A stretch of 42,153 nucleotides of DNA. Source: Acidobacteriaceae bacterium (GTDB lineage Bacteria > Acidobacteriota > Terriglobia > Terriglobales > Acidobacteriaceae). Where the stretch lies: positions 1-42,153 of the forward strand of contig PLUI01000278.1 in assembly GCA_003164855.1 (NCBI GenBank), read 5' to 3'. Below the pieces are notes generated by a model that searched no databases, had not been told where the DNA came from, and was given only the letters and a program-made list of their open reading frames with translations. Shown piece after piece: positions 1 through 42,153 of this stretch; position 1 is the stretch's first letter, and each line of letters begins with the position of its first letter. The position numbers were made by a program, and so were the translations under genes.

Positions 1-508
1 GCGCCGCCCACAGTCCAAACTGAGATTGGTTAAGCTTGAGTGCCGCGCCAATGGCGGGAAAAATGAGCAGCGCCACCGAGTTCAGCACGAACACAGTTCC
101 CAGAGCGATGGCCATTTCCTCGTCGCTGGCCTGCGTGATCGGTCCGACAGCGGCAATCGCGCTCCCGCCGCAAATCGCCGTCCCGGTGGAAATCAGAAAT
201 GCGGGCACTCGTTGGACATTGAGCAAAGCGCCCAGCCCCATGCCGACAATCAGCGCGAAGCTGATCCCGAGCAGGGTATAGACGAAGCCACTGCGCCCGG
301 CCTGCACGACCTGATGAAGATTCATTCCGAAGCCGAGCCCCACCACGGAGGCCTGCAAAAGATACTTGGAAGACTTCTTGGCCTCGCCGCCGTAAGGATG
401 CGGCAACGTCAGACCAAACACCAGTCCAAGCGCCAGCGCCACCGGCGGAGACACGAAGCCGCTGGCACTCACCAGCAAACACAAAATAAAAATGATGCGA
501 GGAAGCAT
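1..508 (-). CDS. YeiH-family putative sulfate exporter (PF03601-like), C-terminus truncated by window edge
   Basis: Reverse-strand reading (absent from the ORF track because it runs off the edge): MLPRIIFILCLLVSASGFVSPPVALALGLVFGLTLPHPYGGEAKKSSKYLLQASVVGLGFGMNLHQVVQAG...VPAFLISTGTAICGGSAIAAVGPITQASDEEMAIALGTVFVLNSVAL; the STGTAICGGSAIAAVGP segment is typical of this family. Confidence 0.85.
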   Translation of the reverse strand, partial: MLPRIIFILCLLVSASGFVSPPVALALGLVFGLTLPHPYGGEAKKSSKYLLQASVVGLGFGMNLHQVVQAGRSGFVYTLLGISFALIVGMGLGALLNVQRVPAFLISTGTAICGGSAIAAVGPITQASDEEMAIALGTVFVLNSVALLIFPAIGAALKLNQSQFGLWAA

Positions 509-584
509 TCGAGAAAAGGCCGGGGCCGGACCCTGCGCGGCGAATCACGAGCCGCGATTCATGAGCCCCACTTCGCGGCCCGGT

Positions 585-935
585 TTAGGCTGCCTTCCGG
601 AAGGATTCGATGGCTTCCGCCTCTGAGTTGTATACGTCGAAAACCGTGAGCAACTTGGTGACTTGCAGCAGATCGCCCACGCGTTTGGTCAGATTCGTTA
701 ACTTGATTGTGCCGCCAGCGTTTTGCGCGGTGGTGCGCAGCGCCACGAGCGTGCCCAGTCCGCCGGAATCGATATAATTCACTTCGCCAAGGTTGAGCAC
801 GATGCGATTATTCTCTGACACGGCCTTCTTCACGGTTTCCCGTATTAGCGACGACTCCTCGCCGAACACAATGCGGCCGGTGCAATCCACAACTAAAATT
901 CCATCTTTCGTTTTTGTTGCCAGCTTCAATTGCAT
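585..935 (-). CDS. STAS-domain protein (anti-sigma factor antagonist-like)
   Basis: MQLKLATKTKDGILVVDCTGRIVFGEES...IVLNLGEVNYIDSGGLGTLVAL; DSGGLGTLV resembles the STAS phosphoserine loop. Start moved from 965 to the ATG at 935. Confidence 0.85.
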   Translation of the reverse strand: MQLKLATKTKDGILVVDCTGRIVFGEESSLIRETVKKAVSENNRIVLNLGEVNYIDSGGLGTLVALRTTAQNAGGTIKLTNLTKRVGDLLQVTKLLTVFDVYNSEAEAIESFRKAA

Positions 936-1097
936 GGGAGCTCTCCTTCGCGGCGCTCTGATCAAGAAAGCGCCAACTAGTTCGCGCCTGGATCAACGCA
1001 CCAGACTATCGCTTGCAGTTTGCTTTTAGCAAGCCTCCCGGGAAAGTGCCTTCCCGCCAGGGTGCCTCCAATCACGTATAATCGTCTCTTCCGGCTC

Positions 1098-3035
1098 ATG
1101 AGCTATACCGTCCTGGCGCGCAAATATCGTCCGCAAAAATTCTCCGAGGTTATCGGACAGGAGCACGTCACCCGTACTCTGCAGAACGCGCTCGAACAGG
1201 GAAGGACCGCGCATGGTTACATTTTCAGCGGCCATCGCGGCATTGGAAAAACGACCGTGGCGCGTATTCTGGCTGCGGCGTTGAATTGCCGCTCGTCCGA
1301 CAAGCCTGTTTCCGAGCCTTGCGGCATCTGTGAATCCTGTACCGAGATTCGTGCGGGTAATGCGGTCGACGTCATCGAGATCGACGCCGCCACCAATCGC
1401 GGTATCGACGAAATCCGCGAATTGCGCGAGGCGGCGCGCTACCGCCCAGCGCGCGATCGTTTCAAGATTTACATTCTCGATGAAGCACACCAGATTACTG
1501 ACGCTGCCTTCAACGCTTTGCTTAAGACGTTGGAAGAACCGCCCGACCATATCGTTTTCATGCTGGCGACCACGCAGCCCGAGGACATTCCGCAGACCAT
1601 CCGCTCGCGCTGCCAGCATTTTAGTTTCCGTGCCGTAAAGTTTGACGACATTGTTGGGCAGCTGCGCGATCTGGTCGGCCGCGAAAAGATTGAAGCGGAT
1701 GACGATGCTCTTGCCCTGCTCGCCGAGGCTGGCGATGGCTCCATGCGCGATGCGCTGTCGATCCTCGATCAGGCAATTGCGTCATCCAGCGGAAGACTCA
1801 CAGCCGACTCCGTGCGCGACCTGGTCGGCGCCGCGCCCGCGCACATACTCGAAGAAGTGATGCAAGCCATCGCCCGCGGCGCCAGTGAAGACGTACTGCG
1901 GCATGTCGACCATCTCATCGGCGAAGGCCATAGCCCCACCCATTTTGCGCGCCAGATGGTTCGCTTTTTGCGCAATGCCACCGTGGCCAAGATTGCGGGC
2001 AAAGAGTCTTCGCTGCTGCAGATATCGAGCGAAGAACGCGAACGCGTGCAGCGCGTTGCGGACCTGTTCGGCGAAGAAGATCTCACTCGTCACCTGCAGA
2101 TCATGCTTCGAACCCATGGCGAACTGGGATACAAGCAGGAACAGCGCTTCCACCTGGAGCTCGGCCTGCTCAAGATGGCGCACGCGCAGCGTCTGTTGCC
2201 GATCGAGCAACTGCTTAGCGACGTGGCCGCTTCGTCGAGCGTTGCCGGAGCGAACGCATCCAGACCTGCGACGCGGCCTTCGATTGTTGCGACCTCGGGC
2301 GCTGCCTCCGAGATGCGTTGGGCGGAGGGCGTTGCGGGAGTTCGTCCCAATCACGTTTCGCCGTTTGCAGCCGATTCCGCGCGCAAGGGCACTCCCCGGC
2401 AGGAGTCGTCCGCGGACTCAGTTCCCGCGGGCGGTCCGCGAATCGTCGCGGCGGGCAGTCCGCCTGCACGGGTGATCATGGGCGCCGCCGCACCCGCAAA
2501 TCTCAGCCAAAGAGCGTCCGAACCTGAACTCAATTCGCCGGCCGAGCCTCAGCCCGAACCAAGACTGAGGCCCGCGCCGCAAGCACCGCAATTGGCCTCA
2601 CAACCCCCAGCCGCAGTGTCGGCCGCGCCTCTCGAGAGGCTGCAAAGCGCCGTGCTGCAAGCGCTCGCGGATGGCAATCAGCGCATCCTGGTCTCGATGC
2701 TCGAACAGGGCGAATGGTCGGCGGAAGGAAACGAAGTGGTGATCAAGGTCTCCGAGTCGCAGACCGTGGTCGACATGTCGCTTAGCGCCGACGCGAGGCG
2801 GCTGGCGATTGCCTCGGCCAGCGGCGTTCTGGGGCGGGCCGTCAAACTGAAAATTGTTTCTGGTGCAACCGTGGCGCCCACGGAAGTAAAGCGCAATGGC
2901 GGGGCCAGGTCCGATGCAACAAACTCAGGACCCAGTGGCCGAGGCCGCGCTGAGCAGGATGCCGTAGTCCGCAGGCTGCAGGAAAAGTTCGGCGCTGAGA
3001 TTCGTACGGTGATCGATTATAAGGAGAAACGGTGA
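1098..3035 (+). CDS. dnaX: DNA polymerase III subunit gamma/tau
   Basis: MSYTVLARKYRPQKFSEVIGQEHVTRTLQNAL...GHRGIGKTTVARILA (Walker A), CGICESC zinc motif, DEAH box; start chosen at MSYTVLARKYRP rather than 1020. Confidence 0.97.
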   Translation: MSYTVLARKYRPQKFSEVIGQEHVTRTLQNALEQGRTAHGYIFSGHRGIGKTTVARILAAALNCRSSDKPVSEPCGICESCTEIRAGNAVDVIEIDAATNRGIDEIRELREAARYRPARDRFKIYILDEAHQITDAAFNALLKTLEEPPDHIVFMLATTQPEDIPQTIRSRCQHFSFRAVKFDDIVGQLRDLVGREKIEADDDALALLAEAGDGSMRDALSILDQAIASSSGRLTADSVRDLVGAAPAHILEEVMQAIARGASEDVLRHVDHLIGEGHSPTHFARQMVRFLRNATVAKIAGKESSLLQISSEERERVQRVADLFGEEDLTRHLQIMLRTHGELGYKQEQRFHLELGLLKMAHAQRLLPIEQLLSDVAASSSVAGANASRPATRPSIVATSGAASEMRWAEGVAGVRPNHVSPFAADSARKGTPRQESSADSVPAGGPRIVAAGSPPARVIMGAAAPANLSQRASEPELNSPAEPQPEPRLRPAPQAPQLASQPPAAVSAAPLERLQSAVLQALADGNQRILVSMLEQGEWSAEGNEVVIKVSESQTVVDMSLSADARRLAIASASGVLGRAVKLKIVSGATVAPTEVKRNGGARSDATNSGPSGRGRAEQDAVVRRLQEKFGAEIRTVIDYKEKR

Positions 3036-3039
3036 AGAT

Positions 3040-3129
3040 CAGGTGTCAGGTCTTAGTCTTTGGGTCTTAGGAAACCGTATCCGCTAGTTTTACGACTCGA
3101 CCCTGAGACCTAACACCTAGAACCCAAAG
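3040..3129. repeat. Junction array, period 7 (CAGGTGT/CAGGTCT/TAGTCTT/TGGGTCT words) with inverted counterpart
   Basis: Left CAGGTGT-CAGGTCT-TAGTCTT-TGGGTCT-TAGG (3040-3071); right ACCCTGAGACCTAACACCTAGAACCCAAAG (3100-3129) whose reverse complement is CTTTGGGTTCTAGGTGTTAGGTCTCAGGGT. Confidence 0.85.
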
Positions 3130-3140
3130 AGCAATGGAAG

Positions 3141-3452
3141 GTGCAAATGGGCGGATTCAATCTGCAAGAACTGATGTCGAAGGCGAAGTCGCAGTACGAT
3201 AGCCTGCAGAAGAAGATGCAGGAAACAGTGGTGGAAGCCTCGTCTGGCGGGGGCACGGTAACGGCAAAGATGGACGGCCGCAAGCAGTTGCTCAGCCTGC
3301 GCATTGATCCTGAAGCAGTGAAATCGGGCGACGTGGAGATGCTCCAGGACTTGGTGCTCGCCGCAGTCAACGAAGCCGCGCGCAAAGTCGATGGGGCAAT
3401 GCAGTCGACTGTAGGCGGCATGCTGGGCGGCCTGGGCATCGGCGGGCTGTGA
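3141..3452 (+). CDS. YbaB/EbfC family nucleoid-associated protein
   Basis: MGGFNLQELMSKAKSQYDSLQKKMQETVVEASSGGGTVTAKMDGRKQLLSLRIDPE...GMLGGLGIGGL; located between dnaX and recR as in many bacteria. Confidence 0.93.
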   Translation: MQMGGFNLQELMSKAKSQYDSLQKKMQETVVEASSGGGTVTAKMDGRKQLLSLRIDPEAVKSGDVEMLQDLVLAAVNEAARKVDGAMQSTVGGMLGGLGIGGL

Positions 3453-3454
3453 AG

Positions 3455-3576
3455 AATTGGGCCATTTGTGCGATCGAGTGATTGTCCAATTTCCCTGATT
3501 CCTTAGCTGACTAATTGACGGGCTTCAGTTCGGTTTTCAAATCGCCCAATTACCCGATTGCCAATTTACTCAATCT
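3455..3576. repeat. Junction array, period about 8 (AATTGGGC / GCCCAATT words), imperfect inverted arms
   Basis: AATTGGGC at 3455-3462 faces CGCCCAATTACCCGATTGCCAATTTACTCAATC near 3543-3575. Confidence 0.7.
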
Positions 3577-3581
3577 TCCCT

Positions 3582-4181
3582 ATGTCTAAATTTGCAGAAC
3601 CGATGTCGCGGCTGATTGACGAGCTGAAGAAGTTGCCGGGCGTAGGCTCGAAGAGCGCACAACGGCTGGCATTCTATATTCTACGTGCGAGCGACGAGGA
3701 TGCCGAAGCGCTGGCCGCGGCGGTGCGCGACGTCAAGGCTAACCTGCGGCTGTGCTCGGTGTGCAACAACATCACTGACGTCGACCCATGCGTCTATTGC
3801 ACCAGCGCAACCCGCAACCAGCGCCTGGTGTGCGTGGTGGAGGAACCCACCAACATTGCCGCCATCGAAAAAACCAAGCACTTCAACGGCGTCTACCACG
3901 TTCTCCACGGATCGCTCTCGCCGTTGCACGGCATAGGGCCGGAGCAATTGCGCATCGCCAATCTGATTACACGCGTCGATGCGGGCAACGTGGATGAAGT
4001 GATCGTGGCCACCAACCCCACGGTCGAAGGCGAAGCCACTGCTACTTATCTATCGCAGCAACTGAAGCGCGTCGGCGTGAAAGTGACGCGCATTGCGATG
4101 GGCATCCCGGTCGGAAGCGACATTGAATATACCGATGAGATAACGATGCTGAAGGCCATGGAAGGGCGCCGGGAGTTGTGA
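3582..4181 (+). CDS. recR: Recombination mediator protein RecR
   Basis: [35 protein letters not shown]4 zinc finger [16 protein letters not shown]; Toprim segment [14 protein letters not shown]. Confidence 0.97.
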
Positions 4182-4186
4182 GAAGC

Positions 4187-4207
4187 CTCTGGCTTCCGGC
4201 TCTTGGC
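4187..4207. repeat. Three heptamers CTCTGGC-TTCCGGC-TCTTGGC, direct partner of 4799-4819
   Basis: 19/21 identical to CTCGGGC-TTCCGGG-TCTTGGC. Confidence 0.8.
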
Positions 4208-4238
4208 CCATTCGAACTTGCCATTCTCCGCGGCGGTG

Positions 4239-4790
4239 CTACAACGTCAGGTCCGCTTCGAGGAACACGTTGGCTTCTTCTTCAGCGGGAGCCAAGCCTT
4301 CCGGAAGGGCGCCGCGATTGTATTCCACCATGCGGTTCTTCCACTTCAGGAAGTCGGTGATGCTTTGGGGCTCCACGCGGACTTCGACACGGCGCAGGCT
4401 GGCTAGCAGCAAATTCATTTCGCAACGAAAGCCGCTGGCGCTGCGCAGGTTCTTCGCGGAGGCATGAGTCATTTCGATTCTGCCGCGACGAAGTTCGAGC
4501 AGGCCCCAGCCTGTGGGAAGGTCTTCGCATCGAACCATTCCGGCGGGAACCAGATAAAAGCGCTCGCAGCCGACTGCCTGCTCCGGCTTGAGGCGGAAGG
4601 GCTTGGCGCGGTCGGCAAGGAAATCAGAGCGCGTGACTTTGCATTCGACCAGCACCGAATGGCAAGCGCGCTTCCAGCCGATGGCGTCGGGCATCTCACC
4701 GCTAACGCAGGCTTGTTCGGAGAGCACGACTCCACAGCGGTAGCTTCGCAGCCAGCGGACGGCTTTTTCGACTAGTTGAGCGTGAGTCAT
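4239..4790 (-). CDS. Putative PD-(D/E)XK-superfamily protein (MmcB-like)
   Basis: MTHAQLVEKAVRWLR...PDAIGWKRACHSVLVECKVTRSDFLADRAKPFR: PD followed by ExK in VECKVTRSDF; start at 4790 instead of 4919. Confidence 0.6.
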   Translation of the reverse strand: MTHAQLVEKAVRWLRSYRCGVVLSEQACVSGEMPDAIGWKRACHSVLVECKVTRSDFLADRAKPFRLKPEQAVGCERFYLVPAGMVRCEDLPTGWGLLELRRGRIEMTHASAKNLRSASGFRCEMNLLLASLRRVEVRVEPQSITDFLKWKNRMVEYNRGALPEGLAPAEEEANVFLEADLTL

Positions 4791-4798
4791 GGGTTGTG

Positions 4799-4833
4799 CT
4801 CGGGCTTCCGGGTCTTGGCGTCCGGCTTCCGGT
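4799..4833. repeat. Five heptamers CTCGGGC-TTCCGGG-TCTTGGC-GTCCGGC-TTCCGGT
   Basis: Exact period 7 over 35 nt, immediately 5' of the 4239-4790 gene. Confidence 0.85.
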
Positions 4834-5044
4834 AGCAAGAACATTTGTATCCGGAGAAGCGAGTTTGCGGAAGTCCCTGGAGAGCTACACGTAAAGCAGC
4901 CTGTGGAAATCTGCCTCAAAAATGTTGCCGGCTGGAGGGCGGCCGTCCTCGGCGAATTTGACGGAAAGCGTATCTAGGATTAGGTTGTTTGCGAGCTCAA
5001 AAAAACAAGCTTCTGACTTTATCCCTTAAGGAGATTGGAAAAAG

Positions 5045-5584
5045 ATGAAAAACATTGTCCGTGCATCTCTGGTGCTTCTGCTTTTGAGTGCGTTTGGCTG
5101 GGCCGCACAGGACGTTGTCGGTGCTGTCCATGGAACCATCGTCAAATTGGATTCTGCTACGAAGACTGCCGTTGTAAAGAGTAAGGACGGCACGGAACAT
5201 AGCCTCAAGTTCGTTGACAAGACCACTGTCCACGGCGGCGAGGCCACAGCGACGGGGACGAAAGACGCCTTTCACGGACTGACGGAGGGCACCGAAGTAG
5301 TGGCGCACTACACTACCGCAGGTACGGAAAAGACGGCGGTTGAGGTCGATAGAGTCGGCAAAGACGGCATTAAGTCGGTGGACGGAACCATCATGCATAT
5401 CGATCGCGCCGGCAAGACCCTGGCGGTCAAGACCGCAGATGGCACGGAGGATACATTTCGCCTGACCGATCACGCCGCGGCCGATGCGGGCAAGGACATC
5501 GCGAAGGGAAGCGAGAAATCCGCGAAGGTTACGGTCTACTACACCGAAAAAGCCGGCAAGAAAGTGGCCCACTTCTTCGAGTAA
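5045..5584 (+). CDS. Secreted/periplasmic hypothetical protein with two related halves
   Basis: Signal-like MKNIVRASLVLLLLSAFGWAAQ; VHGTIVKLDSATKTAVVKSKDGTEHSLKFVDKT parallels VDGTIMHIDRAGKTLAVKTADGTEDTFRLTDH; upstream aaggagattgg RBS. Confidence 0.8.
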   Translation: MKNIVRASLVLLLLSAFGWAAQDVVGAVHGTIVKLDSATKTAVVKSKDGTEHSLKFVDKTTVHGGEATATGTKDAFHGLTEGTEVVAHYTTAGTEKTAVEVDRVGKDGIKSVDGTIMHIDRAGKTLAVKTADGTEDTFRLTDHAAADAGKDIAKGSEKSAKVTVYYTEKAGKKVAHFFE

Positions 5585-5587
5585 ATC

Positions 5588-7318
5588 TTAGGCATTCTTC
5601 TTCCGGAGCCACGCGTGGGTTGACGAACGCAAGCCGCTTGCTGTCTTCAGAGCGGCACGGCTGAGTTGTGCCTGCCGAAAGGCGATCGCTCGACGGTTTC
5701 GGATCGAGGGATTCTTCATCGGCTTGATCACTACCGGGCGGTGAAGCACGGTCTCCAGCAAGTGGCGCTCGGCGGCGATGGTTTGAGCAGATGGTCCCAG
5801 GGGCGAATAGCCTTCGGCGGCGATCTCCAGCGCTTCGTTCTGTCTCCCTTTGATCTGGACATTTTCAATCTGAATGCGGCGGATGTGGCCGTCGTGGGCG
5901 GCATCCAGGGCATTCGCCAGGCGAAGGATTGCGGCGAGTTGGATGGTTGCCCTCTGCTCGTCAGGGAAGAGATCGCGCAACAGTTTGTGCCTTCGAGTGG
6001 GCAAGGCTCCACAGTGAAAGCGGGCGACAACGGCGGCGCGCTGCATGTCCGCGGGCTTCCAGCCTAATGGGTTGCCGTGGGCGCGAATCAAGTCGAAGGA
6101 AGTCTTGTGATGTCCCTTTTCGCCTTTGGATTTGCCGACATCGTGGAGAAGGGCGGCGGCGAGCAGACTGGAGCGGGCAGCGACGACGGCGACCGAAGGC
6201 TCCCATCTCCCGGCAAGGAGGCCCTCGTAAAGTTGAAGAGCCAGGCTGGCGACGCGCTCGGAGTGCGGGAAGTCGGGATCGAGGCCATTCGCCCAAAGCT
6301 TCATCCGGCGCGTGGCAAGAACTTCAATCTGTTTGCCCTGCGGCAGCCCAGCGCGCCAGACCTGCCACAGAGCATGCTCGCCGATCATTTTTTTCCGGTA
6401 GCCCTCGATGCGCTTGGTGCGCTCGGAGAGGATTCGATCCCGCCAGCGGCTGCGCGAATCTGCATCGGGAAAAACCTGACAGGAAACGGCAGTGGCCCAG
6501 AGCACATCGAGATCGTGGACTTCGCCGAGTAGGTCCTGGATTTCTTTGAGGTCGTTGCTCCAGGCCTTGTGCTCGGCAGGAAGAAAGTTTTCCACGATGT
6601 AGCGGAAGCGTTTGATCCCGATGCGGAGACTGTGGAACGCAACTTGGGAGCGATTGCGCAAGGCCCGGTTGTGGAGTTCGCGGGCTGCGGTCCAGCGCTC
6701 GAGAGCGAGGTGCTTAAAGAGCGCGCTGCCCTGCCGAATGCGGCCGGCCCGTGCAGGAAGAGACTTACTCCACTGTCGCCACTGTTTGCCGTCGAATTCT
6801 TCGAGAGCGGATTGCGCTTCATGCTGCTGTTCCTGCTCGCGGCGGCGCAGGATTGCGAGCAAGGTTTGGGCTGCCTGATCTGCTGTACCGGAAATGGAAT
6901 CAGGATTCAGTTGCGATTGTGGCAACGCAGGCGAGCCTGCCCTGGAAACCGAAGGGTCGCCCGCCTCCACACTTGCAGCCACTTTAGCTTCCGCTCCATC
7001 GAGTTTCTCCACCCACTCCATCATGACTTGCACATCGCGCAGGGCGCCGAGGCGTTGAAACAGGCGCTTACCGGCCTTCTTCATCGCCTTCCACTCGGGA
7101 TTGGGATCGAGGGCCATTAATCCGTCGGCGAGGGAGCGGCAGCGGCGCAGCGCGACCCGCAGATCATGAACCGGATCGGCCCCAAAATCCGTGGAGACAC
7201 GCTCGCATTCCTTTAGAACCTGCAGCATCCAGTAGCGCAGGCCGGTGGTTTTCTTGGGTCGTTTTTTGCGAGTCGTTGAGGAAGGCACGGTAGGTTCCGG
7301 AAGGTGCAATGTTGGCAT
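5588..7318 (-). CDS. CHAD domain protein with C-terminal HD domain (Ppx/GppA-like HD)
   Basis: Two CHAD-like repeats (VHDLRVALRRCRSLADG..., FHSLRIGIKRFRYIVENFLP) followed by LLAAALLHDVGKSKGEKGHHKTSFDLI. Confidence 0.85.
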   Translation of the reverse strand: MPTLHLPEPTVPSSTTRKKRPKKTTGLRYWMLQVLKECERVSTDFGADPVHDLRVALRRCRSLADGLMALDPNPEWKAMKKAGKRLFQRLGALRDVQVMMEWVEKLDGAEAKVAASVEAGDPSVSRAGSPALPQSQLNPDSISGTADQAAQTLLAILRRREQEQQHEAQSALEEFDGKQWRQWSKSLPARAGRIRQGSALFKHLALERWTAARELHNRALRNRSQVAFHSLRIGIKRFRYIVENFLPAEHKAWSNDLKEIQDLLGEVHDLDVLWATAVSCQVFPDADSRSRWRDRILSERTKRIEGYRKKMIGEHALWQVWRAGLPQGKQIEVLATRRMKLWANGLDPDFPHSERVASLALQLYEGLLAGRWEPSVAVVAARSSLLAAALLHDVGKSKGEKGHHKTSFDLIRAHGNPLGWKPADMQRAAVVARFHCGALPTRRHKLLRDLFPDEQRATIQLAAILRLANALDAAHDGHIRRIQIENVQIKGRQNEALEIAAEGYSPLGPSAQTIAAERHLLETVLHRPVVIKPMKNPSIRNRRAIAFRQAQLSRAALKTASGLRSSTHAWLRKKNA

Positions 7319-7599
7319 TCCTATTTTCGCTGGAGACGACGGGGAACGCCAGTGACGGGAAGTGTCCCAAAGGGGTTCACCACAACTGACAGCCTTCGAC
7401 TCCTCTCCACGCAGGCTCCGTCGGAATTGCCCGTTACCTCCGTAATGTGCAACCCCTTACCTGCTGGATTTAACCTCTTACTTGCAGAGTCTAGTTCGAG
7501 GAGCACCTTATCACGAACGCGAGTACATTTCATGCCAACCGGGCGGCATCGGCGCGGGCGTTTGTCCATAGTCTCAACATCCTGATCAAGTACGCCCGA

Positions 7600-10248
7600 A
7601 TGTACGGCTACGAACACAAGCGCACGGAAGCTCAGTTCGAAGTCACCTGGAATGAACTGCAGCAGGGTCTGCCGGCAGCCGGAGAAGGCGGCTTTCTGCT
7701 GGGAGTTTCGGATAACAAATTACTCCTCGATGGAGTTCCGCTCGAGACCGGCCAGACGGAACGCAGCTTCGGGCAACTGTTATCCACAGCCGGGTTGGCC
7801 AGCCTGCACTTCTCCAAGGACGTTACCGTCGAAGACTTCACCCGCCTGGTGCGCGCGTTTACGATCGCCGGCTCCAAGGCCCAGGACGTATCCAAGCAGA
7901 TCAAAGAAGCTCTGAGCAATGCGGGCAAGCAAAGCACCATCAAAATTAATGAAGTGAAATTTGTGGCGGCCGATCCGTTGACGGGCGACATCAGCGTGGC
8001 GGCGCAGATTGCGGCGCAAACTCTAGGGCCGGAATTCAAGCAATGGTTGAACGATCCGCAGAAGTTGCTGCAGTTGATTGCAGCGGCGGAGGGCGCGAAT
8101 GCAGCGGGCGGAGGCGGCGGAACAGGAGTTCCGTTCGGAAGCGTTCCGAATGTTCCGGGCCATTGGGTTGCAGGGCCGGCAACCGGAACCGAGGCCGGGA
8201 CCGGCAGCGGCACGGCGACGGGCACGGCTCCGGCCTGGGAAGGTGGAGTAGTTCCTCTGCAGGAAGCGGAAGTGGTGCAGGCTATCCGGCTGCTCACGCG
8301 ATTCGGACAAGTTCAGGGCGATCCAAATGCCAGTCCGGAGGTTCTGCAGAAGGAACTGGTCGAGACCGATCCGAATACGCGGCTGAACTTGCAGCAGCTG
8401 CTGGGAAGTTTGGCGGCTAAAGCTACCAGCGAGCAGGAGGATACGCCGCTGCTGATGAAGGCAGCCGAGCACATGGCGATCCGCTTCGCCTTGGAACGCT
8501 ATTCGAAGGGTGAAGTCAAGGTCAACGCTGTGCACCAGATGATGGAGCACATGAGCCGGCAGATGGGCTCGCTGCGCCAGATTCTGAAGCTGCAAGAAGA
8601 AAAAATGAACAAGGCCGGGATCCTGGTGGAGTCGCATGCCGACATCCTGGACCGGATGTTCTGGGCGGAGGTGCCGGAGTCAGGAAAGAAAACGGTACTG
8701 CTCTCCCATGAAGCTCCCTGTGTGCCGCCGCGCAACCTGCGCCAGTTCGTTGAAGTACTGCTCGACCGCGACGACAAGCAAACATCGGCGGAAATTCTGA
8801 ACAACTACTCTGCCTGCCTGAGCACCCGGGAAGCCGATCCGCGCCGCAAGGTTGCCATCGGATTGAGCCAACTGGCGGATCTGTACGCCAGGCTCGGCGG
8901 TGAAGCGATGGGTGGGGCCATCCAGAAAGTAACCGAGCAGTTGTGTATAGAAAAAGATAACGAGCTGCAGAGCTTGCTGAGCGCGGCATTCGTGCGGCTG
9001 AGCCAGGAGGCCAGCGAAGCCAAGAACTATCAGGCGGTGAATGCGGTCTGTGCCGGGATGGAGATGTTGCTGCAACAGCGTCCCGTCATGGTGAATGATC
9101 TGCGGCCGCGAGTCGGCGTCGAAAACCGCATTCCGGAGTTTATCGAAGAAGCGTTGCGTTGCGATCCAATTCCAGCGGACCTGCTGGTGGTGTTGCGCCG
9201 GACTTGCCAGTCAGGGGCCGAGCACTTGGCCGACCGCTTCTTCCGCTGCATGCGGCGGGACGAATGCGATCGCATGGTCGAACTGGTCAAAGAGATGGGA
9301 TCTCCGGCTCTGACCCAACTGCGGGAGATCTTGCGGACTGGACAGCCTCGCCAGGCCTCAGCGGTGGTGGGGCTCTTGAGCCGGTTGGATGTGGGCACTT
9401 TGTTGGAGTTGCTGCCGGCGCGCTTGCCGGAATGGAACCGCTTTTATCACGACATTGTGGTGCGGCAAATCGCGTATGGTGCGGCGCCCGACCGGGGCCG
9501 CACGTTGCTCGAGTTAGCGGAAGTGCTGGATTCGGTGGTGCTGCCGGAAACGGTGGATGAAATCGGAATGAGTGGCGACCTCAGCACATCGCATCCCCTG
9601 ATGGCCATGGCTAAACCCGGAGAAGCCGCGTCTCGTTCACCCTTCGTCCAACTGAAGGCCATCGAATCTCTAGGCAGGCTGAAGGATTCCGAGGCTGTAC
9701 CGCTGCTGCGCGAGATTGTGGAGACGAAGAAAACATTTGGATGGATTCATCATCGCGAGCTGAGAATTGCGGCGGCACAGTCTTTATCCAAAACCGATCC
9801 GCGCTACAGCGGTCAGATTTTATCCGATAGTGGCATCGAGCCGGCGGAACTTGCGATCGCGCCTTTGGATACGGCTCCGGCATGTCCGTGGGTGCGCCAG
9901 CGGCGCTACGAGCGGATGGTGCTCTCGCGCACGGTCGGCGCAACGATTGGCAGTTCGTGGGGAAGATCAAGAATCCTGATCCGCGAGTTGAGCTTGGGCG
10001 GCGGAATGGGCACTAAAGAGGACAACTTGCGCATCGGCAGCGAGGCCGATCTGGAAATTTCCGTGGGCATGCGCTCGAAAATTCGGGCTCATGTCTTGCT
10101 CCGCCGCGCGCGCGTGAACGAGGTGGGGTTCGAAATTGTTAACACTGATCTGGAGAGCCGTTACCGCCTGCGGCGGTTGCTGGTGGATGCGCTGAGCCGT
10201 GCCCCACAAAAGAAGGATCTGGATTGGGGCGGGGACCGGAAAGTGTAG
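7600..10248 (+). CDS. Large HEAT-like repeat protein with C-terminal PilZ-like domain
   Basis: 882-aa ORF; C-term RRYERMVLSRTVGATIGSSWGRSRILIRELSLGGGMGTKEDNLRIGSEADLEISVGMRSKIRAHVLLRRARVNEVGFEIVN resembles PilZ; helical leucine-rich middle; the reading frame continues upstream of the first ATG. Confidence 0.7.
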   Translation: MYGYEHKRTEAQFEVTWNELQQGLPAAGEGGFLLGVSDNKLLLDGVPLETGQTERSFGQLLSTAGLASLHFSKDVTVEDFTRLVRAFTIAGSKAQDVSKQIKEALSNAGKQSTIKINEVKFVAADPLTGDISVAAQIAAQTLGPEFKQWLNDPQKLLQLIAAAEGANAAGGGGGTGVPFGSVPNVPGHWVAGPATGTEAGTGSGTATGTAPAWEGGVVPLQEAEVVQAIRLLTRFGQVQGDPNASPEVLQKELVETDPNTRLNLQQLLGSLAAKATSEQEDTPLLMKAAEHMAIRFALERYSKGEVKVNAVHQMMEHMSRQMGSLRQILKLQEEKMNKAGILVESHADILDRMFWAEVPESGKKTVLLSHEAPCVPPRNLRQFVEVLLDRDDKQTSAEILNNYSACLSTREADPRRKVAIGLSQLADLYARLGGEAMGGAIQKVTEQLCIEKDNELQSLLSAAFVRLSQEASEAKNYQAVNAVCAGMEMLLQQRPVMVNDLRPRVGVENRIPEFIEEALRCDPIPADLLVVLRRTCQSGAEHLADRFFRCMRRDECDRMVELVKEMGSPALTQLREILRTGQPRQASAVVGLLSRLDVGTLLELLPARLPEWNRFYHDIVVRQIAYGAAPDRGRTLLELAEVLDSVVLPETVDEIGMSGDLSTSHPLMAMAKPGEAASRSPFVQLKAIESLGRLKDSEAVPLLREIVETKKTFGWIHHRELRIAAAQSLSKTDPRYSGQILSDSGIEPAELAIAPLDTAPACPWVRQRRYERMVLSRTVGATIGSSWGRSRILIRELSLGGGMGTKEDNLRIGSEADLEISVGMRSKIRAHVLLRRARVNEVGFEIVNTDLESRYRLRRLLVDALSRAPQKKDLDWGGDRKV

Positions 10249-10282
10249 CCAGATGGGATTCTAAAAGCTCCTATGAGAACAA

Positions 10283-10317
10283 AAAAGCCTCTGCTTGCTG
10301 TTCGAGCAGAGGCTTTT
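10283..10317. terminator. Bidirectional intrinsic terminator between convergent genes
   Basis: AAAAGCCTCTGCT-N9-AGCAGAGGCTTTT perfect 13-bp inverted repeat with A/T tails. Confidence 0.93.
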
Positions 10318-10345
10318 CACTTCCCAGAGCGTTTGATCGAGATTC

Positions 10346-10651
10346 CTACTTGACCTTTACAAAGATGATCACCAAGGTGTAGAGAGCGAGCGACTCGATT
10401 AGGGCCAAGCCCAGGATCAAAGCGAGCTGAATGCCAGGACGAGCGGCTGGATTGCGCGCCAGACTCTCGGCGGCCGAGGCGGTCGCCTTGCCTTGCGCCA
10501 AGGCACAGATGCCGGAAGCAAACGCCATGGAAAATCCGGCAGCGATAGCAACCCAATTAACTCCACTCTCGCCCCCGCCGCCCTGCGCGACGGCAGGTAC
10601 AGCGAAAGAAAGTACAGACAGTACCATAAACAATTTGCTTAGCTTACTCAT
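10346..10651 (-). CDS. atpE: ATP synthase F0 subunit c with leader-like N-terminus
   Basis: MSKLSKLFMVLSVLSFAVPAVAQGGGGESGVNWVAIAAGFSMAFASGICALAQGKATASAAESLARNPAARPGIQLALILGLALIESLALYTLVIIFVKVK; start at 10651 rather than 10831. Confidence 0.93.
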   Translation of the reverse strand: MSKLSKLFMVLSVLSFAVPAVAQGGGGESGVNWVAIAAGFSMAFASGICALAQGKATASAAESLARNPAARPGIQLALILGLALIESLALYTLVIIFVKVK

Positions 10652-10734
10652 TGTGTTTCTCCTCGTATGAAATACCGCCAGTGAGTGGTTGACGTCATTC
10701 CGTGCAGACGCCCTCACGCTGAACGGCTGAAAAT

Positions 10735-10834
10735 CAGTGGCCAGTTGCCGGTTGCCAGTAGAACCTGAACATTGGAGGACGCCCTCACAATTATTCTCAA
10801 GCCAGTTTTCGCTGGCAACGGCCGCTGGCAACTG
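10735..10834. repeat. Junction array atpB/atpE, period about 7 (AGTTGCC words), inverted arms
   Basis: CAGTGGC-CAGTTGC-CGGTTGC-CAGT (10735-10759) versus GCTGGCAACGGCCGCTGGCAACTG (10811-10834). Confidence 0.8.
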
Positions 10835-10838
10835 CGTT

Positions 10839-11570
10839 TCAGTGCTCTTCCGAAACCGCGCCCTGCAGGTAGACCGTAGTCAGCAGAACGAAAATGTAGG
10901 TCTGCAGCAGCGACACTCCTATGTGCAGTCCCAGAAATGGTATTGGAAAGCCGATCGGGACCAACGAAAAGAAAACCAACGTGACCATATCGCCAGCGAA
11001 CATGTTGGCGAAAAGACGGATGGTGAGCGAAAGCACTCGCGCCAGGTGGCTGACGATTTCGATGGGAAGCATCAGCGGTGCTAGAGCCGGCATGGGCCCC
11101 AGGAAGTGCTTCAAGTAGCTGATTCCGCCGTGTTTGAATCCTTGACTCTGGTAATAGATGAAGGCACAAATAGCGCAACCCAGCGGAACGATGGGCACCG
11201 CGGTCGGGGACTCAAAGCCCGGAACGATGCCGATCAGATTGCAGAACAGAATGAACAGAGCCAGCACTGCCAGGAACGCCGTGTACCCCTCGCTGTGATG
11301 GCCGATGATCTCTTCGCTCTGGCCTTGAATAAATCCTTCGACACCTTCGAAGGCGTGCTGCAACGCACCGGGACGATCGACCGAAAGGCGAGAGCGAAGC
11401 AAAAGGAACAGAACCAGAAGGAACGCGAAGACAAGAACTTCCATCGAGAACGAGTTCGAAATGGGGGCAGCAGGATATTTGGGCTCGATGTGCAGTGTCC
11501 GCAGCAATGACGTCACCGGGGTGGCGAACAGGTGGTTTAGGATCTCGGTGAACCAAAGTTGTTCAGGCAT
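10839..11570 (-). CDS. atpB: ATP synthase F0 subunit a
   Basis: Membrane protein with LARVLSLTIRLFANMFAGDMVTLVFF (subunit a TM helix with the essential Arg). Confidence 0.96.
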   Translation of the reverse strand: MPEQLWFTEILNHLFATPVTSLLRTLHIEPKYPAAPISNSFSMEVLVFAFLLVLFLLLRSRLSVDRPGALQHAFEGVEGFIQGQSEEIIGHHSEGYTAFLAVLALFILFCNLIGIVPGFESPTAVPIVPLGCAICAFIYYQSQGFKHGGISYLKHFLGPMPALAPLMLPIEIVSHLARVLSLTIRLFANMFAGDMVTLVFFSLVPIGFPIPFLGLHIGVSLLQTYIFVLLTTVYLQGAVSEEH

Positions 11571-11635
11571 AAAGAAGCTTTTGGATGTCGGCTTTTAGCT
11601 CTCGCCTTGGCCGTATGGCTGCACCCGCTCTTGCG

Positions 11636-12082
11636 CTAAACCCCGCGCGCCAGCGCTACGTACAATTCATAAACCGCTTCGCAGGCGATGGCCGCAACGG
11701 GCAAAAATAAGCCCGCAAGAAGCCCATTCAGGCTCGCGGGTGAAACAGTCAATATAACATAGGCGCCGACGGCCATCAAAACATAACGAACCAGAAATCG
11801 AAATACAATCCCCTGGCCCGATTGCGACGTTGCGGTTCCAGTTGCGCGATCGACAAACCCAGCGATCACGCGCTTCAGCCAGTAGAAGTTAACGTAGGCA
11901 ATGCCACAGCCGAAGACGAAGCCAAGAGCAGGACGCAGGCCGAACTTCCACCATGCAACTGCAACCAGCAACGGCGAAAGCACGGCCATAAAATTGCCGA
12001 TGCGGTGAAGCGCGCCGGAGTAGAAGTGCTCAGCCGCAGCGGCCTGGGCAAGATCGACCGGGGTTGGGATCTGCTCAGTCAT
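11636..12082 (-). CDS. ATP synthase subunit I-like membrane protein
   Basis: 148 aa, four predicted TM segments, FMAVLSPLLVAVAWWKFGLRPALGFVFGCGIAYVNFYWLKRVI; position upstream of atpB. Confidence 0.75.
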   Translation of the reverse strand: MTEQIPTPVDLAQAAAAEHFYSGALHRIGNFMAVLSPLLVAVAWWKFGLRPALGFVFGCGIAYVNFYWLKRVIAGFVDRATGTATSQSGQGIVFRFLVRYVLMAVGAYVILTVSPASLNGLLAGLFLPVAAIACEAVYELYVALARGV

Positions 12083-12102
12083 CGCCGGTGCTCAACCCCC
12101 AT

Positions 12103-12126
12103 TGTCCTTAGCTATGTCCTTAACTA
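12103..12126. repeat. 12-bp tandem repeat x2 (TGTCCTTAGCTA/TGTCCTTAACTA)
   Basis: Adjacent copies, 11/12 identical, in the gap between the atpI-like and atpZ-like genes. Confidence 0.85.
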
Positions 12127-12179
12127 TCGTAAGCGAAGGCGGCTGGACGCGGACTCGAATTTCAATCCACGATGGCGAA

Positions 12180-12425
12180 TTATTTCGCGTCGCGCAGAAA
12201 AGTGCGGATCAGTTCGATGAAACCCGCGACGATGCCCAGAAGAATGCCGGCCAGATAGAGCCACGTCGTATGCAGCCAGCGGTCGAGTGCCACGCCGATC
12301 AGCCATCCCACGACGAGCGCGGCCGGCAGGATAAATGCCAGTTGGCTGTAGCGAGCGGCCTGAACCCAGAAGCTCTCTTTTCGGCCGGGGCTCTCGCGGT
12401 CGGGTGTTGGGTCGGGAGCAGGCAT
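12180..12425 (-). CDS. AtpZ/AtpI-family small membrane protein
   Basis: MPAPDPTPDRESPGRKESFWVQAARYSQLAFILPAALVVGWLIGVALDRWLHTTWLYLAGILLGIVAGFIELIRTF; typical two-TM AtpZ layout. Confidence 0.8.
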   Translation of the reverse strand: MPAPDPTPDRESPGRKESFWVQAARYSQLAFILPAALVVGWLIGVALDRWLHTTWLYLAGILLGIVAGFIELIRTFLRDAK

Positions 12426-12440
12426 GGGTATATCTGCGGA

Positions 12441-14000
12441 CTAGCGCATTAGCCTCGCAACCGGAGAAGTCTGAATAATCAGCGACCAATTGACCAGGTT
12501 GATGAATCTGTCGGGCATGATTCCGATGAACAGTGTCGCGAATGCCGTGATCGCGAGTGCGGCGCGCATCGTCCAGCTTACCGGCAACAACCCTCGCTCT
12601 TCCGGCTGGCCCATAAACATGGCATTGGCCATCTTCAGGTAATAGTAGAGGCCGAACACGGAATACAGCACGCCCAGCGATGCCAGCGCGTAGTGCCCAG
12701 TTTCGATAAGGCTGAGAAAGATGAAGTACTTGCCCCAGAAGCCCGCGAGCGGCGGAATCCCGGCAAGTGAGAGCAGGAAGATCAGCATAAGAACGGCTTC
12801 TACGGGAGCGCGCGAGTAGAGGCCGTTAAGATCGTCGAGTTCGTCGCCAATCACGTTGCGATGGCGCAACGATGTGAGCACGCCGAACGCGCCGAGGTTC
12901 ATGAAGGTATAAACCAGCAGATAGATCAGAATGCCCTTGATGCCATCCGGGCTGAGTTGGGTTGGAGTGCCGGCGATCAATCCCAGCAGCATATAGCCGA
13001 CGTGCGCGATGGAAGAATAGGCCAGCAGGCGCTTGGTGTTCGTTTGCGTAAGAGCGGCAAAGTTCGCGCCCGTCATGGTCGCGATGGAAACGAAGACGAA
13101 CAACGGAACGTAAACGGGGCGCATCGCCGCCAGACCCAGCACCGCGTTGGGAAAAGTCGGATAGGTGGCGCCCATAATCCGCAGCAACATCGCCCATCCC
13201 GCGGCTTTGACGGCGACAGACATGAATCCGGTAATGCAGGTCGGTGCGCCCTCGTAGGCATCCGGTGCCCACTGGTGAAAAGGGACAGCGGCAATCTTGA
13301 ACAGCAAACCGGTGACCGTGGTCAGCAAGGCAACGATCGCTACGGGATTGTGAGGGTCCTTCGCATAAATCGCAGCTAGCTCGCGGCCAATGTCGATCAG
13401 GCTCGTGCTGCCGGTGAGTCCATAAAGCAGTGATAAACCGTAGGCAAAAATCCCGGAAGAAAACGCTCCCAGTAATAGATACTTCAGCGCCGCTTCATTC
13501 GACCGGCGGTCGCGGCGCAGGAAACCCACGAGCACATAAGTGGAAATCGCCATCAGCTCGAGGCCGATGAAGATGAGCACAATATCGAGACCCGCGGTCA
13601 TGCACATCATGCCCACCACGGAGAGCAACATCAGGGCATAGTATTCGCCATGATTTTCATGCTCGGTCTTCATGTAGCGCGCCGACATGAGAATGGAAAT
13701 CGCTGTGGCCGCGAGGAATAAATAGAAGAAATAAATAGCACAAGGATTCATCAGCATGGTGCCCATCATGCCGACTGCACCCTTGGAGACCGAGGGGTTG
13801 GCATGCATCCAGTGCTGAATCGTCCACACGCCCCTGGTGGCAAATAGCACTCCCACAAACGCCAGGAGCGCGTTGACCCATTTTTCCTCCGGGGGCAGCA
13901 TGAGATCGATCAGAAGGATGCCCAGCGCAAACACCGCGAGCAGAGTCATGGGCAGCGCCATCAGGTAATCGCTTGCCGTGAATTGTGAGAGCAAGCCCAC
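12441..14000 (-). CDS. nuoN: NADH-quinone oxidoreductase subunit N
   Basis: 519-aa proton_antipo_M-type protein; KRLLAYSSIAHVGYMLLG, APVEAVLMLIFLLSLAGIPPLAGFWGKYFIF. Confidence 0.96.
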   Translation of the reverse strand: MGLLSQFTASDYLMALPMTLLAVFALGILLIDLMLPPEEKWVNALLAFVGVLFATRGVWTIQHWMHANPSVSKGAVGMMGTMLMNPCAIYFFYLFLAATAISILMSARYMKTEHENHGEYYALMLLSVVGMMCMTAGLDIVLIFIGLELMAISTYVLVGFLRRDRRSNEAALKYLLLGAFSSGIFAYGLSLLYGLTGSTSLIDIGRELAAIYAKDPHNPVAIVALLTTVTGLLFKIAAVPFHQWAPDAYEGAPTCITGFMSVAVKAAGWAMLLRIMGATYPTFPNAVLGLAAMRPVYVPLFVFVSIATMTGANFAALTQTNTKRLLAYSSIAHVGYMLLGLIAGTPTQLSPDGIKGILIYLLVYTFMNLGAFGVLTSLRHRNVIGDELDDLNGLYSRAPVEAVLMLIFLLSLAGIPPLAGFWGKYFIFLSLIETGHYALASLGVLYSVFGLYYYLKMANAMFMGQPEERGLLPVSWTMRAALAITAFATLFIGIMPDRFINLVNWSLIIQTSPVARLMR

Positions 14001-15665
14001 TTATTTCTTTCCTTTCGCTGATCCCTGTGGAACCGTCGGATTAATTACTGCGGCCGTAGTTGCAACCGGGGCTACGGTTATTTCATGCTGGACGGAAGCA
14101 TTAACTGCATCGCCGGCGTGCGGCGCACGCACGTTTTGCACGATCTGATTCACCGGCTGCTCAAGAATTTTGAAAAACGGCTTGGGATAGAGACCGATCC
14201 AGAAAGCCATGACGAGAAGCGGCACGAACGTCAGAACTTCACGCCCCGTAAGGTCGTGCAGCTTTTCATTCTTCGGATTTGTAACCGTGCCGAAGAAGAC
14301 ACGCTGATAGAGCCACAACAGATACGCCGCGGCCAGAACCACTCCGGGCACGGCCCATGCGCCCCAGCGCCAATTCTCCATGAATGTCCCCTGCAGGATG
14401 GTGAACTCGCCGACGAAGCCATTGAGCAGCGGGAGTCCCATCGAAGAGAGAAACATAATCATGGTGATGGTGGCGTAGACGGGCATCACGTTCGAGATGC
14501 CGCCGTACTCGGCGATCTCGCGCGTGTGCCGGCGTTCGTAGAGAATGCCGACGATCAAGAACAGCGCGCCGGTCGAGATGCCGTGATTAACTTGCTGCAA
14601 GACCGATCCGCTCAGGCCCGCGGCGTTCAGCGCGAAAATGCCGAGCGTGCAGAAGCCGAGGTGGCTGACCGAGGAGTACGCCACCAGCTTCTTCATGTCC
14701 TTCTGCATCAGAGAAACCAGCGCTCCGTAGATGATGGCTACGATGGAGAGGAAGATCATCCAGCCGCGGACTGTCAGGTGGAGGAACGTGGCGGGATTCC
14801 ACATCACGCCCGGGAAAAACGGCAGCGAGAAACGGATGAAACCGTAGGTCCCCATCTTCAGCAAAACGCCCGCCAGGATAACCGAGCCGGCTGTGGGCGC
14901 CTCTACGTGTGCGTCGGGCAGCCAGGTGTGGAAGGGAAACATTGGGACCTTAATCGCGAAGGCAAAGAAGAAAGCGAAAAACAGCAGCGTGGCGATGGTC
15001 GGCCCGTAAGCGGGATCGGTATAAATCTTCGGGGCGGTTTCGTAGAGTGCCGTCAGGCTGAACGTGTAAACGCCGGTTAAGTGCTGATGATGGAAATAGA
15101 GGAACAGGATGCCGAGCAGCATCAGCACCGAGCCAGCGAGTGTGTAAAGAAAGAATTTTATTGCGGCGTAAAGTTTGCGCGGCCCACCCCAGATGCCGAT
15201 CAGCAGATACATCGGAACCAGCATGGCTTCCCAGAAAACGAAGAACAGGAAGAAATCCAGCGCCATGAAGACGCCGAGCATGCCGGTCTGAAGAATCAGA
15301 AACCACACGTAGTATTCCTTGACGCGGACCTCGATGGCGGTCCAGGAGGACAGGATCGAGATCCAGCCCAGCAGCGTGGTGAGCATGATGAGCAGGAAGG
15401 AAATGCCGTCGATGCCGATCACGTAGCCCGCGCCGATGGAGGGAATCCAGTTGTTCGGCACACCCTCGATAAACTTGAAGCGCTCGGGACTGTTGATCTG
15501 CGACCAGAACATCGGCACCAGCGGCAGCGAGATCAGGAAGCCACCGAGCGCGAAAAAATTCGCAATCCAGCGAATGGCGTCCTTGTTCTCCTTGGGAACA
15601 AACAGGAGCACAAGCGCGCCGACCAGCGGCGTGAAGAGAATGATCGAGAGTATGTGGTTTTGCAT
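14001..15665 (-). CDS. nuoM: NADH-quinone oxidoreductase subunit M
   Basis: 554 aa; MFPFHTWLPDAHVEAPTAGSVILAGVLLKMGTYGFIRF, KKLVAYSSVSHLGFCTLG. Confidence 0.97.
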   Translation of the reverse strand: MQNHILSIILFTPLVGALVLLFVPKENKDAIRWIANFFALGGFLISLPLVPMFWSQINSPERFKFIEGVPNNWIPSIGAGYVIGIDGISFLLIMLTTLLGWISILSSWTAIEVRVKEYYVWFLILQTGMLGVFMALDFFLFFVFWEAMLVPMYLLIGIWGGPRKLYAAIKFFLYTLAGSVLMLLGILFLYFHHQHLTGVYTFSLTALYETAPKIYTDPAYGPTIATLLFFAFFFAFAIKVPMFPFHTWLPDAHVEAPTAGSVILAGVLLKMGTYGFIRFSLPFFPGVMWNPATFLHLTVRGWMIFLSIVAIIYGALVSLMQKDMKKLVAYSSVSHLGFCTLGIFALNAAGLSGSVLQQVNHGISTGALFLIVGILYERRHTREIAEYGGISNVMPVYATITMIMFLSSMGLPLLNGFVGEFTILQGTFMENWRWGAWAVPGVVLAAAYLLWLYQRVFFGTVTNPKNEKLHDLTGREVLTFVPLLVMAFWIGLYPKPFFKILEQPVNQIVQNVRAPHAGDAVNASVQHEITVAPVATTAAVINPTVPQGSAKGKK

Positions 15666-15668
15666 GAA

Positions 15669-15756
15669 AGCTCTTAGCCTTTAGCTCTTAGCCTTTAGCT
15701 CAAAACTCTTCGCTTGTAGTTTTTAGCTAAGAGCCAAGAGCTAACAGCTAAGAGCT
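15669..15756. repeat. Junction array nuoM/nuoL, exact period 7 (AGCTCTT/AGCCTTT) with inverted arm AGCTAAG/AGCCAAG
   Basis: AGCTCTT AGCCTTT AGCTCTT AGCCTTT AGCTCAA ... AGCTAAG AGCCAAG AGCTAAC AGCTAAG AGCT. Confidence 0.95.
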
Positions 15757-15760
15757 TCCT

Positions 15761-17893
15761 TCAGTGGTACACGTAATAAAACACGAAACCTACCAGCCCG
15801 GCAGTCATCACCAGCGCGTACCACTGCACCAGCCCCCATTCGAACAGACGCGCGGGATACGAGAGCATGCGCGCCAGAATGGCCGGTCCGTTGACGCAGA
15901 TGCCGTCGATGATCCATTTGTCCCACCAACTGGAGATCGTTGCCGTGAGACGCGTGATCCAGCCTACGTCGTTGACGGCCGCATCAATCACGTGTGAGTC
16001 CGCCCAGGACGACGCTTCGCCCAACCCCAGCACGCCCAGGCGGACGTCGCCCAGCTTGCGCCGTCCGGTAAAGACGTAGTCGTAGCCTTCGTCCACGTAG
16101 TACTTGTTAAGCAGCGTGTCGTAGATGGGCGGAGCCGCGGAGGCGATAGGCTCGGTGTAACCCTTATCGGCATGGCTATAACTTCTCCAAGCCATGCCCC
16201 ATCCCAGGCCCGCAGCGGCCAGAGACAACCCCATCAGTGTCCACTCCCAGCCGGAGTTGTGTTCTTCTTCCAATCCCGCCACTAGCTGACCGGTTCTTCC
16301 TTCTTCCTGCAGGACGCGCGCTTCGCTGGCGAAAACCGGCTCAAGGAATTTCGTGAATCGGTCGGAGCCGCCAAGGCTGTGCGGCCAGCCCAGCCAGCCC
16401 GCGACGATGGCGCAGAGCGCGAGCACCACCAACGGTGCCGTCATCGATATTGGCGATTCGTGAATGTGGTGCTCGACTTCGTGGCTCATGCGCGGGCGGC
16501 CATGGAAGGTCAGATACATCAGGCGGAACATATAAAACGCGGTCATAAAGGCCGTCGCGTAACCGATGCACCAAAGGATCCGGAAAGCGTCGCCTTCACG
16601 CGACCAGGTTTCCCAGAGAATGGCGTCTTTGGAAAAAAATCCGGCAAACGGAAAAATGCCCGCGATCGCTAGCGTCGCAATGAACATGGTGCGGTGCGTA
16701 ACGGGAATGCGATGGCCCAGATCACCCATGTTGCGCATATCCTGCTCGCCGCTCATGGAATGAATCACGGAGCCAGCGCCGAGGAAGAGCAGAGCTTTGA
16801 AAAACGCGTGCGTGAAGACATGGAAAACGCCGGCAGCGAATGCCCCCACGCCCAGCGCTAGGAACATATATCCAAGTTGCGAAACAGTGGAATAGGCGAG
16901 CACACGCTTGATGTCGTTTTGAACAAGACCGATGGACGCGGCGAAAATCGCGGTCAGAGCGCCGACAATCGCCACGACTAACATCGATTTCGGCGCGAGT
17001 ACGAACAGCGCATTCGAACGCGCGACCATATAGACGCCCGCGGTGACCATGGTCGCAGCATGGATGAGTGCCGAAACCGGAGTGGGACCTTCCATGGCGT
17101 CGGGAAGCCAGACGTAGAGCGGAAGTTGCGCCGACTTGCCGCAGGCGCCAACGAAGAGGAGCAGAGTAGCCGCCGTGATGATGGGATCGCCGATGGCGAA
17201 GTGTCCGCTTCGGGCAAGCGTCGTCACGTCGGTGAAGCGGAGCGAGCCAAAGTACCAGGCGATGAAAAACATTCCCAGCAGGAATCCGGCATCGCCGATG
17301 CGGTTCACGATGAACGCTTTGGCCGCAGCATCACTGGCCGACTTGCGATGAAAATAAAATCCAATCAAGAGATACGAGCACAAGCCCACGCCTTCCCAGC
17401 CGACAAACATGAGCACATAGTTATTGGCCAGAACGAGCGTCAGCATGGAAAACATGAAGAGGTTGAGGTATCCGAAAAAGCGGTAGTAGCCGCCTTCATG
17501 CGCCATGTATCCGATTGAGTAAATATGGATCAGCATCCCTACGCCAGTGACGAACAGCAGCCAGATGCTGGAAAGAGGATCGAGCAGGAAACCGGCATCG
17601 GCCTGGAACGCGGCTGGCGACCCATCGTGGGTCGTGTAGTTCATGTGGCCGGTGTCGGTGCCGAGCCAGGTGTAGAGAATCGTCTGATAGGGCTGGTGGA
17701 AATGTTCTGGCGTGGAAGACCAGGCTGAATATTGCCACACCGCTCCGCAGGCCATGAGGAATGCCAACACAATCGTGCCAACACAAACGGCGCTGATCGA
17801 GGCCTTCTGCAGCTTGCGACCGAAAAAGAACATGACGCCCGCGCCGAAGGCCGGCAGCAGCGGGATCAGCCAGATGTTTTTTAGAAATAGCAT
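15761..17893 (-). CDS. nuoL: NADH-quinone oxidoreductase subunit L
   Basis: PLYVWLPDAMEGPTPVSALIHAATMVTAGVYMVARSN, KRVLAYSTVSQLGYMFLALG; ATG at 17893 (MLFLKNIWLIPLLPAFGAG) preferred over the GTG at 17914 that lies in a repeat array. Confidence 0.96.
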   Translation of the reverse strand: MLFLKNIWLIPLLPAFGAGVMFFFGRKLQKASISAVCVGTIVLAFLMACGAVWQYSAWSSTPEHFHQPYQTILYTWLGTDTGHMNYTTHDGSPAAFQADAGFLLDPLSSIWLLFVTGVGMLIHIYSIGYMAHEGGYYRFFGYLNLFMFSMLTLVLANNYVLMFVGWEGVGLCSYLLIGFYFHRKSASDAAAKAFIVNRIGDAGFLLGMFFIAWYFGSLRFTDVTTLARSGHFAIGDPIITAATLLLFVGACGKSAQLPLYVWLPDAMEGPTPVSALIHAATMVTAGVYMVARSNALFVLAPKSMLVVAIVGALTAIFAASIGLVQNDIKRVLAYSTVSQLGYMFLALGVGAFAAGVFHVFTHAFFKALLFLGAGSVIHSMSGEQDMRNMGDLGHRIPVTHRTMFIATLAIAGIFPFAGFFSKDAILWETWSREGDAFRILWCIGYATAFMTAFYMFRLMYLTFHGRPRMSHEVEHHIHESPISMTAPLVVLALCAIVAGWLGWPHSLGGSDRFTKFLEPVFASEARVLQEEGRTGQLVAGLEEEHNSGWEWTLMGLSLAAAGLGWGMAWRSYSHADKGYTEPIASAAPPIYDTLLNKYYVDEGYDYVFTGRRKLGDVRLGVLGLGEASSWADSHVIDAAVNDVGWITRLTATISSWWDKWIIDGICVNGPAILARMLSYPARLFEWGLVQWYALVMTAGLVGFVFYYVYH

Positions 17894-17896
17894 TCC

Positions 17897-17986
17897 GCAC
17901 TCGGCATTCAGCACTCAGCCCGTCAACTGTACATCAGTACTCGGCCAAAATCTTACCTGGCTGAGTGCTGACTGCTGACAGCTGCT
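17897..17986. repeat. Junction array nuoL/nuoK, period 7 (TCAGCAC words), inverted arms
   Basis: TCAGCACTCAGCC (17908-17920) and GGCTGAGTGCTGA (17959-17971) form a perfect 13-bp inverted repeat within heptamer arms. Confidence 0.92.
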
Positions 17987-17989
17987 CTT

Positions 17990-18307
17990 CTACCACTTCA
18001 GCAAATTCACTTCGTCAATGTTCACAGTCTCCTTGTTACGGAAGAAGGCAATTAGAATTCCGAGTCCGACCGCGGCTTCGGCGGCGGCATCGGTGATCAC
18101 GAAAATTGCGAAGACTTGGCCGTGCAATCCGCCCCACATGCGGGAGAATGCGACCAGGTTCAGGTTCACGGCGTTCAAAATCAGCTCGATCGACATTAGG
18201 ACGATGACCACATTGCGCCGGGTCAGCACCCCGATCACGCCCAACAAGAACAAGGCTGCGCCGAGGACTAAGTAATGTAGCGTCGTGATGTGCAGCATCG
18301 ATTCCAT
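17990..18307 (-). CDS. nuoK: NADH-quinone oxidoreductase subunit K
   Basis: [47 protein letters not shown]. Confidence 0.97.
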
Positions 18308-18310
18308 GTC

Positions 18311-18370
18311 AGCTTCTAGCCTCTAGCCTCTAGCCTCTAGCTAAAAGCTAGGAGCTAGCAGCTAGAAGCT
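18311..18370. repeat. Junction array nuoK/nuoJ, exact period 7 (AGCCTCT / AGCTAGN), hairpin
   Basis: AGCTTCT AGCCTCT AGCCTCT AGCCTCT AGCT-AAA-AGCTAGG AGCTAGC AGCTAGA AGCT. Confidence 0.97.
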
Positions 18371-18376
18371 GCAGTT

Positions 18377-18886
18377 TCATATCCTCTTCTTCGCCATCAC
18401 CACCGCTCCGATGATCGCCACCAGTAACAGCAGCGAGGCGATCTCGAAGGCGAACATATATTGTCCATACAACTTCATCGCTATCTGCTGCGTGTTGTCG
18501 TTCTCCACCATGGGGAGCGCGTGTTCCGGGAAAATGTCGTTTCCTTTTGTAAAAACCGCCATAAACAATCCACCGAGGGCCGTCGCCGCAATAATCCCCG
18601 GTATCCACTGACTGTTGAACTGCCGCTCTCTCATCGAACGATCGATGCTCACCAGCATGATTACGAACAGGAACAGCACCATAATTCCGCCGGCGTAGAG
18701 AATGATTTGCACGCCAGCGACGAACGGAGCATAGAGCATCAAATAAATCGACGCCTGCGCCAGCAGCGTCACGATCAGCGCCAGCGCGGAATGCACCGGA
18801 TTCTTGCGCGTGATCACCAGGATGCCGCCGATCAGCATGATCCCGGACAGCAGGTAAAAGAAAAATGGTGTGGCTACTGGTGCCAT
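18377..18886 (-). CDS. nuoJ: NADH-quinone oxidoreductase subunit J
   Basis: FFFYLLSGIMLIGGILVITRKNPVHSALALIVTLLAQASIYLMLYAPFVAGVQIILYAGGIMVLFLFVIML; start at 18886. Confidence 0.96.
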   Translation of the reverse strand: MAPVATPFFFYLLSGIMLIGGILVITRKNPVHSALALIVTLLAQASIYLMLYAPFVAGVQIILYAGGIMVLFLFVIMLVSIDRSMRERQFNSQWIPGIIAATALGGLFMAVFTKGNDIFPEHALPMVENDNTQQIAMKLYGQYMFAFEIASLLLLVAIIGAVVMAKKRI

Positions 18887-20151
18887 AATTTTTGTTGCAG
18901 CAGCGCTACGCTGGCCGTCAGTATCAGAACGCCCAGACCCATAGGCAGGAGGACTTTCCATCCCATCCGCATGAGCTGGTCAAAGCGATATCGCGGGAAC
19001 GTGCCACGATACCAGATATAGAGGTACATGAAGCCGGCAACTTTCGCCGAGAACCAGAAAATATCCTGAATTCGCACGCTCACAGCGGGAATGAACAGAA
19101 CCAGACCAATCAAGCCGAGGACTACGCCAAATCCCGCGAGGCCGATGGTTTGAACGCGGAAAAGCGGATGCTTCGGCATGCGCAGTGCATTGTAGAAACA
19201 CATCGCTGCGAACAGAAGAAACGTAACACCGGGAAAAAGGGAGAAAACCAGATCCCACGTTGAATTGTTCAGAAAATTCGGGAACGGCCGCAGCCATCCG
19301 CCCAGCCACAACGTGACCGCGATGGATGAGACCGCGATCATGGCGGAATATTCCGCGAGGAAAAACAACGACCAGCGGAAGCCGCTGTACTCCGTGTGGA
19401 AACCCGCAGTCAACTCGGATTCGGCTTCGGCCAGATCGAAGGGCGCGCGGTTTGTCTCGGCGACCATGGCGACTGCAAAGATGAAGAAGGCGATCAGTCC
19501 AAGCGGAAAGAATTTGAAAATAAACCATTCTCCCTGCGCCAGCTGCGCCTGCACGATCCCAATCATGCTGAGAGTTCCGGTGCCCTCGGCGTTCAGGCTG
19601 GTCATCAGAATCGCCGACACCACGGCTAGCCCCATCGCGACTTCGTAGGACACCATCTGCGCGCTGGAGCGCAGCGCACCGATCAGCGGATAGTGCGAGT
19701 TCGACGCCCATCCTGCCATCACAATGCCCAGCACGCTGAGCGACGAAACGCCCAGCATGAAAAGAATTCCGATGTTCATGTCGGTGATGGCGTGCGTGGG
19801 ACCGAAGGGAACTACAACAAAAGTTGTGAACGCCGCCAGCACAACCACAAACGGCGCCACCCAGAAAATAAGACCATCGGCCTCGGCGGGCATGATGTCT
19901 TCCTTGAGCAGGAGTTTGATAGCGTCTGCGATGGGCTGCATCAGGCCGTGCGGGCCCACGCGCATGGGTCCAAGGCGCACTTGCATGTGAGCCAGGATTT
20001 TTCGCTCGAGCCAGTTCATCGCGATTACGGCGACCGAGAGTCCCGCGAAAACCAGCAAAATGTAAACCAGCACCCAGAACATGTTCCCCGCAGCACCGGG
20101 CGTCTGGCTGCTACTGAGATAAGACTTGATGTAGTCGAGGATCTGCCCCAT
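18874..20151 (-). CDS. nuoH: NADH-quinone oxidoreductase subunit H
   Basis: NWLERKILAHMQVRLGPMRVGPHGLMQPIADAIKLLLKED, ETNRAPFDLAEAESELTAGFHTEYSGFRWSLFFLAEY; start at 20151, overlapping the nuoD stop. Confidence 0.97.
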   Translation of the reverse strand: MGQILDYIKSYLSSSQTPGAAGNMFWVLVYILLVFAGLSVAVIAMNWLERKILAHMQVRLGPMRVGPHGLMQPIADAIKLLLKEDIMPAEADGLIFWVAPFVVVLAAFTTFVVVPFGPTHAITDMNIGILFMLGVSSLSVLGIVMAGWASNSHYPLIGALRSSAQMVSYEVAMGLAVVSAILMTSLNAEGTGTLSMIGIVQAQLAQGEWFIFKFFPLGLIAFFIFAVAMVAETNRAPFDLAEAESELTAGFHTEYSGFRWSLFFLAEYSAMIAVSSIAVTLWLGGWLRPFPNFLNNSTWDLVFSLFPGVTFLLFAAMCFYNALRMPKHPLFRVQTIGLAGFGVVLGLIGLVLFIPAVSVRIQDIFWFSAKVAGFMYLYIWYRGTFPRYRFDQLMRMGWKVLLPMGLGVLILTASVALLQQKLWHQ

Positions 20152-21305
20152 CAGCGATCCACCTCGCCGAGGACAATGTCGAGCGTGCCGATTACGGCGA
20201 TCACGTCGGCCACGAGTTGCCCGCGGCACATCACATCCAGAGCCTGCAGATTCACAAACGACGGCGGCCGCACCCGCACGCGATAAGGCTGCGTCGATCC
20301 GTCACTGACGATAAAGTATCCCAGCTCGCCTTTGGGCGCTTCGATGGAGTGATAAACCTCGCCCGCTGCCGGCTTCATGACCTTCGGCACTTTTGCCATG
20401 ATCGGTCCCTCAGGCAGCGCGCCAACAGCCTGCTCGATGATGCGCACGGATTGCCGCATCTCGGCCATACGCACGAGGTACCGATCGTAGGTGTCGCCGT
20501 TCTGGCCGATCGGGATTTCGAAATCAAAATTCTTGTAGTTGGCGTAGGGCTGCGCCTTGCGCAGATCCCACTTCACGCCGCTGGCGCGCAGCACAGGGCC
20601 GGTGACGCCGAGTGCGATGCAATCCTGTGCGGAGATGGTTCCAACGTTCTTCGTTCGCTCCACCCAGATTCGGTTGGTGGTAAGCAACTCTTCATACTCG
20701 TCGATCTTCGGGCGGAAGAAATCGAGGAAATTTTTCACTTCCTTTTCGAAACCAGTATAGGTTTCATACTGCAAACCGCCGATGCGGAAAGCGTGAGTAG
20801 TAAGGCGCGCGCCGCAATATTTCTCGTAGATCTTGAGAATCTCTTCCCGGTCGCGGAAGGTATAGAACAGCGGCGTGATGGCTCCGATATCGAGGGCGTG
20901 CGTGCCCAGCCAGAGTTGGTGGCTGGCAATGCGGTTTAGTTCGGTCAGGATGACGCGGACGTGCTGGGCGCGCGGCGGCGCTTCCACGTTGAGCAACTTC
21001 TCCACCGTCTCGCAGTAGCCCAGCCCATTCGAGACCGCGGCAACGTAATCCATGCGGTCGACGTAGGGATTGAACATCGTGTAAGTGCGATGCTCGCCGA
21101 TCTTCTCGACCCCGCGGTGCAGATATCCGATCACGCATTCCAGGCCAAGTACTTTCTCTCCATCAAGCCGCAGAATCACGCGCAACACCCCGTGCGTGGC
21201 GGGATGCTGCGGCCCCATGTTGATGACCAGTTCGTTGGCATCAAGAAACGGCTTCTCGGGAGTTTCGAGATCGAGATTCGAGAGCGAACTGTGCTGGTCT
21301 GTCAT
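20151..21305 (-). CDS. nuoD: NADH-quinone oxidoreductase subunit D
   Basis: [48 protein letters not shown]. Confidence 0.97.
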
Positions 21306-21308
21306 TGG

Positions 21309-21346
21309 TTCTTGCTGGCGTTCTTATTGGCGCTTTTCACTGGCCG
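21309..21346. repeat. Short array nuoD/nuoC (TTCTTGCTGGCG/TTCTTATTGGCG/CTTTTCACTGGCCG)
   Basis: Two adjacent 12-mers 10/12 identical plus a third degenerate 14-mer, overlapping the nuoC 3' end. Confidence 0.65.
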
Positions 21347-22107
21347 CTTTCAATGCCCAGATTAATCTGCACCCACTCGTTATCCTGCTGCAGGATTCCG
21401 TAATCCTTGCGCAGGGGATGACCTTTCCATCCCTCGGGCAACAGAATCCGTTTCATATCAGGATGTCCATCAAACTTGATGCCGAACATGTCGTAGACTT
21501 CGCGCTCCAGCCAGTTCGCCGCCGGCCAGATAGGCACGGCACTCGGCAGGCTTTCGCCATCCACAATCTGCGTGGTCACCCGAATACGCTCGTTGCGTGC
21601 AAAAGAATAGAGAACCCACACAACGTCGAATTGTTTTTCGCGCTTAGGGTAATGCACCGCGGTGATATCCACGCAGTAATCGAACCGCTCCTCATTGCGC
21701 AGAACTTGGAGAATCTCGGGAATCAGCGAGCGATCGACCGCCATGTAGTTCTGCCCGGCATAAGTGAGAGGCGTTATGCCGGAGCCGTATGTTCCCCTGA
21801 ACTTCGCGACCATGGGCGAATCCCACGGAGTGGGTGTGGGCGCGGCGGGTTTCGCAGGCGCGGCGGGTTTCGCAGCGGCTGGCGACGACGGAGGCGAAGC
21901 CGGCTTTTCAGCGGGAGACTTTTCCGCAGAAGGCTTTTCTGTAGAACTTTTTTCTGTAGAAGTCTTGGGATCGGATTGAACGGAGCCGGAAGCAGTTGCT
22001 TTCACGCCGCCTGGGACGGCTGTTTGGTCCGCCGTCGGTTTCGGCTCGCCTTCCGGCGGCGGTGTAGAGGGCGATTTGATTTCATCCGGCATTAGCGGCG
22101 AAGGCAC
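21337..22107 (-). CDS. nuoC: NADH-quinone oxidoreductase subunit C with Pro/Ala/Lys-rich N-terminal extension
   Basis: Core [38 protein letters not shown]; about 95-aa disordered N-terminus ([24 protein letters not shown]...[11 protein letters not shown]). Confidence 0.94.
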
Positions 22108-22230
22108 AAACCTCAGGCGCGCAGGGTTTCGGAGAGAACGTTAATTTTTATCAGCTTGAGCATTCGGTGTCAACGAGCAGGGCGAGAAAAAATGGCGGGT
22201 CTTCAATTCTGGGAACGCCGCACTTGCTTA

Positions 22231-22566
22231 CTACACGCGGGCTTGCGCCTGATAGGACTCGATCAGGTCGCGAATGCGCTGCGCATCTTTTTTGCGATGG
22301 CCGTGGCTGGTTATGGGATCGGTGCCACCGGTCGATTCAATCCGAATCTCTGCCCAAAGCACGCCGGTCGAAATGTGTACGGAGGCAATCTTCCCCATTG
22401 CGATGCTCTCATCGTTGCTGCCGAACCATCGTGACTTCACGCGGCTCACACGCAAGGGGCTGACCACGAGCCGAGTCGGAAAAAGAAAATTGCCCTGAGT
22501 CCAGCGGCTGGCGGTAAAGCTTTGCGCCGAAGGCTCGGGAACCGGCGTAGTCGAAGTTACACCCAT
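22231..22566 (-). CDS. Small uncharacterised protein between nuoA and nuoC, possibly bacterial PH-like
   Basis: [111 protein letters not shown]; start overlaps the nuoA stop (translational coupling); trimmed from ORF 22231-22785. Confidence 0.7.
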
Positions 22567-22913
22567 TCCAGCGCACCTTTCCCCCAAACCCAGATGTACC
22601 CCACGATGAGAATCACGAGGAAAATCAATATCTCCACCAGCCCGAACACGCCGAGGGCTTTGAACTTGACGGCCCATGGAAACAGGAAAATCGTTTCCAC
22701 ATCGAAAACCACGAACAGGATCGCGATGATGTAGTAACGGACCGTGTAACGGCCGCGGGCATTGTCGATGGGGTCGATGCCGCATTCGTACGGCATCAGT
22801 TTGGTCTTGCTCGGATTGTCCGGGCGGACCAGCTTAGCAGCCAGCAGCGTTACCGGAAGGAGCACGCCAATAACCGCCATGAAGATGAAAATAGCGACGT
22901 AGTTTTGTGGCAT
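22557..22913 (-). CDS. nuoA: NADH-quinone oxidoreductase subunit A
   Basis: [47 protein letters not shown]. Confidence 0.97.
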
Positions 22914-23027
22914 AGTTTGCTCGGGTATCGCCGGCTATTGCAAACGCATCCATAGTATCGCCGTCTGCTCGTGTCTTCAAGGCTCTTCCGAAATACCGTC
23001 GCGGACCGCACTCGCCCGCATCCCAAC

Positions 23028-23789
23028 TTAATGCTTCTCCCAGTGGGTCGAATCGAACTGCTTCGGGTCGAACACTGCCGGGTCCAGCTTTACATTGCCC
23101 TGGATATCCGAATACTCCTCGCTGAAGGTCATCCTGTCCTCCACGTGCACCTCAACTCGGGCAGCGATCCAGCCACCGGCGAGGTTGCGGTAGTTGGTGA
23201 AGCGAATGTCTTCGGATGTCTTCGGGTCACTACGGGAAGGCTCCATCTCACGCACGAAGAGCAACCTATCCTTTTCCACCCAGAATTGCCTGGACTGCAA
23301 ATCTCCCTTCCCCGCACCGACCACGTAGACGGGATGGCCGTCCCAAACGTCTTCCCGCAGCTTCGTTAAGTCATAGCCCTGGGCTTTCACAAGGTCGATC
23401 GTGGTCTGCGGCTCTTGGCGGTAGACGTCAAATCCGAACACCAGCAACATGTTCACCAGAGGGCGGGTCGCCGACACTTTGCCGTCCTTCATAATGGTCA
23501 CATTGCCATCGGCCAGCACGTAACCATTTCCATCGGCCGGCGGCCCAATATCGATGCGCAACCGGCCAGGCAGCAACGCCGCTTCGTACCAAGTCTCAAC
23601 TTTGGTAGTGCCATCCGGGTTGTAAGTAGTGCTCTTCTGGGTGAAGGTGACCGTATCGTACCAGGACGCTTTATACCGATTGTGCATCGCGCGCAAAACC
23701 CCTTCTCCATCGCGGATTTCCTGAGCGTGAGCGGAAGCGGAAGCTGAAGCGAAGACCAGAAGGAATAGGACGATTAGCAACCGTTTCAT
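23028..23789 (-). CDS. LolA-like outer-membrane lipoprotein-sorting family protein
   Basis: Signal peptide MKRLLIVLFLLVFASASASAHAQ; beta-rich with LPGRLRIDIGPP...GVYVLADG-type core and RQFWVEKDRLLFVRE. Confidence 0.6.
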   Translation of the reverse strand: MKRLLIVLFLLVFASASASAHAQEIRDGEGVLRAMHNRYKASWYDTVTFTQKSTTYNPDGTTKVETWYEAALLPGRLRIDIGPPADGNGYVLADGNVTIMKDGKVSATRPLVNMLLVFGFDVYRQEPQTTIDLVKAQGYDLTKLREDVWDGHPVYVVGAGKGDLQSRQFWVEKDRLLFVREMEPSRSDPKTSEDIRFTNYRNLAGGWIAARVEVHVEDRMTFSEEYSDIQGNVKLDPAVFDPKQFDSTHWEKH

Positions 23790-23868
23790 GGAACTCCTCC
23801 AATTTGATCGATGATCAGGTGGGTATCGGAAATCCTACGCTATCGACCAAGTTCGTCGAGTCCGAAAA

Positions 23869-24258
23869 TCACTGAAATCTGTCGGGAAACACAAAGACGT
23901 CACGAGCAAGATCGCTGTGCAGCGTGGCTTCATGATAGTAGCGCCTCAGGATGCCATCTTTCCAGGTAAGCAGATCGGGATTTACGCGGGCGAATTCCTC
24001 CCACTCTGTAACTTGGTGGCGAGCCATACGCTCGTGAATCAAAAAGAAGTACGCGTAGGTGATCGTCTCGTTGTAAAGCTGCGTCTTGCCGCGAGCCGCA
24101 GCGAATCGCTTCAGCGCGCTGACGAATTTTCCGAGCGCGGCCAGAACCGGATACTCGGACAGATAGGCGTATGCCAAACGCACATGATCGGCGTGGTGGA
24201 ATGAATCGTCGGGAAACGTATCGTTCTCGAAATTGTGGATGAGCTGTTCGTCGGTCAT
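23869..24258 (-). CDS. Conserved hypothetical protein
   Basis: MTDEQLIHNFENDTFPDDSFHHADHVRLAYAYLSEYPVLAALGKF...; start at 24258. Confidence 0.7.
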   Translation of the reverse strand: MTDEQLIHNFENDTFPDDSFHHADHVRLAYAYLSEYPVLAALGKFVSALKRFAAARGKTQLYNETITYAYFFLIHERMARHQVTEWEEFARVNPDLLTWKDGILRRYYHEATLHSDLARDVFVFPDRFQ

Positions 24259-24272
24259 TTGACTCCGTACTG

Positions 24273-24611
24273 TTAGCTTCCCTTGCCCACTGCCACTGCC
24301 CAGGCTGCTGCGGTATAGATAACCAGATTCCCAACTCCGTACAACCCGTGGAGGATGTGGATGGCGATGGCCAGCACGAAAACGGCCACCAGCAACCATG
24401 CCCCAAGGATGGCGGTACGCGGAATGAGCATCAGGCTGCAGCCTGCGATCTCACCGATTCCGAGGACCAACCGAACCACGTTTGGCATGTGAGTCTGCGC
24501 GAAACTGTGAGCGGCACTGGGGATCACAAACAAAATTGCCTCGATCAGAATGACCAAGCCGAGAGTCCACTGCAGGCCTGTCAAAGCGATTTTCGTACGT
24601 TGTGCAGACAT
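24273..24611 (-). CDS. DoxX-like four-TM membrane protein
   Basis: 112 aa hydrophobic protein, VRLVLGIGEIAGCSLMLIPRTAILGAWLLVAVFVLAIAIHILHG. Confidence 0.65.
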   Translation of the reverse strand: MSAQRTKIALTGLQWTLGLVILIEAILFVIPSAAHSFAQTHMPNVVRLVLGIGEIAGCSLMLIPRTAILGAWLLVAVFVLAIAIHILHGLYGVGNLVIYTAAAWAVAVGKGS

Positions 24612-24628
24612 AGATTAAGGCAACCCCC

Positions 24629-24922
24629 CTATTTATCGGCGGTGCGCTTGCGGGCGGGCCGCGCCTTGATTTCCTTCAGGCGATGGCTGGCGCCGGAATC
24701 GAGATCGAAATCGTAAAAGCGCTTCAACTCCTGAATCCGTTCGAGGGATGCTGGGCTGAACGGGGTTTTTCCGTCGAAGGCATGAAGCACGATGCCTTCT
24801 AAAAGATCGCCCAGCGTCATGTCATGGTATTCGGCGAAGGCCTTCAGGATTTTGAGCAGGCGCTTTTCCATGCGCACCCCGGTTTGGACGCGTTCCACCA
24901 GCAGCTTTGGATCTTCCGTCAT
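24629..24922 (-). CDS. Putative ribbon-helix-helix (CopG-like) protein
   Basis: VQTGVRMEKRLLKILKAFAEYHDMTLGDLLEGIVLHAF; start at ATG 24922, or TTG 24931. Confidence 0.55.
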   Translation of the reverse strand: MTEDPKLLVERVQTGVRMEKRLLKILKAFAEYHDMTLGDLLEGIVLHAFDGKTPFSPASLERIQELKRFYDFDLDSGASHRLKEIKARPARKRTADK

Positions 24923-25080
24923 GTGTACCAATGTACCAAATTACCGGGATATCAGCAACCCCAAGGCCAGGCTGCACTGGGGACGTGCAGGCACATTTCG
25001 GGCGGGTTGTTTATAATCGCGTTTCACCGTTTCCATTGATTTCCTGCGCCCCCGGTGCAATTCCCTCATAAAGGACTCTC

Positions 25081-26739
25081 TTGGCCTTCGACGAAAACGT
25101 TTACGAATTACGGCGCCAGAAGCTGAAACAGATCGAGGCGCTTGGGCAAACCGCGTACCGCAACAAGTACGAGTTCACCCACACCATCCCGCAGATTCTG
25201 GCGGAGTACTCGGAGAAGACTGCGGAGCAACTGGAGAGTCCGCGCGTGGACGTGCGTGTGGCCGGACGCATCATGGCGATCCGCCTGATGGGCAAGGCGG
25301 GGTTCTGCCACCTGCAGCAGGAAGGCAGGCGGCTGCAGATCTACGTGAAGAAAGATGCGGTCGGTGACGTGGGCTTTGAGTTGTACAAATTGCTCGATCT
25401 CGGCGACCACATCGGCGTCAGCGGCTATTTATTTCGCACCCGCACCGGCGAACTCACGGTTCATGTGGAGGAGATTGCGTTCCTCAGCAAAGATCTGCTG
25501 CCGTTGCCGGCAGGCAAGGCTATCGATAGTGACCCCTCCTCCGGTGGCCCTAAGAAATGGAACGAACTAACCGACGTCGAACTGCGCTACCGCCAGAGAT
25601 ATGTCGACCTTGTAGTAAATCCTGAGGTGCGGGAAGTTTTTCTGAAGCGCAGCAAGCTGGTGCAGTCGTTACGGCGGACGATGGAAGCACACGGCTTTGT
25701 CGAAGTAGAAACTCCGATGATGCAGCCCATTGCGGGTGGAGCGGTGGCGCGTCCGTTCGTGACGCATCACAATACGCTCGACATGGATTTGTACTTGCGC
25801 ATCGCGCCCGAACTTTACTTGAAGCGGCTGGTGGTGGGCGGATTCGATCGCGTGTATGAAATCAATCGCAACTTCCGCAACGAGGGACTGGGCTGGCGAT
25901 GGAATCCTGAATTCACCATGCTGGAGTTTTATCAGGCTTACACCGACTACCAGGGAGTGATGGATCTCACCCAGGAACTGATTACGCAAGCCGCCAAGGA
26001 CGTGACGAAGGACAAGGATCACCCCGACGGAATTACGATAACAAAGTGGGGGAGTGGTTTGATTGACTGGAGCACGTGGAGGCGCATGACCATGCGCGAC
26101 GCGATTAGGGAATGGAAATACTGGCCGGCGGAAGTGAGGCCGGAAATGAACGATTTCGCGAGCAAAGAATCGGTTGACGCCCTTCTTGGTAGAGCGATTC
26201 GGGCCGCTGAGGACGCAATAGGCCCAGACGTTGGGTCCAAGACCGCTGTGACACTGAAGCTGATACGGACAGATCTGCGTAAAGGCGGCACCGCTGGAGC
26301 AGCGATTGCGGCCTTATTCGAAGCCGTTGCGGAGGAACATCTCACGCAGCCGACAATCATCTACGAGTTCCCCACCGCGGTATCTCCGCTGTCGAAGCAG
26401 AAGCCGGACGAACCGGACTGGACTGAGCGCTGGGAGATCTACGCCGGCAAGATGGAGATCGCCAACGGCTTCAGCGAACTCAATGACCCTGAGGATCAGC
26501 GGCGGCGCTTCGAGAGCCAGTTGCAAGAACGCGAGCGCGGCGACGACGAGGCGCACCAGATGGATGAGGACTACATCCGCGCGTTGTCGTATGGAATGCC
26601 TCCTGCGGGCGGATGTGGCGTGGGTGTAGACCGCCTGTGCATGCTGTTGACCGACTCGCACACCATTCGCGATGTAATTCTGTTTCCCTTGCTGCGTCCG
26701 GAGAAAGGCTTAAACACAGGGGAAGAGGAAAAGCCGTAG
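25081..26739 (+). CDS. lysS: Lysyl-tRNA synthetase, class II (TTG start)
   Basis: FVEVETPMMQPIAGGAVARPFVTHHNTLDMDLYLRIAPELYLKRLVVGGFDRVYEINRNFRNEG; motif 3 GCGVGVDRLCMLLTDSHTIRDVILFP. Confidence 0.96.
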   Translation: MAFDENVYELRRQKLKQIEALGQTAYRNKYEFTHTIPQILAEYSEKTAEQLESPRVDVRVAGRIMAIRLMGKAGFCHLQQEGRRLQIYVKKDAVGDVGFELYKLLDLGDHIGVSGYLFRTRTGELTVHVEEIAFLSKDLLPLPAGKAIDSDPSSGGPKKWNELTDVELRYRQRYVDLVVNPEVREVFLKRSKLVQSLRRTMEAHGFVEVETPMMQPIAGGAVARPFVTHHNTLDMDLYLRIAPELYLKRLVVGGFDRVYEINRNFRNEGLGWRWNPEFTMLEFYQAYTDYQGVMDLTQELITQAAKDVTKDKDHPDGITITKWGSGLIDWSTWRRMTMRDAIREWKYWPAEVRPEMNDFASKESVDALLGRAIRAAEDAIGPDVGSKTAVTLKLIRTDLRKGGTAGAAIAALFEAVAEEHLTQPTIIYEFPTAVSPLSKQKPDEPDWTERWEIYAGKMEIANGFSELNDPEDQRRRFESQLQERERGDDEAHQMDEDYIRALSYGMPPAGGCGVGVDRLCMLLTDSHTIRDVILFPLLRPEKGLNTGEEEKP

Positions 26740-26840
26740 AGTTTCGTCCGCCATTTCCCAGTACCCCACCTGGCACTAGAAACAGGCCGAAACGTTTTCT
26801 ATACTTTTCGCATCAGAATTTGGTCGAAAGAAGAATTGGC

Positions 26841-26898
26841 AGCGCTGCCGTAATGTCCGAACGATTTGGACATTGGGTCGGTAGCGCTTTGCTTTTTT
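26841..26898 (+). terminator. Long intrinsic terminator downstream of lysS
   Basis: AGCGCTGCCG ... AATGTCC-N9-GGACATT ... CGGTAGCGCT followed by TTGCTTTTTT. Confidence 0.9.
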
Positions 26899-26908
26899 CG
26901 AAGAGTTA

Positions 26909-27280
26909 TCACTTCGATGTTTTTGCGTTTTTGTCCGCTGTTCTCTGCGGCTCGTAGGCTGGCCGGTCGGGGCTAAAGTTGGTGCTCAGATAATCGATCA
27001 GAGCATCGCGATCTGCGGGATCGACCACCGCACCCCACTTTGTCATCTTGTCGACGTCCTTGGTCCATGCGGCCTTGCTGAGGCGCTGCTGCAGGATGAT
27101 GCGCGCTTCGTGACATTCCAGACACGCCGTGGTCGCCTGCGCCTGCATTGCACCGCCAGGTAAATCCGCCGTGACGTTCGCGGGAGTTCCCTTCTGCGCC
27201 AGCGAGCCGGTTGTGAGCGCCAGCAGTGCAATTGGCGCGATTCTAGGAAACATTTTACGAAACATGCCTTTACGAAACAT
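26909..27280 (-). CDS. c-type cytochrome, putative sulfite dehydrogenase cytochrome subunit (SorB-like)
   Basis: Signal peptide plus CLECH heme motif; overlaps the end of the Mo-enzyme gene by 11 nt. Confidence 0.75.
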   Translation of the reverse strand: MFRKGMFRKMFPRIAPIALLALTTGSLAQKGTPANVTADLPGGAMQAQATTACLECHEARIILQQRLSKAAWTKDVDKMTKWGAVVDPADRDALIDYLSTNFSPDRPAYEPQRTADKNAKTSK

Positions 27281-28436
27281 GAATCTTCACCTGGTCGACG
27301 GCGTTGTAGAGATAACCGCTGGGGTTCCACACCGGCGTCGCGGGCTGGATGCGTCCCTGGCTGTCGGTTGCGCGTGACTGGATGGTGTAATCGCCAGCTT
27401 TGCCCGGCTTCCAATCGTAGCTCCAAAGGCGCCACGCATAGTGGGATTGGTCGTGGCCGAGTTTCGCGAGACTCCAGGTCGCGCCGCCATCGGCGGAGAT
27501 TTCCACTTTCACGATATCGGCTTCTCCCGCCCACGCCGCGCCATGCACGGTCACTTTGCCGGCCCTCAGGTTCGCGCCGTCGCTCGGTCCGGCAATGACG
27601 GACTTCACGGTCAACGAGGTCACTGCATGCGTGTCTTCGGGCTTCACAGCGTCGCCGGGCTTCACCGGTTGGTTGGGCAACCGGTAACCTGGACTCATAA
27701 AATTGCCCACGAATTCCGCATCGAGCACCTTAATCTCAGTGAGCCATTTGCAGGAGGCCGCGCCGATCCAGCCGGGTACAAGAGCGCGCGCCGGAAACCC
27801 GTGGTGCTTCGTAAGCGGAGATCCGTTCATGTGCGTGGCGATAAGAGTATCGGCATCGAGCGCCTTCTCAATCGGAATGCTGCGAATGAAAGGCGGAACT
27901 TTGCCGGGAACTTCATCGAGGCCTCGGAACATGACGTGCTTACCCGTAGACTTCACTCCGGCGCGCTGCAAAACCTCGCGCAGCCGTGGGCCCGAAAAAC
28001 GCGCCGTGCCTACCGCTCCCTTGCCCCACTGAATGCCAGGCACCTGCGGACGGTGCAAGCTGCGTCCGTTGCCGGCGCATTCCAGCGTATTGACGATGGA
28101 GTGCGTCTCGATCTTCGAAAGCTCCGCCAGGCTTAGCGTCAGCGGCTTCTCCACTTCTCCACCCAGCGAGAGTCTCCAGTCGTTGGCTTCGAGTTCGATA
28201 GGTTCGTGCATGTGATTGCGCACGAAGAAGTGCGGCACCGGCGTAAGCCAGGTATTGAAATATTCGACCGGGCTTTCCAGATCGACGAAGCGGAACGAGC
28301 GAAGGATCATGCCGTCTTCGCCCGGAACCGGGACCGCTTGTCCCTGCGGGAAAGCCCAGGTCAGCATGGCGGGCGCCGCGCCCGCAACCAGCGCCACCCC
28401 TGACATTTGCTTGAGGAAATCACGTCTGGAATTCAT
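27270..28436 (-). CDS. Sulfite oxidase/dehydrogenase-type molybdopterin enzyme (SorA-like), Tat signal
   Basis: MNSRRDFLKQMSGVALVAGAAP; HSIVNTLECAGNGRSLHRPQVPG (Mo-ligand Cys region), HGFPARALVPGWIGAASCKWLTEI, C-terminal Mo-co dimerisation domain. Confidence 0.92.
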   Translation of the reverse strand: MNSRRDFLKQMSGVALVAGAAPAMLTWAFPQGQAVPVPGEDGMILRSFRFVDLESPVEYFNTWLTPVPHFFVRNHMHEPIELEANDWRLSLGGEVEKPLTLSLAELSKIETHSIVNTLECAGNGRSLHRPQVPGIQWGKGAVGTARFSGPRLREVLQRAGVKSTGKHVMFRGLDEVPGKVPPFIRSIPIEKALDADTLIATHMNGSPLTKHHGFPARALVPGWIGAASCKWLTEIKVLDAEFVGNFMSPGYRLPNQPVKPGDAVKPEDTHAVTSLTVKSVIAGPSDGANLRAGKVTVHGAAWAGEADIVKVEISADGGATWSLAKLGHDQSHYAWRLWSYDWKPGKAGDYTIQSRATDSQGRIQPATPVWNPSGYLYNAVDQVKIHVS

Positions 28437-28524
28437 ATTCTTGAAATATGATCTTGAGAGCATGGGTATGCATCACGTCAGAAATATCTGATCTGTGAGT
28501 TCTTGCCGTAAATATAAGTTAACA

Positions 28525-28641
28525 CCACCGGCCCGGAAAAGGAGAGTAGCCAAAACCGGGCCAGCGGCGTTTCCGAAGGGAAGGCGCCCCTCGAAAAGTT
28601 GAGTGAAAACCGGTGGTCCCGCGTCTACGCGGCGCGGGACC
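28525..28641. ncRNA. Candidate structured RNA element (strand unresolved) adjoining an intrinsic terminator hairpin
   Basis: P1 ACCACCGG(28525-28532)/CCGGTGGT(28610-28617); inner GGCCCGG/CCGGGCC; TTTCC-GAA-GGGAA; CTCGA-AAAG-TTGAG; then GGTCCCGCG-N9-CGCGGGACC. Confidence 0.45.
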
Positions 28642-28650
28642 ATTTTCGGT

Positions 28651-30570
28651 TTACGGCAAGTAATAGCGGAACGAGGTGTAGACCATGTTGTCCAGGCCTG
28701 AGGGCGATCCTGAAGTTCCCGGCCCTGCAACGCCGGACCAAGTCTCCCGGGTCACATAAGAGTACTGCGTGCCGAACTGGAACTTGCCCCTGGGCCCGTT
28801 GTAGAAGCGGTACCAGAAGCCGAGTGTTCCCTCCGCGATCGCACGAGTGTCGGCGGTGCACTTCGAGAGCGAGCCGGGGTTGAATCCCGCTGTGACGCCG
28901 AAAGAAGGAGCAGACTCCGTATAGCAACCAGAGTTCTTGAATTCCGGCGATCCGTAGCCGACATATTCGCCGGTGTTGGCATCGTAATCGGTGGTCCGGC
29001 CAGCGTACTCCCCGCCAGCGTAGGCGTAGACGTCGAGTTTCTTGCCGTGCCACTCGAGCGAGGCTAACCCCTGGTAATCCTTGATCGGATCAGGAGTTCC
29101 ATTGGCATGAATGGCTAGATCGGAAAGCTGGGCTGCACCGTATCGCCCCACTCCGCTGCCTCCGAAAAAGTGCAAACCGAACACGACGTGTTTATTGTCG
29201 AAATTCCAGCGGGCATTGGCGCCAACGCCCCCACCGTTTTTCGAGGAGTTATAGGCACCTGTGACTGAGGTATCCGGCTTGGCACAGTTTGTGGAGCCGC
29301 CGACAAGGAAGTCTGCGCAAGGGAAGGCACGGTCGCGGAACCGGTCGAACAGTCCGAAGATCTCATAGTGTCCGAAACCGGGATCGAGCGCCAACTTGGC
29401 GATAATATCCGGCGACGGGTTGAAGGCATAAGTGGCTGCCGGCGTACAGGTAGTGTAGTAGACGGGGATGGCTCCAGTGGTTGTCGGAGTGTACGAACTG
29501 ATGGAGCATCCAGTGAGTGCGTCGTTGTAGCTGTTGGTTGCACCTGCCTCGCCGAGCAGGAAGTTGTCTGCGTTGTTGTGAGTTGTAAGCGTGGCTTGCG
29601 CATTTTCCATTGCGACGGCAAATGCCACCTTATCGCCGAAGTTTTTGGTTAAGCGAATGCCATACTGCCGGGCGAAAGTGAACCCGACGTTATACCCCGG
29701 GTCGATCGTCATGGGCCGGGCATCGTTGGTTTTGCCCAAGTCGTCGCTGGGTGCAATGCTCGCCTTATTTTCGGTCACCAGACTCCACATTTGCCCGCCG
29801 AGGAAGCTCCATCCATTGTCGAATTTGGCTTGGCCCCAGGCCTGGCGAAGACGGAAAGTATAGCTATTCGTCGACGTGGCTGAGGAGGTGTCGCCGGAGG
29901 AGAGAAAGTCACCCGAGATATAGCTGGAGAACTCCACATTCTTCAGACGCCCGTCAACATACACAGTTGGTCGCGACTGGCGCGCGGAGCCGAAAAACTC
30001 CGATAGCGAGTTCTGCGAAGCACCCGGCATGGTCAGAGAATTGAAGGGTGTCGGAAGGTCCGCTCCGAGGGCTCTTGACCGTCGTACGAATGCAGCTTCC
30101 GCGAAGCCGCCGGGCGTAATGGTGATTCCCCGGAAGTGAATCGATATGACGGGGCTCTCTAGAGGGTTCGTAGGGGGCTGCGCCGGGGTTTCCTGCAGGT
30201 TGAGCCCAGGGGTGGCGTCCTGCTGAACTGCAGCCCCATTGCTCAGCTCAGCGACTTGCCTCGGTGTGACCGGCTGTACTGCACCCGCGTCGGTCTTGCT
30301 CGCAGCCTTCGCCGCCGCTTGCTGGGCCTGCTGGCGCTCCAGTTGCTGTGTGAGTTGGTCGAGTTGCAGTTGCTGCGCGGCCAGAGCATCCTTCAATGCC
30401 TGGACGTCCGCTGCGGTGACGACGGATGGTGCGGGTGCCGCGGGTGCGGCCGCCGCATCGTGCGCCTCATTGGAAGCTAGTGTGTCCTGGCCTGAGGTTT
30501 GGCCCCAAGCGCCGGCGGAAAACGCCATCAGCGTCAGGGCAGTAAAAAACACATTCTTCGTTCGCTTCAT
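28651..30570 (-). CDS. Porin-like outer membrane beta-barrel (DcaP-like) with N-terminal coiled coil
   Basis: Signal peptide; VQALKDALAAQQLQLDQLTQQLERQQAQQAAAKAAS; FRLRQAWGQAKFDNGWSFLGGQMWSL; C-terminal aromatic-rich strand ending FRYYLP. Confidence 0.75.
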   Translation of the reverse strand: MKRTKNVFFTALTLMAFSAGAWGQTSGQDTLASNEAHDAAAAPAAPAPSVVTAADVQALKDALAAQQLQLDQLTQQLERQQAQQAAAKAASKTDAGAVQPVTPRQVAELSNGAAVQQDATPGLNLQETPAQPPTNPLESPVISIHFRGITITPGGFAEAAFVRRSRALGADLPTPFNSLTMPGASQNSLSEFFGSARQSRPTVYVDGRLKNVEFSSYISGDFLSSGDTSSATSTNSYTFRLRQAWGQAKFDNGWSFLGGQMWSLVTENKASIAPSDDLGKTNDARPMTIDPGYNVGFTFARQYGIRLTKNFGDKVAFAVAMENAQATLTTHNNADNFLLGEAGATNSYNDALTGCSISSYTPTTTGAIPVYYTTCTPAATYAFNPSPDIIAKLALDPGFGHYEIFGLFDRFRDRAFPCADFLVGGSTNCAKPDTSVTGAYNSSKNGGGVGANARWNFDNKHVVFGLHFFGGSGVGRYGAAQLSDLAIHANGTPDPIKDYQGLASLEWHGKKLDVYAYAGGEYAGRTTDYDANTGEYVGYGSPEFKNSGCYTESAPSFGVTAGFNPGSLSKCTADTRAIAEGTLGFWYRFYNGPRGKFQFGTQYSYVTRETWSGVAGPGTSGSPSGLDNMVYTSFRYYLP

Positions 30571-30840
30571 TTATAACCTCTCCTTTTGAGTTTTTGTCGA
30601 ACAGCATTTACTGGGAGTTACAGAGCTCTTCGCAATCACAGCTTGCTAAATTCCTTTCATTTCTTCGTCGTCACGCTCAGACATCGACAACCGTACCATA
30701 TCTATTATGAACATCAGTTTGATAGTGATTCGGGGGACGCACCAATCTACACGTTTCTCTGTTAACACAGGATTAAATTGCAGAAAGTTGGGGGAACTTT
30801 CTTAATCGGGATGGCCCACGTTGAGGACGTTGCAGGCTAT

Positions 30841-31335
30841 CTACTCGCCTTTTTGTCCTCCCACAACCATGGGCAGAACACTTCCCTTCTCCTTCTTCTT
30901 GGCTGCACGTTTGCCTTTGCGTGGACCTGGGTCGGCAATAAGGTCCGCCAAACTTGTGTTTTCCAGAATATTGGCGGCCGCATCGCGCACGTCGAGGAAT
31001 AACTGGTAGAGCGCCCGGTGCGGCAGATCGCGATCAATCAACGCCCGCAACTGTTCGGCATCGCCAAACGGCGCCAGCGGGCCGTCGATCAAACGCATGA
31101 TTTCGCTGAGCCGGATCTCGGAAGGATCGCGCCGCAACTGATATCCTCCTTTGGCTCCCCGGACGCTTTCGACGATGCGCGCATTTTTCAGTTCTAACAG
31201 GATGAGTTCCAGAAATTTTTCCGGAAGATTTTCCTCGTACGCGACTTCGCGGATCTTGATCGCGCCCTGGTGGTAATGGCGGGCCAGCATCATCATGGCC
31301 TGCAAAGCATAAAGTCCCTTTTGTGAGATTTTCAT
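30841..31335 (-). CDS. Rrf2-family transcriptional regulator, no Cys residues
   Basis: MKISQKGLYALQAMMMLARHYHQGAIKIREVAYEENLPEKFLELILLELKNARIVESVRGAKGGYQLRRDPSEIRLSEIMRLIDGPLAP; start at 31335. Confidence 0.93.
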   Translation of the reverse strand: MKISQKGLYALQAMMMLARHYHQGAIKIREVAYEENLPEKFLELILLELKNARIVESVRGAKGGYQLRRDPSEIRLSEIMRLIDGPLAPFGDAEQLRALIDRDLPHRALYQLFLDVRDAAANILENTSLADLIADPGPRKGKRAAKKKEKGSVLPMVVGGQKGE

Positions 31336-31353
31336 AGCGCCGACATTATGCCA

Positions 31354-31380
31354 CAAAGTCGATTCCATTACTAGACTTTG
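31354..31380. promoter_or_regulatory. Candidate operator upstream of the rrf2-like gene
   Basis: Perfect inverted repeat CAAAGTC-N13-GACTTTG just 5' of the chosen start. Confidence 0.4.
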
Positions 31381-31659
31381 CGAACGACACGGATATAGCA
31401 ACTGCGATTCCTTTTCTCCAGGGACTGGAATATCCCGGTAACGCAACACTACTCAATCACTTGCGGCGATCTCTGCAAGTCGGCGGGCAGGCACGGAAGT
31501 GCAACTCATTGCAGTTTCGGCGGGAATTCTGCGCACGCAGCCCAAACGCTCTTGAGAGGCTAACTCCGGCGGAGCAAGAATCGTATGCCTTCCCTTGGGC
31601 TGGTTTTCTCGCGAGTTCGATCGCTTCCTGTACACATTCAAGATGCGGAAAGGAATGTT

Positions 31660-32778
31660 ATGCGCCCACTTCGCTTTCCACGCTTTCGTAAACTCGATTG
31701 CAGGAACCAAGCCTACGCTCTTCTTCTCCTGTGCGCAGCGACAGCGCCTCCGATAGCTGCGCAGACCTTCACCACGCTGTTTAGCTTCGATGGCACAGAC
31801 GGTGCCGACTCCTCCGCGACACTGGTCCAGGCCACCAATGGGAACCTCTACGGGGCAACGGTGGAGGGCGGGGCCAACGGCTTTGGCGCAATATTCAAAA
31901 TCACCCCAACTGGGACGCTGACAACGCTTTACAGCTTTTGCTCTCGAAGTGACTGCTTCAGCGCATACCCCGGGGGTCTGGTCCAGGCCGCCAATGGGAA
32001 CTTCTACGGGACAACGATAGAGGGCGGGGCCAACAACCAAGGCACGGTCTTCAAAATCACCCCCAGCGGCACGCTGACCACGCTTTATAGCTTTTGCTCC
32101 CCAAGCGGCTGCGCGGATGGCGTCAGTCCCTTCGCGCCGCTGGTCCAGGCCACCGATGGGGACCTCTACGGGACAACCGACTACGGCGGGGCCAACGGCT
32201 ACGGGACGGTCTTCAAAATCACCCCCAGCGGCACGCTGACCACGCTGTACAGTTTCGACGGCACGGTCTTCACCTACCCCCACGCGCTGGTCCAGGCCAC
32301 CGATGGGAATTTCTACGGGACAACGCAAGAGGGAGGGACCAACGACTCGGGCACGGTCTTCAAAATCACCCCAAGCGGCACACTGACCACGCTCTACAAC
32401 TTTTGTTCCCAAAGCGGTTGCACAGACGGGGCTCAACCCTTTGCGGGGCTGGTCCAGGATACTAATGGGGACCTCTATGGGACAACTCAGATTGAAGGCG
32501 CCAATAATGACGGCACGGTCTTCCGCCTGTCAATAAGTCTGCGCCCGTTTGTGGAAACAAATCCTACCTCCGGCAAGGTGGGTGCGGCCGTTAAGATTCT
32601 GGGAACCAGTCTGACAGGCGCGACCAGCGTCACACTTAACGGAACCACGGCCACGTTCACAGTCGCGTCGAACACGGAAATCAAGACCACCGTACCCGCC
32701 GGAGCGACGACTGGTATTGTCGAAGTGACAACGCCCACCCGTACCCTCAAGAGCAATGTGGTATTCCGGGTGCCGTAG
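31660..32778 (+). CDS. GloVer tandem-repeat protein (TIGR03803-type) with C-terminal IPT/TIG-like domain
   Basis: Repeats LVQATDGDLYGTTDYGGANGYGTVFKITPSGTLTTLYSF; C-term PTSGKVGAAVKILGTSLTGATSVTLNGTTATFTVASNTEIKTTVPAGATTGIVEVTTP; start at 31660 or 31585. Confidence 0.9.
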   Translation: MRPLRFPRFRKLDCRNQAYALLLLCAATAPPIAAQTFTTLFSFDGTDGADSSATLVQATNGNLYGATVEGGANGFGAIFKITPTGTLTTLYSFCSRSDCFSAYPGGLVQAANGNFYGTTIEGGANNQGTVFKITPSGTLTTLYSFCSPSGCADGVSPFAPLVQATDGDLYGTTDYGGANGYGTVFKITPSGTLTTLYSFDGTVFTYPHALVQATDGNFYGTTQEGGTNDSGTVFKITPSGTLTTLYNFCSQSGCTDGAQPFAGLVQDTNGDLYGTTQIEGANNDGTVFRLSISLRPFVETNPTSGKVGAAVKILGTSLTGATSVTLNGTTATFTVASNTEIKTTVPAGATTGIVEVTTPTRTLKSNVVFRVP

Positions 32779-32852
32779 CATCAACACCCAATACGAAAGC
32801 CGCTTCTTCGTCGAGGCGGCTTCCCTCTGCGGCAACGCTTTGTTAGAGGGTT

Positions 32853-33641
32853 TTAGGGTTGTGACTCCGTTCCGACCCGCAGTACCTGCACCGTAATATT
32901 ATCCGGCCCCCCGCGTTCCAGGGCCAACTTCACCAAGGCGGCGCAGCTCTCCGCCGGGGTGCTGCCGTTCACCGACTTCTCCAGTTCCTGATCGCTCACC
33001 ACGCCCCAAAGACCGTCCGTACATAAAAGAAGTTCGTCGGAATCATGCAGAGCCATACCCCGTTCGGGGCTTTCCACCGCCACTTCCAGGCCCGCTCCTA
33101 GAGCGGCGGTAAGGATGTGCCGCTGCGGATGCTTCTCGGCATCCTCGGCACGCACCAGCCCCGACTCCACCAGCCTGCCCACGTAGGAGTGGTCCCGAGT
33201 CAAGCGGGAGATGTGTGCCTCGCGCACCAGATAGAGCCGGCTATCTCCCACGTGCGCAAAATAAAGCTGGCGGCCGCGGATAACCAGCGCCGTGCAGGTG
33301 GTCCCCATGCCGTGCAGCTCCGGGTGCTCCGCGGCGTAGGCTTGAATCCTTTCGTGAGCCCTGGCAAATGCCTCCAGCAGAGCGGCGTGCGGGTCGCCGC
33401 GGACGACATCATCGTAAACTTCACGCACCGTCTCGACCGCCAGTCTACTCGCCTCCTGGCCGCCTTCGTACCCTCCCATGCCATCGGCGATAACCGCCAG
33501 CCTGCCCTTGCTCCGCAGCTCTTGGTCGCTGGCCGGTTCCCAATAGAGGTAGGAATCCTCATTGTTGGCGCGCTGGCAACCCACGTCCGTCAGGCTCGCA
33601 ACTTCGAGTCCAGGTTTCACAAGTCCAGGTTTTACATTCAT
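32853..33641 (-). CDS. PP2C-family serine/threonine phosphatase
   Basis: SLTDVGCQRANNEDSYLYW, VIADGMGGYEGGQEASRLA, YFAHVGDSRLYLVR, LLLCTDGLWGVVSD, GGPDNITVQVLRV. Confidence 0.96.
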   Translation of the reverse strand: MNVKPGLVKPGLEVASLTDVGCQRANNEDSYLYWEPASDQELRSKGRLAVIADGMGGYEGGQEASRLAVETVREVYDDVVRGDPHAALLEAFARAHERIQAYAAEHPELHGMGTTCTALVIRGRQLYFAHVGDSRLYLVREAHISRLTRDHSYVGRLVESGLVRAEDAEKHPQRHILTAALGAGLEVAVESPERGMALHDSDELLLCTDGLWGVVSDQELEKSVNGSTPAESCAALVKLALERGGPDNITVQVLRVGTESQP

Positions 33642-33863
33642 ACGGTCGGATTACATTCCTTCGCGTCCAGGCGACGGACGTGCATTGCGTAACTCAGCGC
33701 AGGTTCGCTGGCTTGCTGCCCAGCGGTTAAAGGCTCCGCTATGCCCGGCCATTATAGACAAGTTGGCGCGCAAGAATGCACTGTCTGAGCCGCATTCCGG
33801 AAAACAGAAAAACCGCGGCCATCCGCCGCTCTTGTCCCGAACTCGGGCAGTCAGAGGCTCGAA

Positions 33864-33990
33864 CTACTTGCCATTATGCTTAATAGATTTGCTTGCTCGT
33901 ACGGTTCTGTTCCTTGTTAAGCTGTTTCTGCTCGCCCTTGGTCAGGTGATGGTTGTGAGCGGCTATATCTGCTTTTTTCAGTCTCAGCAG
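33864..33990 (-). pseudogene. Degenerate remnant with a frameshift before the last codons
   Basis: ADIAAHNHHLTKGEQKQLNKEQNRTSKQIY-stop; skipping one T continues as KHNGK-stop, the C-terminal style of a recognisable small repeat-protein family. Confidence 0.45.
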
Positions 33991-34219
33991 CCTTTGTGCT
34001 GGGTTTGTTGGGGGCGACAAATTCGAAGTTGGGACATTAAGCCTAAGGTAATTACCGTATACTCTAGTCACCAGTGGCTAGCTATTCTACCCGGCTGTTT
34101 AATCTGTGGCGAGCACCCCGGCCTATTTTGAGCATTATCTTCAGCAGGAAAACCCCTTTTCAAAGTAGGAAAAGTTCGAGTTGATCTGATACTTAACGAA
34201 ATGCGACGCGCGGTTAAGC

Positions 34220-34651
34220 GTGCTTGCGGGAGAGATTTTGACAGCACCGGCGATATCCTTGCGAATTCTTGTTGTCGACGATAATGAACGGGTCCGCCAC
34301 GGCGTGATAAGTATTCTGGCATCAAGGACGACTTGGCAGGTCTGTGGCGAAGCCAAAGATGGGACGGAGGCAGTTCAGAAGGCGCGAGAGCTTCTACCCG
34401 ATGTCATCCTCTTAGACATTAGTATGCCCGGCCTCAATGGTTTGGAAACGGCGCGTCTTCTTCGCCAGCACGTGGCCAACGCTAAAATCCTGATCATGAG
34501 CCAGCATGATCCGGTTCAAGTATTGCCGGGCGCGATTCAGGCGGGCGCGGATGGCTGCGTCGACAAGGGCCATCTCGGAACGGAATTATTGTCGAGCATA
34601 GAACGTATCGCCGGGAACTCAACCCCTCGCGGGACCGTCAACCCCGGCTGA
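34220..34651 (+). CDS. Single-domain response regulator (receiver only)
   Basis: LRILVVDDNERVRHGVISIL...DVILLDISMPGLNGLETARLLR...ILIMSQHD...GADGCVDKGHLGTELL; no HTH follows. Confidence 0.9.
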   Translation: MLAGEILTAPAISLRILVVDDNERVRHGVISILASRTTWQVCGEAKDGTEAVQKARELLPDVILLDISMPGLNGLETARLLRQHVANAKILIMSQHDPVQVLPGAIQAGADGCVDKGHLGTELLSSIERIAGNSTPRGTVNPG

Positions 34652-34686
34652 GCCGCCGCGTACGCGAGATGCGACAATAGGCAAGC

Positions 34687-35502
34687 ATGCCATCTGGAAC
34701 CATGCGGCGGATCGCGATTGCGTTTCTGTTCGTTGCCTCCGCGCAATTACTTCTCGTCCAGTCTCTCTCAGGCCAGTCCTCTGCTCGAAAACACGCTGCC
34801 AGACCGCCCGAGTACACGTTCAAGATCGTCCGAACTTTTCCTCACGACTCGAACGCTTTTACCCAGGGTCTCGCCTACCGTGACGGATTTCTCTACGAAG
34901 GTACCGGCCTTCAAGGGCGTTCCTCTCTGCGCAAGGTTCGTTTGGAAACTGGAGAAGTGATTCAACGAGTCGATCTCGCGCCAGAGTTCTTTGGTGAAGG
35001 AATTACATTGCTGAAGAACGAAGTGGTGCAGCTGACGTGGCAGTCTCAAACCGGATTTGTATACGACCTGAACGACTTCCACTTGTTGCGGCAATTTTCT
35101 TACCCTCGCGAAGGATGGGGCTTGGCCACCGATGGTCACGAGGTTTTTATGAGCGACGGAACGGCGGAGATCCGCGTGCTCGATCCCGGAACGCTTGCAG
35201 AAAAACGCCGCTTTACCGTTCACGACGGCAATACTGTGGTTAAAGAATTGAATGAACTGGAGTTCGTGGAGGGAGAACTTTTCGCCAATGTCTGGCAGAC
35301 CGATCGAATCGCCCGCATCTCCCCGCGGAACGGAGAGGTAGTCGGCTGGATCAACCTCAAAGGCCTGCTGAGCCCGGTCTATCGCCTGCAATCGGGCGCC
35401 GTCTTGAACGGAATCGCCTACGATTCAGAGCGTAAACGACTGTTTGTCACCGGCAAGCTGTGGCCGAACATATTCGAAATCCAACTCGTTCCAAAACCAT
35501 AG
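34687..35502 (+). CDS. Glutaminyl-peptide cyclotransferase (Glu_cyclase_2 family)
   Basis: YTFKIVRTFPHDSNAFTQGLAYRDGFLYEGTGLQGRSSLRKVRLETGEV...ELEFVEGELFANVWQTDRIARISPRNGEVVGWINLKGLL...VLNGIAYD. Confidence 0.93.
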   Translation: MPSGTMRRIAIAFLFVASAQLLLVQSLSGQSSARKHAARPPEYTFKIVRTFPHDSNAFTQGLAYRDGFLYEGTGLQGRSSLRKVRLETGEVIQRVDLAPEFFGEGITLLKNEVVQLTWQSQTGFVYDLNDFHLLRQFSYPREGWGLATDGHEVFMSDGTAEIRVLDPGTLAEKRRFTVHDGNTVVKELNELEFVEGELFANVWQTDRIARISPRNGEVVGWINLKGLLSPVYRLQSGAVLNGIAYDSERKRLFVTGKLWPNIFEIQLVPKP

Positions 35503-35723
35503 CACTGGGCTGCGCGCCGCAAACTCTCGATTTAGCGAGTTCCCTTATCTCAAAACGGTGGAATCCGCCTGCGCCATCGCGGCATCCATCGCATTGTTCA
35601 CAGCGGCCGTGAGCGCATGCTAGTGTTTGCTCGGTCACTCAAGAATGTCGGGCGTCACTTGAGAATGTGATCGGCATCACGTCCGGCCTCTTAAGGCACG
35701 CCGGCGTGCATCGCAAACCAAAA

Positions 35724-35751
35724 GGCGCGCATCCTGAAAAGGATGCGCGCC
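35724..35751 (-). terminator. Intrinsic terminator of the ferredoxin gene
   Basis: GGCGCGCATCCT-GAAA-AGGATGCGCGCC perfect 12-bp stem; minus-strand side continues TTTTGGTTT. Confidence 0.92.
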
Positions 35752-35786
35752 TCAAATCGGCCGACATAACGGGCACAGCGGTCGGG

Positions 35787-36047
35787 CTATCGCCCGAAAT
35801 ATTTCGCGTTCAGTTCGGTAAACGAGTTCCATTTCTCCGGGAGGTCATCGAGCGCAAAGATGGCCGAGACCGGGCAGACCGGCACGCACGCGCCGCAGTC
35901 GATGCATTCCACGGGATCGATGTAGAGCAACTGCTCGGTGGCGTACTTCGGATCGTCTTTCTTGGGATGAATGCAATCCACCGGACACGCATCCACGCAG
36001 GCTGTGTCTTTGGTGTTGATGCAAGGCTCTGCAATTACGTAAGTCAT
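35787..36047 (-). CDS. Ferredoxin with two Fe-S cluster motifs (FdxA-like)
   Basis: MTYVIAEPCINTKDTACVDACPVDCIHP...CIDCGACVPVCPVSAIF; start at 36047. Confidence 0.95.
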   Translation of the reverse strand: MTYVIAEPCINTKDTACVDACPVDCIHPKKDDPKYATEQLLYIDPVECIDCGACVPVCPVSAIFALDDLPEKWNSFTELNAKYFGR

Positions 36048-36147
36048 AACGTCTGGGTCTCCTAAACTGGATGCTGATATTTTACTACGCCGGTCTCTGA
36101 GAGAACCGCACATTCTAGCAAGAAACAGCGTGCTCCGCAAAAACAAA

Positions 36148-36177
36148 AACGGCCGGCAGCCCACGCTGCCAGCCGTT
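36148..36177 (-). terminator. Intrinsic terminator downstream of the Gly-rich gene
   Basis: AACGGC-c-GGCAGC-ccac-GCTGCC-a-GCCGTT; minus-strand side continues TTTGTTTTTG. Confidence 0.88.
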
Positions 36178-36218
36178 TCCTTCGTGTATTAGAACCTAAC
36201 CACACCGATCAGGTACGA

Positions 36219-36713
36219 TTACCGGTGTCCGCCGCCACCACCGCCGCTGTGGCCGCCACCGCCGTGAAATCCGCCACCGCCGCCATGGAATCCGCCTCCA
36301 CTGTGGAAACCTCCACCCGTAGCCCCGTGGAATCCGCCGCCGCCACGGACCGCGTTACCTCGGAAGCCGCCAGCATAGCCGCGTCCGGCGAAGCCTGCTC
36401 GTCCGTAGTAGCCCCGACCACCCCAGCCGCCCCGACCGTAGCCCCACCCTCCGCGACCGTACCAGCCGTGGCCCCAGCCATACCAAGGGCCGGCGCCAAT
36501 GAAGACTCCGCCCGCGAACCAGTCAGGTCCGTAGTAGCCGTAGGGCGCACAAGCATAAGGGTAATATCCGTAGTAGCCGTAGGCGCAACTGGGCGCAACG
36601 CCCACATATCCCGGCCCAAAACCCACGCCAACACCAACCCTGACCTGCGCTTGCGAGTAGGCGAGCGGCAGCATCAAAATCATTGCCAAAGCCAAATATT
36701 TCATATACCTCAT
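36219..36713 (-). CDS. Secreted Gly/Tyr/His-rich low-complexity protein
   Basis: MRYMKYLALAMILMLPLAYSQAQ signal; YGYYGYYPYACAPYGYYGP, then GGGFHGATGGGFHSGGGFHGGGGGFHGGGGHSGGGGGGHR. Confidence 0.75.
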   Translation of the reverse strand: MRYMKYLALAMILMLPLAYSQAQVRVGVGVGFGPGYVGVAPSCAYGYYGYYPYACAPYGYYGPDWFAGGVFIGAGPWYGWGHGWYGRGGWGYGRGGWGGRGYYGRAGFAGRGYAGGFRGNAVRGGGGFHGATGGGFHSGGGFHGGGGGFHGGGGHSGGGGGGHR

Positions 36714-36925
36714 GATGAATCCCCCTTGTCTCAGATCCGCCATTCCAGCCACCAACCCACCGGATCTGCAGGTTCTTCAAGATCTTGTTTCTATCCGAAG
36801 CGCCTACCTATTTGAACTCGTATCTCGCAAAAAAGTTGCAGGTTCGGCAGTGGCTGATTTCGGCCACCCCGCTTAAACTCAACCACTTACGAGAAACAAT
36901 CTCGGCAAACCATGCATCTCCAGCT

Positions 36926-38039
36926 TCAAGGCCGGTAAATCCAGGCCTGCGACGTGGCCTGATCGTTGCTCGCGTAGCCGCCCGTCATCAGCACGCTGCC
37001 GTTGCCCAGTTTCGTCTCCGTCATAAAATGCCAGGGTTCGCTCAACTCCCCCGCCGCCACCAGAAACCTTCCACTCGCCGGATCGAACACTTCCACTTGC
37101 TTGCTTCCCCCGGCGATCAGCAATTTTCCCGACGCCAACTGCACCGCTTCATCCGGCAGCTTGAAACGGCGGTCATTCATCGCGGAAGTTGGCGAGAACT
37201 TTCCTGCCTGCGGATCGTAGATCTCCGCGCTGTTCAGGTTGCCGTACCAGTCGCGCTCGTCGGAGCCGCCGACAATCAGCACTCGACCATCAGGAAGAAG
37301 CCCCGCTGTATGTTTATGCCGCGGCGTAGACAGGCTGCCGGTCTCACCGAACGCTCCAGTCTTGGGATCGTAGATCTCCGCCGCCGCGATCAGATCCACG
37401 CTCCCGCCTCCAGCGATCACAACCCGCCCGTCGTTCAACAACGTCGCCGTATGGGAACCGCGGGGCTGGCGCATCGGGCCGGTGGGTTGGAAGCGCAACG
37501 TATCCGCGTGGAAAATCTCAGCCGAAGCGATTGCCCCATCGGCACCATCGCGAACATAGTAGCCCGCCAGCAGTACGTCGCCGCTGCCCAGCACCGTGGC
37601 GCTGGGCCTCGCGCCGTGTGGTCATCTTTGCAATCACAGTGAACGTGCCTGTCGCCGGATCGTAAAGCTCGGCAGAGTCCGTGGCGCTGTGAATGCCAAC
37701 CCAGCCTCCAGCGATCAAAACCTTTCCCGAGCCGAGCAGAACGGCGATATGGCCCACTCGCCCCACGCTCATCCCGCCCGTCCGCTGAAACCTGCCGCTC
37801 GCAGGATCGTACAGCTCGGCTGACTTGTAGAAGTCCTGATTCCGCCGCATTCCACCGGCAATCAGAACCCTGCCGTCGGGCAAAAGAGTCGCGCTATGTC
37901 CCGAGCGAGGTTCAAGCATCGGCGTCGCGGCGATAACCGATCCTGCTGAAACCGGGGGAGAAACAGTTCGAAACCCTGCGGCCGCTGCAGCTAAGCTCAA
38001 AGTGACCAAGGCAACGAACAGCAAGCGAGAATAGCTCAT
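36926..38039 (-). pseudogene. Kelch/galactose-oxidase-like repeat protein split by a single frameshift
   Basis: N-terminal ORF 37518-38039 and C-terminal ORF 36926-37594 are both kelch-like (TLLPDGRVLIAGG...); frame switch near 37598-37615. Confidence 0.8.
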
Positions 38040-38143
38040 GACAATCCTCCTGCTGGGTCACACGCTTCCCACCAGTGCAAGTTAGCACGGGGCCAAAGAT
38101 CCAATACTCCAACTGTCGAGGCGGAAAATCCGCAACCGATCCC

Positions 38144-40171
38144 TTACGCTCCAACCAGCACTTCGCTCGGCTCATACTCCACAATGTACCCCGCCACCGC
38201 ACTGGCTGCGACCGTCAACGGCGATGCCAGATACATCTGCCCCGGCCCACTTCTCCCCGGGAAGTTCCGGTTCTGCGCGCTGATCACCACCTGTTCGGGA
38301 CGCGTCGAAACTCCCGGCCCGGCGTTGATGCAGGCGCCACAACTGGGCTCGATCACAATCGCGCCGGCCTTTTGAAACAGGTCCAGGTAGCCCTTGCGCA
38401 GGCAATACTCGCGCGTTTCCTGTGATCCAAACTGAATGTAGAACTTCACCCAGCCGGCCACCCGCCTGCCCCGCTTGAGCGCATCGGCCAGCACCGCGGC
38501 GTACATGTCCATGTCTTCGTTCTTGCCGGCGGTGCACGTGCCGCCATAGGCGATTTCAACCGGCACAGGCGTGTTCAGCTCGCGCACATACTTTCCATTT
38601 CCCGGATCGCCCGGCGTCGCAACCATCGGGTAAATCTCTGCCGCATCCAACTCGATCACGTGCGCATACCGGGCATCGGGATCGCTGTACAATCCCTCGA
38701 TCATAGCCTGCGCTTTCGCCCGGTCCATGCCGCGCCGTTCGACCAGGAAATCCACCGCCTTCTTGTCTGGCGCGACGATCCCGGTGAATCCCCCGATCTC
38801 AGCCGCCATGTTGGTCATGGTGGCGCGCTCGTCCACGCTAAGCTCTTCGATTGCTTCGCCGGCGTATTCCATCACTTTCGCCAGCGCCTTGCCGCTGCGC
38901 ACGTAGTCCAAGCTGAGAATCTTCAGGATGAAATCCTTCGCCGTGGCATTCGCGTTTCGCTTGCCGCGGATCACGATTCTCACCGACTCCGGCACCTTCA
39001 CCCGCACGTCCTTCGTAATCCAGCTATTGAACACATCCGTGGTTCCAATGCCAAAAGCAACACAACCAATCGCGCCCACATGTGGCGTGTGCGAGTCCGA
39101 ACCAATGTTTAACTGCCCTGGCAGCGCGTAGCTCTCAAGCACAATCGAGTGGCAAATGCCTTCCGACCCTTTGCGGTCTTTCAATTCTCCGTGGAGTTTA
39201 ATTCCCTGCTTGGCGGCAAAGTCCTGCTGCTTCAACTTGAGTTGCGTTGCCAGATCGAGCAGCCCGAGCTTCTTCTTCTCCTCGGAGATCACTTCATCGA
39301 GAAACGTCAGGTGGTCGCGGAAAAAGATAATGCTCGAAGCATCATTCACCTTGGCATCTTTGCCGACGTAGCGTTCAAAAAAAATCGCTGCCATGGGCGT
39401 GACGTACTCATGGCTGAAGCGCAAATCCGCCTGCGCGAAACCTGTATCCCCCGGCTTCACACTGCCCACACCAACCTCGCCTTTCTCATTAATCATGTGC
39501 CGCGCGAAGATTTTCTCCGCCACGGTCATCGGACGCTTCTCTGTTTTGATCGGCGGCAGAAACACCTTCCCCTGCATCCTCGCCACATTGAACGGAAACA
39601 GCCCGCCGTATTCAATGACCTGCCGGGTAATTTCATCCTCGCCCGCAGTAAACTCGCTCAACGGGATATCTTCCCCGCCGCGAATCCTGTCGATCAGCGC
39701 AAAGTTCGTCGAGGTCAACACGCCCAAATTCTGGCAATTCTGCTTGTAGATGCGCTCGATGTTTTCGGCAATCACCACGCGGATTCCGGCGCACATTTCC
39801 GCATAAGGCGACTGCTCGCGGCTCGATCCCTTCCCGCGCCGCTTCCCGCTCACTGCGCACACAAATCCGCCGCGCTTCACATCGCCGCGCCCAATCGGCG
39901 TCACGCTGCCGCACTTCAGTCCAAGATAAGGAATCTCGCCCAGCGTCTCGTCAAAATAAAAACAATAGTGTGCCGGCGTGATTTCGTCGGTCGAGATGTC
40001 GTCGCGCAGTTTGGGATTATTCGCCGGATTCTTCGTGTCCCACGCCAGATCTTCACCGGCGAGTTGCCGCTTGATCAGATCCGGATCTTCGGTGAGAAAA
40101 AGGATGCGTCCCTGCAGCCGGACTTGGTCCGGCCGCTTTTCGATTTTGCGTTCCAGAAGAGAGTTGATCAC
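38144..40171 (-). CDS. Aconitase/isopropylmalate-dehydratase-family hydratase with N-terminal swivel domain
   Basis: N-term GRILFLTEDPD...DDISTDEITPAHY...GKGSSREQSPYAEMCAGIRVVIAENIERIYKQNCQNLGV; C-term QLNIGSDSHTPHVGAIGCVAFGIGTTDV...PSCGACINAGPG...SAQNRNFPGRSG. Confidence 0.9.
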   Translation of the reverse strand: MINSLLERKIEKRPDQVRLQGRILFLTEDPDLIKRQLAGEDLAWDTKNPANNPKLRDDISTDEITPAHYCFYFDETLGEIPYLGLKCGSVTPIGRGDVKRGGFVCAVSGKRRGKGSSREQSPYAEMCAGIRVVIAENIERIYKQNCQNLGVLTSTNFALIDRIRGGEDIPLSEFTAGEDEITRQVIEYGGLFPFNVARMQGKVFLPPIKTEKRPMTVAEKIFARHMINEKGEVGVGSVKPGDTGFAQADLRFSHEYVTPMAAIFFERYVGKDAKVNDASSIIFFRDHLTFLDEVISEEKKKLGLLDLATQLKLKQQDFAAKQGIKLHGELKDRKGSEGICHSIVLESYALPGQLNIGSDSHTPHVGAIGCVAFGIGTTDVFNSWITKDVRVKVPESVRIVIRGKRNANATAKDFILKILSLDYVRSGKALAKVMEYAGEAIEELSVDERATMTNMAAEIGGFTGIVAPDKKAVDFLVERRGMDRAKAQAMIEGLYSDPDARYAHVIELDAAEIYPMVATPGDPGNGKYVRELNTPVPVEIAYGGTCTAGKNEDMDMYAAVLADALKRGRRVAGWVKFYIQFGSQETREYCLRKGYLDLFQKAGAIVIEPSCGACINAGPGVSTRPEQVVISAQNRNFPGRSGPGQMYLASPLTVAASAVAGYIVEYEPSEVLVGA

Positions 40172-40271
40172 GTTCAGCCTGTAGGAAAAGGATTAAGGGA
40201 CAGGCAGAGCGGCTACCCATTCCCTGATTATTGTAACGCCGCAGAAGACAGGAAATCCGCCGGTCTCGGCT

Positions 40272-40303
40272 TTTCCCGGTCGCGCGATTTCCCGGCCTCG
40301 CGA
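40272..40303. repeat. 16-bp tandem repeat x2 (TTTCCCGGTCGCGCGA/TTTCCCGGCCTCGCGA)
   Basis: Adjacent copies at the junction between two minus-strand genes. Confidence 0.8.
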
Positions 40304-40305
40304 TT

Positions 40306-41238
40306 TCAATGGGGCCCGTGCGCCGCCTTATCAAACTTCTCCCCCGCGGGAATCGCCACCGTCAGACGGTTCTCCTTCGGCGCCAGCGGACACGTCGCAT
40401 ACGGAGTCACTGCACACGGAGGATTGTAAGCACGGTTGAAGTCCAGAATCACCGCTCCATTCGCCACCGCATCGGTGTCGAGAAAGCGTCCGCCAGGATA
40501 GGTGTCGATCTTCGCGGTCAGATCATTGAAGACAAACGATAGTCCCTTCGACGGATTGCCACCGAGCGCAGTCAGCCGCTGCTCCTGGCCGTTGATCTTA
40601 AACATCACCGTCCCCGCCACCGGCACCGGAATCACATCGCCAAGAACATTGGGCACCTCGATCGTCTTCTTCCCGTCCGACGGAACCCAAGTCGCGCTAA
40701 CCCGGTAATTCATGTCCAGCGGGTAAAACAGCAAGCCGTGAAAGTTGCTGACAGCCGTGCTGTCTGCATCTTTCAGCCGAATGCCCACCCGCTCGCCGCG
40801 CACGATCACATGAAACTGCAAACTTCCCATCTCGATGGTCGAGGCATGCCCCGAGATATCGGGATCCAATTTCAGCGGATTCGTCGTGAGCACCTTGCCC
40901 GCCGCAGTCGCGTGCGCGTCGGAACGCAGCTTCAGCGTGACGTCTTTCCCATCCAGATCGAACTCTCCGCCATGCGCGGGACCCTTAGGAAAGACCACAG
41001 CATTATCCGCGGCCGTGCCGAAACTATTGGCTCCGGGCTTCAGCCAGTACAGTCCCGCCAGCGGCAGCCAGTTCTGCTTCAAATCGTCGATCTGCTCCGC
41101 CTTCCACTTCTCGAACGACCCCACGTATGCGGCATCCGGAGCGGCCGGTGCGGACCCGGCCACAGCGCCGAGTAAAACTGCCGACCCCAACAGCAGCAGG
41201 GAGATCGCCCCTGCAACCAGCGTTCTGTTTTTCCTGAG
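40306..41238 (-). CDS. DUF1684 family protein
   Basis: NWLPLAGLYWLKPGANSFGTAADN...ILDFNRAYNPPCAVTPYATCPLAPKENRLTVAIPAGEK; start MLRKNRTLVAGAISLLLLGSAVL at 41238 or upstream 41280. Confidence 0.9.
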   Translation of the reverse strand, partial: LRKNRTLVAGAISLLLLGSAVLLGAVAGSAPAAPDAAYVGSFEKWKAEQIDDLKQNWLPLAGLYWLKPGANSFGTAADNAVVFPKGPAHGGEFDLDGKDVTLKLRSDAHATAAGKVLTTNPLKLDPDISGHASTIEMGSLQFHVIVRGERVGIRLKDADSTAVSNFHGLLFYPLDMNYRVSATWVPSDGKKTIEVPNVLGDVIPVPVAGTVMFKINGQEQRLTALGGNPSKGLSFVFNDLTAKIDTYPGGRFLDTDAVANGAVILDFNRAYNPPCAVTPYATCPLAPKENRLTVAIPAGEKFDKAAHGPH

Positions 41239-41250
41239 CATCGATTGCGC

Positions 41251-41268
41251 TCCTCCGCGTCCTCCGCG
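41251..41268. repeat. 9-bp perfect tandem repeat x2 (TCCTCCGCG)
   Basis: TCCTCCGCGTCCTCCGCG at the junction between the DUF1684 and inositol monophosphatase genes. Confidence 0.85.
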
Positions 41269-41276
41269 GTTCCGGT

Positions 41277-42125
41277 TCATCTCTTGTACTCGCGCGGGTC
41301 CGGCAGCGGTTCCATTCCTCGTCCGGCAAATATTTCTTTAAACTCCGCCAGCAGAGCTTCGTGCAGCAGCCCGTTCGAGGCCACGGTCTCGCGGCTGTTG
41401 AGTTCGAACGGCGATCCGTCGAAGCGCGTCACCTCGCCGCCCGCCTCCTCCACCATCAGCACGCCCGCCGCAGTATCCCAGGGGTTGAGGTTGAACTCCC
41501 AGAAGCCGTCATAGCGCCCGGCAGCCACGTTGCACAAATCGAGCGCCGCCGATCCCGCCCGGCGCACTCCGTGCGTCCGCAGCGTGATCTGGTGATAGAA
41601 GTAAATATTCGGATTCTTGTGCCGCTTATGACTGGGAAAGCCGGTAGCCAGAAGCGATTCCTTCAGCGCAGCCGTTTTCGAGACATGGATCGTCTCGCCG
41701 TTGAGCCGCGCTCCTCTTCCCGGTTCCGCGGAAAACAGCTCATCCCGCGTGGGATCGTAAATCACCGCGGCAATGCGTTCGCCCTTCTGTTCCCGAGCCT
41801 GGCGTTCGAGCGCAATCGAAACGCAAAAAACTGGATATCCGTGCGCAAAGTTCGTCGTGCCATCCAGCGGATCGACGTACCAGCGATACTCGCTGCCCTG
41901 ATCGCTAAGTCCCTGCTCTTCGTCCAGAACATCATGCGTGGGCCACTGCTCCCGAATGCGATCGCGGATCAGCAGTTCGGCGGCGCGGTCGGCCGCCGTC
42001 ACCAGGTCGGCGTCACCCTTGTATTCGACCTTCAAGTGCTGGTGGAAGTGATCCATCAGCAATGCGCCCGCTTCGCGCGCGATGGCGGACATGGCAGGAA
42101 GAAAGCTGTCGTTGGAGTTAGGCAC
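41277..42125 (-). CDS. Inositol monophosphatase family protein
   Basis: DVLDEEQGLSDQGSEYRWYVDPLDGTTNFAHGYPVFCVSIAL; NPWDTAAGVLMVEEAGGEVTRFDG. Confidence 0.95.
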   Translation of the reverse strand: MPNSNDSFLPAMSAIAREAGALLMDHFHQHLKVEYKGDADLVTAADRAAELLIRDRIREQWPTHDVLDEEQGLSDQGSEYRWYVDPLDGTTNFAHGYPVFCVSIALERQAREQKGERIAAVIYDPTRDELFSAEPGRGARLNGETIHVSKTAALKESLLATGFPSHKRHKNPNIYFYHQITLRTHGVRRAGSAALDLCNVAAGRYDGFWEFNLNPWDTAAGVLMVEEAGGEVTRFDGSPFELNSRETVASNGLLHEALLAEFKEIFAGRGMEPLPDPREYKR

Positions 42126-42128
42126 TGG

Positions 42129-42153
42129 TTGGGTCTCAGGTCTCAGGTGTCAG
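42129..42153. repeat. Partial heptamer array TTGGGTC-TCAGGTC-TCAGGTG-TCAG (runs off window)
   Basis: Same word family as 3040-3071 (TGGGTCT, CAGGTCT, CAGGTGT). Confidence 0.85.

Follow-up and report, generated by a model that had tools for sequence, protein, structure and literature searches.

Regulation by bacterial 3' UTRs has, to our knowledge, been studied experimentally in a handful of cases, mostly in Proteobacteria and Firmicutes. In Staphylococcus aureus, the 3'-UTR motif UCCCCUG of icaR pairs with the Shine-Dalgarno (SD) sequence of its own mRNA, which blocks ribosome loading and creates a duplex that RNase III can cleave (PMC3868564). Two 3'-UTR-derived sRNAs, the autoregulatory OppZ and the porin-repressing MalH, are processed by RNase E, and OppZ is Hfq-dependent (PMC9438474, PMC7398697). 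The alphaproteobacterial alpha-r8 sRNAs SisA-D carry a conserved, 10-nt anti-SD-like sequence, UUUCCUCCCU, that pairs upstream of start codons, and CrfA acts as a sponge of SisA-D by means of a G/A-rich loop complementary to UUUCCUCCCU (PMC12559287).

We have identified a two-hairpin RNA element in the predicted 3' UTR of a porin gene of an Acidobacteriaceae bacterium (contig PLUI01000278.1; the whole stretch of 42,153 nt that was analysed is hereafter referred to as the window). The element is a conserved, covarying RNA of the minus strand and is linked to porin genes. Judging from the complementarity described below, it probably base-pairs with the ribosome-binding sites of porin mRNAs, acting in cis, in trans or both, and lowers their translation. 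Positions of the element, its parts and the neighboring genes are collected in Table 1.

Table 1. Features of the porin 3'-UTR element and its surroundings in the window
Feature	Position	Strand	Details
SorA-like sulfite dehydrogenase gene (molybdopterin), downstream neighbor of the element	27270-28436	-	PF00174, E 4e-56
Whole element, two-hairpin RNA in porin 3' UTR	28519-28601	-	Covariance model R1, 84 positions, 99.7 bits, E 1.9e-18
HP-B: AACGCCGCUGGCCCGG-[loop]-CCGGGCCGGUGGUGUU	28521-28571	-	19-nt loop; 14-bp conserved core 28523-28536/28556-28569
HP-B loop invariant core, 5'-CUCUCCUUUU-3' (anti-Shine-Dalgarno)	28537-28546	-	Perfect complement of 30578-30587
HP-A: UUUUCGAGGGG-CGCCUU-CCCUUCGGAAA	28570-28597	-	10-11 pairs, two G.U
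HP-T, GC-rich stem-loop just past porin stop	28612-28644		Terminator-like in scan, plus strand only
Porin gene	28651-30570	-	Signal peptide, coiled coil and predicted beta-barrel
Porin Shine-Dalgarno, 5'-AAAAGGAGAG-3', proposed pairing partner	30578-30587	-	Exact complement of loop core CUCUCCUUUU

The element lies in the gap (28464-28650) between the porin and sulfite dehydrogenase genes, both of which are encoded on the minus strand. A Pfam search of the porin gave no match. Its AlphaFold model has ~20 strands at a low-confidence pLDDT of 50.9, and the top Foldseek matches to this model were OmpF/OmpC porins, with E values down to 9e-11; the designation as a porin is well founded as a predicted fold, not as a function. 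The product of the sulfite dehydrogenase gene scored 312.6 bits against the SorA model, under its cut-off of 600. Together with a CymR-like Rrf2 regulator and a SorB-like cytochrome c, these genes form what resembles a cluster for sulfur acquisition (26909-31449, minus strand). A sulfonate-type ABC transporter was seen upstream of the porin in relatives (L082, L089, L091, L095, L099 and L100). Beyond the locus, at 31453-32778, is a repetitive coding region; units resembling GNLYGTT/TPSGTLTTLYSF recur in it on the plus strand, and a long minus-strand reading frame overlaps it.

The initial annotation of this gap had proposed a riboswitch-like junction of four helices on the plus strand of 28525-28641. 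The complementary stretches are present, as is a 9-bp stem, GGTCCCGCG/CGCGGGACC, at 28615-28623/28633-28641. The 8-bp closing helix also exists, although it joins 28524-28531, rather than 28525-28532, to 28610-28617, and it cannot form fully together with the GGCCCGG hairpin because both use G28530-G28531. Both strands of 28525-28641 fold more stably than shuffled sequences (z = -4.1 on the plus strand and -5.0 on the minus strand). Across 16 homologues, the four-helix structure was paired in 71.7% of cells as compared with 71.8% in shuffles, and the closing helix was paired in 29%. With comparative support lacking, and with both strand variation and homologue pairing against it, the plus-strand junction was dropped.

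It is the minus strand that corresponds to the RNA sense, because G.U pairs on this strand turn into A.C mismatches on the plus strand. In an alignment of 16 elements, including that of the window, that was built without reference to structure, the minus strand gave 315 Watson-Crick, 59 G.U and 4 A.C cells, and the consensus energy was -37.9 kcal/mol, versus -10.5 kcal/mol for the plus strand. A larger set, consisting of copies found by the covariance model and hence fitted to it and leaning towards structure, gave 130 G.U versus 12 A.C cells on the minus strand. In the 39 model-found copies, 98.1% of cells pair, both-side changes occur in 12 of 24 pairs (3.5 in shuffles), and all five covariation measures exceeded every one of 500 shuffles. 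In these sequences, HP-A is paired in 97.7% of cells and has both-side changes in six of its ten pairs (for example, U-A in 19 sequences and C-G in 12); the corresponding values for HP-B are 98.3% and 6/14. RNAalifold by itself returned the same two hairpins. Conservation peaks in the HP-B loop core, CUCUCCUUUU, whose CUCUCC is identical in 39/39 aligned copies.

A small RNA transcribed from the plus strand with its own terminator had also been suggested for the gap. A terminator-like hairpin does occur on that strand, as does a weak match to CrfA (RF01527; 21.2 bits, E 0.064). The match falls below the gathering threshold of 38 and is absent from 12 homologues, the variation produces A.C mismatches on the plus strand, and the structure drawn for that strand has no support across homologues; we regard such an sRNA as very improbable and rejected CrfA as an identification. 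The weak CrfA score of the strand antisense to the element may be due to the CrfA loop being complementary to an anti-SD stretch. Rfam 15, which includes the molybdenum-cofactor and SAM riboswitches, gave no gathering-level match in the whole window, and in homologues only sub-threshold matches at chance level were returned. The expectation of a functional RNA outside the known classes was borne out, in that the minus-strand element is conserved and covarying and has no Rfam match.

The distribution of the element places it with the porin. A DNA search found close copies solely within the genus of the window, and a search with the porin protein returned 25 loci, mostly from Candidatus Sulfotelmatobacter and other Acidobacteriaceae MAGs. 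Sixteen elements, that of the window among them, sit directly behind the porin stop codon, whether or not a sulfite dehydrogenase gene follows. Of 398 family genomes, 35 contained matches to covariance model R1, with 40 copies in all; 32 of these 35 genomes belong to the genus itself (Ca. Sulfotelmatobacter, soil Acidobacteriota) and three to one sister genus. Widening the search to the order added nothing convincing, and weak matches in two genomes (G289 and G093) were discarded, as they comprised the stem without the conserved loop and had no porin nearby. All but one of the copies (39/40) are directly 3' of a porin gene, on the same strand and within about 180 nt, and tandem porins have a copy each. 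The exception, L100, lies behind an ABC permease and is the most degenerate copy at 42.8 bits. Therefore, the element probably belongs to the tail of the porin mRNA. A repeat or mobile element was rejected, as the window's own genome has one copy and relatives have one or two, nearly always after a porin.

The conserved block stops right after ..GGTGTTAAC and leaves out HP-T, which is missing at loci of the second porin type (L082, L089, L091 and L095), where the element starts at the stop codon or inside it. After the stop codons of type-1 porins, this GC-rich stem-loop has no U-tract on the minus strand. At type-1 porins, HP-T might end transcription before the element is reached. Downstream of HP-B, no conserved U-tract of a terminator was found in the element copies.

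A role on the other side of the gap, in a riboswitch-like or anti-SD-controlled 5' leader for the SorA-like sulfite dehydrogenase, appears improbable. Such a role would suit the about 23 of 40 copies that are followed, mostly at 40-90 nt, by a sulfite dehydrogenase gene, and in the window this gene has no obvious SD of its own. The remaining copies (about 17) have no such gene adjacent and nevertheless reach scores as high as 106 bits, whereas the sole copy without a porin is degenerate; given the copies without sorA, a SorA leader was rejected as the main role. The initial annotation, which had offered a minus-strand leader of the molybdenum enzyme as an option, was correct as to the strand, whereas the leader role is at best secondary.

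Complementarity between the loop and the porin leader was assessed in the 29 element-porin pairs in which both ends were readable. The longest perfect complement measured 8 nt in three pairs, 9 nt in one, 10 nt in 23, 11 nt in one and 13 nt in one; it reached at least 10 nt in 25/29 and at least 8 nt in 29/29, so that in every pair, as in icaR, the gene's own SD has a complement in the element. The core of both partners is nearly invariant across pairs. The 13-nt complement (AAAGGAGAGAAGC) occurs between the element of L090 (4216-4295) and its porin leader and is longer than elsewhere; it is possibly a compensatory change, with L092 as a counter-example. Leaders of element-bearing porins (e.g. 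L068 and L089) follow the pattern AAAAGGAGAGGAYUNNANUUCCAUG, with unusually long spacing between SD and AUG that a short GGA/UCC hairpin could shorten.

The porin site is rare. The pattern AAAAGGAGAG-N(4-18)-ATG occurs at three places in the whole 5.2-Mb genome, namely at this porin, at a second porin by a polyphosphate kinase (PPK) gene and within the reading frame of an ABC transporter. Among 251 ORFs in 400 kb from a relative, one reaches 10-nt complementarity to the loop, and a single AAAAGGAGAG gene start, that of a porin, was found among 251-324 reading frames. When plain duplex energy was used with all candidate starts allowed, the porin of G143 ranked only 51st among 409 ORFs; chance duplexes rich in GC score well in this ranking, so that the porin did not stand out, whereas it did in the test of exact complementarity. 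The computed cost of opening is 2.4 kcal/mol for the HP-B loop and 3.0 kcal/mol for the porin site, and the 10-bp loop/SD duplex is predicted at -12.5 kcal/mol, versus -9.4 kcal/mol for a consensus 16S tail. Hfq-like genes are present.

From these features we infer loop-SD pairing and its repression of porins. In the mechanism hypothesized, the 3' UTR of the porin mRNA would carry the two-hairpin element and its long hairpin would display the anti-SD CUCUCCUUUU in the 19-nt loop. The loop would pair with AAAAGGAGAG of its own mRNA, either intramolecularly or between two copies, and may also pair with the mRNA of the second porin of the genome, which has the same AAAAGGAGAG and lacks the element. 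Ribosomes would thereby be prevented from loading, and the duplex might also become a target of RNase III, so that the level of porin mRNA would feed back on porin synthesis. A wider proposal is that of a genus-wide porin-balancing circuit in Acidobacteriota, in which the 3' UTR of the sulfur-locus porin would silence the mRNA that carries it and also, acting in trans, that of the PPK-linked porin, so that the transcript of one porin would set the translation of the other; this extension is tentative and, in our estimation, somewhat unlikely.

Several observations weigh against the pairing model. The second porin, located upstream of the PPK gene (G000:C114:18933-18949, minus strand; L122/L124), has the AAAAGGAGAG site and no 3' element. 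The same PPK-linked porin recurs with this site in many genomes of the genus, PPK-linked porins have it also in genomes in which no element was found, and two porins (L155 and L156) retain the AAAAGGAGAG leader after loss of the element. The element therefore does not explain the leader, full dependence of the leader on it is ruled out, and the site has a reason of its own to exist, such as being a strong SD. That the porin leader occurs without the element would suit a structural 3'-UTR element with a role in stability or processing of the porin(-sorA) mRNA, or a protein-binding site, with the anti-SD likeness arising otherwise, for example through 30S capture or mimicry of the 16S tail. Strong, stable hairpins immediately past the stop codon are also in keeping with such an element, and its loop, GGCUCACUCUCCUUUU, resembles the 3' tail of 16S rRNA, a likeness for which the computed value is the SD pairing energy alone. 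However, it is precisely the invariant stretch of the loop that complements an almost porin-unique site, and a purely structural role is, in our view, unlikely, which leaves control of porin translation by loop-SD pairing as the preferred reading.

By comparative genomics alone, a covarying 3'-UTR structure could be tied, in about 35 genomes of an environmental group, to a putative target within the very gene it follows, and the element yields a precise prediction of porin feedback that can be tested by mutation. No description of it was found in the literature searched, coverage of which was incomplete; the element would constitute an RNA family new to Rfam, with a putative mechanism of a known kind. 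As in SisA-D, an anti-SD-like stretch is conserved (10 nt in the alpha-r8 sRNAs, the loop core in the porin element), although the alpha-r8 sRNAs are unrelated in sequence and are free-standing genes. As with OppZ and MalH, an mRNA 3' end would here act on the operon it comes from or on the mRNAs of porins; unlike them, the element lacks a conserved U-tract terminator after HP-B. The nearest worked-out precedent, by analogy, is icaR, which likewise has a C/U-rich 3'-UTR motif complementary to the SD of its own gene (PMC3868564). The present case differs in motif, gene and phylum and is known from sequence; here the complementary stretch lies in a hairpin loop of a conserved element, and this element has been kept across a genus together with a porin family.
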